A stretch of 64,000 bases of DNA, taken from NCBI GenBank assembly GCA_017849435.1, contig JAFIGY010000009.1, forward strand, positions 744,001 through 808,000, given 5' to 3'. Both the position numbers and the translations under genes were made by a program. The notes under the pieces are model-generated. The model had not been told where the DNA came from, did no database searches, and saw only the letters and a list, made by a program, of their open reading frames with translations. Shown here one piece after another: positions 1-64,000 of this stretch. Position 1 is the first letter of the stretch. Each line of letters begins with the position of its first letter. This DNA comes from Chitinophaga niabensis. Its GTDB lineage: Bacteria > Bacteroidota > Bacteroidia > Chitinophagales > Chitinophagaceae.

Positions 1-1029
1 TACCCCATCTTCTCCAAGTTGGAAGACAACGATTTCCTCCTTTTCTTTTTGAATTGCCAATTTTAACTTGGCTATTTCAGAGTATAGTTCCTTTACTATT
101 TCAAGGAAATCGGATGCTTTACATACTACCAATATATCATCGCAATATCTGCGATATAAAAATCTACCTTGAGATATGCCGCCAATTCTTCGGTCGTAAT
201 CTATCATGTAAATATTGGACAGTACTGCACTTATAGGAGAGCCTTGAGGTATACCTACTGAAGCTTGGTTAATTTTGATAGGGGAAGTAGGATGTGATCG
301 AACTTTTCCTCTAAAATCTTCGATGCTACAAAATCGAGTAAGTTGGCCTTTCTTTAATTGCACCTTTGTTATTGATAAGGTATTAATTAATTCGTCCTTG
401 TCAATATAGGCATACTTTGTCAGAGATTGATATAGCTTGAAATGGTCTTTGGGCAAACGATCCAAAGCAACTGTCTCATTTACATTTAGAGTTTCAAGCC
501 ATTTTTCTTTCAGAATGGTATGTTCTAAATTATCGAAAAATCCTTTTATGTCCAGTGCTATTGCTATACAATCACCTTGATTCTCAATGTATTTGAAGAC
601 ATCTTCTGCAAAATCAATATTACTTTTATTCAAAGATCGGTATGCTAAGACATAATCAGTTAGGCCATACTTCTGTAATACCTGTTCATATTTTTCTTGT
701 AGTGCAGAGGCATAAAATGAATAAACCAGAGAATCAAAATGAGCAGCATAACAAATTGGACGTTCTTTAATTTCCAACTTGCGTTTGTGCCGTTTTTTGT
801 TATTCTTTAGCCTCTTAGTTTTTAGTACTATTCTAATGAAGGGAAGGAAACTGTGGGATTGGATGTTCTCGGGATTAAGAATGAAATTTTTGAATGCCTT
901 TTTTCGGTCAGGGAACCAAACTCTATAGTCCAAGTGCAGGTAACTCTTTTTCTTATACTTCTTAGTATTTACATCGTAGAACTTAAGTTCCTTCTTGCAA
1001 AAGGAATCCCAATAATCTTCGTAATTCAT
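1..1029 (-). CDS. Reverse transcriptase, DRT2 (UG2)-like, C-terminus cut by window edge
   Basis: The minus strand is open from an ATG at 1029 (MNYEDYWDSF) to the window edge, 343 codons without a stop. The translation carries reverse-transcriptase motifs in order: LDIKGFFDNLEH (catalytic Asp of palm motif A), VGIPQGSPISAVLSNIYM (QGSP motif) and YRRYCDDILVV (catalytic YxDD box). Before the palm there is a HLDYRV...SHSFLPFI region, and between the palm motifs a KLYQSLTKYAY stretch, both of which remind me of antiviral Drt2 proteins (defence-associated reverse transcriptase type 2). There is no maturase domain in the visible part, and QGSP argues against a DGR enzyme. The gene is AT-rich compared with most of the window, as expected for acquired defence genes. 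The RT assignment is firm; the DRT2 subgroup is inference from remembered motif spacing. Confidence 0.85.
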   Translation of the reverse strand, partial: MNYEDYWDSFCKKELKFYDVNTKKYKKKSYLHLDYRVWFPDRKKAFKNFILNPENIQSHSFLPFIRIVLKTKRLKNNKKRHKRKLEIKERPICYAAHFDSLVYSFYASALQEKYEQVLQKYGLTDYVLAYRSLNKSNIDFAEDVFKYIENQGDCIAIALDIKGFFDNLEHTILKEKWLETLNVNETVALDRLPKDHFKLYQSLTKYAYIDKDELINTLSITKVQLKKGQLTRFCSIEDFRGKVRSHPTSPIKINQASVGIPQGSPISAVLSNIYMIDYDRRIGGISQGRFLYRRYCDDILVVCKASDFLEIVKELYSEIAKLKLAIQKEKEEIVVFQLGEDGV

Positions 1030-1150
1030 AACGTATGTTTTTCAATACGAACCGCCAGAACCGGGGTGATTCTTTTGTGGCGATTCGTGCAAGTCCTTTC
1101 GGTCAAGCGAAGCATCAGATTACTCTGAGCCATTGAAGCTATATTTCACG
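1030..1150 (-). ncRNA. Candidate structured RNA upstream of the RT, with stop-free frame
   Basis: On the minus strand this gap folds into clear hairpins. TCAGA-GTAA-TCTGA is a 5-bp stem with a GNRA loop, and CC-GAAA-GG is a short GNRA-capped stem. ACGAATCGCCA pairs with TGGCGGTTCGT over 11 bp (one G-U) around a 20-nt loop just before the RT start. One frame is open over the whole gap (39 codons from the TGA at 1146-1148 to a TGA that overlaps the RT start). DRT2 systems place a structured non-coding RNA just upstream of the RT, and part of it is a template free of stops so that concatemeric cDNA encodes Neo. The structure and open frame are seen; that role is inference. The RNA may extend into the 174-aa ORF. 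Confidence 0.4.
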
Positions 1151-1670
1151 CTAAACCCCCGTTGATGAACTTAATGAAAGCACTAGTTTCAGTATTCAAG
1201 CAATTGATGCTCTCCTTGCTACAAGTAATTGCAGCCCATCTCCAAGGGTACTTGGAAATGTTGAAGGAATGCATTATCTTTACAAGATACCTCAACAGTA
1301 ACACTCTTCCCTTTACTCTACTTTTCAGCAAGAAAGGCAGACCTGAGCCATCAAATAATATACCAAACAGCCACAACCGTAATTTTGGCATATAGCCAAG
1401 AGCGTTGTCAGTGACAATTTTGCGCTTTCCCCTAAAAGATTCATATAGCATATTAATTGACACAGTGTATAGGTAAAGCTGACGCATATGGAAAGGTACT
1501 GGTCGCGTTTCTTCTCCTTTATGGTTTTCACATTGCCAACAAAGTACACATACTTGTTTGTGAGCCAAAGGAGAATCCAAGCACATTATGCAAAACAGTT
1601 TGAAGAGTAGCCAGTCCGGGCAACAGCGAGGCTTCTTTGTTGTAACTATTGGTATAATACTATATTTCAT
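1146..1670 (-). CDS. Cys-rich hypothetical protein upstream of the RT (doubtful coding)
   Basis: This is a 174-codon frame in the same direction as the RT, ending about 117 nt before it. It has many cysteines in its first third (RCCPDW, FCIMC, VCVLCWQC) that could form a zinc site, and a basic, aromatic-rich remainder. I recognise no family. It starts from ATG at 1670 with no Shine-Dalgarno, as is usual here. It may be an RT partner protein, or it may be an open stretch that is really part of a long structured RNA, since the stop-free frame continues after its stop in the same phase. Its base composition is AT-rich like the RT. Coding status is uncertain. Confidence 0.4.
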   Translation of the reverse strand: MKYSIIPIVTTKKPRCCPDWLLFKLFCIMCLDSPLAHKQVCVLCWQCENHKGEETRPVPFHMRQLYLYTVSINMLYESFRGKRKIVTDNALGYMPKLRLWLFGILFDGSGLPFLLKSRVKGRVLLLRYLVKIMHSFNISKYPWRWAAITCSKESINCLNTETSAFIKFINGGLA

Positions 1671-1697
1671 TATTTACTGATGGTTTTCTTAGGTGTC

Positions 1698-1726
1698 ATT
1701 ATAGCTAACTGTATATCGATGTGGAA
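1698..1726 (-). promoter_or_regulatory. Possible TATAAT promoter for the RT unit
   Basis: On the minus strand TTCCAC (1721-1726) is followed after 17 nt by a perfect TATAAT (1698-1703), about 28 nt upstream of the 174-aa frame. This is the proteobacterial consensus, not the Bacteroidota one, so it would suit a gene brought in from elsewhere. In AT-rich DNA it may also be chance. Confidence 0.2.
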
Positions 1727-1846
1727 CGATTTCAACCTTTTTGCAGCATAGGTAATATTTTCTTTCTTATAATGAATTTAAGAGGGTATTTAAAATGGAA
1801 CCCTCCATCAGAAAATGAATAATTAATTAATGCAAATTTTTGAGGT

Positions 1847-2167
1847 ATGATACAAATTTCGCAGTTAGAACAAAAAGAAGTAATCAAAGGTTACGTTGCA
1901 AGATTTATTCACACATCTTCTATGACACTTGGATTTTGGGAGGTTGAAAAAGGTGCCGTATTGCCTGTACACAGCCATATTCACGAGCAGGTTACACAAG
2001 TGGAAGAAGGCGAATTTCAATTGACCGTTAACGGGGAAGCAAAGGTTTATACAAAGGGGATGGTGGCTGTAATACCACCCAACACTGAACACGGAGGCGT
2101 TGCACTCACAGACTGCAAACTCTTTGACATATTTAATCCTGTACGGGAAGACTATAAGAATTTATAA
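1847..2167 (+). CDS. Cupin domain protein
   Basis: A 106-aa single-domain cupin. The first cupin motif is seen at residues 36-55, with metal-ligand candidates His42, His44 or His46 and Gln48 (VHSHIHEQ); the second motif follows the PP turn with His82 (PPNTEHGG). Length and motifs fit small cupins of the AraC-N/cupin_2 type, which bind a metal and a small ligand; the substrate cannot be read from the sequence. The start at 1847 leaves a complete fold. It is followed at once by a decayed EamA permease, so the two may once have been one transcription unit. Confidence 0.85.
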   Translation: MIQISQLEQKEVIKGYVARFIHTSSMTLGFWEVEKGAVLPVHSHIHEQVTQVEEGEFQLTVNGEAKVYTKGMVAVIPPNTEHGGVALTDCKLFDIFNPVREDYKNL

Positions 2168-2544
2168 ATGACAAAATACATAGTGATTGTTGCGCTTGGG
2201 GCGTTGAGTTATGGAATGTTATCTTCCTTTGCAAAAATCGCATATGGGCAAGGGTACACAGCTGGGAGATAACCTTTGCACAAGCTGGTATTTCTGCGTA
2301 TACTTATTACCTGTCGGTTGAATACATACCTGCTGCATTTATCATTATAGGAACCATTTTAGCAGGAAATTTGCTGAACGCCAAAGATCTGAATTTTTCC
2401 ATTTCAGGCATTAGCCTGGGAGTAGGTTCGGCTTTACTTTATACGCTATATGTTCTGTTTACAAGCAAGTTGGGCAATGATGTACCTATGTTTGAGAAAA
2501 GCGCATGGATGACGATTGTTTGTGATGTCGCAATCGCCCATTAG
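2168..2544 (+). pseudogene. EamA/DMT-family transporter remnant
   Basis: Translation from ATG at 2168 gives MTKYIVIVALGALSYGMLSS, a typical first EamA helix, and then stops at a TAA after GYTAGR. Moving two bases forward at about 2260 restores the family sequence WEITFAQAGISAYTYYL and continues through SVEYIPAAFIIIGTILAG to a stop at 2542-2544. EamA permeases have ten membrane helices and about 300 residues. Here fewer than half remain, the central part is joined out of order with the usual spacing, and the second EamA half is absent. It is therefore a frameshifted and internally deleted gene. It would have been a drug/metabolite exporter of the inner membrane. Confidence 0.7.
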
Positions 2545-2612
2545 TATTGTCGGTTTTGCCCACCGTGGCATCGGAAACCGCTCGGTACATTTGTGAAACA
2601 AATCATTTAGCT

Positions 2613-3203
2613 ATGCGAAAATTGATTATGAAAATGTCGATGTCGGTCGATGGTTTTGTAAGTGACGCTGAGGGCAAGAGCGATTGGGTCTTCAAAACAG
2701 GGGACAAGGAGTCAGCGGCCTGGAGCGTTGGGGTGATCCGGGAGGCCGGGTTAATTATTATGGGCAGGAAGTCGTTTGAGACCATGGCCCCTTACTGGCC
2801 TACCGCGACCGGGCCGTTTGCCGCACCGATGAACGAGATTCCCAAGGCCCTCTTTACAAGAAAAGGATTTAGAGGCATCGATTCTGTGCATACGACAACT
2901 TCCGAGCAGTCGTCCGCCGCCGCTTCCTGGGCCGGGGCGCGGGTCTTCGATGGCGATCTTGCCGAAGGGATCAGGGAACTCAAAGCCGGGTCAGGAAAAC
3001 CGATCGTAGCATTAGGCGGCGCGGGATTTATGCAGAACCTCATTGCAACGGGTCTCATCGATGAGTACCACCTGGCCATTCATCCCGTTGCATTGGGATC
3101 GGGGCTGCCAATTTTCACCGGTCTTGAAATACCGCTTTACCTGAAGTTAGCGGATGTAAAGACTTTCCCGGGAGGAGTCATAGCAATGACTTACCGCGTG
3201 TAG
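2613..3203 (+). CDS. Dihydrofolate reductase family (RibD C-terminal domain) protein
   Basis: A protein of about 196 aa from the internal ATG at 2613 (MRKLIMKMSMSVDGFVSDAEG). An upstream in-frame ATG at 2547 would add 22 residues that overlap the EamA remnant and do not look like the family, so I prefer 2613. The N-terminal strand with SVDGF, the IIMGRKSFE nucleotide-binding segment and the C-terminal VALGGAGFMQNLIATGLIDEYHL block are standard for RibD_C/DHFR-like reductases. Members use NAD(P)H; the actual substrate is unknown for most single-domain forms. It appears intact although its neighbours on both sides are broken. Confidence 0.85.
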   Translation: MRKLIMKMSMSVDGFVSDAEGKSDWVFKTGDKESAAWSVGVIREAGLIIMGRKSFETMAPYWPTATGPFAAPMNEIPKALFTRKGFRGIDSVHTTTSEQSSAAASWAGARVFDGDLAEGIRELKAGSGKPIVALGGAGFMQNLIATGLIDEYHLAIHPVALGSGLPIFTGLEIPLYLKLADVKTFPGGVIAMTYRV

Positions 3204-3425
3204 GGTTTGAGTGTAATCCCTGCTCAGCCCGCAAGAAGGAGGCCAAAACGAATCCAAACCCGCTTGAAACGCAGTATTCAGGCGGACTTTTTAATTTCCC
3301 ACAACAGGATGATATTGCCGACGATGTCACTTCGTTGAACCTGTGAGCAAACAAAGTTGAACCGCTGACCAAAATCAGATTTTTCATTGTTGATCACCTT
3401 TGTGTTGTCATTAAAAACACAAACA
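3204..3425 (+). other. Intergenic stretch with a possible gene-tail remnant
   Basis: There is no complete gene. One forward frame stays open from inside the end of the previous gene to a TGA at 3344-3346 (reading ...NPNPLETQYSGGLFNFPQQ...) and has no start codon. It could be the C-terminal tail of a lost gene in this decayed patch, but I cannot name a family. Confidence 0.25.
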
Positions 3426-3871
3426 ATGAAAAAAACAGTTCTTATTACCGGGCAACAACCGGAATCGGCAAAGCAACCGCCTTTGCATTCGGTAACAAAG
3501 GTTACAACATAGTATTCACCAGCCGCAATAAAACAAGAGGTGAAGCATTTTCCAAGGAATTACGTGATAAAGAGGTAGAAAATACTTTCCTCGAGCTGGA
3601 TGTCACCAACGAAGAAGCCGTGAAATCTGTAGGAGAAAAAGCCGTTGCGAAATATGGAAAGCCGGATGCTTTGACCAAATTTATGGTCTCAGTTGTCAGC
3701 AATAAAGGACGTGCTGACGCCGGTAAAATGGAAGACTTTTTCGCTGCAGGGTATACCGGATCCAATTTGGTGGATGTGACGATTGCAACAGGCGATAAGA
3801 TCATCAGTAATTATCTGCATAACCTGCCCCGACTTCCCATCGATTTTCCATTGGCGGATGAAATTGCATAA
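3426..3871 (+). pseudogene. Chimeric remnant: SDR N-terminus joined to AhpD-like C-terminus
   Basis: From ATG at 3426 the frame reads MKKTVLIT and then loses one base inside the Rossmann glycine motif at about 3451, ending at a TAG soon after. Restoring that base gives T-GATTGIGKATAFAFGNKGY, the cofactor site of a short-chain dehydrogenase, followed by strand/helix 2-3 (IVFTSRN, LELDVTNEEA). After GKPDAL the same frame changes into KFMVSVVSNKGRADAGKMED and ISNYLHNL, which resembles the C-terminal half of carboxymuconolactone-decarboxylase/AhpD-like proteins. The SDR catalytic Tyr-Lys and the AhpD Cys pair are both missing. A deletion has fused two neighbouring genes. The downstream half keeps a long open frame (3620-3871) but is unlikely to be functional. 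Confidence 0.65.
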
Positions 3872-3914
3872 TTTTCTTTAAGCTGATCGATGGAGGCTTG
3901 AAGAAAATTAATTA

Positions 3915-3955
3915 GGGACAAACCATCATAAGTATGATTTGTCCCTTTTTCTTTT
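3915..3955 (+). terminator. Intrinsic terminator after the chimeric remnant
   Basis: GGGACAAA ... TTTGTCCC with an inner ATCATA/TATGAT stem, followed by TTTTTCTTTT. Long stem and T-run on the plus strand. Confidence 0.8.
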
Positions 3956-4576
3956 CCTGCTATGAAGGATGAATAACCCCCTAACCCGTTAACTTACGTT
4001 TATACATAAACGTTATACTACGTGCGCCTTGAGGGTAAGCATCACCGGATATATTGCTACTGCTGTTTATTTTTTTTTGTTAATTAAAACGGCGTTTGAT
4101 TGTAGATAGCTAAAACATTGTAACTTCGTCAACGCAAATGATTTTCCTTGTGATTGCAAGAATGGCAGCTGATTCTTTAGCTATTTTAAGGCAAGAAGGT
4201 TGTTTTCCTCAAATTTCATAACCAGTGCTCTGCGGTCTGAGTGGTTATTTTCTGTGTATTCAATTTTTTTTGTAAGTAAGTGCATCCTTCCCACAGGGAT
4301 AAGGAGAGACGCTGTTTCATCGTATTGTTTTCAACGTAATTATTGAAGTTCAAAGCAAAATGATCGCCTGATTCAACAACAGGTGCAGAGGGTTTTTTGT
4401 ACAGATCATCCCCACTGCATTTGTTATGACCGCTGCTGTGCCGGCCGGATGAATTCGTATGCCCGTTCCCGTTTATTGTTCACCTCATAAAATCCATGGA
4501 TATGAAACAGACATGAAAGCGCTGATGACCGGATTAGCTGCTTAACACCATTTCAGAACTTAAAAGTAAGTACACC
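3956..4576. other. Long non-coding stretch before the 1,338-aa gene
   Basis: No convincing gene is seen in any frame. It is AT-rich and contains an 18-bp inverted repeat at 3996-4013, listed separately. It presumably holds the promoter of the large gene at 4577, but I cannot place a clear -33/-7 pair. Confidence 0.5.
3996..4013. promoter_or_regulatory. Perfect 18-bp palindrome, possible operator
   Basis: ACGTTTAT-AC-ATAAACGT is a perfect inverted repeat (8-bp arms, 2-bp centre) in the region upstream of the 1,338-aa gene. It has no T-run, so it is not a terminator. The form suits a dimeric regulator, but none is encoded next to it. Confidence 0.3.
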
Positions 4577-7500
4577 ATGAAAACACACTTTGTATCTTAT
4601 CACCCTCAAAAGCAATGGCCCAAGGGGCGCCGTGTAGCAACATCGCTGCACCGGGCGGAAGCATATGACTTTGTTATTCATCCCATGCAGGCTTACGGCA
4701 ATCCTGATATTCCAATTCCCAAACAGGTTGTATTACTGCGGCCCGATCCTGCGGATCCTTCGGGGGACCAGCTTTTCCTGGATCACCTGCCTGTTCCGCG
4801 TGAAGCCTGGCGTTATGATCCGCTGGATCATATCATTAGCTGGAAAGGCGCTTTCGGGGGAGGGCATCTTCATTTTGACCGGCAGGGCCGTTCCATTACC
4901 GGGAACATTGGCGCAGAGCACACTTCCTGCTCCGTACAGGGAGGCGCAAGAGCGCAATTCAACTGTGCTGTGGCTCTTGATTGTGGTGTAAGTTATGATA
5001 CTTCCGGTGGTAAAGTGATCGGCTTGTTATGGAACCCTTCTTCCGCTGCCTGGCAGAATGCCAGGTGGGTACAGAACCGGTTATTACTGACCTATACTGT
5101 TACCAACGGAAGTCCGATAGAACCGCCTTCCTTTACCTTTGAATTTGAGGACCTGGAAACGGGTGCAATCCCATGGGATCCCGGTATGGGTTCTTTTGCT
5201 GCAAGCATGCAACTGGGTATGAATAACGGGAAAATGGTATGGGATCTCACTTTTAAATCGAGTATCGAGCCGCCGGATGACGACGGGACTACAAAACCGA
5301 CGGGGCCGGACAGCGTATATCCGTACTGGTTATCCGCGATAGAAGATGCTGCCGCGGCTACGATCAACGGTGCTATGGAAATTGATCAAACTGCTCCCAA
5401 CGGCACGCTCATCGGTATGCAGGGAGTACGCAGTAACGGAATGATCAAAGGCTATTATCGCACTTCTGCCGATGCGGCGCCTTTTGGTATATTTAACGGA
5501 CGCCTGGTGATTGGCGGGCAGCCCGTCGCTCGCTCTTTTGTATCAGGGAATGAACTGAACTGGAAAGGTCTTTCCGCTGCTTATCAGAAGAAAACAGGTT
5601 TGCCGGAGACCGGCAGGCTGCAGTTTGTGAAAGATGGTTCCGTTGGAAATCACCCGGCAGGGATAAAAGCCCGGCGTTTGAGCGGGGACACTGCTTTATA
5701 TGCCATTGACGAACATAAAGAGCTGCATCCTGTTGTTCATCCGCAGGTTGTTGCCATGAAGCAGTCATTAGCGGACGGCAGCCTGAGTATATACGGTCTG
5801 CTGGCGATGAACCCTTTTGTACAACAGAACGGGCAATGGGGAGATGCTGTACAGGCAGCCGTGACCGGCAACCTGAGTGATATCATGAACAGTTGCATTC
5901 CGTCTGACCTCTGGGGGTTATTGTTCCCGGGGATGACTCAGCCTGCCCTGACCGGAGAACTGGCGGTGGTTGCCAATTCTCCTGTTCCCGGTGTAAGCGA
6001 CCCCAAAGCCTGGTATTCCACACTGTCCACAGCAGTGCTCAGCCAGGGACTGGCCAATGGCTCTGACCAATACTGTAAGAACCTGAATGGGCCAAGGGCG
6101 GGAGAATGGTTGAAGCAACAGGTGAGTACATCCAAAGTATACTACGCCCATGGGCAATTACTATTCCAGTACAACTGGCAACAGCGTTTCCCCACCACCG
6201 CTGAATACCTGACAGATCAGATCAATAATGCGGGTACATATGCCACTACGATAGATGCACAGGTACAATCGTCTATTCAGGACATACGGGCTAATGTAGT
6301 GGCTGATCCTGCTTCAGAGCCGGATATGATCCCCAAACTGATCGCCGAGGTGCAGGCAGTGGGGCAATATGCGAAAACCAATAAGCTCTACTGGGCATTT
6401 GCTTACTACACCTATAACACAGCACCGGCCATATTGGCCAATATTGCGCTGCAGATGGGTATCAACACTGGTTCCAGTGACGGCACCACTTTATCACGCC
6501 TGTTCCAGCAAAATGTATCGGTGCTGACCGCGTTGGATCCTTCCGGGTATTTTGCGCAGCAGTATACCAATACCATCAACATTTTTCTGACTACCAATAT
6601 CCTGCCGAGCATGTTCGGTTTCCTGCAGGATGCCAGCAGCTTCGATCTTATAAAGGCGTATCTGCAGGAGTTCGTCAACAACAACATCAACAGCGAGGAT
6701 AAACAGATCGCACAGGCTGCCGCTCAGGTACAACAAATCCTGTCAGAAAGCGATGCGGATGAAATACTGCACAATTCTATAACCGCATTGCAATCCTTCT
6801 CGCAGGCGATCAATGATGCAATGGCCTTTCCTTTGGTGGCCAACCGGTTCGTGAAATGGTTCTCTGATACATATCCAAAGTTCAGTACCGCTGCCAGTGT
6901 TTTTGGCGGGCTGTTCATGGCCGGTGTAGGCGGTCTTGCGATCTTTAACCTCTTCTCACAATTCAAGTCATGGGATAAGCTGAACAATAAGGAAAAGGCG
7001 CAACTTATAACAGACACTACACAGCTGGGATTGCAGATCATATCAGCTATTGTGAAACGGGGTATAAGGGTATATGCCATTTTTAATGTGGACGGGATGA
7101 GCCGCTTCCAGCGGGTAGCCGCCATTAACAGGATCATTGCTACGGGCGAAGCAGAGAGCCTGGATACAGGACTGATGCGGATAGGCAATACCACGGCGCG
7201 CTGGCTGGGTGGCACAGAAGGCAGTGTAGCCAGAATTGCGGCTGCCAACGAAGGACTGGAAACGGCCGCTTTGCTGAACGGCGCTTCGGCGGGAGCAGAA
7301 GAAGCCGGATGGGTGGCAAAGGTACTCGGTAAAAACCTCGATGAATTCATCGCTACCCGCATTGGCCCTATATTTATACTGGCCGGTATTGGTTTTAGCC
7401 TTTATTCCATCATCACCGGTGATTCGGGCGTTGCACTGGCATCTGATATCGTCAATATTGTCGGGGGAGCATTGATGCTCTTTGCTACTATTGGCGAATG

Positions 7501-8593
7501 GGCGATTGCGGGTGGCCTGATTGCGGCGGAAGGCCTTATGGCTTCCATTATCGCGGTGGCGGGACCGCTGGCCATACTCGCAGCGCTGGCGGGTGTAGGG
7601 TTCATATTGTACCAGATGTTCCAGAAACCACCGGACCCTGTGGAACAGTTTGTGAATAATTATGCCAAACCTGCGGGATTCTATGTCGGTTCCACGGCGA
7701 GCAGCATCGATTATGCTACCAATTATCAGAACAAAGACGCCAATAACCTGCTGATGATCGGATTCTCATTGTCCGCGAACAGCAAAGCTTTATGCTGCAA
7801 TAATGACGGCAGCATCGGCCTCGGGCAGGCGAAGGCGATGCCGGAATACATATGGCAGGCGGTAACGGATGGGTTGGGTATGAGCAGGATACTGACTATT
7901 CGCCAGCCGGATGCCAGCCAGCCTCCCATCACCGTGTTGCTGAGCCTGATGAGTGATAATACCATCAGCTTCCAGCCGCTGATGCCCCCACCGGCGCCTC
8001 CGCAAAAACAGGCCAGGCAGGCGAAGCAGGCCCGTAGTAGCGCGAACCCAGTAACCGTTGTTACGCAAACCTGGCTCAGCACGCCTAAAGGAGATGCCAC
8101 AGTCACCAGCGACGGGAACAACCTGGTATCTATACCACTGATCTTCCAGCCGGTGTATCCTGATAAGGATGGTAACTATTCTCCTTCAAATGCCTCCGGT
8201 TATTTGTTACAAACAGGCAGTGGCGTCACTTACGACAAAAATAACAACACTACTTTTACGCTGGCTATGTCCGGCATGGCGCCGAATTACATGAAGATGG
8301 TGGATATGGATTTTATTCTGAACAGCACGCCATCCACGCAGCAAAGCTTCGGACCTGTCTTTGGCGTCATCGCCAGCACGCCGCTGCAATTCAGTACTAC
8401 CGGCACGATCCCGGGGTTCCTGAACTTCGATAAGAATACCGGTGTATTCTCACCGAACGGTCAACAGGCCGCGCCTGCATCGAGCAATGCCTGCAGGATA
8501 GCCGCAACCAACAGTCTTGGATCGGCACAGATAGATTTTAACATCAAAATAGCAGCACCACAACAGATGCCTGCCGCATTACAGCCGGCCTGA
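4577..8593 (+). CDS. Large protein of unknown function with pore-former-like hydrophobic segment
   Basis: A protein of 1,338 aa; I recognise no named family. It has no signal peptide or Tat motif. Residues 1-225 look beta-rich and globular (Trp/Gly-rich, FGGGHLHFD). Residues about 225-760 are mixed, with long helical, Gln/Asn-rich stretches. A hydrophobic segment lies near 773-796 (FGGLFMAGVGGLAIFNLF). A long Gly/Ala/Ile-rich hydrophobic block spans about 929-1015 (IFILAGIGFSLYSII, IVNIVGGALMLFATIG, GPLAILAALAGVGFILY), of the kind seen in colicin-like pore-forming domains. A Pro/Gln/Lys hinge at about 1137-1153 leads to a C-terminal Ig-like region with TPLQFSTTGTIPGFLNFD. It stands upstream of the Hint-domain gene in the same direction, which suggests a secreted or cell-surface toxin- or adhesin-like system. 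That function is inference. Confidence 0.75.
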   Translation: MKTHFVSYHPQKQWPKGRRVATSLHRAEAYDFVIHPMQAYGNPDIPIPKQVVLLRPDPADPSGDQLFLDHLPVPREAWRYDPLDHIISWKGAFGGGHLHFDRQGRSITGNIGAEHTSCSVQGGARAQFNCAVALDCGVSYDTSGGKVIGLLWNPSSAAWQNARWVQNRLLLTYTVTNGSPIEPPSFTFEFEDLETGAIPWDPGMGSFAASMQLGMNNGKMVWDLTFKSSIEPPDDDGTTKPTGPDSVYPYWLSAIEDAAAATINGAMEIDQTAPNGTLIGMQGVRSNGMIKGYYRTSADAAPFGIFNGRLVIGGQPVARSFVSGNELNWKGLSAAYQKKTGLPETGRLQFVKDGSVGNHPAGIKARRLSGDTALYAIDEHKELHPVVHPQVVAMKQSLADGSLSIYGLLAMNPFVQQNGQWGDAVQAAVTGNLSDIMNSCIPSDLWGLLFPGMTQPALTGELAVVANSPVPGVSDPKAWYSTLSTAVLSQGLANGSDQYCKNLNGPRAGEWLKQQVSTSKVYYAHGQLLFQYNWQQRFPTTAEYLTDQINNAGTYATTIDAQVQSSIQDIRANVVADPASEPDMIPKLIAEVQAVGQYAKTNKLYWAFAYYTYNTAPAILANIALQMGINTGSSDGTTLSRLFQQNVSVLTALDPSGYFAQQYTNTINIFLTTNILPSMFGFLQDASSFDLIKAYLQEFVNNNINSEDKQIAQAAAQVQQILSESDADEILHNSITALQSFSQAINDAMAFPLVANRFVKWFSDTYPKFSTAASVFGGLFMAGVGGLAIFNLFSQFKSWDKLNNKEKAQLITDTTQLGLQIISAIVKRGIRVYAIFNVDGMSRFQRVAAINRIIATGEAESLDTGLMRIGNTTARWLGGTEGSVARIAAANEGLETAALLNGASAGAEEAGWVAKVLGKNLDEFIATRIGPIFILAGIGFSLYSIITGDSGVALASDIVNIVGGALMLFATIGEWAIAGGLIAAEGLMASIIAVAGPLAILAALAGVGFILYQMFQKPPDPVEQFVNNYAKPAGFYVGSTASSIDYATNYQNKDANNLLMIGFSLSANSKALCCNNDGSIGLGQAKAMPEYIWQAVTDGLGMSRILTIRQPDASQPPITVLLSLMSDNTISFQPLMPPPAPPQKQARQAKQARSSANPVTVVTQTWLSTPKGDATVTSDGNNLVSIPLIFQPVYPDKDGNYSPSNASGYLLQTGSGVTYDKNNNTTFTLAMSGMAPNYMKMVDMDFILNSTPSTQQSFGPVFGVIASTPLQFSTTGTIPGFLNFDKNTGVFSPNGQQAAPASSNACRIAATNSLGSAQIDFNIKIAAPQQMPAALQPA

Positions 8594-8610
8594 TCCACGG
8601 CAGTTTTTTG

Positions 8611-8645
8611 GAAGGGAGGGTATAAGCCCTCCCTTCTTTCCTTTC
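8611..8645 (+). terminator. Strong hairpin between the two large genes
   Basis: GAAGGGAGGG-TATAAG-CCCTCCCTTC is a perfect 10-bp stem followed by TTTCCTTTCCC, 18 nt after the stop of the 1,338-aa gene. It probably ends or attenuates transcription before the Hint-domain gene, lowering the yield of the second protein. Confidence 0.65.
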
Positions 8646-8677
8646 CCATTTCTTCACATACAAAACACCGAACCATT

Positions 8678-11077
8678 ATGCCTACCTACCCCGAATATCA
8701 GCAGCAGTTTGCAAGGGACACCATCAACGCTATCAATAATGCGAGTATGCATGCAGAAGAAGGCGAAGTAATGGTGAGCACGGGCACTATTCAGCAACAG
8801 CTGGATGTATTGATCAATGCACTTCCTTATTACGGAGACAGTGCTATTGATAACCTCCATCGCGGTGCGCTGGCTAATTTACTGGAAACAAACCTGCCTA
8901 ATAATTCCATAGTGGCGCATCCATCCGAATTCGGATTCGGGTATTCCGCCAGCTATTCCTATTCCGGATCGTATTCCGGCTATCGTGACGCTTTTTATAA
9001 CGGTGTTGCACAAACAGCCGCCGCTGCGCGTGTTGCCAGCATTGTCAGCCGCGTGAACGGAAACCTGAATAGTAACTGGTGGGGAAATTATGGCGTGACT
9101 ATATTGACTGATGCGGTCCGTCAAACGGTGTCCGTTTCGCTGGATACTTCCAAACTGACCAATGACCTCGCCAATTATAACAACAATTTTTTACCGGCGC
9201 TGACAGCGAGCTACGAGGGAGTGTTCCAGGCTGCTTACGGCCCCACGGCCGATGCATTGAACACCATTCTTTCAGGCGGCGAAGGTAATGTTGCTTACGC
9301 CACGCTGGAAGATGCCATTGCAACGGGACAGTTTACCGCGAATATTAACCAGGCTATTTCCGTGCCCGGCGACAGCGCCAATGCAGCCACCTGGTTCCTT
9401 TTCAACCTGTGGGTCACCTTACAGTCGCTGGGCTGCCCGGATGTGGATGGCGCCATCCGGCGGTTCATACAAACGGGACTGATCGTACCGGGACAGATAG
9501 GCCCCGTTAACTGGCAGAACGGTACTTACCGCAACTGGTATATCCCGCTGTCTGGTGCTGACGTGCTCTCTGTGGCTGCTGGCACGATCCGGGCGAATAT
9601 GCCGGAAAAAGAAACGGTTTTTTACTCTCAAAGCCCTTTCGCGGTTACGATGAACGTTAGTGAATCCATCGGTTATTCCCAGAGCCTCTGTACCTGGGGC
9701 TCACTGAACTGGTACAAACCTTCGGACGGCAGCTGTTTCGGAGGAGATACGGGCATATTGATGGCAGACGGCACTGTGAAGCCGATCCGGAACATCAGCA
9801 TCGGGGATATGGTGCAGTCGGATGGCGGACCACGCAGAGCGGTACTGATTGAAACACCCCGGCGGAATAAACGCCCCTTGTATCAATTGAACGGACTGCA
9901 GGTCTTCGCTACCGCCGCTCACCCCTTCAGAACCGCGCGTGCGAAAGGGCCTGCACGGGTGGCAATAGACAGTTGGGCGCTGATAGACGGCATTCCTACT
10001 ATGACGGCCGCCGGTGTGGCAGCCATGAAAGCTGGCACTATACTCGCAGGGCGCAGTTTACAGGGGACGAAGGAAATAGTGGTGGATAAGATCACGGAGC
10101 ATATTGCAGGTGATGAACATGATGATGACCTGGTGTATGACCTGGTGCTGGAACATTGGGAAAGGGACAATGCGGCCTATTTTGTGGGCGGGCCTGAAAC
10201 TTTCCTTGCGGTAGATGCGGAAACTTCGGATCCCACCTTTGACGTGCCTACCGCCGCGGCTATTGTGCAGGCTATGGAAGTAGTGCTCCCTGCATGCAGG
10301 GAACGGCATATTGACCTCCCGGCGAAACTGCCGCACGCACTGGCTGGTCTGTCGCTGGAAGATCTGCCGGAGGCAGCACGACGGGGAGCTCCTGCTCTGC
10401 TGGCGGACAAACCGAAACGGCTGCGTATTCCGGGCCCTGATTTTTATATGCAAAATGGCGAATGGGATGTACATGCCTCTACCCTTGAATATCATCTCGT
10501 AAGGCAGTTTGGACGGATGCTGCGCCGGGAAACTGCTATGGGATGGTATACTGTTCCAGGCCATCCTTCTGCCGGGGACCATTTTACGATATCCGTGAAC
10601 GATATAGAGCTGATCGGCGAGGCACCTTTGCCTGCCCATACACCGGTTGAAATCCACCTGCAATTGCGGGGGTGGTCCGTCTCCGGGGATCATGAGCAGC
10701 GCATTACGCTTCCGGAGCATGAACAACCTGTATGGCACCTCGTAACAGACCAGGTAGTCGATTTCGGGCGCCTGCCTTCAGCCGGGGAGCCTGCCACGCT
10801 GAGCGGTACCCTTCATACGTCAAATGGAATATGGGGGCAATTTCGTACGGTCGTTCCCGTTCAGCTGACACGGAAGTTGAGCGCAACGCCCTTCATTTAT
10901 AATCCGGCCGGCAGGATCATCGGCAGAATACATCTTGACCTGCGGCGGGTCACACCCGGTGATCTGACACGGGAATCGCATTTGTCGGAACAATGGAAAC
11001 TCCATCATGCCATGTCCATGGCTTCCATTCTGGGGCAGCAGCTGGGATACAGATTGCTGGCGCGGTTGATACAATAA
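8678..11077 (+). CDS. Hint-domain (intein/Hedgehog-type) protein of unknown function
   Basis: A 799-aa protein with no signal peptide. Residues 1-352 form an unrecognised N-domain with a Ser/Tyr/Gly run (SASYSYSGSYSGY). The Hint domain starts at Cys353 (CFGGDTGILMADGTVKPI, then IGDMV) and has the TxxH block-B motif (ATAAHPF). It ends near residue 515 at VYDLVLEHWERDNAAYFVGG. The terminal His-Asn expected for protein splicing is not seen (LAVDAETSD follows), so if active it should act like a Hedgehog Hint domain, making a thioester at Cys353 and releasing or transferring the N-domain. Residues 520-799 are an unrecognised C-terminal region with beta-rich segments. Pairing with the preceding giant protein recalls polymorphic-toxin and self-processing exoproteins. 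Confidence 0.8.
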   Translation: MPTYPEYQQQFARDTINAINNASMHAEEGEVMVSTGTIQQQLDVLINALPYYGDSAIDNLHRGALANLLETNLPNNSIVAHPSEFGFGYSASYSYSGSYSGYRDAFYNGVAQTAAAARVASIVSRVNGNLNSNWWGNYGVTILTDAVRQTVSVSLDTSKLTNDLANYNNNFLPALTASYEGVFQAAYGPTADALNTILSGGEGNVAYATLEDAIATGQFTANINQAISVPGDSANAATWFLFNLWVTLQSLGCPDVDGAIRRFIQTGLIVPGQIGPVNWQNGTYRNWYIPLSGADVLSVAAGTIRANMPEKETVFYSQSPFAVTMNVSESIGYSQSLCTWGSLNWYKPSDGSCFGGDTGILMADGTVKPIRNISIGDMVQSDGGPRRAVLIETPRRNKRPLYQLNGLQVFATAAHPFRTARAKGPARVAIDSWALIDGIPTMTAAGVAAMKAGTILAGRSLQGTKEIVVDKITEHIAGDEHDDDLVYDLVLEHWERDNAAYFVGGPETFLAVDAETSDPTFDVPTAAAIVQAMEVVLPACRERHIDLPAKLPHALAGLSLEDLPEAARRGAPALLADKPKRLRIPGPDFYMQNGEWDVHASTLEYHLVRQFGRMLRRETAMGWYTVPGHPSAGDHFTISVNDIELIGEAPLPAHTPVEIHLQLRGWSVSGDHEQRITLPEHEQPVWHLVTDQVVDFGRLPSAGEPATLSGTLHTSNGIWGQFRTVVPVQLTRKLSATPFIYNPAGRIIGRIHLDLRRVTPGDLTRESHLSEQWKLHHAMSMASILGQQLGYRLLARLIQ

Positions 11078-11113
11078 CGCTTCCGGAAAATCCCTATACT
11101 CCGCCCGGTCCGC

Positions 11114-11146
11114 AAAACGGGATAGCAGAAAAGCTATCCCGTTTTT
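11114..11146 (+). terminator. Intrinsic terminator after the Hint gene
   Basis: AAAACGGGATAGC-AGAAAA-GCTATCCCGTTTT with a following T-run; a 13-bp nearly ideal stem. The remaining gap to 11366 is AT-rich with no gene seen and should contain the promoter of the efflux operon. Confidence 0.85.
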
Positions 11147-11366
11147 AGTTTCCTTCTCTGGCAGGCAGGACATTATCATTTTGTTCTTCAACTCCTAATT
11201 TTCTTCAGAATTGTCTTTTAGTTTTGTTCCATCGGTCTTTCAAAATTCATTTTTCGGAACGCTGTTTTTTGCTGTTATTTGCTTTTAGAGCACTTTAGCC
11301 CGCGGGAACCGCAAGACTGACAGAAAGGGAACAGGCAGACTAATATCCATGTAACATTGTTTACTA

Positions 11367-12611
11367 ATGGCAGTTAAAAAATGGTATACCGGCTTATTCT
11401 TTCTTCTTTGTGCAAACATTTCGTTCGCGCAGCATAAGGCTTCCCTGGATGACTATTTACAACAAGGGTTAACCAACAGCCCCCTGCTGAAAGACTATCA
11501 GAACCAGGTGCAAAGCAGTTATGTTGACAGTGCCAGGGTACGGGCTGTTTACAAACCACAGGTCACAGGTACGAGCCTCAATTCTTATGCACCGGTGATC
11601 CGGGGCTGGGGATACGATCAGGCTATTTCTAATGGTCAGCAGGTAAGCGCGCTGGTGGGTGTTAACAAAGCCATTGTAGGCCCGAAGAATCTCCGGAACC
11701 AGTTCGAGACTATCCACCTGCAAAGGCTCGGTATCGAGAATGCGGCGAAGATATCGGAACAGGACCTGAAACGGTCTATCACCGCTCAATACATTACTAC
11801 CTATGGTGATTGGCAGCAACTGAGCTTTCTAACGGAAACCATTGCCATGCTGCAACGGGAGCAGCTGCTGTTAAAGACGTTGACAGAGCGCAATGTATAC
11901 CGGCAAACAGATTATCTTACTTTCCTCGTAACGCTGCAACAGCAGGAGCTGGCGGTGAAGCAGGCGAATATCCAGTTTCAAAGCAATTATGCTACCCTCA
12001 ACTATCTGTGTGGTATCACCGATACCGGAACCGTCGCCTTACAGGAACCGCCGGTGACCCTGGCCACGTTGCCTTCGGAAGAACATTCCGTTTTCTTTCA
12101 ACAATATATGCTGGACAGTCTCAAGCTGGTAAATCAGCGCGCCACGCTTGATTTCAGTTATAAACCCAGGCTCAACGTGATTGCCGATGCAGGATATAAT
12201 TCCTCTCTGGCAGATCTCCCTTATAAGAATTTTGGCACCAGCATCGGATTGGGCCTCGTTGTTCCCATCTACGACGGTAAACAGCGGAAACTGCTGCGCA
12301 ATAAGATTGCCATTGCGGAGGATACGAGAGCGCACTACAGGTCATTTTTTTTAAAGCAGTTCAATCAACAGATCGCGCAGCTGATACAGCAGCTGAAAGC
12401 CACGCAGGAGCTGATATCAGATATTAATACACAGATCCGGTATTCGGATGGACTGATACAGGCGAACCGAAAGCTGCTGGTTACAGGAGATGCGCGTATT
12501 GCCGATTGGGTAATCGCCATCAACAATTATCTGTCGGCCAGGAACCTGCTCACGCAGAACACGGTGGCGCGCTGGCAGATCATTAATCAGATCAATTACT
12601 GGAACAGATAA
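11367..12611 (+). CDS. TolC-family outer-membrane efflux protein
   Basis: A 414-aa protein with a signal peptide (WYTGLFFLLCANISFAQ) and the usual TolC helical pattern: DDYLQQGLTNSPLLKDYQNQV at the start, then long amphipathic helices rich in Gln/Leu and a second repeat with YKPRLNVIADAGYNS and GLVVPIYDGKQRK. It forms the outer-membrane channel of a tripartite pump. It begins a four-gene run (TolC, adaptor, RND, YncE) with gaps of 10, 7 and 13 nt, so it is clearly an operon. It is somewhat shorter than typical TolC proteins, as many Bacteroidota members are. Confidence 0.9.
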   Translation: MAVKKWYTGLFFLLCANISFAQHKASLDDYLQQGLTNSPLLKDYQNQVQSSYVDSARVRAVYKPQVTGTSLNSYAPVIRGWGYDQAISNGQQVSALVGVNKAIVGPKNLRNQFETIHLQRLGIENAAKISEQDLKRSITAQYITTYGDWQQLSFLTETIAMLQREQLLLKTLTERNVYRQTDYLTFLVTLQQQELAVKQANIQFQSNYATLNYLCGITDTGTVALQEPPVTLATLPSEEHSVFFQQYMLDSLKLVNQRATLDFSYKPRLNVIADAGYNSSLADLPYKNFGTSIGLGLVVPIYDGKQRKLLRNKIAIAEDTRAHYRSFFLKQFNQQIAQLIQQLKATQELISDINTQIRYSDGLIQANRKLLVTGDARIADWVIAINNYLSARNLLTQNTVARWQIINQINYWNR

Positions 12612-12621
12612 CCGACAGGGT

Positions 12622-13557
12622 ATGGTAAGAAAAATATGCATTTACTGTATGATAGCCGGCGCTTACATCGCAACGGCACAGGCCTGCAAGAATGCTACCC
12701 CCGCCGCTGCGGATGATGCCGGTGCAGGCGATGTGCAGACGCCTGTTACCGTTACAGGTATTAGTCGGGATACAATGATGGCCTACACGGAACTGAACGC
12801 TACCTCGGCTTTTCTGCTCAAAAGCGTTGTGAAGTCTAACGCCAACGGGTATCTGAGAACACTGGATATTCATTTGGGTCAGAGCGTCAGCAAGGGACAG
12901 ACGCTTTTCACTATCCGGACGAAAGAGGCGGAGAGCCTTGGCGGCACCATTAATTCACTGGATTCCACATTCCGCTTTTCCGGCACCAACAGCATCCACG
13001 CCAGTGAGAACGGATTTATCACGCAGCTGGATCATCAGCCCGGAGATTATGTGCAGGATGGCGAACCGCTGGCTACTATCAGCAACCGGAACAGTTTTGT
13101 TTTCCTGCTCAACATGCCCTACGAGCTGCGGCAGCAGGTCATGGACCGGAAGCAGGTAGAGGTGTTGATGCCGGATGGCGAAAAACTACAGGGCAGTATC
13201 AGTTCCGTAATGCCTTCGGTGGATGCGGCGGCGCAGACCCAGGGCGTTGTGATCAAAGTGAATGCCGGTCACGCCATTCCGGAGAACCTGGTAGCCAAAG
13301 TACGTATCCTGAAGGCCGCGAAAACCAATGCTGTATCCCTGCCCCGGTCTGCCGTTCTGACGGATGAAACGCAAAGCAATTTCTGGATCATGAAGATGAT
13401 AGACAGCGTCACTGCCGTGAAAGTGCCGGTACAAAAAGGACTGGAAGCGAACGGACGGGTGGAGATCGTTTCACCGGTCTTATCGGATAAAGACAGGATA
13501 TTGATCACGGGAAATTACGGACTGGCGGATACAGCAAAAGTAAAGGTCATGAATTAA
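12622..13557 (+). CDS. RND pump periplasmic adaptor (membrane-fusion) protein
   Basis: A 311-aa HlyD/AcrA-like protein. A short N-terminal hydrophobic segment ends in TAQAC, so it may be a lipoprotein with Cys22. The lipoyl-type halves are seen as GYLRTLDIHLGQSVSKGQTLF and GFITQLDHQPGDYVQDGEPLATI, with an unusually short connecting hairpin (SLGGTINSLDSTFRF), followed by beta-barrel and membrane-proximal parts (ENLVAKVRILKAAK, GLEANGRVEIVSPVL). It joins the inner-membrane RND transporter to the TolC channel encoded on either side. Confidence 0.88.
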   Translation: MVRKICIYCMIAGAYIATAQACKNATPAAADDAGAGDVQTPVTVTGISRDTMMAYTELNATSAFLLKSVVKSNANGYLRTLDIHLGQSVSKGQTLFTIRTKEAESLGGTINSLDSTFRFSGTNSIHASENGFITQLDHQPGDYVQDGEPLATISNRNSFVFLLNMPYELRQQVMDRKQVEVLMPDGEKLQGSISSVMPSVDAAAQTQGVVIKVNAGHAIPENLVAKVRILKAAKTNAVSLPRSAVLTDETQSNFWIMKMIDSVTAVKVPVQKGLEANGRVEIVSPVLSDKDRILITGNYGLADTAKVKVMN

Positions 13558-13564
13558 GCCGCAC

Positions 13565-16500
13565 ATGAAATCATTCTTCGTTACATATAAGAACCCGCTT
13601 ACGGTATTGATCGTTATGATTATCGCCGGAGGTATGTTTGCGTACAGCAGGATGCAGACGGCGCTGTTCCCCGAGATCACTTTCCCAAAGATTAAAGTGA
13701 TCGCCGATGCGGGGCTGCAACCGGTGGACAAGATGATGGTGACCGTTACCAAACCCCTGGAGGATGCCATCAAACAGGTGCCTGACCTGCAGACGATACG
13801 CAGTACCACCAGTCGCGGCAGCTGTGAAATATCCGCATTCATGAACTGGAATGCGAACATCGACCTGAGCCTCCAGCGCATTCAGTCAAAGATCAGTGAG
13901 ATCGGTAACCAGTTACCACCGGGTGTACAGCTCACGGTGGAGAAGATGAATCCATCGATCCTTCCGGTGATGGGCTATACCATCGAGAGCAATACCATGA
14001 CGGCCATCGAAATGAAGCAGCTGGCTTTGTATACGATCAAGCCTTTCCTGTCGCAGGTGAGCGGTGTGAGCGAGGTGCGCGTGATCGGCGGTAAAACAAA
14101 GGAATACTGGCTGCAGCTGGATCTGCGTAAGATGAGCTCGTACGGTATTACGCCCGATGCCGTGAATAATGCACTGGCGCAAACCAATTTCATCCGCTCT
14201 AATGGCTATCTGTCCGATTACCGCTTTCTATACCTTACTACTACAGACGCCACTGTGCATACTTTGGATGACCTGCAGCATATCGTGATCCGGAATGATG
14301 GCAAGCGGATCGTAACAGTACAGGATATTGCCACCGTGGAAGTAAAGGAGGCGGTGGAATATATCCGGATCAACGCGAATGGCAAAGACGGCATCCTGAT
14401 CGCCGTTATTAAACAGCCCAATGCCAACCTGGTGAGCCTTTCCGCCGAGATGGAGCAGAAAGTGGCGGCATTGCGGAAAACGTTGCCGAAGGGCGTCAGC
14501 ATCAAACCTTACTATATCCAGGCGGACTTCGTGAACGATTCTATCCGCAGTGTGTCCGACAGTTTGTGGATAGGTCTTGCGCTGGCGATCGTAGTCGCCA
14601 TCATTTTCCTCCGTTCCCTGAAAGCAAGCGCCACCATCCTCATCACCATTCCGGTAACGCTCCTGCTCACCCTGATCGTACTCTATGCGATGGGGTATAC
14701 TTTCAACATTATGACGCTCGGTGCTCTGGCCGCAGCCATCGGCCTGATCATCGACGATGCCATTGTGGTGGTGGAGCAGATACACCGAACGCATGAGGAA
14801 CACCCGGATGAGCCTACCGTTACATTGTTGCAGAAAGCCATCCATTACCTGCTGCCCGCCATGATCGGCTCATCTGTCAGCACTATTGTGATCTTCGTGC
14901 CGTTCGTATTGATGAGTGGCGTAGCCGGGGCTTATTTTAAAGTAATGACCGATACGATGATCATTACGCTGGTTTGTTCCTTTTTTGTAACCTGGATCGC
15001 GTTGCCGGTGATCTACCTGGTGCTGACGAAAGACAAACAGGGCAATACTTTCAAACATGCGGCTTCCCATGAGGTCAAAAGGAGGCGCTGGGTTTCTTTC
15101 TTCATCCTGCACCCCTGGATCAGTCTGCTCTTCGCGGCGTTGCTGGTGGCGTTGATCATCTTAATACTCCCCCGGTTACAAACCGGGTTCCTGCCGGAAA
15201 TGGATGAAGGCAGCATTGTGCTGGATTACACTTCACCACCCGGTACCTCGCTGGAAGAAACAGACCGGATGTTGCGGGAGGTGGAGAAGATCATTCAGGC
15301 CACACCGGAGGTTTCCGCCTATTCGAGAAGGACGGGTACCCAAATGGGGTTCTTCATTACAGAGCCGAATACCGGCGACTATCTGATACAATTGAAAAAG
15401 CAGCGGAACAAAAGCACGGAAGAAGTGATCGCTGACATACGCCACCAGGTGGAAGCTTCACAGCCTTCCCTGCGTGTGGATTTCGGGCAGGTGATCGGGG
15501 ATATGCTGGGAGACCTGATGACCTCGGTGCAGCCGGTGGAGGTGAAGATCTTTGGGGGAAGTCCGCAGCAACTGCGCGACCTGTCCCGGAAAGTGGCCGA
15601 TGTGGTGAGAGGAGTGAAAGGCGCAGCGGATGTATTTGACGGGATCGTGATAGCGGGGCCTTCCGTGAACATAACACCGAACTATACCAGGCTGGCACAA
15701 TTCGGTATTACGCCCGCCAGCCTGCAGGCACAGTTACAGAATTCATTGCAGGGAAGTATTGTGGGGAATATGATCGAACGCCAGCAGTTCACGACCAATA
15801 TCAGGATGATCTACCCAAACAACCGGAAGATGAGTGTAACAGAGATCAACAACCTGCCCATATTCCTGCCGGATGGAAGACTGATCCCTATTTCATCGCT
15901 GGCTGCAGTAGCGGTGAATGCCGGCGATGCAGAGATCCGGAGGGAGAACCTTCAATCTATGGGGGTGGTAACGGCCCGGCTGGATAACCGGGACCTGGGA
16001 ACGGTGATCCGGGAAATACAGCAGCAGGTGGCCGGCAGGGTCGCATTGCCTTCGGGATATCATGTTGAATATGGAGGAGCGTATGCGGACCAGCAACAGT
16101 CGTTTAAAGAATTGCTGACGATCCTGATCGCTGTGAGTCTGCTGGTATTTGGTGTGATCCTTTTCCTGTTCAGGGAATTTAAAGTGGCATTGCTCATCCT
16201 GATGATTGCTGTACTGGGGATATCAGGGAGCTATCTCGCGCTGTATCTCACCAATACGCCGCTGAATGTAGGCAGCTATATCGGCCTGATCATGATCGTA
16301 GGCATTATTGGAGAGAACGCCATTTTTACCTTCCTGCAATTCCGGGAAATGCTGCATACGAAGAATGTGGACGATGCGATCATTTATGCTATTTCAACGC
16401 GGTTAAGGCCCAAACTGATGACTGCCATCGGCGCCATCATCGCCTTGCTGCCTTTGGCTTTGGGGATCGGCGCAGGAGCACAGTTGCATCAGCCTCTGGC

Positions 16501-16612
16501 GATTGCCGTTATCGGCGGCTTTTTGATCGCGCTGCCGTTGTTGCTGATCGTGCTGCCTTCGATGTTAAGATTACTATATCATTCCAGTCATAAAGCACAA
16601 ACAAATCATTAA
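13565..16612 (+). CDS. RND family efflux transporter, inner-membrane subunit
   Basis: A 1,015-aa protein with the twofold RND layout: TM1 (PLTVLIVMIIAGGMFAY), a large periplasmic loop, TM2-6, a second loop and TM8-12. TM4 contains the paired aspartates of the proton relay in GLIIDDAIVVVEQ (about residues 394-406). The N-terminal LFPEITFPKIKV and the SRGSCEISAFMNW segment are typical of the AcrB/CzcA superfamily. I do not see the heavy-metal signature clearly, so the substrate (drug, lipid or metal) is open. With the TolC and adaptor genes it makes a complete proton-driven export system. Confidence 0.93.
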   Translation: MKSFFVTYKNPLTVLIVMIIAGGMFAYSRMQTALFPEITFPKIKVIADAGLQPVDKMMVTVTKPLEDAIKQVPDLQTIRSTTSRGSCEISAFMNWNANIDLSLQRIQSKISEIGNQLPPGVQLTVEKMNPSILPVMGYTIESNTMTAIEMKQLALYTIKPFLSQVSGVSEVRVIGGKTKEYWLQLDLRKMSSYGITPDAVNNALAQTNFIRSNGYLSDYRFLYLTTTDATVHTLDDLQHIVIRNDGKRIVTVQDIATVEVKEAVEYIRINANGKDGILIAVIKQPNANLVSLSAEMEQKVAALRKTLPKGVSIKPYYIQADFVNDSIRSVSDSLWIGLALAIVVAIIFLRSLKASATILITIPVTLLLTLIVLYAMGYTFNIMTLGALAAAIGLIIDDAIVVVEQIHRTHEEHPDEPTVTLLQKAIHYLLPAMIGSSVSTIVIFVPFVLMSGVAGAYFKVMTDTMIITLVCSFFVTWIALPVIYLVLTKDKQGNTFKHAASHEVKRRRWVSFFILHPWISLLFAALLVALIILILPRLQTGFLPEMDEGSIVLDYTSPPGTSLEETDRMLREVEKIIQATPEVSAYSRRTGTQMGFFITEPNTGDYLIQLKKQRNKSTEEVIADIRHQVEASQPSLRVDFGQVIGDMLGDLMTSVQPVEVKIFGGSPQQLRDLSRKVADVVRGVKGAADVFDGIVIAGPSVNITPNYTRLAQFGITPASLQAQLQNSLQGSIVGNMIERQQFTTNIRMIYPNNRKMSVTEINNLPIFLPDGRLIPISSLAAVAVNAGDAEIRRENLQSMGVVTARLDNRDLGTVIREIQQQVAGRVALPSGYHVEYGGAYADQQQSFKELLTILIAVSLLVFGVILFLFREFKVALLILMIAVLGISGSYLALYLTNTPLNVGSYIGLIMIVGIIGENAIFTFLQFREMLHTKNVDDAIIYAISTRLRPKLMTAIGAIIALLPLALGIGAGAQLHQPLAIAVIGGFLIALPLLLIVLPSMLRLLYHSSHKAQTNH

Positions 16613-16625
16613 ATCCAACATCAAA

Positions 16626-17627
16626 ATGAAACATCTGCTTTTCACCTGCAGCGCACTGACCATTGGTCTCATGACAGCAACAGGTGTGCATGCCCAGCAA
16701 CATCAGTATCATGTTGCAAAAACTTTTCACATCGCCAGTACAGGGGGCTGGGATTACCTCGCCATCGGCCCCGCCAACAAACTCTACGTATCCCACGGCA
16801 CGCAGGTCAATGTTCTGGATAAGCGTTCGGGTGATTCCATCGGCGTGATCCCCAATACCACCGGCGTACATGGTATCGCCTTTATCCCTTCCATGAACAG
16901 GGGCTACACCAGCAATGGTAAACTGAACAACGTGACCGTATTTGACCTCAAAACCCAGGCGGCGATCACGCAGATACCCACCAGCGAGAACCCGGATGCC
17001 ATTATGTACGAGGAGTATTCCAAAAAAATCGTTACCTGTAACGGGCGCGGCAGGAATCTCTCTGTGATCGATCCTGCAACCAACAAGGTGACTATGACCA
17101 TCGACGTGGGAGGAAAGCCGGAGACGGCAGTGAGCGACAATGCAGGAAAGGTGTACGTGAATATTGAAGACAAGAACGAGATAGCCGTTGTGGATATAGC
17201 AGCAGGAAAGGTGCTTCACCGCTGGCCGCTTTCCGCCGAAGGCCCTACAGGTCTGGCGATGGACGTTGCAAAGAAAAGACTGTTTGCCGGTTGCGAAAAA
17301 CAGCTGGTGGTGCTCAATGCAGAAAACGGGAAAGAGGTCGCCAAACTGCCGATCGGTGCGGATTGCGACGGGGTAGCATTCGATAACAAAACGAAAACGA
17401 TCTTTACCGCGAATGGGGAAGGAACGATCAGCGTTATCAAAGAAAAGAATGCAGATGCGTATAATGTGGTGCAAACGCTGAACACGAAGAAAGGCGCGCG
17501 CACCATTACGATCGATGATGAAACATCGCTGGTATATCTGCCTGTGGCGGAATTTAAAACAGGGCCATTCGAGGGCAAGCGTCCGCCGATGGTGCCCGGC
17601 ACTTTCCAGGTATTGGTAGTGCAGTGA
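16626..17627 (+). CDS. YncE-like beta-propeller protein, exported
   Basis: A 333-aa protein with a signal peptide (LTIGLMTATGVHAQ). Repeats of the seven-bladed YncE/YVTN type are visible: KLYVSHGTQVNVLDKRSGD, KLNNVTVFDLKTQ, RNLSVIDPATNKVTMTIDVGGKPE, KVYVNIEDKNEIAVVDIAAGKV and later KTIFTANGEGTISVIKE. Such proteins are periplasmic or surface scaffolds; no catalytic site is seen. Its place 13 nt after the RND gene suggests a role with that pump, for example ligand binding or assembly, but this is inference. Confidence 0.85.
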   Translation: MKHLLFTCSALTIGLMTATGVHAQQHQYHVAKTFHIASTGGWDYLAIGPANKLYVSHGTQVNVLDKRSGDSIGVIPNTTGVHGIAFIPSMNRGYTSNGKLNNVTVFDLKTQAAITQIPTSENPDAIMYEEYSKKIVTCNGRGRNLSVIDPATNKVTMTIDVGGKPETAVSDNAGKVYVNIEDKNEIAVVDIAAGKVLHRWPLSAEGPTGLAMDVAKKRLFAGCEKQLVVLNAENGKEVAKLPIGADCDGVAFDNKTKTIFTANGEGTISVIKEKNADAYNVVQTLNTKKGARTITIDDETSLVYLPVAEFKTGPFEGKRPPMVPGTFQVLVVQ

Positions 17628-17641
17628 TCATTTTCACAATC

Positions 17642-20047
17642 TCATGATCGCTTTGGTAACATGAATATGGCCAGCAGATAGCAGCAGCAGGCCAGAAGTA
17701 TCACTACTTTGAATCCCAGCATCATCCCGAGTATCAGGGCCGTCACCGATCCTATCACGGTAAAGAACCCGTTTACGCCCCATGCCCAGGGGATGAATTC
17801 GGTGGACAGGGTGCTGACGGTTTTGATGCCCGTAGGGAAGGGCATACCCAGCAATATGCCCATCGGTGCCAGCAGCAACAGTGTGAGCACGATGCGCAAC
17901 GCCAGCGGCCATGCGATGGTGGCGCTGAAAAGTGCGGGTGTCAGCAGGGAAGTAATGATCAGTACGGCAAGCAGGAGGGGCAGGTATTGCTTCGTCAACT
18001 TACTGCTCGTGATATCGAGTTTGTCGGTAAGGTAGGAACCTGCCCCGGTGAACAGCAGCAATCCGGCAATGATCACTGCGAATGTATATACTGGCTGACC
18101 AAGATATAAGGTGAATCGTTGTATGAAAGCGATCTCTATCATAATGAAACCCAGTCCCAGCGCCGCAAAGTAGCCGAGGTAGCGCCATTTGTGATCGAAC
18201 GCCAGCCCGCTGCGGCTGTATCTGAACAGGGGGATGAGGATGAGCACGGCTGCCAGTACGATCGACTGCAGCAGGATGATGATGAGCGTCACTTCTGCGA
18301 TCGGCTTGTTTTCCAGGGCCATTCTTGCAGCCTGGGGATTGTTCTGTGAAAAAACATCCTCAAAGCTGTGCCACCCGATATCCGACCATTTGGCCCGCTG
18401 GTTGAAAAAGGGTTTGTCGTCAGTAGCAGGTGCCACCTGGCTTTTGTAGCTGGCGTAGAATGCATCGATATCTTTCGTGTTCACGATCGTATCATATACA
18501 TTATTCACCAGATCGCCGTCCGGCGCATAAAGTATTTCGAGGGGTTTGAGCATGGAATCCACTTTTTCCTTTTTTTGTGTCACGAAGGAATTCATATCAT
18601 CAATTTCCGCTGGTGTGAAGGGCGATTTCTTCATAAGGAATCTTGCACTGAAGGAGGTTTTCCCTTCCCCTTTCGAGGGAGGGTGCCTGTATGCGTACAG
18701 GTGTTTGGAAAAATCCGTCACACCATGTGCTGCCAATACCTCGCGGGCTGTTGTGAACAGCCGGGGAAGCTGGGATTCCGGCCTTGTAAAAAATAATACG
18801 CCGTTATCGGTAAGATGATCGTAGTATTCGTTGAAAGCTTCCCTTGTAAGCACATAGTTTTCGGACAGGCTCAATGAGCCGGATGAAACAGCTGCATTGC
18901 TGATGGTATGTGCGGATACGATGAGATCGAATTTTTCCCTGCTGCGATTGACGTAACTTCTGCCTTCGGTTGTGATCAGTTCTACTTTGGGATGATTGAA
19001 AAGCCCTCCCCAGTAATCATTCATGGTGTGTTGTACGGTATGATTGATGATGGGATTGATGTCTATACTGATCACTTTCCGGGCATCCATCAGTAAGGCC
19101 TCCAGCGTCTGTTGCCCGCCGCCGCTTCCGATGTTCAATACAGAAGGATGTTTCAATACACGGTAAGGTATTGTTGTTTCATTAGCAGAGTCTGCGGCGT
19201 GCTGCTGAATGTATCGATCTATCCCCATACTGAGATCTTCAATGCCCGTGCCGGCAGTACCGCCATCAATCACGAAGCGCCTGGCACCCTGAACTTTTTT
19301 GGCAGGATTCGCTTTGGTTTCATACATCTCGATGAAAGAGAAGGCGTTCCACTTACTGAAGAGCAGCGCCCGGTTGGTAATGGCCCCTCTTTTGTTGCTG
19401 GTGATCCTGATCGGCAGGTAGCTGCTGGCAAAAAAGGAAGCGGCGAAAAGCAGGATGAAAGTGACCGCCGCCGCAATGCGGAAATTTTTTTGACCTGAAA
19501 ATGCTATGGCGGCGGTTAGCCCAAGTGCTGCCGAGAATACGACCGAACCGCTTCCCCCCAGCCGGGGCATCACCCAAACGATGCACAGGCAGCCCAATGC
19601 AGCGCCTACAAGATCAAAGGCATACAAGCGGCTCATGTTCCGGGAGATGCGCGTGAATAATAACGACAGGATCAGTCCGGAAACGAAGAACGGCGCAGCG
19701 ATCGTGATGTAGTACAAAGGCATGATGTACAGCTGATGGCTGTCCGTTGCCAGTGAAAAAGGATTGAAAGGTATCTTTTGCAGCAACCAGAATGAAAGGA
19801 TTGTGGTAACAGTGAATAGTATGGAAAGCCTGGTCAGCGATCTGCTCAGGTCATCTTCCATTCTCAACTTCTTCCAGCTGGCCAGCACAACGCCTGCGGC
19901 GCCAAAGCCCAGCAGGGCGGTAGAGATCACCAGGAAACCAAAGTGATACCACAGGGATACACTCATGACCCTTGTTAAAGACAATTCCAGTAACAAGGTA
20001 GCGAGGGATATCAGGAAAATGCCAATGAAGTAATTCGGCTTGTTCAT
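17642..20047 (-). CDS. Membrane protein with spermidine-synthase-like methyltransferase-fold domain
   Basis: An 801-aa protein. Residues 1-215 contain several membrane helices (FIGIFLISLATLLLELSLTR is the usual start of this group). The central soluble part has a class I SAM-type nucleotide motif near residue 304 (VLNIGSGGG), an acidic motif IDINPI, and the DLIVSAHT / ALREVLxxxG-like pattern of spermidine synthases, ending with VAPATDDKPFF. Further membrane helices follow from about residue 585 to the end. Members are often annotated as fused MFS/spermidine synthase; their substrate is mostly unknown. It is 33 nt downstream of the NTF2-like gene and probably cotranscribed with it. Confidence 0.8.
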   Translation of the reverse strand: MNKPNYFIGIFLISLATLLLELSLTRVMSVSLWYHFGFLVISTALLGFGAAGVVLASWKKLRMEDDLSRSLTRLSILFTVTTILSFWLLQKIPFNPFSLATDSHQLYIMPLYYITIAAPFFVSGLILSLLFTRISRNMSRLYAFDLVGAALGCLCIVWVMPRLGGSGSVVFSAALGLTAAIAFSGQKNFRIAAAVTFILLFAASFFASSYLPIRITSNKRGAITNRALLFSKWNAFSFIEMYETKANPAKKVQGARRFVIDGGTAGTGIEDLSMGIDRYIQQHAADSANETTIPYRVLKHPSVLNIGSGGGQQTLEALLMDARKVISIDINPIINHTVQHTMNDYWGGLFNHPKVELITTEGRSYVNRSREKFDLIVSAHTISNAAVSSGSLSLSENYVLTREAFNEYYDHLTDNGVLFFTRPESQLPRLFTTAREVLAAHGVTDFSKHLYAYRHPPSKGEGKTSFSARFLMKKSPFTPAEIDDMNSFVTQKKEKVDSMLKPLEILYAPDGDLVNNVYDTIVNTKDIDAFYASYKSQVAPATDDKPFFNQRAKWSDIGWHSFEDVFSQNNPQAARMALENKPIAEVTLIIILLQSIVLAAVLILIPLFRYSRSGLAFDHKWRYLGYFAALGLGFIMIEIAFIQRFTLYLGQPVYTFAVIIAGLLLFTGAGSYLTDKLDITSSKLTKQYLPLLLAVLIITSLLTPALFSATIAWPLALRIVLTLLLLAPMGILLGMPFPTGIKTVSTLSTEFIPWAWGVNGFFTVIGSVTALILGMMLGFKVVILLACCCYLLAIFMLPKRS

Positions 20048-20080
20048 ACTGCGCTTATTTTGGGGTGACAGACGATTCGG

Positions 20081-20569
20081 TCATGGCTGCGGGACATCAG
20101 CATTGTAGCGGTTGAACCGGGCTTCCAGCTTCCAGGAATTTTTCACTTTCCGCCATATGTGGAGATAGGCGCCGGTATTGCGAATGTGCTGCCCGGATAA
20201 ATTATCATATTCCACCGTGTAGCGTCCGTATTCATAAGCCATGTCACCGGCCTCCGCCACTTGAATACGTAATGGAAAGCGGGTGAGTTGTTCATTCGAA
20301 CGATCTTTTTTCAGATCGGCCAGCATCTGTTGTTCTTCCTTCGTTCGCTGCCTGCCGATGAACGGGTAGGGAAGTGCCGGATTGATGAGGATGAAACTGT
20401 CGGTGAATTGAAAGATCCGCTGTCCTTTGTTTTCTTTTTCAATGATCTCTTTTATCGCTTTAACCGAAGCAGCCTTCCCGTTGTTGGAAATCTGCGCTTC
20501 CGAACACAGCGGGAATACGAGGAAAAGCAAAAGCAGGATCGATGACCGGTGGAAGATGGGGAACGCCAT
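20081..20569 (-). CDS. Secreted NTF2-like (DUF4440-type) protein
   Basis: A 162-aa protein with a signal peptide (SILLLLFLVFPLCSEAQ). The rest has the helix-plus-curved-sheet pattern of NTF2-like/DUF4440 proteins, with the end strand AYLHIWRKVKNSWKLEARFNR being the most typical element. No catalytic residues can be named. It lies upstream of the spermidine-synthase-like membrane gene on the same strand. Confidence 0.65.
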   Translation of the reverse strand: MAFPIFHRSSILLLLFLVFPLCSEAQISNNGKAASVKAIKEIIEKENKGQRIFQFTDSFILINPALPYPFIGRQRTKEEQQMLADLKKDRSNEQLTRFPLRIQVAEAGDMAYEYGRYTVEYDNLSGQHIRNTGAYLHIWRKVKNSWKLEARFNRYNADVPQP

Positions 20570-20640
20570 AAATAGTGATAAATAGTCGTCTTCGAATGTA
20601 GAGAATTATCTAAAGCGCCTATTGTAAAAAGCCGACATAA

Positions 20641-21453
20641 TCACAGTGTTTGTATGCTTTCGAGGATGCCTTTGAGGGTTTCCCGGCTCATCTCGGTGCC
20701 GGCATGCCGTTTGAAAACGGAAGGATTGCAGCCGGTAAATCGCAGAAAGTCTTTAATAAAATGCGATTGATCAAAATAACCGGCAGTGGTGATGATCTGC
20801 TCCAGCAAAAAATTTTCCCTGTTCAGCTGGTTGAGCACATAATTGAAGCGAACGATGCGCAGGTAAATTTTAGGATTGATACCCATCGTTTTGTTGAACC
20901 ATCTTTGCAGTGTTCGTTCTGTGAGGAAGAATTGTTTCAGGATGTCTTCCACGGTGATATTGCCGTGCCGCTCTTCGATGGCGGCTATGATCTGCCGCAT
21001 GCCGGTAACGTCATGCAGACCGTTGTGCAGTATTTGTAACAGCCACTCGTCAAATGCTTTCCCGATGGCGTCGATATCTTTTGCGGATTGCAGGGTGTGG
21101 TACAGGCGGGGATGGGAGATGTCTGTAAAGTAGTCGCGGAAAGTTTGCATGGAAAACCCGAACAGCGCATGACAACCCAGGGGCTTGAAGCTGATGGCAG
21201 CTACCCTGCAGGGGAAAACCTGTTGCACGGTACAGGCATTAGTGAAATGTCCCATCATGGCGATGGGCGGGATATTGAAAACCCCCTTGACCGGATGGTT
21301 CACTACTAGCTCACCCTGTAACACAGACCATAGGAACTGGTACCCCGTTACCGTAACATTCTGCACTGTGGTCGCTTCCTCCTGGTCGTACAGCACATAA
21401 GTATTTATATAAGGTTGCAGGGAAGTATCGGGCATTCCAAAAAGTAAGGGCAT
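20641..21453 (-). CDS. AraC-family transcriptional regulator
   Basis: A 270-aa protein. The N-terminal part (LQPYINTYVLYDQ, FLWSVLQGELVVNHP) resembles the DUF6597 sensor domain. The C-terminal AraC DNA-binding domain has two HTH motifs: TVEDILKQFFLTERTLQRWFNKTMGINPKIY and the second helix pair ending SHFIKDFLRFTGCNPSVFKR. It probably activates a nearby or distant promoter in response to a small ligand; the target is not evident. It is a single gene between the NTF2-like gene and gluQ, all on the minus strand. Confidence 0.88.
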   Translation of the reverse strand: MPLLFGMPDTSLQPYINTYVLYDQEEATTVQNVTVTGYQFLWSVLQGELVVNHPVKGVFNIPPIAMMGHFTNACTVQQVFPCRVAAISFKPLGCHALFGFSMQTFRDYFTDISHPRLYHTLQSAKDIDAIGKAFDEWLLQILHNGLHDVTGMRQIIAAIEERHGNITVEDILKQFFLTERTLQRWFNKTMGINPKIYLRIVRFNYVLNQLNRENFLLEQIITTAGYFDQSHFIKDFLRFTGCNPSVFKRHAGTEMSRETLKGILESIQTL

Positions 21454-21493
21454 AAGGGGCCGGCTTTATTCTGCCTGAAATTACAACATTTTC

Positions 21494-22390
21494 TCACGGC
21501 AAGGTAAGCAACGCCCTCTCCCCCAGGCCCCAACAATCCCGCACCGGCTCTTCGTACCCCAGCATCGTACCGATGATGCTGTAGATATCTTCCGGCCGCT
21601 TCCCTGCCTGCCGCAGGTAGCGTATGGAAATGTCCCCGGCGGTTTTGGAGAGCTTCGCACCGTTCTGTGCGAGGAGCGTGTGATGATGGAAGGTGGTTTG
21701 GGGGAAGGGGTTCTTTTCCAGCAGGGTAGACAAATAAAGCTGGGCCAGTGTGGAGGGCCAGAGATCGGCGCCCCGCACGATCAGGTCCACATCAAAATAC
21801 AGGTCGTCTGCTACGGAGGAAAGCTGGTAGGCGGGAAAACCGTCTTTTTTCCGCACTATGAACATTTGCATTTCCGGCGGAAGGAAGGCTTTTGTAAAAT
21901 TGCCGCCCGGCGTTCGAACGGATAGTTCCCGGGAGGCGTCTGTAAACAGCCGCCAGCTAACATTTTCACGATCCAGTGGGATGCCCTTGCCCGCACACGT
22001 CCCCGGATACACGCCGTTCCCTCCGCCCCGGGCGATCTGTGCCCGGGAGCATTCACAGGCAAATACATGGCCACCCGTCTGTAGTTGCTGAAGGATGGCC
22101 CGGTACTGCGGCATCCGGTGCAGCTGCGAATATTCCCGTTCAAATGAGGTGATGTTTGCAGGGCCCTCATCCCAGGGGATGTTCAGGAAATGTAGTGTAT
22201 CAAATATATCCTGTAAATAAGCGGGCTCCACCCGCTCCTGGTCCATATCATCGATCCGTAGCAGGATAGCAGCGCCTGTGCGCCTTGCCAGCGTTGCGGT
22301 GACAGCGAAGGACAGTATGTTGCCCGGATGCAGGAAACCACTGGGAGTGGGGGCGATCCTCGTTCTCCGGAAAGCCGGCATTTTTTCCAT
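21494..22390 (-). CDS. gluQ: Glutamyl-Q tRNA(Asp) synthetase (GluQRS)
   Basis: A 298-aa class I synthetase catalytic core without an anticodon-binding domain, the right size for GluQRS. The adenylate site reads TRIAPTPSGFLHPGNI (HIGH-like HPGN), and the second signature is AKLSKTAGD (KMSKS-like). A zinc site of the GluQRS type is seen as CEC...YPGTC. It glutamylates queuosine in tRNA(Asp) without needing tRNA for activation. The -7 box TATATTTG (22398-22405, minus) ends only 8 nt before the ATG at 22390, so the leader is very short and the start is well supported. Confidence 0.85.
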   Translation of the reverse strand: MEKMPAFRRTRIAPTPSGFLHPGNILSFAVTATLARRTGAAILLRIDDMDQERVEPAYLQDIFDTLHFLNIPWDEGPANITSFEREYSQLHRMPQYRAILQQLQTGGHVFACECSRAQIARGGGNGVYPGTCAGKGIPLDRENVSWRLFTDASRELSVRTPGGNFTKAFLPPEMQMFIVRKKDGFPAYQLSSVADDLYFDVDLIVRGADLWPSTLAQLYLSTLLEKNPFPQTTFHHHTLLAQNGAKLSKTAGDISIRYLRQAGKRPEDIYSIIGTMLGYEEPVRDCWGLGERALLTLP

Positions 22391-22483
22391 GATGGCACAA
22401 ATATAGTGTTTGCAGGAGTTGCCGGGGTTAGGATCTCATTTTTCTCATGGTAGCGGAGGGCTTTTACTTGTCATGGCGACAAC

Positions 22484-23494
22484 TCACCGGGTGGAAGTGG
22501 ACTTCCGCTTCACCAGCAGGGATTTCAGTACAACATGCTCTGCAGTTCCGCCGGTGCTCTTTTTTTCGATCCGTTTGAACAGCTCCCGGGCAGCCGTTAC
22601 CCCGATGTCAAAAGCCGGCTGGGTGATAGTAGTGAGCGATGGGTTCAGCAGGGAGGCCGTTTGCAGGTTGGAGAAACTGATGATCTTTACATCTTCCGGG
22701 ATGCGCAGCTTTAATTGCTCGCACACGCTGTAGCAGATCACGGCCAGTTTTTCTATGGAAGCAAAAATACCGTCCGGCTTCTCGGTGGCCAGCATTTTTT
22801 TGATGCGCATAGAGTTTTCATCATGATCGTTGGTGCATTCCAGCACCAGAGGGGGCTGCTTCCCGGGGGAATCCTTCAGGGCGTCGAGGTACCCGTTCAT
22901 CCGGAGCTGCCCGATGGAAATGTTCCGGGGCGCCTGCAGATAGGCGATCTTCCTGCAGCCTGCCGCCAGCAGGTGCTGTGTGGCGGTAACGCTGCTTTCG
23001 TAATTATCCGTGGTCACCTTCACGTTATCCATCGTTTCGCACACCCGGTCGAAGAATACGAGGGGGATGCCCTTATCGTTCAGTTCCAGTAAATGACTGT
23101 AATCGTCCTGCTCGCTGGATCTCGATAATAATATCCCGTCTACCCGGCCTTTCACCAGGGAATTAATAAAGGACACTTCCATGCTGTGATCCTCATGGGT
23201 AATGTACACAAGCATGTAATAGCCCTTTTCCTGCGTGATCTTTTCAATCCCGCTGATCACCAGCGAAAAGAAGTCGTTCACTATCTCAGGAATGACGATG
23301 GCAATTGTTTTCGTTTTTTGCCCCCTTAAACCACTCGCATTCGGATTGGGCTGGTAATTCAATTGCCTGGCCAGTGCGAACACCTTCGCCTTGGTTTCGG
23401 CACTTATCTCGTAACTGTCGCTTAGTGCCCGTGATACCGTGGAAATAGACAGGTTCAGCTCCTTTGCGAGATACTTGATATTGATCTTGTTCAT
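22484..23494 (-). CDS. LacI-family transcriptional regulator of the adjacent Sus locus
   Basis: A 336-aa protein. The N-terminal LacI HTH is INIKYLAKELNLSISTVSRALSD, followed by the hinge helix NYQPNPNASGLRGQ. The periplasmic-binding-protein-like effector domain follows (TIAIVIPEIVNDFF through VKIISFSN). It is divergent from the susC gene at 23917, and a perfect 16-bp operator of the LacI type lies between them. It is expected to repress or switch the Sus locus in response to a sugar or sugar derivative. Confidence 0.92.
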   Translation of the reverse strand: MNKINIKYLAKELNLSISTVSRALSDSYEISAETKAKVFALARQLNYQPNPNASGLRGQKTKTIAIVIPEIVNDFFSLVISGIEKITQEKGYYMLVYITHEDHSMEVSFINSLVKGRVDGILLSRSSEQDDYSHLLELNDKGIPLVFFDRVCETMDNVKVTTDNYESSVTATQHLLAAGCRKIAYLQAPRNISIGQLRMNGYLDALKDSPGKQPPLVLECTNDHDENSMRIKKMLATEKPDGIFASIEKLAVICYSVCEQLKLRIPEDVKIISFSNLQTASLLNPSLTTITQPAFDIGVTAARELFKRIEKKSTGGTAEHVVLKSLLVKRKSTSTR

Positions 23495-23518
23495 GTCAAA
23501 ACTCCCTCAGTCTGCCTT

Positions 23519-23549
23519 AAAAAGTACGATTTTTAATGATCATCTCCAA
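23519..23549 (-). promoter_or_regulatory. Promoter of the LacI-type regulator
   Basis: On the minus strand TTG (23547-23549), a 20-nt spacer and TACTTTTT (23519-23526) match the Bacteroidota -33/-7 pattern, about 25 nt before the regulator start. Confidence 0.45.
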
Positions 23550-23565
23550 TTTCAGTATGCAAATA

Positions 23566-23581
23566 ACGGAAACGTTTCCGT
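23566..23581. promoter_or_regulatory. LacI-type operator palindrome
   Basis: ACGGAAACGTTTCCGT is a perfect 16-bp palindrome with the central CG and AAACGTTT core common to LacI-family operators. It lies between the divergent regulator and susC, just upstream of the regulator's -33 element, and is thus suited to control both. Confidence 0.75.
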
Positions 23582-23916
23582 AAAAAATTTCAATCGATTG
23601 CTGAAAAACCCGATTCTTTATTATAAGTTAGCGTTAGGATCGTTATGTATACATTCTACAACAACCAAAACGAAGATTTCCACGTCAATCTTTAAAACAG
23701 AACAACATGAATGCGGATGATTATTCCCTTTTTATGCCTGATCTCCGGTAGTATTTCCTGAACGGCGATATCTGCCCGGCATTTTCCTTCCTGAAACAGG
23801 AGGGAAAAGATGTTTTTTGCCTTGACAAGACAAGGATGCCTTGTGTGACTACACAAGACGGGTGTTTTTTGCACCGGTCGAAACTGATTTTGACTTAAAA
23901 AAGAATTTTTCTGCGT
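23582..23916 (+). promoter_or_regulatory. Long structured 5' leader of the first susC
   Basis: There is no gene in these 335 bases. Two strong hairpins are seen: TTTTCCTTCCTG-AAA-CAGGAGGGAAAA (23782-23808, one G-U), followed shortly by TTTTTTG, and CTTGTGT-GACT-ACACAAG (23840-23857), followed by GGTGTTTTTTG. Both resemble intrinsic terminators, so transcription of susC may be attenuated. I cannot identify a clear -33/-7 promoter. Confidence 0.45.
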
Positions 23917-26832
23917 ATGAAAAAATTTACAAAAAAACAGCTCTTCCTGCTATATCGATTTAGCCGAAGGAAGACGCTCGCAGCGATCCTTTACCTGAGC
24001 ATAGGCGTGCCGGGAATCGCTGCTTTCGGCCAGAAGAAGGTCAGTCCTGAGCCGGAAGACACTACAGTAACAGTAACGGTGACAGATGCAGCGGATTATA
24101 TCAATGTTTTCAACGGCCGCCAGCGCAGGCAGTTTGTAACCGGTGCCTTCTCCCAGATCACCGGCGCCAGTATCGAAAACAATCCCATCATCAACAACCG
24201 CAACAAAATGCAAGGACTCCTGCCGGGCCTGCTGGCCATGCAGCAGAACGGCGAACCGGGAGATGAAAGCGCTTCCATCTGGGTACGTGGAAAGCGTTCG
24301 CTCAACTCAAATGCACCTGTAGTGCTGGTGGATGGATTTGAGCGGAGTATGGACTTCCTCGATCCTAACGAAATTGAAACGATCACTGTATTGAAAGATG
24401 CCGCGGCTACCGCGCAATACGGGCTTCGCGGCGGCAACGGGATCATTCTCGTTACCACCAAACGCGGACAGGTAGGAAAAATCAAGGTATCCCTGAACGC
24501 ACGCGCCGGGGTGAAAGCGCCTACCACTACGCCTAAACTGCTGAACTCCTATCAGTATGCTTTGCTTTATAATGAAGCATTGACGAACGATGGCGCTGCA
24601 CCAAGGTACTCCGCAGCGGATCTGGATAAATATGAAAAGGCGAGCCGCGGGATCTATGAAGATAAACTCGATCCGTATCTCTATCCGAATATCAACTGGT
24701 ACGACAAGTATGTGAACCGTTCTACCTGGCAACAACGCTACAGCCTGAATGTGGAAGGCGGTAACAAGTTCGCCCGCTACTTCGTTTCTGCCGGGTACAC
24801 ACGTAACAGTGGTTTGTATAAAGTGGACAAGGGTGCCAATACCTATAACACGAATGAAGATTTTAACATGTTCACCCTGCGTTCCAACGTGGATATCACG
24901 GTGAACAAGCGTTTGTCTGTTTTGCTGGACATCGGTGGCCGGCAGGAGCAGAGAACCTATCCGGGTTCCAGATCGGACGCGGCGCTCCGCCTGTTCCGCT
25001 CTTTATATAAAACACCTCCGAACGCTTTCCCGGAATTCACGCCGGATGGTCAGCTCGGTGGAACAAAAGACTATAAGGATAACCCGTACGGGCTCCTCAA
25101 TAACCAGGGATATTCCCTGTATTATGTACGCAGTATGTATGCTACGCTGAAAGCGAAGCATGAGCTGGACTTCATTACCAAAGGGCTTTCCATTGCAGGA
25201 AGCGTTTCCTTTGACAGCTGGTACGATCAGAACACAGACCGCAGCAAAAACTTCAAAGTGTATGATCTGCGCCAGCCGAACGGAAATGTGGAATACCTTC
25301 CGAACGGCTCTATCAAATACGTGGAAACAGGCTCCAACACGCAAATGTCTTCCAGCGTAAGCTATCCTACTACCAAGCGGATATTCAATACAGATCTCTC
25401 CCTGAATTATCAGCGGGATTTTGGCCGTCATTCCGTGACCGCTTATGTGGCTACTGCAGAACGTATTATCGCTGATGAAGACAACGGGAATATTCCCCGG
25501 GCTTACCTCGGTGCCAATGGCCGCGTATCTTATGCTTATAACAAACGTTACCTGGCCGAGTTTAATTTCGGTTATCAGGGTTCCGAGCAATTGATCGCGA
25601 GTCAGAAATTTGGTTTCTTCCCTGCAGTATCCGCCGGATGGATACTCACAGAAGAGAATTTCCTCAAGAACAACAAATGGGTGAACTTCCTCAAGCTTCG
25701 CGGATCTTACGGCGTTGCAGGGAATGACGACCTGGGCGGATATTTCCTCTGGTACCAGCAATACGCCTCTTCCGGTGGTGTGAACTTCGGTTATACATCT
25801 CTCGGCTATACCGGTTGGAACGAAAAAGCATTTGCGATCGACAATGTGACCTGGGAAAAAGTCAGGAAAACGAATGTGGGTCTGGATGCAACGCTCTTCA
25901 AAAACAAGATCAACCTTACGTTCGATTATTTCAAAGAGAACAACAAGGATATCATGATCCAGCCTTTCCTGCCTTATATCATGGGTATCCGTTTCCCGAA
26001 CTTCCCCATTGGAGTAGTGGAGAACAAAGGATTTGAAGCATCGCTCGGATATACGGACAAGATCGGGAAAGTTGAGTTCTCTATCACCGGCATGGTGGCG
26101 CAGGACAAGAACACCATCATTCAGCAGGGAGAGGAGAAACCGCGGTATCCTTACATGATGCGGACCGGCCGTTCACTGGATGCGATCTTCGGACTGGAGG
26201 CGCTGGGCCTTTTCCAGAATCAGGCAGAAATTGACGCCAGCCCGAAGCAAACCTTCGGTGTTGTAAAGCCCGGCGATATCAAATATAAAGATCAGAATGG
26301 CGATAACCAGATCGATGCATATGATGTAACGTATCTCGGCGAAGGCAAGCCCACCCTGAACTATGGCGGCGGTCTTGGATTGAAATATGCAGGATTTGAC
26401 TTCAATATGCTGTTCACCGGCATGAGTGGGTCCAAGCAGACTATGACAGGGGAAGCTGTATGGGAATTCCACGATAATGGTACGGTACGTGATCATCACC
26501 TGGGCCGTTTCAATCCGAACGATGATAAAACCTGGGCAACCGCTACTTATCCGCGGCTTTCCCTCGCGAATAAAGTGAACAACCAGCGCACTTCCACTTA
26601 CTGGCTCACAGATGGCGCATTCGTACGCCTGAAATCGATCGAGATCGGGTATACGTTGCCAAAGCATCTGCTTTCCCGTTTAAGAATGGAAAAGATCCGG
26701 TTATACCTCAATGGCTATAATCTCTTTACCTGGTCTTCCACCAGCCTGATGGATGTGGAAGCACGGTCCAGCCACTATGTGGTATATCCCATACAACGTA
26801 TTATCAACGGAGGCGTAAACGTAACCTTCTAA
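23917..26832 (+). CDS. SusC/RagA-type TonB-dependent outer-membrane transporter
   Basis: A 971-aa protein. The signal segment is TLAAILYLSIGVPGIAAFG. The plug domain begins near residue 75 and has the SusC hallmark repeats: ASIWVRGKRSLNSNAPVVLVDG and NEIETITVLKDAAATAQYGLRGGNGIILVTTKRG. The rest is the 22-strand barrel ending in INGGVNVTF. The usual N-terminal carboxypeptidase-regulatory-like domain is missing; a short Thr/Val-rich stretch replaces it. It pairs with the SusD-like protein 11 nt downstream to import a bound glycan or glycoside, energised by TonB. Confidence 0.92.
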   Translation: MKKFTKKQLFLLYRFSRRKTLAAILYLSIGVPGIAAFGQKKVSPEPEDTTVTVTVTDAADYINVFNGRQRRQFVTGAFSQITGASIENNPIINNRNKMQGLLPGLLAMQQNGEPGDESASIWVRGKRSLNSNAPVVLVDGFERSMDFLDPNEIETITVLKDAAATAQYGLRGGNGIILVTTKRGQVGKIKVSLNARAGVKAPTTTPKLLNSYQYALLYNEALTNDGAAPRYSAADLDKYEKASRGIYEDKLDPYLYPNINWYDKYVNRSTWQQRYSLNVEGGNKFARYFVSAGYTRNSGLYKVDKGANTYNTNEDFNMFTLRSNVDITVNKRLSVLLDIGGRQEQRTYPGSRSDAALRLFRSLYKTPPNAFPEFTPDGQLGGTKDYKDNPYGLLNNQGYSLYYVRSMYATLKAKHELDFITKGLSIAGSVSFDSWYDQNTDRSKNFKVYDLRQPNGNVEYLPNGSIKYVETGSNTQMSSSVSYPTTKRIFNTDLSLNYQRDFGRHSVTAYVATAERIIADEDNGNIPRAYLGANGRVSYAYNKRYLAEFNFGYQGSEQLIASQKFGFFPAVSAGWILTEENFLKNNKWVNFLKLRGSYGVAGNDDLGGYFLWYQQYASSGGVNFGYTSLGYTGWNEKAFAIDNVTWEKVRKTNVGLDATLFKNKINLTFDYFKENNKDIMIQPFLPYIMGIRFPNFPIGVVENKGFEASLGYTDKIGKVEFSITGMVAQDKNTIIQQGEEKPRYPYMMRTGRSLDAIFGLEALGLFQNQAEIDASPKQTFGVVKPGDIKYKDQNGDNQIDAYDVTYLGEGKPTLNYGGGLGLKYAGFDFNMLFTGMSGSKQTMTGEAVWEFHDNGTVRDHHLGRFNPNDDKTWATATYPRLSLANKVNNQRTSTYWLTDGAFVRLKSIEIGYTLPKHLLSRLRMEKIRLYLNGYNLFTWSSTSLMDVEARSSHYVVYPIQRIINGGVNVTF

Positions 26833-26843
26833 ACTCACTCGCA

Positions 26844-28661
26844 ATGAAATCAATGAAAAAAAGACTGGCAGTTATATTTTCAGTGACTGCCGTGGCAGCC
26901 GGGGTGATATGCAGTTGCAAACGACCCCTGTACGTGGTACCGGTGGAATTCAAGTCCGCTGCGGATGTTTTTAGTGATTCAGCCCGCGCAGAATTCTTTA
27001 TCAATAACGCATATACGGAAATGCCGGCGGACGTATCCAACAGCTACAACTGGATGGATGGGAACGCCATGCTGGCTTCCGCCTGCGACGAAGCGATGCA
27101 TATCTCTACCAACAAAACGTCGCCTTCCGCACCGCAGCGCATGAGCGCGGGCAACTGGAACCCCTCCAACATGCGTTTTTACCGGTCAGACGACGGGGCT
27201 GGTAATATCGGCTCCTGGCTGAAATGGGGTGGCTATCACGGGAACAGGAAAGCCAATACGGCGCTGAAGAATCTCTACATGCTGCCTAATTCTGTGACCG
27301 ACCGGTTCAAAAAGAGACTGCGGGGAGAGGCCATGTTCATCCGGGCTATGCAACACTGGTTCCTTTTCCAGAAATGGGGCGGTATCCCGATCGTGGATAA
27401 AGCCTTCGAAGCATCTGATAACGTACAGATCCCCAGGAATTCTGTGAGACAGGTGATAGACTTTATTGTGAAATCCTGTGACAGTGCCATCCTCCTGCTA
27501 CCGGCAGACCCCTATTCCGAACCAAGTGAAGTAGGGCGCGCTGACCGCGGTTCCTGTATGGCGCTGAAATCAAAAGCCCTGCTTTATGCTGCCAGCCCGC
27601 TTTATAACCGCGTAGCTGACTCGCTTGTCTCCTACGGGAATGCGGATATTAACCGCTGGCAGGTTGCCGCCAAAGCCGCGCAGGATGTGGTGGATCTGGG
27701 ATGGTACCGGTTGTACACCGCAACTTCTGCTCCCACCGGTCAGAAAAATTACCAGGAATTGTTTTACGCCTGGGGCGCCGGTAACAGCAACCGCGAATTC
27801 ATCTTTGCCCGCCTGAGAACACCCAACCGCGATACGGAGAACGATAACTTCCCTGCCGGTTTCACCAACGCCAAAGGCGGTACCTGTCCCTCCCAGGACC
27901 TGGTAGATGCTTATGAAATGGACGATGGTACCGCTTTCAGCTGGAGCAATGCTGCGCAGGCCAAAGATCCTTATCTGAAGAGGGATCCCCGGTTCTATGC
28001 TTCCATCATCTACAACGGTGCGAAATATGCAAAGTTTGCCAACTCATCTAACTATACTTTCCAAACCTATACCGGTGGCGTGAATGCACAGGGACTGGCA
28101 AAAACAGAAACATCCTACTACCTGATGAAGTTCCTGGACTATGCGAATGTGAACCCGGTACAGGGATCCGGTTCTGCTTATCATAACTGGGCTTATTTCC
28201 GTTATGCGGAAGTGTTGCTCAACCTGGCTGAAGCGGGGAACGAGTTTGGTGGTCCAGGTTACGTAGTACCGGGCGCTACCAATGCGCTCACTCCGGTACA
28301 GGCGATTGACCTGGTAAGGGCAAGGGCTGGTATGCCAGGCGTACAGGCGAGCTTTACCAAAAGAGGTATTCCGCTGAACCAGGCAAACCTCCGAGAACTG
28401 ATCCGCAACGAGCGCCGCATTGAGCTGGCATTTGAAGATCATCGTTACTACGACGTACGTCGCTGGATGATCATCGAACAGCTGCCGAAGTTTATCCGCG
28501 GTTGTGTGATCACGAAACAGACGAACGGGACCTTCACCTATGATCCGACCGTGAACGTGGAGAACAAAGTGTTTGAGACCAAACATTACTTCTTCCCGAT
28601 CCCTGAAACGGAACTGATCAGAAATCCCAAAATGAAACAGAACCCGGGCTGGGGCCAGTAA
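26844..28661 (+). CDS. SusD/RagB-family substrate-binding lipoprotein
   Basis: A 605-aa protein. The N-terminus (AVIFSVTAVAAGVICSC) looks like a lipoprotein signal with Cys near residue 27. Helical TPR-like SusD features are present: RLRGEAMFIRAMQHWFLFQKWGGIPIVDK early, ADRGSCMALKSKALLYAASPLYN in the middle, and LIRNERRIELAFEDHRYYDVRRW near the end, closing with NPGWGQ. It forms the surface lid of the preceding SusC barrel. Substrate cannot be told from the sequence. Confidence 0.93.
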   Translation: MKSMKKRLAVIFSVTAVAAGVICSCKRPLYVVPVEFKSAADVFSDSARAEFFINNAYTEMPADVSNSYNWMDGNAMLASACDEAMHISTNKTSPSAPQRMSAGNWNPSNMRFYRSDDGAGNIGSWLKWGGYHGNRKANTALKNLYMLPNSVTDRFKKRLRGEAMFIRAMQHWFLFQKWGGIPIVDKAFEASDNVQIPRNSVRQVIDFIVKSCDSAILLLPADPYSEPSEVGRADRGSCMALKSKALLYAASPLYNRVADSLVSYGNADINRWQVAAKAAQDVVDLGWYRLYTATSAPTGQKNYQELFYAWGAGNSNREFIFARLRTPNRDTENDNFPAGFTNAKGGTCPSQDLVDAYEMDDGTAFSWSNAAQAKDPYLKRDPRFYASIIYNGAKYAKFANSSNYTFQTYTGGVNAQGLAKTETSYYLMKFLDYANVNPVQGSGSAYHNWAYFRYAEVLLNLAEAGNEFGGPGYVVPGATNALTPVQAIDLVRARAGMPGVQASFTKRGIPLNQANLRELIRNERRIELAFEDHRYYDVRRWMIIEQLPKFIRGCVITKQTNGTFTYDPTVNVENKVFETKHYFFPIPETELIRNPKMKQNPGWGQ

Positions 28662-28693
28662 AGCATCGGTTCACCTAATAAAATCGAAAAAGG

Positions 28694-31600
28694 ATGAAAA
28701 AAATATTAACAATTATACTATCACTCTTCCTGGCCTTACCGCAGGTGTTTGCCCAGGGAGTGGGAGTGGCCACCGCAGGCCGGCAAATAACGGGCAGGAT
28801 CGTAGATGCCAACGGTGATGGAATGATTGGCGCGAACGTTGTTGAAAAAGGAACCACCAATCGCGCAATTGCGGATTCCAAAGGGGAGTTCAAGATCACG
28901 CTGATCAAATCCAACAGCACGCTCGTTGTATCTTACATCGGCTACATCTCCCAGGAGGTGACCGTAAAAGGCAGTACAGTGAAGATCACACTGAATCCGG
29001 ACGCTACAAAACTTGGTGACCTGGTGGTAGTGGGTTATGGTACACAGAAGAAAGCCAGCGTGGTGGGTGCGATCTCTCAGGTGAAATCAGAAGAATTACA
29101 ACAGTCTTCCACACCAAACCTCACGAATGCCATTGCTGGCCGTGTTTCCGGTGTAATTACCATCATGGGCGCCGGTAAACCGGGTTCTGACAACGCGGAG
29201 ATCTATGTGCGCGGGATGGCCACCACCAACACCACTGCACCACTGGTATTAGTGGATGGTATTGAACGGGAATGGCGGCAGATCGATCCGGTGGATATTG
29301 AAACCTTTTCCGTACTGAAAGATGCCTCTGCTACTGCAGTGTACGGGGTGCGCGGTGCGAATGGCGTGATCCTGATCACCACCAAACGCGGTAAAAAAGG
29401 AAGACCGGTACTGAGCATTGCCACGCAGGCAGCCATTCAGGAGGCGATCCGTACGCCTAAATACCTGGGCTCCTATGATTATGCCAGACTCAGGAATGAA
29501 GCATTGAAGAATGACGGCATGCCGCTGGAGTATACAAACAGCGATCTGGAACATTACAAACTGGGCGATTCTCCGTATACACATCCGGACAACGATCTGT
29601 ATAAAGACTTTGTGCGAAAATATTCCTGGCAGCAAAATACCAACATCAACATAAGAGGAGGCAATGATATCATGGCGTATTTCATCTCTGCCAGCCATCT
29701 GCACCAGGAAGGTCTGTACAGGAATTTCCCGAATTCCAAATATGAGACCAACTCCAACTATGAAAGGTATAATTTCCGCTCTAACCTCGATTTCACCGTG
29801 ACGCCCAGCCTGAAAATTGGTGTGGACCTCACCGGCAGACTGGAAGTGCGGAAGCAACCGAACTTCGGGGATGACCTGTTCGACAAGATACGCAGGCTGC
29901 CACCGAACTTTGCGCCTTATATCAATCCTGACGGCAGCATGGGCGGACGTTCTGATGAAACCCGCCTGGCTCCTTACGCTTTGCTTTCCCAGTTCGGTAA
30001 CCGCAACCGTAATACCAATGTGCTGGAAGGCGCTTTCACGATCAATCAGAACCTTTCCAAACTGGTGGAAGGCCTTTCTTTCCGTTCTCTCATCGGGTTT
30101 AACAGTAACTATGAATCGAGGAGAGATATTTCGGAGAAGCCGGAGCTGTGGGAATACACCCGTTTCGGTAACTATATCCTGAATAAATCCGTTACAGACC
30201 TTTCCATTTCAACCGGTAAAGGTCCGGGTAGAAGAAGAATCTCTTTCGAGGGAGCCCTCAATTACAACCGTACCTTCGGCGATCATGCCGTTACCGGTAT
30301 GGTGTTGTATCAGCAGAGCCAGTTCTTCGATGGTGGAAGTATTCCTACCGGGTATCTTGGCTGGGTAGGCCGCGCCACCTATGCTTACAAACAGAAATAC
30401 CTGCTTGAAGTGAATGCCGGCTACAACGGTTCCAAACAATTCCAGGCCAATCGCCGTTTCGGTTTCTTCCCGGCGGTTTCACTGGGCTGGGTACCTTCAG
30501 AGGAACCTTTCTGGAAGAGCAATATCAAGTTCATCGACTACTTCAAACTGAGAGGTTCTTACGGCGAGATCGGGAACGACAAGATCGGGAACTTCGATTA
30601 TTTGTACCAGCAAACCTATAATTACGCACCTGATGAAGACGGATGGAAATACATCTGGGGTGAGAACGCCTACTCCGAGCGCGGGTTGATAGAAGGGCAG
30701 CCGGGTAACAGCAACGTAACCTGGGAGCGTGCCAAGAAGGCAAACATCGGTTTTGACCTGCGGATGCTGCATAACAAGTTCACAGCTACCGTAGATGTTT
30801 TCTACGAAAAACGCCGCGATATCCTTGCCATCCCTTATTCCGTGCCGCTGCTCTTCGGGATGAACAATCCGCAGGGAACCACGAGAAAAGACGGTCAGGG
30901 GCTTCCGCCGGAGAACCTCGGCCGCGTAACCAACAAAGGAATCGACTTTGAACTGGGCTATAGCGATAAAATAGGTGCCGTGAGTTACTTCGTGAAAGGG
31001 AACTTTACTTTCGCCCGTAACGTGATCGAGAAAATAGATGAAGAAGGCAAACGCTATCCCTGGCAGAAAATAGAAGGAAAACAGATTGGCCAGCACTTCG
31101 GTCTTACCGCTGAACGCCTCTACCAGGTAGGTGATTTTGAAACAGAAACTGATGGCAGCCTGAAACTCGAAGGCGGCTTCCCCATCCTGAAAAAAGGTAT
31201 CCCAATGCCTTCCTTTGGGGTGGTATATCCCGGTGATATCAAGTATAAGGACCTTAATGGCGACGGCATTATCGACAGCTATGATGTAGGTGCTATCGGT
31301 AAAGGAAAAGTACCGGAGTTCATCTATGGTATCAGCATGGGCGGCAGCTACAGGAACTTTGATCTCGCGGTGCTCTGGCAAGGGGCCGGTGGAGCGGATA
31401 TGTATTTCAAAGAAGATGCCGTTTGGGAATTCTTTGCACTGGGTAAAGTGATGCAACATCACCTGGGCAGGTACAATCCGGATGATCCCTCTTCCTGGAC
31501 AAATGCCACATATCCTCGCCTGCACAATGCAGAGAATCCTAACAACCACCAGAAATCCACTTACTGGCTCTACTCCCGGAATTACATAAGGCTGAAGAAT

Positions 31601-31795
31601 GTGGAGCTTGCGTATAATCTGCCTAAATCCCTCTTATCCAGAACAAAGATCTCCAGCACAAAACTGTTCGTGAACGGTACCAACCTGCTCACCTGGGATC
31701 GTATGCTGAACTGGGATCCTGAATCAGGCAGCGAGGTTGGCAACTCCTATCCACAGTTACGGACCTGGAACATTGGTGTAAGGGTAACCTTGTAA
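28694..31795 (+). CDS. SusC/RagA-type TonB-dependent outer-membrane transporter (second)
   Basis: A 1,033-aa protein with a signal peptide (IILSLFLALPQVFAQ). Unlike the first SusC it has the carboxypeptidase-regulatory-like domain (ITGRIVDANGDGMIGANV), then the TonB-box region (LGDLVVVGYGTQKKASVVG), the plug (VRGMATTNTTAPLVLVDG, DASATAVYGVRGANGVILITTKRG) and the barrel ending in WNIGVRVTL. An EF-hand-like loop DLNGDGIIDSYD is seen near the C-terminal third, as in many SusC proteins. It pairs with the next SusD gene, 22 nt downstream. Confidence 0.94.
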   Translation: MKKILTIILSLFLALPQVFAQGVGVATAGRQITGRIVDANGDGMIGANVVEKGTTNRAIADSKGEFKITLIKSNSTLVVSYIGYISQEVTVKGSTVKITLNPDATKLGDLVVVGYGTQKKASVVGAISQVKSEELQQSSTPNLTNAIAGRVSGVITIMGAGKPGSDNAEIYVRGMATTNTTAPLVLVDGIEREWRQIDPVDIETFSVLKDASATAVYGVRGANGVILITTKRGKKGRPVLSIATQAAIQEAIRTPKYLGSYDYARLRNEALKNDGMPLEYTNSDLEHYKLGDSPYTHPDNDLYKDFVRKYSWQQNTNINIRGGNDIMAYFISASHLHQEGLYRNFPNSKYETNSNYERYNFRSNLDFTVTPSLKIGVDLTGRLEVRKQPNFGDDLFDKIRRLPPNFAPYINPDGSMGGRSDETRLAPYALLSQFGNRNRNTNVLEGAFTINQNLSKLVEGLSFRSLIGFNSNYESRRDISEKPELWEYTRFGNYILNKSVTDLSISTGKGPGRRRISFEGALNYNRTFGDHAVTGMVLYQQSQFFDGGSIPTGYLGWVGRATYAYKQKYLLEVNAGYNGSKQFQANRRFGFFPAVSLGWVPSEEPFWKSNIKFIDYFKLRGSYGEIGNDKIGNFDYLYQQTYNYAPDEDGWKYIWGENAYSERGLIEGQPGNSNVTWERAKKANIGFDLRMLHNKFTATVDVFYEKRRDILAIPYSVPLLFGMNNPQGTTRKDGQGLPPENLGRVTNKGIDFELGYSDKIGAVSYFVKGNFTFARNVIEKIDEEGKRYPWQKIEGKQIGQHFGLTAERLYQVGDFETETDGSLKLEGGFPILKKGIPMPSFGVVYPGDIKYKDLNGDGIIDSYDVGAIGKGKVPEFIYGISMGGSYRNFDLAVLWQGAGGADMYFKEDAVWEFFALGKVMQHHLGRYNPDDPSSWTNATYPRLHNAENPNNHQKSTYWLYSRNYIRLKNVELAYNLPKSLLSRTKISSTKLFVNGTNLLTWDRMLNWDPESGSEVGNSYPQLRTWNIGVRVTL

Positions 31796-31817
31796 TTTTT
31801 TCTTAAAACGATTTATC

Positions 31818-33668
31818 ATGAAGAGCTTGAAATACATACTTACCGTTCTCTCCGCCGCAACGCTGCTGGCCTGCCAGAAAGATGGCGCCGGTCTGCTGGA
31901 TAAAGCGGAGTCAGGCGATCTGACGGAGGAAAGGGTATTCTCCAGTGCAAAATATACCAAGGAGTTCCTGACGGATATTTACCGCAGGATCCCTTACGGC
32001 TGGGATAACAACGTTTACCTGGATGCCGCCACCGACGACGGCGAATCCCGCCCCTGGTGGGGATGGGTGAACACCGTGCATGTAGGCGCTTACAATCCCA
32101 CCAGCATGCCGGACAAGTTCAAACGCTGGGCAGATTACTACGCGGCTATCCGCGCCTGTAACCTCTTCATCAGCAAGATCGACAATGTGCCGCTGGACCC
32201 GGAACAATATATGAGCTCGGAAGATATCCGCACACGGATGAAATACGAAGCGGTGTGCCTCAGGGCTTATTATTACGCAGAACTGGTTCGCTGGTATGGC
32301 GGTGTGCCCATCATCACCAAAGTACTGGAACGCAATTCTCCGGAGCTCTACTCCAAACGCGCCAACCTGGATGAGATAAAAAAGTTCATCCTTGCGGAAT
32401 GCGACACTGCCGCCGCTCACCTGCCGGCCCGTGAAACCGGTATCGATTACATGCGTGTTACAAGCGGTATTGCCAAAGCTATCAAAGCGCGCCTGCTGCT
32501 GCATCTGGCCAGCCCGTTGTTCAATGGTACCACCTCCGGTCCGCTGAGCCCCTGGTCATGGGGCAACTATGACGCCAACCGCTGGAAAGAAGCGGCGGAT
32601 GCGGCTAAAAGTGTGATCGATCATAAAGACGAAGTAGGCGCGCCCGTTTACAGTCTCTATGTTAAAACAGAGCCGGATAATTTCTTCGGCGTTAAGAACT
32701 CTTACCCCGGCTCCGGCAAAGCCATGGGCTGGTATTACGTGTTCATCCTCCGCAAGAGCGATGAGATGATGCTCTGCTACGGCAAGAAGAACATGACCAA
32801 TGAACTGGATAAATGGCAGCTGCCGGGCGCCATGCAGAAAGCCGGCGATGCTTCCTACACACTTCCTACTTATAACTATGCCGCCTGTTTCGAAACAAAA
32901 GATGGTGTACCGGTGTACCAGACAGATGATTACGGTGTACCGCTGCTGGATGGAAACGGTCAGTTTGTGGTGAACCCCTTGTCAGGGTTTGATCCGCAGA
33001 AACCGTACATCAACAGGGATTCCCGTTTTTATCATTCGCTCTGGTACAACGGCGCCATGTTCAGCAACGTTGTGTTTAGTCCCTGGAGGGCAGAGGATGG
33101 CTCCACGGGCCAGGAATTCCTGAACGGATACGCACATACCGGGCTTTTCCTCCGCAAGTTCATGGACCCGAAGAACATCTCTCTCAGCAACGGCGTAACC
33201 GGCCAAACCAATCACAACTTCCCGCTTTACCGCTTTGTGGAAATGCTGCTGAACTATGCGGAAGCGATCAACGAGTTCCTGCCTGACGGGGCGTCCCGCA
33301 CGGAAGCCATCCAGGTGCTTGATCAGATCAGAGCACGGGCGGATATGCCCGGTGTGCAGGCAACTTTTACCAAGAACGGCTGGAATGTGAATGACCAGAA
33401 ACAGCTGCGCAAATTCATCCGTAATGAGCGCAGGATCGAACTGGCCTTTGAAGAGCATCGTTTCTTCGACATCCGTCGCTGGCTGATCGGGGAGAAAACG
33501 CAGAAAGTGGTGTATGAGCACGATGTGCTCAAGAAAACGAACGGCGCCTTTGAATATAAGATCAAAGTGTGGGAAAGAAGGGTATTTGAATCGAAACACA
33601 ATCTGCTGCCGCTGCCGCAATCCGAGGTGAACAATAACAAGAATATGCAGCAGAATCCCGGCTGGTAA
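31818..33668 (+). CDS. SusD/RagB-family substrate-binding lipoprotein (second)
   Basis: A 616-aa protein. The lipobox is LLAC with Cys19. Typical SusD segments are RMKYEAVCLRAYYYAELVRWYGGVPI, AIKARLLLHLASPLFNG and KFIRNERRIELAFEEHRFFDIRRW, and the end is QQNPGW. It shares the closing NPGW motif with the first SusD. Together with the second SusC it gives the locus two complete uptake pairs, so two ligands, or two forms of one ligand, may be taken up. Confidence 0.93.
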   Translation: MKSLKYILTVLSAATLLACQKDGAGLLDKAESGDLTEERVFSSAKYTKEFLTDIYRRIPYGWDNNVYLDAATDDGESRPWWGWVNTVHVGAYNPTSMPDKFKRWADYYAAIRACNLFISKIDNVPLDPEQYMSSEDIRTRMKYEAVCLRAYYYAELVRWYGGVPIITKVLERNSPELYSKRANLDEIKKFILAECDTAAAHLPARETGIDYMRVTSGIAKAIKARLLLHLASPLFNGTTSGPLSPWSWGNYDANRWKEAADAAKSVIDHKDEVGAPVYSLYVKTEPDNFFGVKNSYPGSGKAMGWYYVFILRKSDEMMLCYGKKNMTNELDKWQLPGAMQKAGDASYTLPTYNYAACFETKDGVPVYQTDDYGVPLLDGNGQFVVNPLSGFDPQKPYINRDSRFYHSLWYNGAMFSNVVFSPWRAEDGSTGQEFLNGYAHTGLFLRKFMDPKNISLSNGVTGQTNHNFPLYRFVEMLLNYAEAINEFLPDGASRTEAIQVLDQIRARADMPGVQATFTKNGWNVNDQKQLRKFIRNERRIELAFEEHRFFDIRRWLIGEKTQKVVYEHDVLKKTNGAFEYKIKVWERRVFESKHNLLPLPQSEVNNNKNMQQNPGW

Positions 33669-33713
33669 AGGCCGAAATGGTAAAATAATTCATTAACTTA
33701 ACCGGTTTTTTAT

Positions 33714-34118
33714 ATGAGAAAGATGTTTGTATTGCTCGTGTGCGCCCTGGTTGGATTGAGTAGCTGTGAAAAGTATGATTTTTACGCCAAATTTGTGCCG
33801 GAAGTACTATATTATGAGAAGGATAAAGTGGAGAACGCAGACTTTAAACAGACGACCCTGGCTGCCGGCGTTACGCAGTGGACGGTAAAAGCCCGCATAA
33901 GCGCGCCGATGAAGTTGAAAGAAATAAAATTGTACAGGATCGCCGGCGGAAAAGAAGACCTGGTGACCACTTATAACGATCTCCGCTTAACGCCGAACGT
34001 TTTCAATCTTGTTGCCGCATGGGACAAGATCACCGCGGAAACGACTGTTAAGATCGTGGCAACAGATAACGATAACAGGGTAACAGCCCGGAATTTCATC
34101 ATTAAAGTCACCCCCTGA
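33714..34118 (+). CDS. Small lipoprotein of the Sus locus
   Basis: A 134-aa protein with signal and lipobox LSSC (Cys18). The remainder is a single beta-rich, Ig/DUF-like domain (VKARISAPMKLKEIKLYRI, VKIVATDNDNRVTARNF). I do not recognise a named family. Its place 45 nt after susD suggests a surface glycan-binding or accessory role, as SusE-like proteins have in such loci; this is inference. Confidence 0.75.
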   Translation: MRKMFVLLVCALVGLSSCEKYDFYAKFVPEVLYYEKDKVENADFKQTTLAAGVTQWTVKARISAPMKLKEIKLYRIAGGKEDLVTTYNDLRLTPNVFNLVAAWDKITAETTVKIVATDNDNRVTARNFIIKVTP

Positions 34119-34170
34119 GCACTGGCATATCTTTTAAAAACAGTCATAAAAATTCAAATCAGAGCAAGAC

Positions 34171-34872
34171 ATGAAGAAAGTTTTCTGTTTCCTGGCGGCC
34201 TGCGTCATATTACCTGCCGCAGGGTTCTCCCAAAAGCTGAACACACTGTCGTCCAAGGAAAAAAAGCAGGGGTGGACGCTTCTTTTTGACGGTACCAGCA
34301 CCAATGGCTGGACTACCACAGGCGGCAAACCGGTGCCCGCCGGATGGGAAGTGAAAGACGGTATTCTCACGGTGAAGAAAGGTGCCAAAGGCGGAGACAT
34401 TATCACAGCCGGTGAATATTCCGATTTCGATTTCTCCATCGATTATAACATCACGCCGGGCTGCAACAGCGGGATCAAATATTTTTTCACGAAGTATGAG
34501 AAAGGCGGGAACCTGGGCATGGAGTACCAGATACTGGACGATGCGCTGGCAGAAGACAATAAGCTGGAAAATCACCGTACCGGTTCATTTTATGATGTGA
34601 TGCCGCCGAATGACGATGCAAAGAAAACCAACCCTCCGGGCCAATGGAACACAGTTCGTATCGTGTCCAAAGGAAAGAAAGTGGAACACTGGCTGAACGG
34701 GAAGAAGATCCTCGAATTCACCCGGGGCGATCAGGCTTACACTGCTGCCGTAGCAAAGAGCAAGTTTGCTAAAGCCGAGCCGGCTTTCGGTACCGTGGAG
34801 AAAGGCCACATCCTCTTGCAGGATCATGGTGGAGAAGTATCTTTCAGAAACATCAAGATCAAAACATTATAA
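34171..34872 (+). CDS. DUF1080 protein, 3-keto-disaccharide hydrolase family
   Basis: A 233-aa protein with a signal peptide (VFCFLAACVILPAAGFSQ). The DUF1080 (concanavalin-like) signature is seen as GWTLLFDGTSTNGWTT, GWEVKDGIL, DFSIDYNITPGCNSGIKYF, MEYQILDD and the closing ILLQDHGGEVSFRNIKIK. Some family members are 3-keto-glycoside (3-keto-disaccharide) hydrolases or lyases that act on sugars already oxidised at C3. It is followed by a Gfo/Idh/MocA oxidoreductase, the usual partner in that pathway. Periplasmic or surface location is expected. Confidence 0.85.
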   Translation: MKKVFCFLAACVILPAAGFSQKLNTLSSKEKKQGWTLLFDGTSTNGWTTTGGKPVPAGWEVKDGILTVKKGAKGGDIITAGEYSDFDFSIDYNITPGCNSGIKYFFTKYEKGGNLGMEYQILDDALAEDNKLENHRTGSFYDVMPPNDDAKKTNPPGQWNTVRIVSKGKKVEHWLNGKKILEFTRGDQAYTAAVAKSKFAKAEPAFGTVEKGHILLQDHGGEVSFRNIKIKTL

Positions 34873-34897
34873 TAAACCATTCAATTCGCATCAGCGC

Positions 34898-36244
34898 ATG
34901 GAAAAGAGAAGAGACTTTATCAAAAAGATCGCGCTCAGCTCCGCAGGAGTTGCTATAGGCGGGTCTGCCCTCGCATGGGACGCAAAAAGCTACCGGAGGA
35001 TCATCGGGGCCAATAACCTGATCCGCGTGGCTACTATCGGTGTGAATGGCCGTGGACACAGCATGTCCGGCACATTCGCGAAACAGAAAGACACAGAAGT
35101 AGCCACTATCTGTGATGTGGACAGCCGCGCGATCCCTAAAGCCATCAAGGCCGTAATGGATGCCGGTCAATCCAGCACACCGAAGTCGGAGAAAGATCTG
35201 CGTAAAGTGCTCGCAGATAAATCCATCGATGCTTTCTACACTGCCACACCGGACCACTGGCACGCACCACTCACTATCATGGGCTGCCAGGCAGGCAAGC
35301 ACGTGTATGTGGAGAAACCGCTGAGCCACAACCCCAAAGAAGGGGAAATGGCCGTAGCCGCCGCAAGGAAATATAATCGCGTTGTGCAAATGGGCGCCCA
35401 GCGCCGTTCTGCACCGGTACTTACACAGGGTATCAAAGAATTGCACAACGGTATTATCGGTCGTGTGTATTTCGCGAAAGCCTGGTATACCAATACCCGT
35501 AAATCCAATGTTCTGAAACCGGGTACGGTGCCCGACTGGCTGGATTATGATCTTTGGCAGGGCCCCGCTCCGCGTGTTCCCTACAAAGATGGCCTGATCC
35601 ACTACAACTGGCACTGGTTCTGGCATTGGGGCACCGGTGAAGCGCTCAATAACGGTACACACGAAGTGGACGTAGCCCGCTGGGGCCTGGGTGTGGATTT
35701 CCCCACCCGCGTAAGCTCCGTAGGGGGGCGTTATCAGTTCCAGGACGACTGGCAAACACCAGACACGCAGATCGTGACGATGGATTATCCCGGCCGCGTT
35801 TCCCTCATGTGGGAGAACAGAAGCTCCAACGGTCGTAAGATCGAAGGTGCGGACCGCGGTGTGATCTTCTACGGCGAGAAAGGAAGTCTGGATACCGGTG
35901 GCGACAACTACAAGGTATACGACCTCCAGGGTAAGCTTGTGAAAGATGTGAAATCCCTCACCCAGGAAAGCGAACTGGACGGCCGCAATACCGCCAGCCC
36001 AAGCCTCGGTCTGGACAACCTGCACGTGGCGGACTTCCTGGATGCCATCCGTAATAACCGCCGCCCGAACTGCGACGTGGAACTCGGGCACAAGAGCGTA
36101 GTGGCAATGCAGCTGGGTAATATCTCCTGGCGCGTAGGCCGCGATCTGAAGATCGACCCCAGGAATGGTCATATACTCGGCGATGTGGATGCGGCTAAAT
36201 TGTGGAGCCGTACCTACGAAAAAGGCTGGGAACCCAAGATCTGA
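34898..36244 (+). CDS. Tat-exported Gfo/Idh/MocA-family oxidoreductase
   Basis: About 448 aa from ATG at 34898 (MEKRRDFIKKIALSSAGVAI). An upstream in-frame ATG at 34766 overlaps the previous gene and is not needed. The twin-arginine motif RRDFIKK followed by a hydrophobic stretch predicts Tat export, probably with bound NAD(P). The Rossmann part reads RVATIGVNGRGHSM, and the family signature is HVYVEKPLSHN. The catalytic-region histidines lie in NNGTHEVDVARWGLG. Periplasmic members oxidise glycosides, for example to 3-keto sugars, in tandem with DUF1080 hydrolases. It is the last gene of the Sus operon. Confidence 0.88.
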   Translation: MEKRRDFIKKIALSSAGVAIGGSALAWDAKSYRRIIGANNLIRVATIGVNGRGHSMSGTFAKQKDTEVATICDVDSRAIPKAIKAVMDAGQSSTPKSEKDLRKVLADKSIDAFYTATPDHWHAPLTIMGCQAGKHVYVEKPLSHNPKEGEMAVAAARKYNRVVQMGAQRRSAPVLTQGIKELHNGIIGRVYFAKAWYTNTRKSNVLKPGTVPDWLDYDLWQGPAPRVPYKDGLIHYNWHWFWHWGTGEALNNGTHEVDVARWGLGVDFPTRVSSVGGRYQFQDDWQTPDTQIVTMDYPGRVSLMWENRSSNGRKIEGADRGVIFYGEKGSLDTGGDNYKVYDLQGKLVKDVKSLTQESELDGRNTASPSLGLDNLHVADFLDAIRNNRRPNCDVELGHKSVVAMQLGNISWRVGRDLKIDPRNGHILGDVDAAKLWSRTYEKGWEPKI

Positions 36245-36271
36245 TGCTAAGAGCTGTTGAGTTGAGTTGAT

Positions 36272-36311
36272 TCCCCTGGCTGCAGACGCAAGCGGCCGGG
36301 GGATTTTTTTA
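36272..36311 (+). terminator. Terminator of the Sus operon
   Basis: TCCCCTGGCTGC-AGACGCAA-GCGGCCGGGGGA (12 bp with two wobble pairs) followed by TTTTTTT. Confidence 0.85.
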
Positions 36312-36384
36312 TGAGTTGACGGAAAGATGCAGTAACCCCTATAGCATTTTTTGCCCTGATCCGCATAAATCTTAAATTGCTCCT

Positions 36385-37644
36385 ATGGAAACACTTGAAA
36401 AAGCATCGGCGTACTATGCCCGTAGCATGGATGCGGCCGATCCGCTGGCCCGGTTCAAGGAGCAGTTTTATTTCCCACAGCATCAGGGGAAAGACGGCAT
36501 TTATTTTTGCGGCAATTCCCTCGGCCTGCAAACCAAAAGCACACCCGCCGCGATACAACAGGAGCTGGAGGACTGGCAGACGATGGCGGTGGAAGGGTAT
36601 TTCAGGGCGAGGGATCCCTGGCTCTACTATCAATACAATTTCTGCAAACCGCTCTCTGCTATTATGGGCTGCCGGGAGGAAGAAGTAACGGTCATGAATA
36701 CACTCACCGTGAACCTGCATCTCGCATTGCAAAGTTTCTATCGTCCCGACAAACAACGTTTCCGCATCATCATGGAGGCCGGTGCTTTCCCCTCGGACCA
36801 ATACGCCCTGGAAACCGTCGTGAAGCTCCACGGCCTGAACCCGGATGATGCCATTATCGAAATACATCCCCGATCCGGAGAAAAACTCCTGGAAACTGCC
36901 ACCATACTGGAAACCATCCACCACTACCGGGATTCGCTCGCCCTCGTGTTGATGGGCGGGATCAATTATTATACCGGCCAGTTCTACGATATGCCCGCTA
37001 TCACGGCAGCCGCGCACGAAGCAGGTGCTTATGCGGGCTGGGACCTCGCACATGTGGCGGGGAACATACCGGTAAAGCTCCACGACTGGAACGTGGATTT
37101 TGCCGTATGGTGTTCCTACAAATACCTGAATGGCGGACCCGGTGCGGTGGGAGGGTTCTATGTGCACGAGCGTTTCGGTAACGACGCCGCTGTTCCACGC
37201 CTGGCCGGCTGGTGGGGAAATGATGAGAAAACCCGCTTCAAAATGGAGAAAGGGTTTATTCCCCGGAAAGGCGCGGCAGGCTGGCAGATCAGCACTGCGC
37301 AGGTGTTCAACATGGCCGCGCTGAAAGCTTCGCTGGTGTTGTTTGAAGAAGCGGGCATCACTACTTTGCGGCAGAAAAGCGTGCAACTTACCGGTTACCT
37401 CGAATCCCTGTTACAGCAGCTCCGGCTGCCGTTCGAGGTGATCACGCCCGGAGATCCGCAGCAAAGGGGCGCGCAGCTTTCACTTTTCTTCCCGGAAAAC
37501 GGGAAAAACATCCACGCAAAAATGATGGAACAGGGCATTATCTGCGATTACAGGGAGCCCGGAGTGATACGTCTCGCACCTGCGCCGCTCTACTGTTCAT
37601 TCTCAGATGTATATCGCTTTTATGAAGTCCTGAAAAATTTCTGA
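36385..37644 (+). CDS. kynU: Kynureninase
   Basis: A 419-aa PLP enzyme of fold type I that splits kynurenine (or 3-hydroxykynurenine) to anthranilate and alanine. Recognisable parts are IYFCGNSLGLQ near the start, EEVTVMNTLTVNLH, GAYAGWDLAHVAGN (PLP-binding Asp) and the Schiff-base lysine in FAVWCSYKYLNGGPG, then WQISTAQVFNMAALKASL. The length matches the family. No other tryptophan-catabolism gene is seen next to it. The next gene begins 3 nt after its stop. Confidence 0.92.
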   Translation: METLEKASAYYARSMDAADPLARFKEQFYFPQHQGKDGIYFCGNSLGLQTKSTPAAIQQELEDWQTMAVEGYFRARDPWLYYQYNFCKPLSAIMGCREEEVTVMNTLTVNLHLALQSFYRPDKQRFRIIMEAGAFPSDQYALETVVKLHGLNPDDAIIEIHPRSGEKLLETATILETIHHYRDSLALVLMGGINYYTGQFYDMPAITAAAHEAGAYAGWDLAHVAGNIPVKLHDWNVDFAVWCSYKYLNGGPGAVGGFYVHERFGNDAAVPRLAGWWGNDEKTRFKMEKGFIPRKGAAGWQISTAQVFNMAALKASLVLFEEAGITTLRQKSVQLTGYLESLLQQLRLPFEVITPGDPQQRGAQLSLFFPENGKNIHAKMMEQGIICDYREPGVIRLAPAPLYCSFSDVYRFYEVLKNF

Positions 37645-37646
37645 CG

Positions 37647-38246
37647 ATGCAGCAAACACCCAAAAACTGGCTGGCATTGGGAGATTCCTACACCGTTGGT
37701 GAAGGTGTGCCCCTGTATGAAAGCTATCCCTATCAAACCCTGCAACGCCTGCGTGCAAGAGGAATGGCGTTCCAGGCGCCGGAGATCATTGCCAGAACGG
37801 CCTGGACGAGCCACGAGCTGATCGCGCAGCTGGAAAGAACGACTTTGTTGCCCGTATACGATTACGTGAGCCTCCTCATCGGTGTGAACAATCAGTATCG
37901 TGGCATGGAGGAAGACGGATACGAAAGCACCTTCGAATGGCTGGCTGATAAAGCGCTCACGCTTACGGAAGGTCTGATCGACAGGATCATCGTTATCAGT
38001 ATTCCGGATTGGGGCGTAACGCCTTTTGCCGGCGACAGGAATGCAGCGGAGATCGCCGCTGCCATCGACCGGCATAATGCCATCAACCGCAGGATAAGCG
38101 AACAGAAAGGATTCCATTACCTTGATATCACCCCGCACTACCGGCAAACCGGCGGCCTTCCCGAAAACGTGGTGGAAGACCAGCTGCATCCCTCAGGAAA
38201 GATATACGAAAACTGGGCGGAAAACCTGGATAGGTTTTTCAGATGA
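37647..38246 (+). CDS. SGNH/GDSL-type hydrolase
   Basis: A 199-aa protein without a signal peptide. Block I is ALGDSYTVGEG with the nucleophile Ser, block III contains IGVNNQY, and the catalytic pair near the end is DQLHPSGK (Asp-x-x-His). It is probably a cytosolic esterase or lipase-like enzyme; the substrate is unknown. The 3-nt gap shows it is cotranscribed with kynU. Confidence 0.88.
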   Translation: MQQTPKNWLALGDSYTVGEGVPLYESYPYQTLQRLRARGMAFQAPEIIARTAWTSHELIAQLERTTLLPVYDYVSLLIGVNNQYRGMEEDGYESTFEWLADKALTLTEGLIDRIIVISIPDWGVTPFAGDRNAAEIAAAIDRHNAINRRISEQKGFHYLDITPHYRQTGGLPENVVEDQLHPSGKIYENWAENLDRFFR

Positions 38247-38287
38247 AAAAACACTAGCTTTGCACCCCCTGTGCCTTTAATTGCCCC

Positions 38288-38319
38288 TTTGGGTCGGTAG
38301 ACAGGGTTTACTATCTTTA
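38288..38319 (+). promoter_or_regulatory. Promoter of accA
   Basis: TTTG (38288-38291), 20 nt, TATCTTTA (38312-38319): the Bacteroidota housekeeping pattern, 33 nt before the accA ATG. Confidence 0.6.
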
Positions 38320-38352
38320 TGAGAGTGTACTTTAACCTTTTTAAAACTGTTT

Positions 38353-39306
38353 ATGCAATTTCTGGATTTTGAAAAACCGATTGCGGATCTGTACGAACAA
38401 TTGGAAAAGCTGAAGGAGAACGGTGAAAAGTCCGGGGTGGATGTTTCCGCCACCGCAAAAGAGTACGAACAAAAAATCAATGACACAAAACAACAGGTCT
38501 ATAACAATCTCTCCAGCTGGCAGAAAGTACAACTGAGCCGTCATCCTGACCGTCCGTATACACTGGAATATATCGAACGCATGACCACCAACTTCGTGGA
38601 ATTACATGGGGACAGGAATGTGAAGGATGACAAGGCGATGGTAGGCGGATTTGCGGAGCTGGATGGAGAAACCATCATGTTCATCGGGCAGCAGAAAGGG
38701 ATCAACACCAAGATGCGGCAGATACGCAACTTCGGGATGGCCAATCCGGAAGGTTACCGGAAAGCGCTCCGGCTCATGAAGCTCGCAGAACGGTTCAACA
38801 AACCCATCGTTACGCTCATCGATACACCCGGTGCTTATCCCGGTCTGGAAGCGGAAGAGCGCGGCCAGGGTGAAGCCATCGCACGTAATCTTTTCGAAAT
38901 GGTGAAGCTTCGTGTGCCCGTGATCTGCATCATCATCGGGGAAGGCGCATCCGGCGGAGCTTTGGGCATTGGTATCGGGGATCGCATCTTTATGCTGGAA
39001 AACAGCTGGTATACGGTTATCTCTCCCGAGAACTGCTCCACCATCCTCTGGCGCAGCTGGAACTTCAAGGAGAAAGCAGCGGAAGAGCTCAAGCTCACTT
39101 CCGGATATATGAGCCAGTTCGGGCTGGTGGATGGCGTGATCAAAGAACCCTTGGGCGGCGCGCACTCCAATCACGAAGACGCCGCGGCCATCGTGAAAGA
39201 AACGATCAAGTCTGCCCTCGCAGCATTAAAAAAGATCGATCCGGATACCCGCATTGAGCAACGGATAGACAAATTTTCGAATATGGGCTTTTTTGAAGAA
39301 CGCTGA
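38353..39306 (+). CDS. accA: Acetyl-CoA carboxylase carboxyltransferase subunit alpha
   Basis: A 317-aa protein of the usual AccA length. The N-terminal coiled helix ([17 protein letters not shown]) and the crotonase-like core are present, with [34 protein letters not shown] and [12 protein letters not shown] forming the CoA/oxyanion site. With AccD, encoded elsewhere, it transfers the carboxyl from biotin to acetyl-CoA, the first step of fatty-acid synthesis. Confidence 0.96.
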
Positions 39307-39325
39307 ATAAATTAATGCGCTTTTA

Positions 39326-39356
39326 TTGCAGGAAACGATCCAAATTTCCATCTTTG
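39326..39356 (+). promoter_or_regulatory. Promoter of dapA
   Basis: TTG (39326-39328), 20 nt, CATCTTTG (39349-39356). The box ends 10 nt before the dapA start, implying a leader of only a few bases. Confidence 0.55.
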
Positions 39357-39366
39357 CATTTTTGAT

Positions 39367-40248
39367 ATGTTACAGGAACAACTGAGAGGCACCGGCGTAG
39401 CACTGGTAACGCCTTTTACTGCGCAGGAAGCGATTGACTGGACAAGCCTCGAGCGGCTGATCGATCACGTGATCGGTGGTGGTGTGGATTATGTGGTAAC
39501 ACTGGGCACTACCGGTGAAACCCCCACTTTGTCCTCCGACGAGAAACTGGACCTTATCCGATTCACTTTCGAAAAGGTGAACAAACGGGTGCCGGTAGTA
39601 GTAGGGATCGGTGATTACAATACGCAGGATGTTGTAAAGCGGCTGGAAAAATGCCCGCTGGACGAAGCCGCTGCCGTGCTGAGCGTTGCGCCTTACTACA
39701 GCAAACCCTCGCAGGAAGGCATCTTCCAGCATTATAAAGCCATTGCGGCTGCATCTCCCAAACCCATTATCCTCTACAACGTACCCGGTCGCACAGGCCG
39801 TAATATGACGGCGGAAACCACCCTGCGCCTCGCGCATGAAGTGGGCAATATCATCGCCATGAAAGAAGCGTCAGGGGATATGGTGCAGTGTATGAAGATC
39901 GTGCGGGATAAACCGAAGGACTTCCTCGTGATCAGCGGGGATGATGCCGTAGCCCTGCCGCAGCTGGCCTGTGGTATGGATGGCGTGATATCAGTAGCGG
40001 CCAATTACTTCGCAAAGGATTTTTCAGGGATGGTGAAAGCGGCGCTGAATGGCGATTTCATAGAAGCCAACCGCCTGCATTACAAAATGCTCGAAGGATT
40101 CGACCTGATGTTTGAAGAGAACAACCCGGCAGGGATCAAGGCGTTCCTGCATTACAACGGGATCGTGGAGAATACGTTCCGCCTGCCTGTAGTGCCGGTG
40201 AGTGAAGGGTTGGGTAGACGAATTGAGCAATATTTGAAAAAGTATTGA
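39367..40248 (+). CDS. dapA: 4-hydroxy-tetrahydrodipicolinate synthase
   Basis: A 293-aa TIM-barrel aldolase that condenses pyruvate with aspartate semialdehyde in lysine/diaminopimelate synthesis. Key features are GTGVALVTPF at the start, the TTGETPTLS motif, the tyrosine motif YNVPGRTG, and the Schiff-base lysine in IAMKEASGD. The length is normal. It is monocistronic and ends in a terminator. Confidence 0.96.
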   Translation: MLQEQLRGTGVALVTPFTAQEAIDWTSLERLIDHVIGGGVDYVVTLGTTGETPTLSSDEKLDLIRFTFEKVNKRVPVVVGIGDYNTQDVVKRLEKCPLDEAAAVLSVAPYYSKPSQEGIFQHYKAIAAASPKPIILYNVPGRTGRNMTAETTLRLAHEVGNIIAMKEASGDMVQCMKIVRDKPKDFLVISGDDAVALPQLACGMDGVISVAANYFAKDFSGMVKAALNGDFIEANRLHYKMLEGFDLMFEENNPAGIKAFLHYNGIVENTFRLPVVPVSEGLGRRIEQYLKKY

Positions 40249-40274
40249 TTGTTAATAAACTATATATTTATAGG

Positions 40275-40307
40275 AAAAGGGTGTATTGGTCGATACACCC
40301 TTTTTTA
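40275..40307 (+). terminator. Terminator of dapA
   Basis: AAAAGGGTGTAT-TGGTCG-ATACACCCTTTT with a T-run; a perfect 12-bp stem. Confidence 0.9.
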
Positions 40308-40677
40308 TTCGAGCATCATTGCCGGCAATGATGCTTTCTGTTTGTTTGCTCCCTTCTGGAATGCTTGATACTTTATATATAATACTTAATATATTTTATT
40401 TTTAAGGAGTAAATAGCTGTTAAACGAATAAAACAATACGATTCCTGATCCAGGAAACGAGTTTTTCTAAAGCACTTTTTCCTGATATTTTGGACCTTAT
40501 GCCTCTATAACAATCATTTTAATGAAGTGCCCTTTTAATCATTTTATTTAAAATTTGCCTCACAATTAATGAAAAAGACTACTTTTATTCACGATGATAA
40601 TTTGACCCAATATACGACCCATTGAACCAGAAGCGGAGATGCTGCCTACGTAACAATCCAACCGTTAAATTGCTCAT
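40308..40677. other. AT-rich gap at the left edge of the lipoprotein islet, with a 24-bp palindrome
   Basis: No gene is seen. AGCATCATTGCC-GGCAATGATGCT at 40312-40335 is a perfect 24-bp palindrome 5 nt after the dapA terminator; it may be a second terminator arm, an operator or an integration footprint. The rest is very AT-rich and probably holds the promoter of the gene at 40678. Confidence 0.5.
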
Positions 40678-40968
40678 ATGAAAAATTTTACCTTTGCCTT
40701 TTTGAGCATTTTTTGTATTTCCTCTTGCATAAAAGAGCGGGTTTCTCAATCCCCTGATGTTCCTTCCTCTTTAAAGAATGTGGATTTCCCCAGATCTATG
40801 CATGCTGACTACACAACAGGGAAGTTGACAATCGTATATGAGAGCGGTAAAAAAATAGTAAAAGACATACCACCTCCTAAAACATCATCTGGAACACGAA
40901 TTACAGAGCAAGGGCAGGAAATAACTGATTTAACAATCGTAGAACAAATCGAGATTCCTGATTTGTAA
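40678..40968 (+). CDS. Small lipoprotein, paralogue of the next gene
   Basis: A 96-aa protein with signal and lipobox ISSC (Cys17). Residues about 35-65 (LKNVDFPRSMHADYTTGKLT, then IVYESGKKIVKDIPPP) nearly repeat those of the next gene, while the C-terminal tail is short and different. No family recognised. The surroundings are AT-rich. The pair may be exported binding proteins or variable effectors. Confidence 0.7.
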   Translation: MKNFTFAFLSIFCISSCIKERVSQSPDVPSSLKNVDFPRSMHADYTTGKLTIVYESGKKIVKDIPPPKTSSGTRITEQGQEITDLTIVEQIEIPDL

Positions 40969-41073
40969 ATTACCTATAAGCTATCTTTATAACTGACTGG
41001 GAACGGATGTAGAGCATTGCCCATCCTAAGCAACGCGATTGAAACATTGTTATTAACTTTCAAATTGCCCTGT

Positions 41074-41718
41074 ATGAAAAGACTCGCTTTCATTCTCTTT
41101 TGTATTTTCTGTATCATCTCGTGCAGGAAGGAACATTTTACTGATTCTCTAAATAAGCCGGCTACTCTAAAAAATGTCGACTTTGTAAAATCCGTAAACT
41201 CCGATTATGTAACGGGAAAATTGACAATTGTGTATGAAAGCGGTAAAAAGGTTATAAAAGATCTACCTAAAGATACATTACCCCATCGTAAAACATTAAA
41301 TGGATCATGGCCTACAGGGTCAGCAAAAGCTTTATTAGGAGCAGAATACGAGGACTACATAGAATTTTCTGATCCAATGGTGGATTATAATGGTGATGAA
41401 TATGCGGGCGCGGCCGGAACAATTTTAAATGTGCAGATTGGATGTAGAGTACTGAGAGACCAGGATACCAAAATGATTACAGGAGTGCAGGGGTTTTACG
41501 GCTACGTTGTGCCGCCAATCTCAGAATATATTGCAGCTGATGGACAAGTTGCAACTCGAACAGCCAGCATGATTGGTTTAACTGGATGGGGAGCACCTTT
41601 ACCAGGTTCGCCGATATTCATTAGCTGGCATGGATGGGTTAATGTTGTATATACCTGGTCAAGTGGGCCCGTATTTACCAGGCAATATGAACGTACAGGC
41701 ACAAAAATGGTATATTGA
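41074..41718 (+). CDS. Lipoprotein with shared N-terminal module and different C-terminal domain
   Basis: About 214 aa from ATG at 41074 (MKRLAFILFCIFCIISC). The upstream in-frame ATG at 41017 would place 19 extra residues before the signal peptide, so it is rejected. The lipobox is IISC (Cys17). The module LKNVDF...DYVTGKLTIVYESGKKVIKDLP matches the previous gene. The remaining 150 residues form a Gly/Trp/Tyr-rich domain (DYIEFSDPMVDYNGDEYAG, GWGAPLPGSPIFISWHGWVN), possibly beta-rich. Function unknown. Confidence 0.75.
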   Translation: MKRLAFILFCIFCIISCRKEHFTDSLNKPATLKNVDFVKSVNSDYVTGKLTIVYESGKKVIKDLPKDTLPHRKTLNGSWPTGSAKALLGAEYEDYIEFSDPMVDYNGDEYAGAAGTILNVQIGCRVLRDQDTKMITGVQGFYGYVVPPISEYIAADGQVATRTASMIGLTGWGAPLPGSPIFISWHGWVNVVYTWSSGPVFTRQYERTGTKMVY

Positions 41719-41785
41719 ATGTAACGTTGCAAAGGAAATAAACAACCTGTTGCCAGTCGGTATAGTTTACTGCTAAACAGATCGT

Positions 41786-42127
41786 ATGAAAAAAAAAGTC
41801 ACAAAGGGATATATCTTCACAAAAAAGATAGACGGGGATTCTCTCGATCATGAATCCTTTATTGACACAATTGTAGTATTAAAAGAAAATGCGCTTCAAC
41901 ATAATGTAATCCTGAATGATAAAGATATTGCAACAGCTATTGGCATAACAGAAGTGCAGTTTGAGGACTATCTAAAGAATGAAGGCGCACCAAAAGAGCT
42001 ATTTGTATTATTACGCTCAACTTTTAAGGACCACTTAAAAGATGAAGTTTATAAAGTAGAATTTAATGTAAAGCTCCCGGACCCTTTTTTTGATCAGCTT
42101 ATAAGAAAACTGGATAAAAAAAAATGA
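41786..42127 (+). CDS. Small HTH-like protein
   Basis: A 113-aa hydrophilic protein, Lys-rich at both ends. The centre (LNDKDIATAIGITEVQFEDYL) has the spacing of an XRE/lambda-repressor-like helix-turn-helix. It may be a regulator of the two lipoproteins upstream, with the gene about 67 nt after the second; this is inference. Its DNA is as AT-rich as theirs. Confidence 0.6.
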   Translation: MKKKVTKGYIFTKKIDGDSLDHESFIDTIVVLKENALQHNVILNDKDIATAIGITEVQFEDYLKNEGAPKELFVLLRSTFKDHLKDEVYKVEFNVKLPDPFFDQLIRKLDKKK

Positions 42128-42223
42128 TTTATTATTTTTTCCAGCCAAATCGCATAAATGCAAAAAACTGTTCTTGAAGGGCTAAAAGCCGGATTGTGGA
42201 ATATTTATAAAGTATTGATAATC

Positions 42224-42255
42224 GTAAAAAAGCCGCGAAGAAGCGGCTTTTTTAC
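42224..42255. terminator. Bidirectional terminator
   Basis: GTAAAAAAGCCGC-GAAGAA-GCGGCTTTTTTAC is a perfect 13-bp stem with A- and T-runs at its two sides. It serves the 113-aa gene from the left and the barrel gene from the right. Confidence 0.9.
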
Positions 42256-42277
42256 GTAAATAGATGGATGATCCTGC

Positions 42278-43084
42278 TTAGAAAGCAACCCCAACCGTAA
42301 TCCCCGCCCCGCGAATACCTGCAAACGGCATATCTATCTTCGCCCGCACCCCATCATTCTGCACATCTGCCGTAATGTTCTTTTTACTTCCGATCGATAT
42401 AAGCGACTCAATATCGTTCTTCAGATCGACCTTTTGCTGAGGCGTCAGATCGCTGAGGTTGGTAAGCCCGTCCACATTCCCGTTCAGGTTACCATAGTGG
42501 CCGCCGACGATAAAAATATCGAGAATCACGCGTTTGAACAGGAGGGATTGCACTCCGAGGATAATCCCGCCTCCGATGCCATTGCTCTTGCCTTTCAGCG
42601 GCACAAGCCGCTTCCCGGCAGGCATATCGAAATCATATGGGAAATCATAACTGAAGGACGCATAACGGCCATAAAGCCCCGCATAGAACCCCCTCGCCCC
42701 AGGCTTCCTCCCGGTGTAGAAACGCACCTCCGCCGTGATGGCGTTACAGCTCATCTGCAGTTTGTCCAGCTGATCCTTCGTGTCGGATTCAAGCGCATCC
42801 GCCACCGGTTTGAGCAGCGCCGTTTTAGTGACGAAAGTCTGCGGCATGTACCGGTAACCCAGGGATGCGGAGATTTTGCGCGTAAGCAGGCGCTCGTACG
42901 TGAGGCTATAGTTGTTCAGCAGAATGGAAGAAAGATTGGTTTTGACAATGTTCTTCAGGTAAGGCTGGTCCCTGCGGGACGTTTGCCGGTCCGGCCGGGT
43001 ACTGTCTGATGATGTGATTTGTGCTGTTGTACGCAGGCCAATGCATAAGGATGCCATCAGGAACAAAGCTGCTCTTTTAGTCAT
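42278..43084 (-). CDS. Outer-membrane beta-barrel protein (DUF3575-like)
   Basis: A 268-aa protein with a signal peptide (ALFLMASLCIGLRTTAQ). After a charged linker comes YLKNIVKTNLSSILLNNYSLTYERLL, the typical opening of DUF3575-like barrels, then alternating strands (ISASLGYRYMPQTF, GFYAGLYGRYASFSY) and a C-terminal strand ending AGITVGVAF. Probably a small outer-membrane barrel; function unknown. Confidence 0.75.
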   Translation of the reverse strand: MTKRAALFLMASLCIGLRTTAQITSSDSTRPDRQTSRRDQPYLKNIVKTNLSSILLNNYSLTYERLLTRKISASLGYRYMPQTFVTKTALLKPVADALESDTKDQLDKLQMSCNAITAEVRFYTGRKPGARGFYAGLYGRYASFSYDFPYDFDMPAGKRLVPLKGKSNGIGGGIILGVQSLLFKRVILDIFIVGGHYGNLNGNVDGLTNLSDLTPQQKVDLKNDIESLISIGSKKNITADVQNDGVRAKIDMPFAGIRGAGITVGVAF

Positions 43085-43105
43085 AGGTACATAAAATTTA
43101 ATGTG

Positions 43106-43136
43106 TAAAGATATGCCCGTGAAATGGTTTCTGCAA
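43106..43136 (-). promoter_or_regulatory. Promoter of the beta-barrel gene
   Basis: On the minus strand TTG (43134-43136), 20 nt, TATCTTTA (43106-43113), 21 nt before the start codon. Confidence 0.6.
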
Positions 43137-43161
43137 TAGCTAGAAATAACTAAAAATGGAG

Positions 43162-44070
43162 CTAGACAAGATAAGTGGTGCCTTCGAGTGCCAGTTCAGT
43201 ATGCGGGAAGATAGGGAGTGTTTCGTCCAGGAAGGGTTGAAGATCGGCGTATTTGGAAGAGAAGTGCCCGATCAGGAGACGCCTGGCACCAGCTTTATCA
43301 GCCAGGGTGGCCGCCTGCACGGAAGTGCTGTGGAAGCGGTCGGCAGCCCGCTGCTGAAGGTTGTGGAGATAGGTGGTCTCGTGGTAAACGAGATCGGCGC
43401 CCTGTATGTGCGGGATGAGGTCTTCATCGTAAATGGTATCCGCGCAGTACACGTATCGCCTGGCCGTTGCGGGCGGGAGGGTGACCCAGTCATTGCGCAC
43501 GATGGTCCCGTCTTTCCGCTCATAATCGGCCCCATCCTGCAGCCGGGAGAAGTAGGCGGCGGGGATTTCGTAGGCACGTGCCTGTTCAGGGATCACTTTC
43601 CGTTTCTTTCGCTGCATGGAAAAGGAGAAGCCATAGCAGGGGATGCGGTGCCGGGTAGAGAAATAATGTACTTCCATATCCCTTTCCGAGAGCAGGAGGC
43701 CAGTTTTATCGGGCAGCAGGGCATGGAACTGCATATCGAACCGCAGAACGGTGGCGGCCGTACGTAGTTGCATTTGGATGATCTCCTCCAGTTCGGGCGG
43801 ACCATAGATGGATAAAGGGTCTGTACGGCCGAGGAGGCTGAGGCTGTTCAGCAGACCGATCAGCCCGAAATAATGATCCCCGTGCAGATGGCTGATGAAG
43901 ATATGCCGGATCTTGCTCCGTTTCACTTTGTAAAAAGCCAGCTGCATCTGGGTGCCTTCGCCGCAATCCACGAGCATCAGCTGCTCGTTATACGTGATCA
44001 CCTGGGAAGTGGGGTGCCTGTCCGGGGTAGGTATGGCTGAATTATTGCCTAGGATCGTTACTGCGAACAT
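43162..44070 (-). CDS. rnz: Ribonuclease Z
   Basis: A 302-aa metallo-beta-lactamase-fold endonuclease that trims tRNA 3' ends. Motifs: LGNNSAIPTPDRHPTSQ at the start, DCGEGTQMQL, the zinc motif SHLHGDHYFGL, and later YHETTYL and IGHFSSKYAD. Length fits RNase Z proper. It follows a STAS-domain gene by 22 nt on the same strand. Confidence 0.93.
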   Translation of the reverse strand: MFAVTILGNNSAIPTPDRHPTSQVITYNEQLMLVDCGEGTQMQLAFYKVKRSKIRHIFISHLHGDHYFGLIGLLNSLSLLGRTDPLSIYGPPELEEIIQMQLRTAATVLRFDMQFHALLPDKTGLLLSERDMEVHYFSTRHRIPCYGFSFSMQRKKRKVIPEQARAYEIPAAYFSRLQDGADYERKDGTIVRNDWVTLPPATARRYVYCADTIYDEDLIPHIQGADLVYHETTYLHNLQQRAADRFHSTSVQAATLADKAGARRLLIGHFSSKYADLQPFLDETLPIFPHTELALEGTTYLV

Positions 44071-44092
44071 ATATGGATCAATTACGAATTGT

Positions 44093-44467
44093 CTACTCCT
44101 CCTCCTTGTCCAGCTCCCGCTCGAAATCTTCCATCATCACCATATCAATCGCTTCCGATTCGGTAGGCACTACATTTTGCATGTCGGGGTAGGCAGTGAT
44201 AAGCCGGGTGGTTAAAGTTGTGTTAAGGTGGGCAACGGCCGCAGAGAGTCCGCGTTCATACTGGCGGTTATATACTGTAAAAATGGCTCTCAATCCGCGC
44301 TCATCCGCAGATCCGAGGGAATCCAGCGCCAGTACAAGGTTCTTCTCTTCCAGGTCCTGCAGGTGTTCCAGCGCTTCTTCCAGCAGTACTGCCATTTTAG
44401 CATCCAGCGTTGTTTCTTCCAGCCGGAAAATCACTAATTTTTCTTTGGTATCAATTTTGAATTGCAT
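44093..44467 (-). CDS. STAS-domain (anti-sigma factor antagonist-like) protein
   Basis: A 124-aa protein with the STAS pattern: strand FKIDTKEKLVIFRLEE, helix AVLLEEALEHLQ, strand NLVLALDSLGSADERGLRAIF (candidate regulatory Ser in the loop) and a final acidic tail. It could be an anti-anti-sigma-like switch, but no kinase partner is adjacent. It lies upstream of rnz, probably as one operon. Confidence 0.75.
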   Translation of the reverse strand: MQFKIDTKEKLVIFRLEETTLDAKMAVLLEEALEHLQDLEEKNLVLALDSLGSADERGLRAIFTVYNRQYERGLSAAVAHLNTTLTTRLITAYPDMQNVVPTESEAIDMVMMEDFERELDKEEE

Positions 44468-44722
44468 ATAGCTGGATGTTATTTTTTTAACATTTTAAAA
44501 AAAGGACAAGTAAGAAAGGAACCTGTCCGTAAAAGATCCTTGCCTGAAGTATCGCACACATACAAAACATCCTTCTTCTCGTAAGTATATTTACAAACAA
44601 GGCCCTTCAACGCAAAAGTAAATCTTAACCAATAATGTACAAGGATAAAAACTAAATCCAAATTTATTTGGTAATATTGTATAAGCAAGCCCCCGTAAGG
44701 GTTTAACAAAAAATTATCTACA
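44468..44722. other. Divergent promoter region between STAS-rnz and clpC
   Basis: AT-rich, with no gene supported. It must carry promoters for both directions; TAATATTG near 44679 is a possible -7 box for clpC but its -33 partner is not clear. Confidence 0.4.
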
Positions 44723-47254
44723 ATGGATCAGAATTTTTCACCGCAAGTAAAGGAGATCATTTCATTTAGCAGGGAGGAGGCTTTACGCTTGGGGAATGAT
44801 TTCATCGGTACGGAACACCTGCTGCTCGGCATTATTCGTGAAGGTGAGGGAACGGCTGTTAAGATCCTGCAAGCTTTGAACGTAGATCTTTATGAGCTGC
44901 GAAAAGAAGTGGAACTGGCTATAAAAGACAAGACGGGAAAGAACATTGCGAATATCAACAGTTTGCCGCTTACCCGCCAGGCTGAGAAAGTTATCCGTGT
45001 GACCGTACTGGAAGCCAAGGCGCTCAAAAGTCCCACCGTGGAAACAGAGCACCTCATGCTCTCCATCCTGAAGAATAAAGAAAACGTATGTACTCAAATC
45101 CTTCAACAGTTTGACGTGGACTACGATACCTTCAAAAACGAATTGGGCTTCGTAAAATCTGCCGATCCGAAAGCAGAATTCGATGACCCGGGAGAAGAGG
45201 AGTTTGAAGACGAACGTAAGAGTTATGCTTCCAAAGCGAAGCAAACGAATACCAAGTCTAAAACCCCCGTACTCGACAATTTTGGCCGCGATATCACCAA
45301 GCTCGCTGAAAGCGGCAGCCTGGACCCCATCGTAGGCCGTGAGCAGGAAATAGAACGCGTTTCGCAGATCTTATCCCGCCGTAAAAAGAACAATCCCATC
45401 CTCATCGGTGAGCCCGGCGTAGGTAAAACCGCTATCGTGGAAGGCCTGGCCCTCCGTATTGTGCAACGCAAGGTATCCCGCGTGTTGTTCGATAAGAGGG
45501 TGGTGAGCCTTGACCTCGCCGCACTGGTAGCCGGAACCAAATACCGTGGCCAGTTTGAGGAAAGGATGAAAGCCATCATGAATGAGCTCGAGAAGAACAG
45601 GGATGTGATCCTGTTCATCGATGAGATACATACCATCGTAGGCGCCGGTGGCGCTTCCGGCTCGCTGGACGCTTCCAACATCTTCAAACCCGCTCTGGCA
45701 CGCGGTGAGCTCCAATGCATCGGTGCTTCCACGCTGGACGAGTACAGGATGTATATCGAAAAGGACGGCGCCCTCGACCGCCGGTTCCAAAAAGTAATGG
45801 TAGATCCTCCCACCGTGGAAGAAACCATACAGATACTCAATAACATCAAACCGCGCTACGAAGAATATCACAACGTAAGCTACACCGACGACGCCATCGA
45901 TGCCTGCGTGAAGCTGAGCGACCGCTATATGACGGACCGCCTGCTGCCCGATAAGGCCATCGACGTGCTCGATGAAGTGGGCGCACGCGTGCACCTCAAG
46001 AATATCAACGTTCCGCAGAATATCCTCGATCTGGAAAAACAGATCGAAGACATCAAGCAGGAAAAGAATAAGGTCGTGAAGAGCCAGCGCTTCGAAGAAG
46101 CCGCCGCCCTCCGCGATACCGAAAAGAAACTCGGGGAAGACCTCGAAAAGGCCAAAGCCGTTTGGGAAGAAGAAGTGAAACACAAACGCTACCCGATCGA
46201 TGAAGAAGCGATCGCGGAAGTGGTGAGCATGATGACCGGCATCCCGGTGAAACGGATGGTACAGGCTGAGAATGAAAAGCTGCGCCGTATGGGTGAAGAC
46301 CTGAAAGGCGCCGTGGTAGGGCAGGATGAGGCGATTAGCAAAGTCACCAAAGCCATTCAGCGTAACCGCGTAGGGTTGAAAGATCCGAAGAAACCGATCG
46401 GTACCTTCATCTTCCTCGGCCCCACCGGTGTAGGTAAAACCGAGCTGGCCAAAGCGCTCGCCCGCTACATGTTCGATTCGGAAGATGCGCTCATCCGCAT
46501 AGACATGAGCGAATACATGGAGAAATTCTCTGTAAGCCGCCTCATTGGTGCGCCTCCGGGATATGTAGGTTACGAAGAAGGTGGTCAGCTTACCGAAAAA
46601 GTGCGCCGCAAACCCTACTCCGTGATCCTGCTGGATGAGATCGAAAAAGCACATCCGGATATCTACAATATCCTGCTGCAGGTGCTCGATGATGGTATCC
46701 TCACCGATGGCCTGGGCCGTAAGGTGGACTTCAAAAACACACTCATCATCATGACCTCCAACATCGGGGTGCGTCAGTTGAAAGACTTCGGTGCCGGTGT
46801 TGGTTTCACCACCAGCTCAAGGCAGATATCGGAAGAAGAGAATACCAAGGCCGTGATCGAAAAGGCCCTGAAACGTACGTTCTCTCCTGAGTTCCTGAAC
46901 CGTATCGACGACGTGATCATCTTCAACACACTGTCCAAGGAACATATCTTCACCATCATCGACATTACGATGAAAGGAGTGCTCGCACGCCTGCAGAACC
47001 TGGGCTTCAGCCTGGAACTGACGGACGAGGCGAAAGGGTTCCTGGCCGAGAAAGGATATGATCAGCAGTTCGGCGCCCGCCCGCTGCACAGGGCCATCCA
47101 GAAATACCTGGAAGATCCGTTGGCAGAGGAAATCCTCAACATGAACATTCATAATGGGGATATATTGATCGCGGACCTCGACAAGGAAAACCAGAAACTG
47201 GTATTTTCCCTGAAGAATCCTTCCAAAAGCAAATCGGAAAAATCAGAAGCCTAA
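44723..47254 (+). CDS. clpC: ATP-dependent Clp protease ATP-binding subunit ClpC
   Basis: An 843-aa Hsp100 unfoldase. The N-terminal double Clp repeat ([23 protein letters not shown] and a second copy) is followed by AAA domain 1 with Walker A GEPGVGKT (near residue 229) and the Walker B region [18 protein letters not shown]-type middle segment ([17 protein letters not shown]) comes next, then AAA domain 2 with GPTGVGKT (near 566) and [13 protein letters not shown], and the C-terminal D2 small domain. The UVR segment favours ClpC over ClpA/B. It feeds substrates to ClpP in the cytosol. Confidence 0.95.
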
Positions 47255-47276
47255 AAACTTCGGATCATAAATTAGC

Positions 47277-47312
47277 AAGTCCCGCAGCATACGCTGCGGG
47301 ACTTTTTTTATT
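47277..47312 (+). terminator. Terminator of clpC
   Basis: AAGTCCCGCAGC-ATAC-GCTGCGGGACTT plus TTTTT; a perfect 12-bp stem. Confidence 0.92.
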
Positions 47313-47576
47313 CGCAATACGTTGTTCCCCAGTTCCTTCTCCTTCCATCTACATAAATTATATCTTATTAATATTAAATAAATAAAAAAGATTATAAATA
47401 TTATGTATTAATCAATTTTTATATGTAATATTGTGTGACCTTGGTTGGCAGATATTTTAAAACGAGAGAGTTATCAATGCAGTGCGACAGTGAATGGACT
47501 TCAGGCCAATGTTATCGTCATTTGAACTGTAAATCTTTAATAAAAAATAACGTGTATTCTCTTTAACCTATTTCCT
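47313..47576. other. AT-rich gap before the surface-protein cluster
   Basis: No gene is seen. It is very AT-rich up to about 47440 and must hold the promoter of the gene at 47577. Confidence 0.4.
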
Positions 47577-49319
47577 ATGAAAAAGTTTCTACGTATTGCC
47601 AGTATGGTCCTGGCAACGCTGTTGTTCTTCTCCTACGACAGTCTTAAAGCACAGGTAAAGATAGGGGGTAACCCTGCGGTGGTTGACCCTGACGCGATCC
47701 TCGAACTGGAAAGCAACCGCAAAGGTTTATTGCTGCCCCGTTTGAACGATGCCGGGTTCACTGCCCTGAAGGCCGCCAACCCCACGCAGGGTATGGTGAT
47801 CTACTATACAGGAGCCACAGCGCCGGGGGCGGGTTTTTATCTGAAAACAGGTCCCGCTATCACAGACTGGGTAAAGATGGCGAGTGATGGCGGCGCTAAC
47901 GGTGCGTGGACGCTGAATGGTAACTCCAACGCAGCAGTGGGCAGCTTCCTGGGTACGCCCGTTGGAACGAATGTGCCCCTTGTGCTGAAGGCTGCGGGAC
48001 AAACCGGTCTGACCGTAGGAGTGGATGGTAAGCTGGTGATTCCTTACGCAAATGTGGATGTAGCGGCGCCTGCCCTGAATGAAGTGTTGTTGATCGAAGC
48101 GGATGGTACGCTGAGAAGAAAGAGCCTGGATTTGACTTCGGTGAAAACATTGAATGGTTTACAGGGCGATGTGGTGATCGAAAAAGATCCGGATGATAAT
48201 CAAAATAATTTTTCCATCGCTGTTGACGCTGTGAACAAAAAGATACTCATCAAAACGCCGGTGATGACGGGCGGCGCTACACAGGAATATGGTTTCATGA
48301 AACTGGATGACTGGAAAAAATTACAGGCGATCACTTCTACGGATGGGTTCACGGTGGCAGCACTGCTGACAGGCGGCACACAGGACCCGAACGGTGGCAA
48401 GTTCACGTATGACGCTGTTTCCGGCAAATGGTCGCTCAGCCTGAATGAAGCAACAGAAACTGCACCCGGCCTGATCACTACCGGTGCGCAAACGCTTGCA
48501 GGGAACAAAACCTTCAAAGCGGCTCTGACCACAGTAGATGGAGACCTGGTAGTAAAGAATGACGCCTATCCCGGAACCGGGAATGTTACGCTGGATGGCA
48601 AACTGAAAATAGGAGACGCCGTGGATGCACCCGCTCCTGCGGCCGGTACTACTTATGAAGTAATGGTGCGTGATGCCACTGAAGTGAAGAAGGTAACGAT
48701 CCCCAGCTGGAAACTCTCTACCAGTGCTATCGCCAGCATCACTACGCCCGCCGGTACCGTAACAGGTAATGCAGCGGCAGGCGATCTGCAGTTTGCTACC
48801 GGTACAACGGGTACAGACTTCGCCATTGCGAACTCCCCGAACAAGATCACTTTCAACATACCTGATGCGAGCGCTACCGCACGCGGTCTTATGACGATCA
48901 ACGACCAGACCTTTGAAGGGAACAAGACCTTTAACAAACAGGTGACCGTAGGTTCCGGTGTAGCGGCTAACTCCAACCTGAACATCAATGGTTCCGTGGG
49001 TGTGAATTTCCGTGAAGTGGCCAACGGGGTTACGCTGGGTGCGAATGACTATATCGTGCTGATCAAGACCGGCGCCGGCGACGTAAGCATCTCGCTCCCC
49101 GATGCTACCACCTGCAGCGGAAGGGTCTATATTATAAAGAGGATCCCGCAGGGCGTTGCCGTTCCGGCGGATGAAACTACCAGCGTGATCGTGAACACCA
49201 GTGCAGGACAAACGATCAACGGCGTATCTAATACAAAGATCACCGTACCGCATACTTCCATTACCCTGATGTCAGACGGTACCAACTGGCAAATGCTGAG
49301 CAGAGGTCCCGGCTTATAA
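47577..49319 (+). CDS. Secreted fibre-like repeat protein
   Basis: A 580-aa protein with a signal peptide (MVLATLLFFSYDSLKAQ). The mature start VKIGGNPAVVDPDAILELES and GLLLPRL are typical of Bacteroidota secreted fibre-like proteins and occur again in the next gene. The body is a Gly/Thr/Ala-rich, low-Cys, beta-helix- or fibre-like chain with repeated GNKTF units (LAGNKTFKAALTTVDGDLVV, FEGNKTFNKQVTVGSGV), as in phage-tail-fibre and adhesin shafts. A compact C-terminal domain ends INGVSNTKITVPHTSITLMS. Probably a surface structural or adhesive protein; function unproven. Confidence 0.7.
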   Translation: MKKFLRIASMVLATLLFFSYDSLKAQVKIGGNPAVVDPDAILELESNRKGLLLPRLNDAGFTALKAANPTQGMVIYYTGATAPGAGFYLKTGPAITDWVKMASDGGANGAWTLNGNSNAAVGSFLGTPVGTNVPLVLKAAGQTGLTVGVDGKLVIPYANVDVAAPALNEVLLIEADGTLRRKSLDLTSVKTLNGLQGDVVIEKDPDDNQNNFSIAVDAVNKKILIKTPVMTGGATQEYGFMKLDDWKKLQAITSTDGFTVAALLTGGTQDPNGGKFTYDAVSGKWSLSLNEATETAPGLITTGAQTLAGNKTFKAALTTVDGDLVVKNDAYPGTGNVTLDGKLKIGDAVDAPAPAAGTTYEVMVRDATEVKKVTIPSWKLSTSAIASITTPAGTVTGNAAAGDLQFATGTTGTDFAIANSPNKITFNIPDASATARGLMTINDQTFEGNKTFNKQVTVGSGVAANSNLNINGSVGVNFREVANGVTLGANDYIVLIKTGAGDVSISLPDATTCSGRVYIIKRIPQGVAVPADETTSVIVNTSAGQTINGVSNTKITVPHTSITLMSDGTNWQMLSRGPGL

Positions 49320-49409
49320 TAACTGATTCACTGGAACGGTTATACGAAAATGATAACCGTTCCAGTATAATCTAAATGCAAGCAAATGACGTTCCTGTAT
49401 ATCAAGAAG

Positions 49410-50543
49410 ATGTTTCGTTTGAAAACAGTGTTGATGCTGATGGGTTGCGGTCTTGCTGCTTTGCCGTCCAATGCGCAACTGAAGCTTGGGGGATCTCCCG
49501 AGGCTGCGCGCGGGGACGCTGTGCTGGAATTAGGATCGCAACGAAAAGGTTTATTGCTGCCACGGATCACCAATGCTGCACTGACATCCAATCCGCTGGA
49601 TACTTCCACAAAAGGGATGATGATATTCAATGTGGATGATAACAACCTCTACATAAAAAAACAAAACGGCGTTGCAGGTTGGAACAAAGTGGCGGACTTT
49701 TCCAACTTCGGGCTGGGCAATCTTTCCGATGCGGCCTATGTTGGTATTCCCGCTGCCAATCAATTGCTCCGCTTCAGCGGTACCAAATGGGAGAACTGGA
49801 CGCACAATTTCCTCACCACCGCGCAAACGGTGACGCTTACCGGGGATGTAACGGGCAGCGCGCTTCTTTCCGGCAACATTCCCACAACATTATCGAATAC
49901 CGGCGTTACTGCAGGCATTTATCCCAAAGTGACGGTAGATACCAAAGGACGCGTAACGGCGGGTAGTGCACTGGCAGCCGGAGATATTCCGGCAGGTTCG
50001 GGGTACTATATTCAGAACCAGAATGCCGTGGTACAAACGGGAGACTATCGTATTGGCGGTACCGGAGCGGCGGCAAATGTTACTATCACCTCCATGACGG
50101 CGGGCAGTGTATTATTTGCCGGCACAGGCGGAGCGGTGGCGCAGAAAAATGCACAGCTGTTCTGGGACAATACCGCCAATGAACTGGGGATTGGTACCAC
50201 AAATCCGGCAGCCAGACTGGATGTGAACGGGAGCTTCAAACTGGGCGCCACCGGAACGCCGCTGGGCAATATCATTAAAACCAATTTTTCCGTTAACGTA
50301 GCCGGTGGATTTGATTATAACACTGCCAAAAGTATTACTTACAACTTTCCTGCGGGGATCTCCCTTTCCGGAACAGAGAGTATTATTCTGAATCCCAGGG
50401 CAGACCTTCCCGTTGGTGTGGGTATAGGCTGGGCACGGGTGACGAATGCGGCTACCCGCGAGATCACGATCAATTTTACCAACAGTGGAGCCATTAAAAC
50501 TATTGGTACGATAGCTTTCGATGTTACTATCATCCAACTATGA
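49410..50543 (+). CDS. Secreted tail-fibre-like protein
   Basis: About 377 aa from ATG at 49410 (MFRLKTVLMLMGCGLAALPSNAQ). The upstream ATG at 49386 only adds residues before the signal peptide. The mature part opens with LKLGGSPEAARGDAVLELGS and GLLLPRI, like the previous gene. It then has a repeat that is very common in phage tail fibres (GNIPTTLSNTGVTAGIYPK, VTVDTKGRVTAG), and GIGTTNPAARLDVNGSFKLG, a trimeric-fibre cap-like segment. It is cotranscribed with its neighbours (gaps of 66-90 nt and 11 nt). Confidence 0.72.
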   Translation: MFRLKTVLMLMGCGLAALPSNAQLKLGGSPEAARGDAVLELGSQRKGLLLPRITNAALTSNPLDTSTKGMMIFNVDDNNLYIKKQNGVAGWNKVADFSNFGLGNLSDAAYVGIPAANQLLRFSGTKWENWTHNFLTTAQTVTLTGDVTGSALLSGNIPTTLSNTGVTAGIYPKVTVDTKGRVTAGSALAAGDIPAGSGYYIQNQNAVVQTGDYRIGGTGAAANVTITSMTAGSVLFAGTGGAVAQKNAQLFWDNTANELGIGTTNPAARLDVNGSFKLGATGTPLGNIIKTNFSVNVAGGFDYNTAKSITYNFPAGISLSGTESIILNPRADLPVGVGIGWARVTNAATREITINFTNSGAIKTIGTIAFDVTIIQL

Positions 50544-50554
50544 CACCATAACCC

Positions 50555-52156
50555 ATGCGTTCAACCCTCATCACCATATCACTCCTGATCCTCGCCGCAC
50601 TCCCGCTCGCAGCGCAACAGGGCGTCTATATCGCCCCGGGCACGCGCGTGCAAATAGCGCCCGGCGAAACAATGGGGATCTATGGAAATATGGTGAACAA
50701 TGGAGTGTTGGGCAGTGGTGACAAAGCCGTGGTCCAGTTCTATGGAAAAACATGGAATAACGGTAACGGGGCTACGCTGCCGGACGAAAGCGTGAGCGGG
50801 TTCAATGGCAAAGGAGGGATATTCCGGTTCTCCGGCAATAATCCACTGTATGGCAACCTCGGCGCACAGCAACTTTACGGCGGCTACAGCGTTGTAACCC
50901 ATACCGGCGCCACTTTCCCCAACCTGGAAGTAAACAACCGCCTCGGCATCCTTCTTTCGGACCTCAGCGATCTGAAAGTCCGCAATAACCTCAACTTTTC
51001 AACCGGTCATCTTTTCCTCAACGGCTGGAACCTGGTGGTAGGCGACGGCAATCCGGGTACCATCACCGGTTACAGCGAACAATCGTTTGTAGTGACCGGC
51101 ACCACCATCGCCGGTGGGTTTTTATACCGGGAACAGATCGGTGGCGCCTCGGGTAAAGTGGTGTTCCCCATCGGCACTTCGCCAGCCACCTATGCGCCTG
51201 CGGCCGTTGAGTTTGCGGGGACGGCAGATGATTTCAGGGCGAGGGTGTTTGACAGTGTATACCAGTTCGCCATTTCCGGCCTGGTGAACAAACTGGATTT
51301 CACGAACAAAACCTGGAATGTGGCACGGGGGAAAAACAGCAACGCAGAAACAAAACTGACCCTGCAACATATGGACGCGGATGAGGGGCGCGACTATAGC
51401 GCATTTCGTGCAACCAGCTACGTAACGCGTTTCCTGAACAATACCTGGGATTATTTGGATCCCCCGGAAAGCCTGCCCATGCCGGGTAATCTTACTACCA
51501 CCAATACACTGAAGAACGCCACCATGCACTTCCGGCTGTTCAGAGACGGCTTGTCTAACAACGAATACTTTACGAAGGCCTCTGTGTTGTATGGCCCGTA
51601 TGCACCTGCTGCTTTTATTTATTTCAATGCCTGGCGCCTGTCAGAAAACTTCGCACAACTGGAATGGTCCGTTTCGCGTGAGCTGAACAATGACCATTTT
51701 GAGATCGAGCGACGTTTTGATAAGGACACCGGCTTTACCAAAGTGGGCGAGATGCCCTCCCAGGCGCCTAACGGCAATTCCAATATCCGCCTGGATTATC
51801 GCTATCCAGATCCTAATAGCTATGACGGTTGGACGTACTACCGCATCAAAGCCGTTTCAAAGAATGGCCGCGTAAGCTACTCAGAGATCAAAGCCGTGCC
51901 GCCCTTCCTGCGGGTGGATGTATGGCCGAACCCCAACAAAGGCCAGTTCCAGGTGAGGATACGCGGGGAAAGAACGGAGCTGATCATGCAGATCGTGAAT
52001 ACCGCAGGCCAGGTACTGAATCAGTACATGGTAAAAGGGGAAGCTACCATCAGGGTCACTGGTCTTGCCAAAGGCACCTATATACTCGCCTTCTTCGATC
52101 AAACAACCAACCGCCTTATGCGCACGCATAAAGTGATCGTTATCGACCGGCCGTAA
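50555..52156 (+). CDS. T9SS type A sorting-domain surface protein
   Basis: A 533-aa protein with a signal peptide (ITISLLILAALPLAAQ). The middle is Asn/Gly/Tyr-rich beta structure. The C-terminal 80 residues form a type IX secretion sorting domain: LRVDVWPNPNKGQFQVRI, LIMQIVNTAGQVLNQYMV and LAKGTYILAFF. It should be exported by the PorSS/T9SS and fixed on the cell surface. It lies 11 nt after the tail-fibre-like gene, so the three proteins may form one surface structure. Confidence 0.85.
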   Translation: MRSTLITISLLILAALPLAAQQGVYIAPGTRVQIAPGETMGIYGNMVNNGVLGSGDKAVVQFYGKTWNNGNGATLPDESVSGFNGKGGIFRFSGNNPLYGNLGAQQLYGGYSVVTHTGATFPNLEVNNRLGILLSDLSDLKVRNNLNFSTGHLFLNGWNLVVGDGNPGTITGYSEQSFVVTGTTIAGGFLYREQIGGASGKVVFPIGTSPATYAPAAVEFAGTADDFRARVFDSVYQFAISGLVNKLDFTNKTWNVARGKNSNAETKLTLQHMDADEGRDYSAFRATSYVTRFLNNTWDYLDPPESLPMPGNLTTTNTLKNATMHFRLFRDGLSNNEYFTKASVLYGPYAPAAFIYFNAWRLSENFAQLEWSVSRELNNDHFEIERRFDKDTGFTKVGEMPSQAPNGNSNIRLDYRYPDPNSYDGWTYYRIKAVSKNGRVSYSEIKAVPPFLRVDVWPNPNKGQFQVRIRGERTELIMQIVNTAGQVLNQYMVKGEATIRVTGLAKGTYILAFFDQTTNRLMRTHKVIVIDRP

Positions 52157-52176
52157 ACACCCGACCCCGAATTCTC

Positions 52177-52207
52177 TTTGATTTTTCCCGGATTTGCGGC
52201 ATTTTTG
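52177..52207 (+). promoter_or_regulatory. Promoter of cmk
   Basis: TTTG (52177-52180), 19 nt, CATTTTTG (52200-52207). A start site about 5 nt downstream would fall after the ATG at 52210, which favours the GTG at 52255 as the true cmk start. Confidence 0.45.
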
Positions 52208-52254
52208 CAATGGTAATCATACATCGCGATCACCTGCACACTCAAAACCCGGAT

Positions 52255-52944
52255 GTGAAAAAGATCATCATTACAATAGACGGTTATTCTTCCTGCGGAA
52301 AGAGTACGCTGGCAAAGCAACTGGCAGCAAAGCTGAACTATCTGTATATAGACAGTGGTGCCATGTATCGTGCCATTACCCTCTATTTCATTCAACAGCG
52401 TGTGGAATGGAATGATTCGGTACAGGTGAAAAATGCACTGGAGAATATTTCCCTCGAATTCATCCATAACCAGATCTCCGGTCAAAGCGATATGTTCCTC
52501 AACGGAGAGAATGTGGAACAAATGATCCGGGAAATGCTGGTAGCAGAAAGAGTGAGTGAAGTGGCGGCCATCCGTGAAGTGCGCGAATTTGCAGTGGCAC
52601 AGCAACAAAAGATGGGTGCGCAAAAAGGGATCGTGATGGATGGAAGAGATATCGGCACCGTGGTGTTCCCGCATGCAGAGCTGAAAATATTCATGACCGC
52701 AGATCCCGCTATCAGAGTGGAACGCAGGTTCAAAGAACTGTACGCAAAGAATCCCAATATCACGCTCCACGAAGTGAAAGAAAACCTCGAACTCCGGGAT
52801 TATATCGATGCCAACCGGGAAATAAGCCCGCTCAGAAAGGCAGAAGATGCCATTATACTGGACAATAGCCAGTTAAATCTCCAGGAACAGCTGGATCTTG
52901 TCATGCAATGGGTAGAAGATGCGATCATGGCACATTCTTCTTGA
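52255..52944 (+). CDS. cmk: Cytidylate kinase
   Basis: About 229 aa from the GTG at 52255, giving (M)KKIIITIDGYSSCGKST, which matches the normal family start. The ATG at 52210 is in frame but would add 15 unusual residues and overlaps the promoter. The P-loop is GYSSCGKST, and the CMP-binding region includes YIDSGAMYRAIT and IVMDGRDIGTVVFPHA, with the RR-type lid RRFKELYAKN. It phosphorylates CMP and dCMP with ATP. Confidence 0.92.
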   Translation: MKKIIITIDGYSSCGKSTLAKQLAAKLNYLYIDSGAMYRAITLYFIQQRVEWNDSVQVKNALENISLEFIHNQISGQSDMFLNGENVEQMIREMLVAERVSEVAAIREVREFAVAQQQKMGAQKGIVMDGRDIGTVVFPHAELKIFMTADPAIRVERRFKELYAKNPNITLHEVKENLELRDYIDANREISPLRKAEDAIILDNSQLNLQEQLDLVMQWVEDAIMAHSS

Positions 52945-52950
52945 AAAATT

Positions 52951-52981
52951 TTTGTATATCAAAAAAACGTTATTACCTTTG
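52951..52981 (+). promoter_or_regulatory. Strong promoter upstream of an orphan transcript
   Basis: TTTG (52951-52954), exactly 19 nt, TACCTTTG (52974-52981): an almost ideal Bacteroidota promoter directly after cmk, with no ORF for the next 480 bases. Confidence 0.65.
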
Positions 52982-52985
52982 GAAT

Positions 52986-53435
52986 AATTACCTCATCCTC
53001 CGAAATTCCTGCATTTTATGGTCTTGGCCCGTATTCCGTTCATTGGACGAGATGGCGTTTTGCCAAGTGATCTGTAGACCGGATTGACACATACCTGGAA
53101 AAAAACCTGAATTTTGTTGCAAATCATTGATTGATAGAGGCTACCGGATGGCGCTGTGCGGATCCTGTAACTTTTATCGCAGCAAGACGGCGGTTTTAAG
53201 TGATGTCCATATAAAGGCTTTTAGGCCATATCCGGACTATATCCAGGCAAAAGACCATGCTATTAACCGTATATAAACGAACTACGATATAATTATACAT
53301 ACCCTGCTAATGGCATGGGATGTTGTAAAAACGAAATGTGGAATGCGGTCGCATTAGTCGGCCCTATTTCATATTTTCAGTAGGTGTATTCGGTTAATAG
53401 GAAAGGGGCGAATTCTTTCGCCCCTTCGCTTTTTA
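52986..53435 (+). ncRNA. Candidate orphan non-coding RNA, about 450 nt
   Basis: It is bounded by the strong promoter at 52951-52981 and an intrinsic terminator at 53403-53435. No reading frame of real length is present inside. Local hairpins include AATGCG-GT-CGCATT near 53350. I looked for tmRNA, RNase P RNA and SRP/6S landmarks and did not find them. It may be a stand-alone small RNA, or a long leader of the TPR histidine kinase gene at 53467. The extent is inference from promoter and terminator. Confidence 0.45.
53403..53435 (+). terminator. Terminator before the histidine kinase gene
   Basis: AAGGGGCGAA-TTCT-TTCGCCCCTT (10 bp) with a following CGCTTTTT, 32 nt before the histidine kinase start. 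It ends the orphan transcript or attenuates the kinase gene. Confidence 0.8.
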
Positions 53436-53466
53436 TTGATTCAAAATTTTTACCTTGTGAACACTG

Positions 53467-55431
53467 TTGCACCTATTTACCATGTTTTGTAAAGGCCTCA
53501 TTCTTATGGTATCCCTGCATCTGGCTGCCTGGATGCAGCTCTCTGCCCAGGACTCCCTGCAGGTATATAAAAGTCTTGACTCCCTGAAAGCAATGCCGGA
53601 CGATACCCTGAAAGTGAGCAGCCTGCTGGACAATGCATGGGGTTTCAACCGCTTTTTTGACAAGCACAACCAGGACAATGCTTTTATGCAGGAGGCCATC
53701 GCCGTATCCCAGCGGATACGGTATAAAAAGGGCCTGGCACGGGCGTACAACGATCTGGGAACCTCCAAACGGAACAGATCCCAATATATCCTCGCTGCCG
53801 ATCTGCACGAACGGGCGCTCCATTATGCAGAGGAAGCTGACGACAAAATACTGATTGCCAGCTCGCTGAATAATATCGGTGTGGACTATCGTCGCCGGGA
53901 CATGCTCCAGAAAGCATTTGAATTCCACTTCCGGGCATTGAAAGTGGCGGAAGAACTGAACGATGTCCGCAACATCACCATCGCTACCAACTCTATCGGC
54001 AATATCAAACTCTCCAACAAGCAGTATGACGACGCCATCGAAGCGTTCACCCGCAGTCTGCGCCTGGAGCAGCAAACGAAGAATGACCTCGGCGTTGCCA
54101 TCAATCTCGGTAATCTCGGTTACGCATATGAGGGGCTCGATAAGCTGGACCTCGCTATCGAATATTACAAACGCTCATTGTCCGTTAACCAGAAGATCGG
54201 CAGTAATACCGGCATATCCATCTGCTACACCTGCCTGGGTACCGCTTATCAAAAGAAAAAAGACTATCACATTGCCATGGATTATTTGCAGAAAGCCCTG
54301 GCAGTGAATGATAAGGTGGATGACAAGATCCATGTGGCGGACAGCTATCTCAGCATCGGAAGGCTGCTGCTGGAAGAAGGGAAATACGAGGAGTCCCGCA
54401 AGTACACACAGATGGCCATAGACCTGGGATTAAGATGGGGGTTTAAGTCCGCACTCATGGACGGCTATAAGCTGATGGCGGACAATTACAAGCACACCCG
54501 GGATTTTAACCGTTCCATCGACAATACCAATCTTTCCCTCTTGTATAAAGACAGCATACTGGATGAAAAATCTTCCACAGAGTTTGCCCAGATGCAGGCC
54601 ATGTATGAAGTACATCAGAAAGACAATCAGATCAAGCAACTACAGCAGGAGCAGGATATCAACCAGTTGCGCATCCGCCGTAACCTTGCGCTGGCCATTG
54701 CGCTGGCCGGTTTCCTGTTCATGCTCATCGTAGGCGGATTTTTCTATATCCGGCACCGCAACCTGCAGGCCAACCGGCAGACGTTGCAGCTGGAGCTGCG
54801 CTCCCTGCGGTCCCAGATGAATCCGCATTTCATTTTCAATTCGCTTAGTTCCATCCATCGTTATATCTGGAGCAACAACCAGGAAGAAGCATCCGACTAT
54901 CTCACGAAATTCTCGAAACTGATGCGTATGATCCTGGATAATAGTCAGCATACTTTCATTCCGCTGAACAAAGAGCTGGAATCCCTTCGGCTGTACCTGG
55001 ATCTTGAAGTGATGCGTTGCAACAATATCTTTGATTACAGCATCAAGGTAGCCGGGAATATCAATGAAGAGGAAGTGCTGATCCCGCCGATGATCATCCA
55101 GCCGTATGTAGAGAACGCCATCTGGCACGGACTTGTGCACCGGAAGGAAAAGGGGCAACTGGATATTTCTGTAACGCTGAGCGGCAGGGTGCTGGAGGTG
55201 ATTGTTACAGACAACGGCATCGGGCGAAAGATGGCGATGGAGATCAAAGAAAAAAAGAACCGTATCCATCATTCCATGGGCATGAAAGTAACGGAAGGCC
55301 GCATTGCCCTCATCCGCAAGATCAACAATACGAAAGATGCCAACGTAGAAGTGCTTGATCTGCAGGATAACGGAGGCAGGGCAACCGGCACGCAGGTGAA
55401 GATTGTGTTGCCGGCCGAATTCTTGTTTTAA
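53467..55431 (+). CDS. TPR sensor histidine kinase (LytS/His_kinase type)
   Basis: A 654-aa protein. A signal peptide or membrane anchor (LILMVSLHLAAWMQLSAQD) is followed by about eight TPR repeats (residues 70-400, for example AVAINLGNLGYAYEGLDKL). A membrane helix (LALAIALAGFLFMLIVGG) comes next, then a PF06580-type kinase core. The phospho-acceptor is His454 in SQMNPHFIFNSL, and the ATP site includes PPMIIQPYVENAIWHG and DNGIGRK. The TPR part should sense a periplasmic ligand or protein. The gene is 3 nt upstream of the LytTR regulator frame (and 39 nt before its preferred start), its cognate partner. Confidence 0.93.
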   Translation: MHLFTMFCKGLILMVSLHLAAWMQLSAQDSLQVYKSLDSLKAMPDDTLKVSSLLDNAWGFNRFFDKHNQDNAFMQEAIAVSQRIRYKKGLARAYNDLGTSKRNRSQYILAADLHERALHYAEEADDKILIASSLNNIGVDYRRRDMLQKAFEFHFRALKVAEELNDVRNITIATNSIGNIKLSNKQYDDAIEAFTRSLRLEQQTKNDLGVAINLGNLGYAYEGLDKLDLAIEYYKRSLSVNQKIGSNTGISICYTCLGTAYQKKKDYHIAMDYLQKALAVNDKVDDKIHVADSYLSIGRLLLEEGKYEESRKYTQMAIDLGLRWGFKSALMDGYKLMADNYKHTRDFNRSIDNTNLSLLYKDSILDEKSSTEFAQMQAMYEVHQKDNQIKQLQQEQDINQLRIRRNLALAIALAGFLFMLIVGGFFYIRHRNLQANRQTLQLELRSLRSQMNPHFIFNSLSSIHRYIWSNNQEEASDYLTKFSKLMRMILDNSQHTFIPLNKELESLRLYLDLEVMRCNNIFDYSIKVAGNINEEEVLIPPMIIQPYVENAIWHGLVHRKEKGQLDISVTLSGRVLEVIVTDNGIGRKMAMEIKEKKNRIHHSMGMKVTEGRIALIRKINNTKDANVEVLDLQDNGGRATGTQVKIVLPAEFLF

Positions 55432-55470
55432 TGCGTGGAGATCATCTCCTCTCAACCAAAATACCATTCC

Positions 55471-56232
55471 ATGAACGAGATCAAAGCGATTATTGTTGAT
55501 GACGAACAGCATTGTATTGACGCATTGCGGGCCATGCTGGAGAAAAAATGCCCGGAAGTGACCGTGCTGGCGGGTGTACACAGCGTGGAGGAGGCGCGGC
55601 AGACCATTGATGTATTGCAGCCGGACTTAGTGTTCCTGGATGTGGAAATGCCGCATCAGAACGGGTTTGAATTATTGAAACACTATGACCGGATTTCGTT
55701 CGATGTGATCTTTACCACAGCTTATGAACAATATGCGTTAAAAGCGATCAAGTTCAACGCCCTGGATTATCTCCTGAAACCTTTCAGCGTGCAGGAGCTT
55801 CAGGACGCTTTGCGTAAATTCCAGGAACGCCGCCAGCAGAAATCCGATTCCGCTATCGCACCGCTGGAAGTGTTCCTGCAGAACATGAAAATTTTACAGC
55901 AGACCAATAAGAAGATCGCGTTGCCTACCATCAACGGTCTTGTGTTCATGCCCGTGCAGAGCATCGTGCGCTGCGAATCCACCGGCAACTATACCCGCAT
56001 CTTTTTTACGGATAAAAAGCAGCTGCTCGTGTCAAAACCATTGAAAGAATTCGAAGAACTGCTGACCGACGTGGATTTCTTTCGGGTACATAACTCCCAT
56101 CTGATCAATCTGCAGCAGATGGAATCTTACATTCAGGGAGAGGGTGGTTTTGCGCTGATGAGCGATGGTGCGCAGGTAGAAGTGTCACGGCGGCGTAAAG
56201 CGGAGTTCTTAAAAAAAGCGATGCAATTCTAA
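55471..56232 (+). CDS. LytTR-family response regulator
   Basis: About 253 aa from ATG at 55471 (MNEIKAIIVDDEQHCIDAL). An in-frame ATG at 55435 would add 12 non-conserved residues. The receiver domain has IIVDDE and the phospho-acceptor Asp in VFLDVEMP, and the switch Lys in YLLKPF. The C-terminal LytTR DNA-binding domain is VQSIVRCESTGNYTRIFF...FFRVHNSHLINLQQM. It is the output partner of the TPR kinase. Confidence 0.94.
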   Translation: MNEIKAIIVDDEQHCIDALRAMLEKKCPEVTVLAGVHSVEEARQTIDVLQPDLVFLDVEMPHQNGFELLKHYDRISFDVIFTTAYEQYALKAIKFNALDYLLKPFSVQELQDALRKFQERRQQKSDSAIAPLEVFLQNMKILQQTNKKIALPTINGLVFMPVQSIVRCESTGNYTRIFFTDKKQLLVSKPLKEFEELLTDVDFFRVHNSHLINLQQMESYIQGEGGFALMSDGAQVEVSRRRKAEFLKKAMQF

Positions 56233-56422
56233 TGTCCGTTTCCCGATCTCCAAATTTACAGCCAATCTTACCACTTATTCGTCATACAGTACCGGATACT
56301 AAATCAGGGTTGCAGTTGTTTTACCTGGATTGTACTTTTATAACACAAAATGATTGTTATTAAACTGTTGTTTGTTAGAAAGTTTTTTCTCTGCATTACT
56401 AGCGTTTGATTAGCCCCAAAGG

Positions 56423-56449
56423 AAAAAGGCACCTTTCGGTGTCTTTTTT
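56423..56449. terminator. Bidirectional terminator between the LytTR gene and ispH
   Basis: AAAAAGGCACC-TTTC-GGTGTCTTTTT (11 bp, one G-U) with A- and T-runs on both sides. Upstream of it, 56233-56422 is AT-rich with no gene seen. Confidence 0.8.
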
Positions 56450-56450
56450 G

Positions 56451-57677
56451 TTAGCCAAAGGTCTCAATTGCTTCATGGATCTTATGTTCCAGCCCGTAAA
56501 AGGATAACAGCCTGCGGATCACGCCTTCTACGATGGCATCCGGACAGGAAGCGCCACTCGTCAGCAAGAGTGTAACGGAGGCTTTTTCCGGCAGATATCC
56601 CTTACTGTGCAATTCCTGGTGATGATGGAAATCCCAATGCAATACTTCCTCGCGGGAAAGCAGTTTTTCTTCAGAGGAGATGAAATAGGTGGGCAGCTTT
56701 TCTTCGCACAATTCCACCAGGTGAGAGGTGTTGGAGCTGTTGTACCCGCCTACCACTATCGCGAGATCAGCTTCGGTTTCGAGCATGCCGGTCACCGCCG
56801 TCTGGTTGTCGTTCGTAGCGTAGCAGAGCGTATCCCGTGTATCCGCGAATCTTTCCCCGATCTGATCGTCAGCCAGTTCATATTTCTCCTGTATGGCCTG
56901 GCGGATGTGATCTGCAATAGCCTGTGTTTCGGACGCGAGCATGGTGGTCTGGTTTACTACACCTACCCGCTGAAGGTGCTGAAGTACGTCAAATCCTTCG
57001 GAGTACTGACCTTTAAATTCATCATAGAACCCCTCGGCCGGTAACCTCCCTTTTATATAATCCGCCAGCCGGTGCGTCTGTTCCATATCCTTTACCACGA
57101 TGGTTGGCGTATGCGAGCGGCTATGGGAGAAAGTGGCGCGGGTCTCCTCATGCTTCGGCTTCCCATGTACGATCACCGTGTATGCTTTCGCCCCGATCTG
57201 CTCCGCCTTGTTCCACACCCGCTCCACGAAAGGGCAGGTGGTGTTGTATTGCAACGGCGTGATCCCCTTTGCCTGCAGCTGCGCTTCAATCTCCAGCGTG
57301 GTGCCGAAGGCGGGAATGATCACGATATCGTCCGCCCGCAGATCGTTCCAGGGGATGAGCTGGCGTCCGGATGTATCCATGAGGAATTGCACCCCGCGCG
57401 CGAGCAGGTCGTTGTTCACCTGCGGGTTATGGATCATTTCGCTGAGCAGGAAGATCCGCTTCCCTTCGTTCTCATCTACCGTTTTAAATGCGATCTCGAT
57501 CGCGTTCTCCACCCCGTAGCAAAACCCGAAATGCCGGGCCAGCTGGATGCGGAGCGGACCAAAATCAAGGAGGGTGGGCGTGAAGTCTTTTTTCATGCGA
57601 TCCTGCTGCTTGCGCTTTTGCTTGATGGCGGAGATCAGCGGACTGCGGTATATAATGGGAACGTTGAATGTTTTCAT
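56451..57677 (-). CDS. ispH: 4-hydroxy-3-methylbut-2-enyl diphosphate reductase
   Basis: About 408 aa from ATG at 57677 (MKTFNVPIIYRSPLI). The upstream ATG at 57713 lies upstream of the -7 box and is rejected. The iron-sulphur Cys residues are in HFGFCYGVENA, NTTCPFVERVW and TSGASCPDAIVE; GGYNSSNTSHL binds substrate. It is longer than E. coli IspH, as this Bacteroidota form usually is. It makes IPP and DMAPP, so isoprenoid synthesis runs by the MEP route. Confidence 0.93.
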   Translation of the reverse strand: MKTFNVPIIYRSPLISAIKQKRKQQDRMKKDFTPTLLDFGPLRIQLARHFGFCYGVENAIEIAFKTVDENEGKRIFLLSEMIHNPQVNNDLLARGVQFLMDTSGRQLIPWNDLRADDIVIIPAFGTTLEIEAQLQAKGITPLQYNTTCPFVERVWNKAEQIGAKAYTVIVHGKPKHEETRATFSHSRSHTPTIVVKDMEQTHRLADYIKGRLPAEGFYDEFKGQYSEGFDVLQHLQRVGVVNQTTMLASETQAIADHIRQAIQEKYELADDQIGERFADTRDTLCYATNDNQTAVTGMLETEADLAIVVGGYNSSNTSHLVELCEEKLPTYFISSEEKLLSREEVLHWDFHHHQELHSKGYLPEKASVTLLLTSGASCPDAIVEGVIRRLLSFYGLEHKIHEAIETFG

Positions 57678-57701
57678 GATGTCAAAAAAGGTCTGATGGT
57701 G

Positions 57702-57709
57702 CAAAGATA
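57702..57709 (-). promoter_or_regulatory. -7 box of ispH
   Basis: TATCTTTG on the minus strand, an exact match, 24 nt before the chosen start. The -33 partner is weak. Confidence 0.45.
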
Positions 57710-57864
57710 ACAAGTTTCCGCCGGGCGGCGGTGTGACTTTTGATTGACAATCCGCCGGAAAGCGGCCGGTATTTTATCCGCATCCCGTCTTTTATTATGC
57801 GTATTGTATACGCTTTTTATGCAGGAGGCAGTATCTTCCTGCCATTAAAATTAATCATGAACAG

Positions 57865-59151
57865 ATGAACAGACTTTGCAGCTACTCTTTTCTGCTGGCC
57901 ATTGCCGCACTGGCGGTAGCGCCGGCGAAGGCCATGCAACGTGCGGCCGATTCCACGGTGGTAACGCTCTATAGTAACGGGTATGTATATCCGAAAACCG
58001 GCCGCGAAGGCGGGTATATCTCCCGTAGCGGGTTGACCGGCTGGAAGAGCGCGGACAGCTACACCAAAACCTTCTTTGCACTGGCCAAAGGCGGGAAATT
58101 GAACGTTTCGTTGTCGGTAAAGGCGGCGCAGGCGGCGAAGCTGAAGGTGACCCTGGGCAAGGAGTCCAAACAAATCACCATTCCCGCGTCCGTTGATTTT
58201 GTGAGCATTCCCGCAGGCAGCTTTACCGTGAAAGAGCCGGGTTACCATTTTGTGGAGATCAGAACAGCGGATGCAAAGGCCACTCAACTACCGGATATTA
58301 CGGCAGTGATATTGAAAGGAGAAGCTGCGGAAGGTGCGCGGGCCAATACCAGCCAGTACAAGAGCGCACCGGCCACGCATTTATCCTATCCTTTCCCGAA
58401 AGATACCCTGGTAGAATGGTTCTATAACGAGATCTCCGTGCCTGAGGACGCACAACCGCTGCATGCATATTACATGGTAAACGGATGGAGTGGCGGGTAC
58501 TTCGGTATCCAGATCAATTCGCCGGTAGAGCGGCGCGTACTGTTCTCCGTGTGGAGTTCGTATCATACGGACAATCCTAAGGAAATACCGGCAGATTATC
58601 GCGTAAAGCTGTTGGGTAAAGGGAAAGACGTGACCGTGAATGATTTTGGGAATGAGGGGTCAGGCGGACAAAGCTACTGGAAGTTCCCCTGGAAAGCGGA
58701 AACCACTTACAAGCTGTTGCTGCATGCAAAACCCTCGGGCGACAACACCACTTATTCCGCCTGGTTCTTTGATCCCGCAACCGGGAAATGGAAGTTCATG
58801 GCCACCTGGGAGAAACCTAAATCCGGCGGCAAATACTTATCCGGACTGTATTCTTTCGTGGAAAACTTTGGTGCGAACGGTGACGATCTTTTCAAAGCCC
58901 GTTATAATAACCAGTGGATCCGCACAGCCGGCGGCAAATGGATCGAGCTTACACAGGCACGCTTTTCCACCACGGCAGATGATGTGAAGCATCCGCGCTT
59001 CGATATCGGCAGTGGTACGGAAAAAGGATGGTTTTACATGTTCTCCGGCGGATTTCAGCAGGTAGGCACCACAAAGAAAGGAGACGTGATCAATCGCCCT
59101 GCCAACGGCGTTCCGCCTGCGGTGGACCTGGATCAGTTACCCAAAGAATAA
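57865..59151 (+). CDS. Secreted DUF3472/DUF5077-type protein
   Basis: A 428-aa protein with a signal peptide (YSFLLAIAALAVAPAKAM). The N-terminal part (KLNVSLSVKAAQAAKLKVTL) looks like a DUF5077 carbohydrate-binding-like domain. The rest has the DUF3472 features AYYMVNGWSGGYFGIQINS and FSVWSSYHTDNP, then WFFDPATGKWKFMATW. Function is unknown; the fold suggests glycan binding. It is a single gene with a terminator downstream. Confidence 0.8.
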   Translation: MNRLCSYSFLLAIAALAVAPAKAMQRAADSTVVTLYSNGYVYPKTGREGGYISRSGLTGWKSADSYTKTFFALAKGGKLNVSLSVKAAQAAKLKVTLGKESKQITIPASVDFVSIPAGSFTVKEPGYHFVEIRTADAKATQLPDITAVILKGEAAEGARANTSQYKSAPATHLSYPFPKDTLVEWFYNEISVPEDAQPLHAYYMVNGWSGGYFGIQINSPVERRVLFSVWSSYHTDNPKEIPADYRVKLLGKGKDVTVNDFGNEGSGGQSYWKFPWKAETTYKLLLHAKPSGDNTTYSAWFFDPATGKWKFMATWEKPKSGGKYLSGLYSFVENFGANGDDLFKARYNNQWIRTAGGKWIELTQARFSTTADDVKHPRFDIGSGTEKGWFYMFSGGFQQVGTTKKGDVINRPANGVPPAVDLDQLPKE

Positions 59152-59166
59152 AGAATCATGATATAA

Positions 59167-59207
59167 AATAAAAGCTCCGGTTCGCGCCGGAGCTTTTATT
59201 TTTTTAC
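59167..59207. terminator. Bidirectional terminator
   Basis: AATAAAAGCTCCGG-TTCGCG-CCGGAGCTTTTATT, a perfect 14-bp stem. Its right arm contains the stop codon of the hybrid kinase gene (59196-59198, minus). Confidence 0.92.
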
Positions 59208-60884
59208 GCATTCCTGCAGAATGTTGTGCAGTTTGTTGAAGCTGATAGGTTTTTCAAGGAAAGCATCCGCGCCGGCATCCATCAGTATCTGTTCGGAACC
59301 CTTGAAAGCATCGCCGGTGGCCATGATCACGGGGATGTGCTTGAGCGAGTTTTTGTTCTTGAAATGAAGGAGCGCTTCTTTTCCATCCATCACCGGCATA
59401 TGATAGTCAAGGATCACCACATCAGGCGTCTGTAATTCGGCCTGCCGGATCGCTTCCAGGCCGTTCACCGTCATGGTAACACTGCAGCCGAGCTGTTTGA
59501 GGTATTTGGACAGCAGGATGTTGTTCATGTCATTGTCATCCGCGATCAATACATGGATGTTGAAGAACTGTTGCGTCCCCTCGGGCGTATGTTCCTTTTT
59601 AACATCAGAAAGTTTCCCTTCCTGCAACGGTAACGTTACGGTGAATGTGGTATAATCTCCCGGAAGGCTCGTTACATTGATGTTCCCGCCCATAGACGCT
59701 ACTTTGATGCGCGTGATGAACAGTCCCAGTCCCGTACCTTCCACGTGTTTGCTTTTATGGGTAACGAAAGGGTCGAAGATGATATCCTGTTTTTCCAGCG
59801 GGATCGCTTCTCCCGCATTGCTGACCTGCAGCTGCCAGAGATCGCCGGCGCCGCTGATATCTACGAGCACTTCCGTGTTCTTGTCCGCATACTTGATCGC
59901 ATTGCTCAGCAGATTAGTGAGTACAACGTTGAGCTTGAGCGGGTCGCCCGTGATCACTTCCGGCATGAGCGTGATCTTCAGTCGCAGTACTATATCCCGG
60001 TACTGCGCGATCACATGGTGTATGCTGATGATCTGTTCAAAGAACGGCTGCACGAGGAATGCCTTGTCCTCCCGCTTTTCCAGCTTCCCGGATTCTATCT
60101 GCGCCATGTCCAGCACATTGTTGATGATGTTGCGGGCGCTTGTGCCGGCGGAGAGGAGATGGTCGGAAAGAGAGCCGATGTTCTGCAGATCCGGTTTGTG
60201 TTTCAGTTCGCGCTTGATCAGTTGCGTGGCCACGAGGATCGCATTCAGCGGTGTTCTCAGTTCATGCGTGATCTGATAGAGGAACACTCTTTTGAAATCG
60301 CTGCTGCGTACATAGTGACGGCCGGTGAAAATGATCAGCACCAGCAAACCGGCCATGGATATCCATTTGAAGAGATAACGCGATGTATGGTCCAGCTGGA
60401 TGGGAACGTCCGGATTATAAAAGAAATGCGCTTCCAGTATGATCAGCGTAACGATGGCACAGCAGACGCAGAACCAGCGAAGTGCAGGCTTGTTGAACAG
60501 CAGGTAGGTGATGGCGATGAGGAAAATGATCATCAGCTGCAACACGAGAATTTCTCCTAATACCAGTCCGAAATAAAGCACGGAAGCGCATTGCAACAGG
60601 AAGATCGTCAGCGCGGCGGCAGTATGTTTCCGGAGATGGTTCAGCCAGAGAACGGAGAATGCGATCGCCGCATCCAGCAAGGCCGGGAGGAGTATGAGCA
60701 GTTGATGGGTGAAGAAATAGAAAATAATACCGGTTAGCAGCACGAGGCATCCCAATATCAGTCCCAGTGAGTTCACCAGGATGATGCTTTTCGTGGAAGC
60801 TTCGTCACGCATCCCTCCGGTGCCTGTTTTCAGGACAGCAGATACAGCAAACCGATGCCTTATTTTGGAGGTAACGGGTGACAT
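59196..60884 (-). CDS. Hybrid sensor histidine kinase/response regulator
   Basis: A 562-aa protein. The first 180 residues hold five or six membrane helices (SLGLILGCLVLLTGIIFYFF and following). HisKA follows with the phospho-acceptor His in QITHELRTPLNAI, then HATPase (NVVLTNLLSNAIKYADKN, EGTGLGLFITRIKV). The C-terminal receiver domain is HVLIADDNDMNNILLSKYL with phospho-acceptor Asp in VVILDYHMP and the Lys in FLEKPIS. No separate output domain is attached. It probably senses a membrane signal and passes phosphate to an unlinked partner. Confidence 0.93.
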   Translation of the reverse strand: MSPVTSKIRHRFAVSAVLKTGTGGMRDEASTKSIILVNSLGLILGCLVLLTGIIFYFFTHQLLILLPALLDAAIAFSVLWLNHLRKHTAAALTIFLLQCASVLYFGLVLGEILVLQLMIIFLIAITYLLFNKPALRWFCVCCAIVTLIILEAHFFYNPDVPIQLDHTSRYLFKWISMAGLLVLIIFTGRHYVRSSDFKRVFLYQITHELRTPLNAILVATQLIKRELKHKPDLQNIGSLSDHLLSAGTSARNIINNVLDMAQIESGKLEKREDKAFLVQPFFEQIISIHHVIAQYRDIVLRLKITLMPEVITGDPLKLNVVLTNLLSNAIKYADKNTEVLVDISGAGDLWQLQVSNAGEAIPLEKQDIIFDPFVTHKSKHVEGTGLGLFITRIKVASMGGNINVTSLPGDYTTFTVTLPLQEGKLSDVKKEHTPEGTQQFFNIHVLIADDNDMNNILLSKYLKQLGCSVTMTVNGLEAIRQAELQTPDVVILDYHMPVMDGKEALLHFKNKNSLKHIPVIMATGDAFKGSEQILMDAGADAFLEKPISFNKLHNILQECVKK

Positions 60885-60969
60885 GGAACAGGTCCGTTTT
60901 TGGATAATCGTAGTATCCTTGAAATTACGATACTTGTTCGTTAATCAGATGTTAACAACAGGCGGTCTC

Positions 60970-61869
60970 TTACTTCTCGTCGCTATACCGCTTCAGCCAT
61001 TGTTTCTCTTCCTGTGTAAGGCTGTCGTATCCTTTTTCATTGATCTTGTCTAACAGCTCATCCAGTTTGGATGCATGTGCAGGCTCATTGTTGCGTACCA
61101 CGCGAAGGGGTGATTTCCTGGGTTTGAATTTACGCACGGCGGGCTTTTCCCGGCGGGTGAAGAGGTTCCCTATGCGGTCGAACAGCCCGGCCAGCGGACC
61201 GCAGAGGTCTGTGCCCCGCTGAAGCGTACGAACGTAAATGAAGCCGAACAATGCGCCGGTGAGGTGATCCACCATTCCGCCGAAATTCCCGTCAGGGATA
61301 GAGAACAGGTCGATCAGGATCAACGCCATAGCGAGCCACTTGATGCGGATATTCAGGATAAAGAAAAGGGATATTTCCAGGTTGGGCATAAGTGTAGCGC
61401 TGGCTACAAGGAAGCACATCACCGCTCCGGAGGCACCGATGGCGGTATAGTCCACCCCACGGAATCCCGGCACCAGATTATTGGCCAGCACCAGCATGAT
61501 CCCGCCGATGAGGCCGCTGATCAGGTAAAGCGGCAGTACGCGCCGGTCTCCCAGCTCGGAGCGGAACAGGTTGCCGAAGAAGAAAAAGATGAGCATGTTG
61601 CCCAGTACATGCAGTACGTTGATATGTGTGAAGATGGACGTAAGGAACCCCCAGGGTTTCTGCAATAATACAGCCGGCAATGTGTGCAGGGCCATATTCT
61701 CGTACAGGAACTGATGTACGGGAGCCAGCGAGCCGCCTGAGAAAAAAGAAAAAAGGCGGAGCAGGCCGAACATAAGAAAGATGACAATATTGATCACGAT
61801 CAGCATCGTGACCATATTCCCCTGCCTGATCCAGGTGCGCAGGTCCGATTTGATGGAAGTTCCGTTCAT
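60970..61869 (-). CDS. Rhomboid-family intramembrane serine protease
   Basis: A 299-aa protein with about six membrane helices. The catalytic dyad is seen: Ser147 in GASGAV and His202 in the last helix (MVDHLTGALFG). The HxxxN pair is His87/Asn91. The C-terminal 90 residues are cytosolic, Lys/Arg-rich, and end in a helix with SLTQEEKQWLKRYSDEK, as in many Bacteroidota homologues. Substrates are unknown. Confidence 0.93.
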   Translation of the reverse strand: MNGTSIKSDLRTWIRQGNMVTMLIVINIVIFLMFGLLRLFSFFSGGSLAPVHQFLYENMALHTLPAVLLQKPWGFLTSIFTHINVLHVLGNMLIFFFFGNLFRSELGDRRVLPLYLISGLIGGIMLVLANNLVPGFRGVDYTAIGASGAVMCFLVASATLMPNLEISLFFILNIRIKWLAMALILIDLFSIPDGNFGGMVDHLTGALFGFIYVRTLQRGTDLCGPLAGLFDRIGNLFTRREKPAVRKFKPRKSPLRVVRNNEPAHASKLDELLDKINEKGYDSLTQEEKQWLKRYSDEK

Positions 61870-61979
61870 ACTGGAAAATTAAAGAAAATTGTTGATCAGT
61901 GAGGAAAGAGCCTTAGTAAATTATGATTAATTTTATATGTATTTCGTTCGTTTACATACTCTTTTTTGCTTAAATAAAA

Positions 61980-62010
61980 TTGCCCGGGAGGGAGAATCTC
62001 CGTATCTTTG
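61980..62010 (+). promoter_or_regulatory. Promoter of rpsA
   Basis: TTG (61980-61982), 20 nt, TATCTTTG (62003-62010): an exact -7 box. Confidence 0.65.
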
Positions 62011-62035
62011 CCTCCCTTAAAACACTTTACTTAAA

Positions 62036-62041
62036 AGGAGG
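62036..62041 (+). promoter_or_regulatory. Strong Shine-Dalgarno of rpsA
   Basis: AGGAGG lies 9 nt before the TTG start at 62051. Other genes in the window generally lack such a site, so this one is unusual and decides the TTG start. Confidence 0.75.
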
Positions 62042-62050
62042 AAACAAATT

Positions 62051-63949
62051 TTGACTGAAAACAACATTATTAACGAACAAAACGCTGAACAACAGGCCCC
62101 GGCAGCTGAAACGGCTACGGCAGCAACAGCGACAACAAATGCACCTGTTACCACTGCTCATGACGATTTCGACTGGAGCGTGGACAAACGTAATGTATCT
62201 TCTTACAGCAAAGAAGAAAAAGCAAAGTATGACCAGACTTACGACAGCACTTTCAAGGTGATTGAGGAGAATGGTCTGCTTTCAGGCACTGTGGTTGGTC
62301 TTACTAAGACTGACGTAGTGATCAACATCGGTTTCAAATCCGATGGTCTTATTTCCCTCAACGAGTTCCGCGACCTGCAGGGTCTGAAGATCGGTGACGA
62401 GGTAGAAGTACTGGTGGTGGAAAAAGAAGACCGTGACGGTAACCTGCACCTGAGCCGCAAACAGGCTCGCATGCAACGTGCATGGGAACGTATCGTAGAA
62501 GTGTACAAAACCGGCGAAGTGGTTACTGGTACTGTTACCAGCAAAACCAAAGGCGGCCTGATCGTGGACGTTTACGGCATGGAAACCTTCCTGCCCGGTT
62601 CTCAGATCGACGTGAAACCGGTAACCGACTACGATCAGTTCGTGGGCAAAACAATGGAGTTCAAAGTGGTGAAAGTGAACGAAGCCATCCGCAACGCCGT
62701 TGTATCTCACAAAGCACTGATCGAAAGCGATATCGAACAACAAAGGGTGGATATCATCTCCAAACTGGAAAAAGGCCAGGTATTGGAAGGTACCATCAAG
62801 AATATCACCGATTTCGGTGCGTTCATCGACCTGGGTGGTCTCGACGGTCTGCTGTATATCACCGATATCAGCTGGGGTCGTATCTCCCATCCGAGCGAAG
62901 TACTCCAGATGGATCAGAAGATCAATGTGGTGGTACTGGACTTCGACGACGAGAAGAAACGTATCAGCCTCGGTTACAAGCAACTGACCCCGCATCCGTG
63001 GGATACTTTGCCTGCAACCATCACCGAAGGCGCAAAAGTAAAGGGCAAAGTAGTGAACATCGAAGATTACGGTGCATTCCTGGAAATCCTCCCCGGTGTG
63101 GAAGGTCTGGTGCACGTATCCGAGATCTCCTGGGCTTCTACCCCCATCAACGCGAAGGAATTCTTCAAGCTGGGCGAGGAGTACGAAGCAGTGGTAGTGA
63201 CCCTGAGCAAAGACGAGCGTAAGATGAGCCTGTCTATCAAACAACTCACCGAAGATCCCTGGTCTACGATCGAAACCAAATTCCCGCTGGACAGCCGTCA
63301 CAAAGGCATCGTGAAGAACATCACTCCTTATGGCGTATTCGTTGAGCTGGAAACAGGTATCGGTGGTATGATCCACATCTCCGACCTGAGCTGGATCAAA
63401 CGCTTCAATCACCCGAGCGAATACACGAAAGTGGGCAACGAGATCGAAGTAGTGATCCTGGGTATCGACAAAGACAACCGTAAACTGAGCCTCGGTCACA
63501 AACAGATCGAAGAAGATCCCTGGAATACTTTCGAAACCATCTTCCCCATCGGTTCCATACACGAAGGTACCGTTGTGAAGAAAGATGAGAAAGGTGCTAC
63601 CGTTCAGCTGCAATACGGTCTGGAAGCTTACGCTCCTGCCCGTCACCTGCGCACGGAAGATGAAAAACCGATCGCTGTTGAAGATGTGAAAGAATTCCAG
63701 ATCATCGAATTCGATCGCAACGAAAAACGCATCCTGGTTTCTCACACCAAGGTTTGGGAACAAGCTAAAGCCGACGAGAAAGACGCTATCGTGAAAGAGA
63801 AACGCGCTGAAGCTGAAAAAACCCGCAAAACCGTGAAGAACATCCAGTCCAAGGTAGAGAAAGCTACCCTGGGTGATCTGGGCGCGCTGGCCGAACTGAG
63901 AGAAAAACTGAAGCAATCCGAAGGCGGCGAAGAAAAGAAAGCTGAGTAG
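62051..63949 (+). CDS. rpsA: 30S ribosomal protein S1
   Basis: A 632-aa protein starting with TTG at 62051 (MTENNIINEQN); the strong AGGAGG just before it supports that start. After an Ala/Thr/Gln-rich head come six S1 RNA-binding repeats, roughly residues 70-560 (for example VVGLTKTDVVINIGFKSDG, IKNITDFGAFIDLGGLDGLL, VVNIEDYGAFLEILPGVEGL and IVKNITPYGVFVELETGIGG). A Lys/Glu-rich tail closes the protein. It helps bind mRNA to the small ribosomal subunit. Confidence 0.96.
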   Translation: MTENNIINEQNAEQQAPAAETATAATATTNAPVTTAHDDFDWSVDKRNVSSYSKEEKAKYDQTYDSTFKVIEENGLLSGTVVGLTKTDVVINIGFKSDGLISLNEFRDLQGLKIGDEVEVLVVEKEDRDGNLHLSRKQARMQRAWERIVEVYKTGEVVTGTVTSKTKGGLIVDVYGMETFLPGSQIDVKPVTDYDQFVGKTMEFKVVKVNEAIRNAVVSHKALIESDIEQQRVDIISKLEKGQVLEGTIKNITDFGAFIDLGGLDGLLYITDISWGRISHPSEVLQMDQKINVVVLDFDDEKKRISLGYKQLTPHPWDTLPATITEGAKVKGKVVNIEDYGAFLEILPGVEGLVHVSEISWASTPINAKEFFKLGEEYEAVVVTLSKDERKMSLSIKQLTEDPWSTIETKFPLDSRHKGIVKNITPYGVFVELETGIGGMIHISDLSWIKRFNHPSEYTKVGNEIEVVILGIDKDNRKLSLGHKQIEEDPWNTFETIFPIGSIHEGTVVKKDEKGATVQLQYGLEAYAPARHLRTEDEKPIAVEDVKEFQIIEFDRNEKRILVSHTKVWEQAKADEKDAIVKEKRAEAEKTRKTVKNIQSKVEKATLGDLGALAELREKLKQSEGGEEKKAE

Positions 63950-63979
63950 TTGAAGGATTGATTTTAGAAAGATAAAGGT

Positions 63980-64000
63980 CCCCCGGTGATGAACCGGGGG
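63980..64000 (+). terminator. Terminator of rpsA, cut by the window end
   Basis: CCCCCGG-TGATGAA-CCGGGGG, a 7-bp GC stem; the T-run would lie outside the window. Confidence 0.6.

Follow-up and report, generated by a model that had tools for sequence, protein, structure and literature searches.

The closest described systems are the DRT2 (UG2) reverse transcriptases, among which that of Klebsiella pneumoniae has been solved (PDB 9c0i). In the passages of PMC11100668 and PMC12039810 that deal with its architecture, the DRT2 ncRNA is encoded upstream of the reverse transcriptase (RT) on the same strand and carries its template 5' of a large scaffold, and the cDNA and the neo gene belong to the opposite strand. 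ACA motifs bound the template, and the promoter elements TTGACA and TATAAT meet across the junction between repeats, as described in the same passages. Repeat units inferred for 42 close homologues, according to the corresponding section of PMC12039810, are all divisible by three and mostly 117 nt long, that of Klebsiella having 120 nt. Neo is described as harder to annotate in divergent clades, and alternative mechanisms are suggested there, in a passage of PMC11100668, the main text of which does not contain the string 'Bacteroid'. A literature search by title and the start of the abstract, in a scope that takes in few subscription papers, returned no report on DRT2 or Neo with a Bacteroidota promoter.

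The locus considered here lies at the beginning of a stretch of 64,000 nucleotides from Chitinophaga niabensis (Bacteroidota), referred to below as the window. The RT with QGSP and YCDD motifs that a first-pass annotation had seen in the letters is present and is cut at the window edge.

1-1029, minus strand: DRT2 (UG2) reverse transcriptase, first 343 of 471 codons (NCBIfam, PADLOC, PDB chains, tree)

The whole gene (L002:7614-9029, minus strand, in a genome of 5.0 Mb) is intact over 471 codons and encodes a protein of 471 amino acids. RVT_1 is the only Pfam family above cut-off in the first 343 amino acids, and for the whole protein NCBIfam and PADLOC yield RT families only, among the matches listed. 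The protein scores 461.8 bits with the NCBIfam family Drt2 (NF041746, cut-off 390), its best PADLOC family is Drt2 (E=4.2e-141), and its best PDB matches are chains from the solved structures of Klebsiella DRT2 (E between 1.1e-86 and 1.6e-84, with 9c0i at 1.1e-86). A maximum-likelihood tree of 39 RTs places it with L128, L033, L114 and L116, with support of 81/76 for the five and 95/90 without L128. This group is part of a wider one of 16 members that includes Pseudomonadota DRT2s, one Thermodesulfobacteriota and two cyanobacteria, and a second, larger Bacteroidota clade comprises 23 rows of the tree. Identity to any relative found is at most 44%. By computed family, the RT of this locus is, at the level of sequence, a DRT2 (UG2) enzyme, as had been proposed earlier; compared with the DRT/UG profiles it falls inside UG2. 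The larger Bacteroidota UG2 clade differs in this respect, since 0 of 397 genomes have a match over the NCBIfam Drt2 cut-off, which the present RT exceeds.

Directly upstream of the RT, on the RT strand, the predicted fold and a recurring hairpin point to a structured ncRNA, in likeness to the Klebsiella system. Its predicted elements are as follows.

1030-1130, minus strand: probable 3' scaffold of the DRT2 ncRNA, ends approximate (fold of 1030-1150; contains the recurring hairpin)
1047-1088, minus strand: RT-proximal hairpin, outer stem of 11 bp, at a distance of 17 nt from the RT start codon (eight other DRT2 loci; shuffles)
1115-1128, minus strand: 5-bp hairpin with a GUAA loop (by itself not beyond chance)
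1275-1298, minus strand: possible 5' handle, consisting of the hairpin TATCTT-GTA-AAGATA (1275-1289) and CTGTTGAGG (1290-1298) (by eye, letters checked)

The predicted fold of the 121-nt segment 1030-1150 (minus strand) has an energy of -35.2 kcal/mol, the shuffles averaging -24.9 (z -2.96), and 0 of 200 dinucleotide shuffles fold as well. The 11-bp hairpin of the first-pass annotation was found within it, and its energy is reached by 3 of 300 shuffles. Computation shows this hairpin to recur: the same design, with an outer stem of 10-15 bp ending 17-26 nt before the RT start, is present in L033, L128, L114, L115, L034, L039, L152 and L153, the copy in L115 being branched inside. It is thus shared with Pseudomonas (L034, L039) and Photobacterium (L153) DRT2s, unlike that of Psychrobacter (L154), and it was likewise not found in L116, L129 and L150. 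In the other Bacteroidota clade, which differs from the present locus in this respect too, 0 of the 22 loci tested contain a hairpin that reaches 10 outer pairs and -16 kcal/mol. Singly, three of the copies are weak against their own shuffles (L114 30/300, L152 14/300, L039 11/300). When base-pair changes were tallied by script across eight loci, the present one included and L115 left out, 80 of 80 outer pairs were kept despite differing letters, and arms swapped between loci paired at 4.2 of 10 positions on average, a figure that alone overstates the case because the hairpins were found by a hairpin search. More weight lies on the shared position and on the lack of the hairpin in the other clade. 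L034 and L039, whose upstream regions are about 80% identical, show changes on both sides of several hairpin pairs. By analogy, the RT-proximal hairpin is perhaps the 'tower' of the cryo-EM ncRNA.

Two GNRA-capped hairpins had also been described, and one of them holds. The 5-bp hairpin with the GUAA loop is situated 99 nt before the RT start here and 112 nt before it in L033 and L039, and a GNRA hairpin of at least 4 bp is present in 27 of 300 shuffles of the upstream 180 nt of this locus; the other, CC-GAAA-GG (1095-1102), has a stem of just 2 bp in the fold, with one isolated pair beyond it. In the possible 5' handle, CTGTTGAGG (1290-1298) could pair by eye with CTTCAATGG (1130-1138) around the template; the best model fold draws other pairs. 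The 9-mer CTGTTGAGG occurs identically in the present locus and the distant DRT2 loci L118 and L130, lying 269, 295 and 297 nt upstream of the respective RT starts. It is perhaps part of an ncRNA 5' handle, or perhaps a chance match, and was not adopted as evidence because nearer relatives are without it.

Since the published ncRNA is on the RT strand, with its template 5' of the scaffold and neo on the opposite strand, the scaffold is expected beside the RT and neo on the plus strand. A plausible Neo of this locus lies further upstream, on the plus strand at about 1135-1275, where the following candidates were found.

1135-1275, plus strand: candidate neo repeat unit of 141 nt, with CATT at 1131-1134 and 1272-1275 (unit scan; template on the minus strand)
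1138-1269, plus strand: alternative candidate neo unit of 132 nt, with GAA at 1135-1137 and 1267-1269 (unit scan)
1165-1275, plus strand: candidate Neo frame, start and first 37 codons (open frame, hydrophobicity)
1140-1147, plus strand: candidate -7 box TATATTTC (consensus TAnnTTTG), 17 nt before the ATG (unit scan; not specific for the present locus alone)
1133-1138, plus strand: TTGAAG, the longest repeat at the template ends, with its other copy at 1261-1266 (implies a 128-nt unit, out of frame)

Plus-strand frame 1 is open over 1129-1392 with an ATG at 1165, a length that is unremarkable (295 of 2000 shuffles). The unit scan looked for 3-nt end repeats, a unit length that is a multiple of 3, an antisense frame without stops across the junction, a downstream ATG and a junction promoter. 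At the present locus it returned TTG-17-TATATTTC with a unit of 141 or 132 nt, the candidate -33 TTG coming from the preceding repeat at 1261-1263 or 1252-1254, respectively. This result is equalled in 30 of 3000 shuffles, which gives the antisense in-frame unit statistical support by computation. The candidate Neo from ATG 1165, MNLMKALVSVFKQLMLSLLQVIAAHLQGYLEMLKECI, is 62% hydrophobic and free of proline, and its hydrophobicity is matched by 7 of 3000 shuffled open frames. Such a product fits the published helical Neo, a fit that is not proof. The sense strand of the locus also yields a unit (11 of 200 shuffles). At this locus alone, several decoy promoter motifs do about as well as the true one, so that the case for the promoter of the locus depends on the family pattern.

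An antisense unit, in frame and without stops, that lies upstream of the scaffold is a candidate feature shared with Klebsiella, and the two differ in three respects. The candidate unit has 132 or 141 nt instead of 120; no in-frame stop-free unit of 90-159 nt bounded by TGT/ACA was found in the 480 nt upstream of the RT; and the sigma-70 junction promoter is not beyond chance, its best score being reached in 21 of 200 shuffles.

Bacteroidota promoters have a TTG at -33, separated by 17-23 nt from the -7 box. In two passages of PMC9723704, TAnnTTTG is given as the -7 box of the housekeeping sigma factor in Bacteroidota. In the comparison across DRT2 loci, a locus was taken as positive for a promoter at no more than 3 of 200 shuffles, a threshold chosen after the first 32 counts and then kept for the 25 later loci. 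Excluded from the first set were the near-duplicates L035, L137, L151 and L038, loci with the RT at a contig end (L124, L126), partial matches (L012, L013) and second copies of loci already included (L003-L005, L010 and L011 among them); L170 and L174 were left out of the later set as their genomes were already used. L039 entered the first promoter count with a wrong RT start, the corrected start being used in the hairpin comparison.

Units with a Bacteroidota promoter were found on the antisense strand in 12 of 32 Bacteroidota DRT2 loci of the first set and on the sense strand in 2 of 32; the later loci gave 12/25 and 0/25. The later loci are not an independent sample, as 11 of their 12 positives share upstream-DNA similarity groups with first-set loci, and the 8 later loci outside these groups include 1 positive (L160). 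When the 57 loci are collapsed into 35 upstream-similarity groups, 12 contain an antisense positive and 2 a sense positive. Sigma-70 promoters were counted in 3/32 and 8/25 loci on the antisense strand and in 1/32 and 0/25 on the sense strand. Six non-Bacteroidota DRT2 loci gave 0/6 for the Bacteroidota promoter and 3/6 for sigma-70. RT loci with weak Drt2-profile matches, presumed to be other RTs (18 of the 19 loci L014-L032), gave 0/18 on either strand for the Bacteroidota promoter, the only one scanned in this set.

Decoy motifs were scored over the 57 loci with 100 shuffles each, a positive being a locus with at most 1/100. The true motif is positive in 20/57 loci (9/32 of the first set), eight versions with the -7 box permuted or replaced in 3-7/57 (1-3/32), and two with the -33 element alone permuted in 16/57 and 12/57. 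The -7 box near the repeat start is therefore specific, and the -33 element is not separately supported. The distance from the -7 box to the ATG is most commonly 15 nt (6 of 24, range 6-39) and is 17 nt in the present locus. The related loci L118 and L157 share a 120-nt unit and the end repeat GAAAT. Among the tree neighbours of the present RT, L033 and L114 lack any unit in the scan, and no unit in L116 exceeds chance.

The larger Bacteroidota UG2 clade resembles the present locus in that many of its loci have antisense in-frame units with the Bacteroidota -7 box before the ATG. The DRT2s of Pseudomonas (L034/L035/L039), Photobacterium (L153) and Psychrobacter (L154) are alike in RT group and in antisense units with hydrophobic products, and unlike in possessing TTGACA-17-TATAAT-like junction promoters instead of the Bacteroidota box. 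By scan, the sigma-70 junctions of L034, L153 and L154 are found at 0-1/200 shuffles, and that of L039 is perfect; L152 (Thermodesulfobacteriota, DRT2 by annotation) fails the unit scan. Units proposed by the scan in Pseudomonadota may also have ends other than ACA (Pseudomonas, 132 nt, TTG; Photobacterium, 111 nt, ATCT), and the candidate unit of the Psychrobacter DRT2 keeps ACA, inside ACATA.

The locus is likely to be a DRT2 anti-phage system of a Bacteroidota genome, in which a minus-strand ncRNA would serve as template and a stop-free Neo would be encoded antisense to it on the concatemer. The expression of the ncRNA, template jumping, second-strand synthesis, the translation of Neo, its toxicity and the defence itself are proposed by analogy with the published Klebsiella system. 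The minus strand upstream of the RT would be transcribed as a structured ncRNA, with its 3' part at about 1130-1030, and the RT would hold this ncRNA by the 3' scaffold. On infection, the RT would copy a template of about 130-140 nt (about 1135-1275) repeatedly, jumping between short end repeats. The resulting double-stranded concatemer would carry a plus-strand promoter with the Bacteroidota -7 box and a stop-free frame, and the product, a hydrophobic and probably helical repeat protein, would halt the cell. The earlier proposal of a diverged Bacteroidota DRT2 with its own Neo-like repeat is plausible in outline; the repeat had been assigned to the wrong strand and to the scaffold side of the template.

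The family pattern suggests, from sequence, that DRT2 works in Bacteroidota with another promoter. It is possible, at somewhat less than an even chance, that Bacteroidota DRT2s keep the mechanism of making a gene from RNA with the switch re-coded, that is, with template ends other than ACA and a promoter read by the Bacteroidota housekeeping sigma factor; at the present locus, the concatemer may even encode short ORFs coupled in a chain rather than a single endless one. If true, this would explain the difficulty of annotating Neo in divergent clades: a search tuned to ACA and to TTGACA/TATAAT would miss a Bacteroidota neo because its promoter and jump motif differ. The scans provide concrete Neo candidates for Bacteroidota DRT2s, and they lead to the prediction that, on account of its promoter, the neo of such systems may not be expressed in E. 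coli. In this manner, a gene for an effector that comes into being only through reverse transcription could adapt to the transcription machinery of another host.

Three other readings keep the DRT2 RT. It is unlikely that the RT and ncRNA are present with a template that has decayed or with a cDNA product that does not encode Neo. The ambiguous jump site, the lack of a detectable unit in the tree neighbours L033 and L114, and a promoter that is not specific on its own would all agree with such a loss, against which stand an RT intact over 471 codons, an intact scaffold hairpin and a hydrophobic antisense frame where one is expected. Still less probable is a series of tandem coupled short ORFs, in which the RT would jump at TTGAAG to give a 128-nt unit, and ORFs of 42 amino acids, each with a TGA overlapping the next ATG (TGATG), would encode a chain of small proteins. 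TTGAAG is, at 6 nt, the longest repeat spanning the template, and with the 128-nt unit the ORF from ATG 1165 stops exactly at the TGATG of the next copy. The related loci L118 and L157, however, also combine 7-nt end repeats that break the frame with shorter ones, of 5 and 6 nt, that keep it; of 24 predicted neo starts, no more than 2 come after a TGATG, and by inspection the 128-nt junction has no TTG 17-23 nt before the -7 box; the published units of the 42 homologues, in the section of PMC12039810 cited above, are without exception divisible by three.

The third places the Neo repeat in the 117 nt directly before the RT, on the sense strand. It has next to nothing in its favour beyond a frame that is indeed open for 39 codons (between stops at 1146 and 1026, minus strand): when the 117 nt are shuffled, the frame stays fully open in 773 of 2000 cases, it is open in just 4 of 11 DRT2 loci checked, the present one included, the segment is occupied by the recurring hairpin, and strand and side of the template are wrong as judged by the published system. 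The 39-codon open frame is, as computed, a chance occurrence, a possibility that the first-pass annotation had itself raised, and the 117 nt are probably the scaffold of the predicted DRT2 ncRNA and not a Neo template. Conservation separates the two features that had been seen there: among loci of at most 44% RT identity, none closer having been found, the main hairpin is kept and the open frame is not.

Returning to the favoured reading of the locus as a DRT2 system with a minus-strand ncRNA, the ncRNA strand also contains an open frame of 175 codons (1146-1670, minus strand) that spans the presumed template and the 5' part, and its length is reached by 1 of 2000 shuffles of the intergenic stretch. 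As a gene it was not adopted: it matches no family in PADLOC, Pfam, NCBIfam or PHROGs, it has no relative in plasmids (E up to 1) or viral contigs, and codon-position bias is absent. Nothing beyond chance was found for a promoter of the ncRNA itself, Rfam gave no match up to E=1 in window 1-4600, and the ncRNA stretch has nothing below E=4 in plasmid DNA, among the matches listed.

The G+C content is 33-43% from about 6.2 to 10.5 kb of L002 (in the window, to about 2.5 kb), compared with 47-54% around it. This AT-rich stretch (L002:6144-10500) starts beside a tRNA-Asp gene (L002:6144-6218), contains the DRT2 gene and a PDC-S32-like gene, and is probably a small defence island that was acquired; when both flanks were compared by short matches, the tRNA end was not found repeated. 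The PDC-S32-like gene (280 amino acids, L002:6736-7578, minus strand) is located outside the window, 35 nt past the RT gene, and its protein matches PADLOC PDC-S32 at E=3e-12 and phrog_20667 at E=3e-60. Its plasmid relatives, among the matches listed, are annotated as hypothetical proteins, and no relative was found in the other DRT2 loci, many of which span only 1.5 kb past the RT. On the plus strand of the window, two frames that appear broken by eye (2168-2545 and 3426-3871) are presumably membrane-transporter-like and short-chain-dehydrogenase-like fragments. In its gene content the genome is Bacteroidota, with 61 SusD and 18 secretion-tail (PF18962) matches over cut-off, families that among 14 control genomes are found only in Bacteroides.
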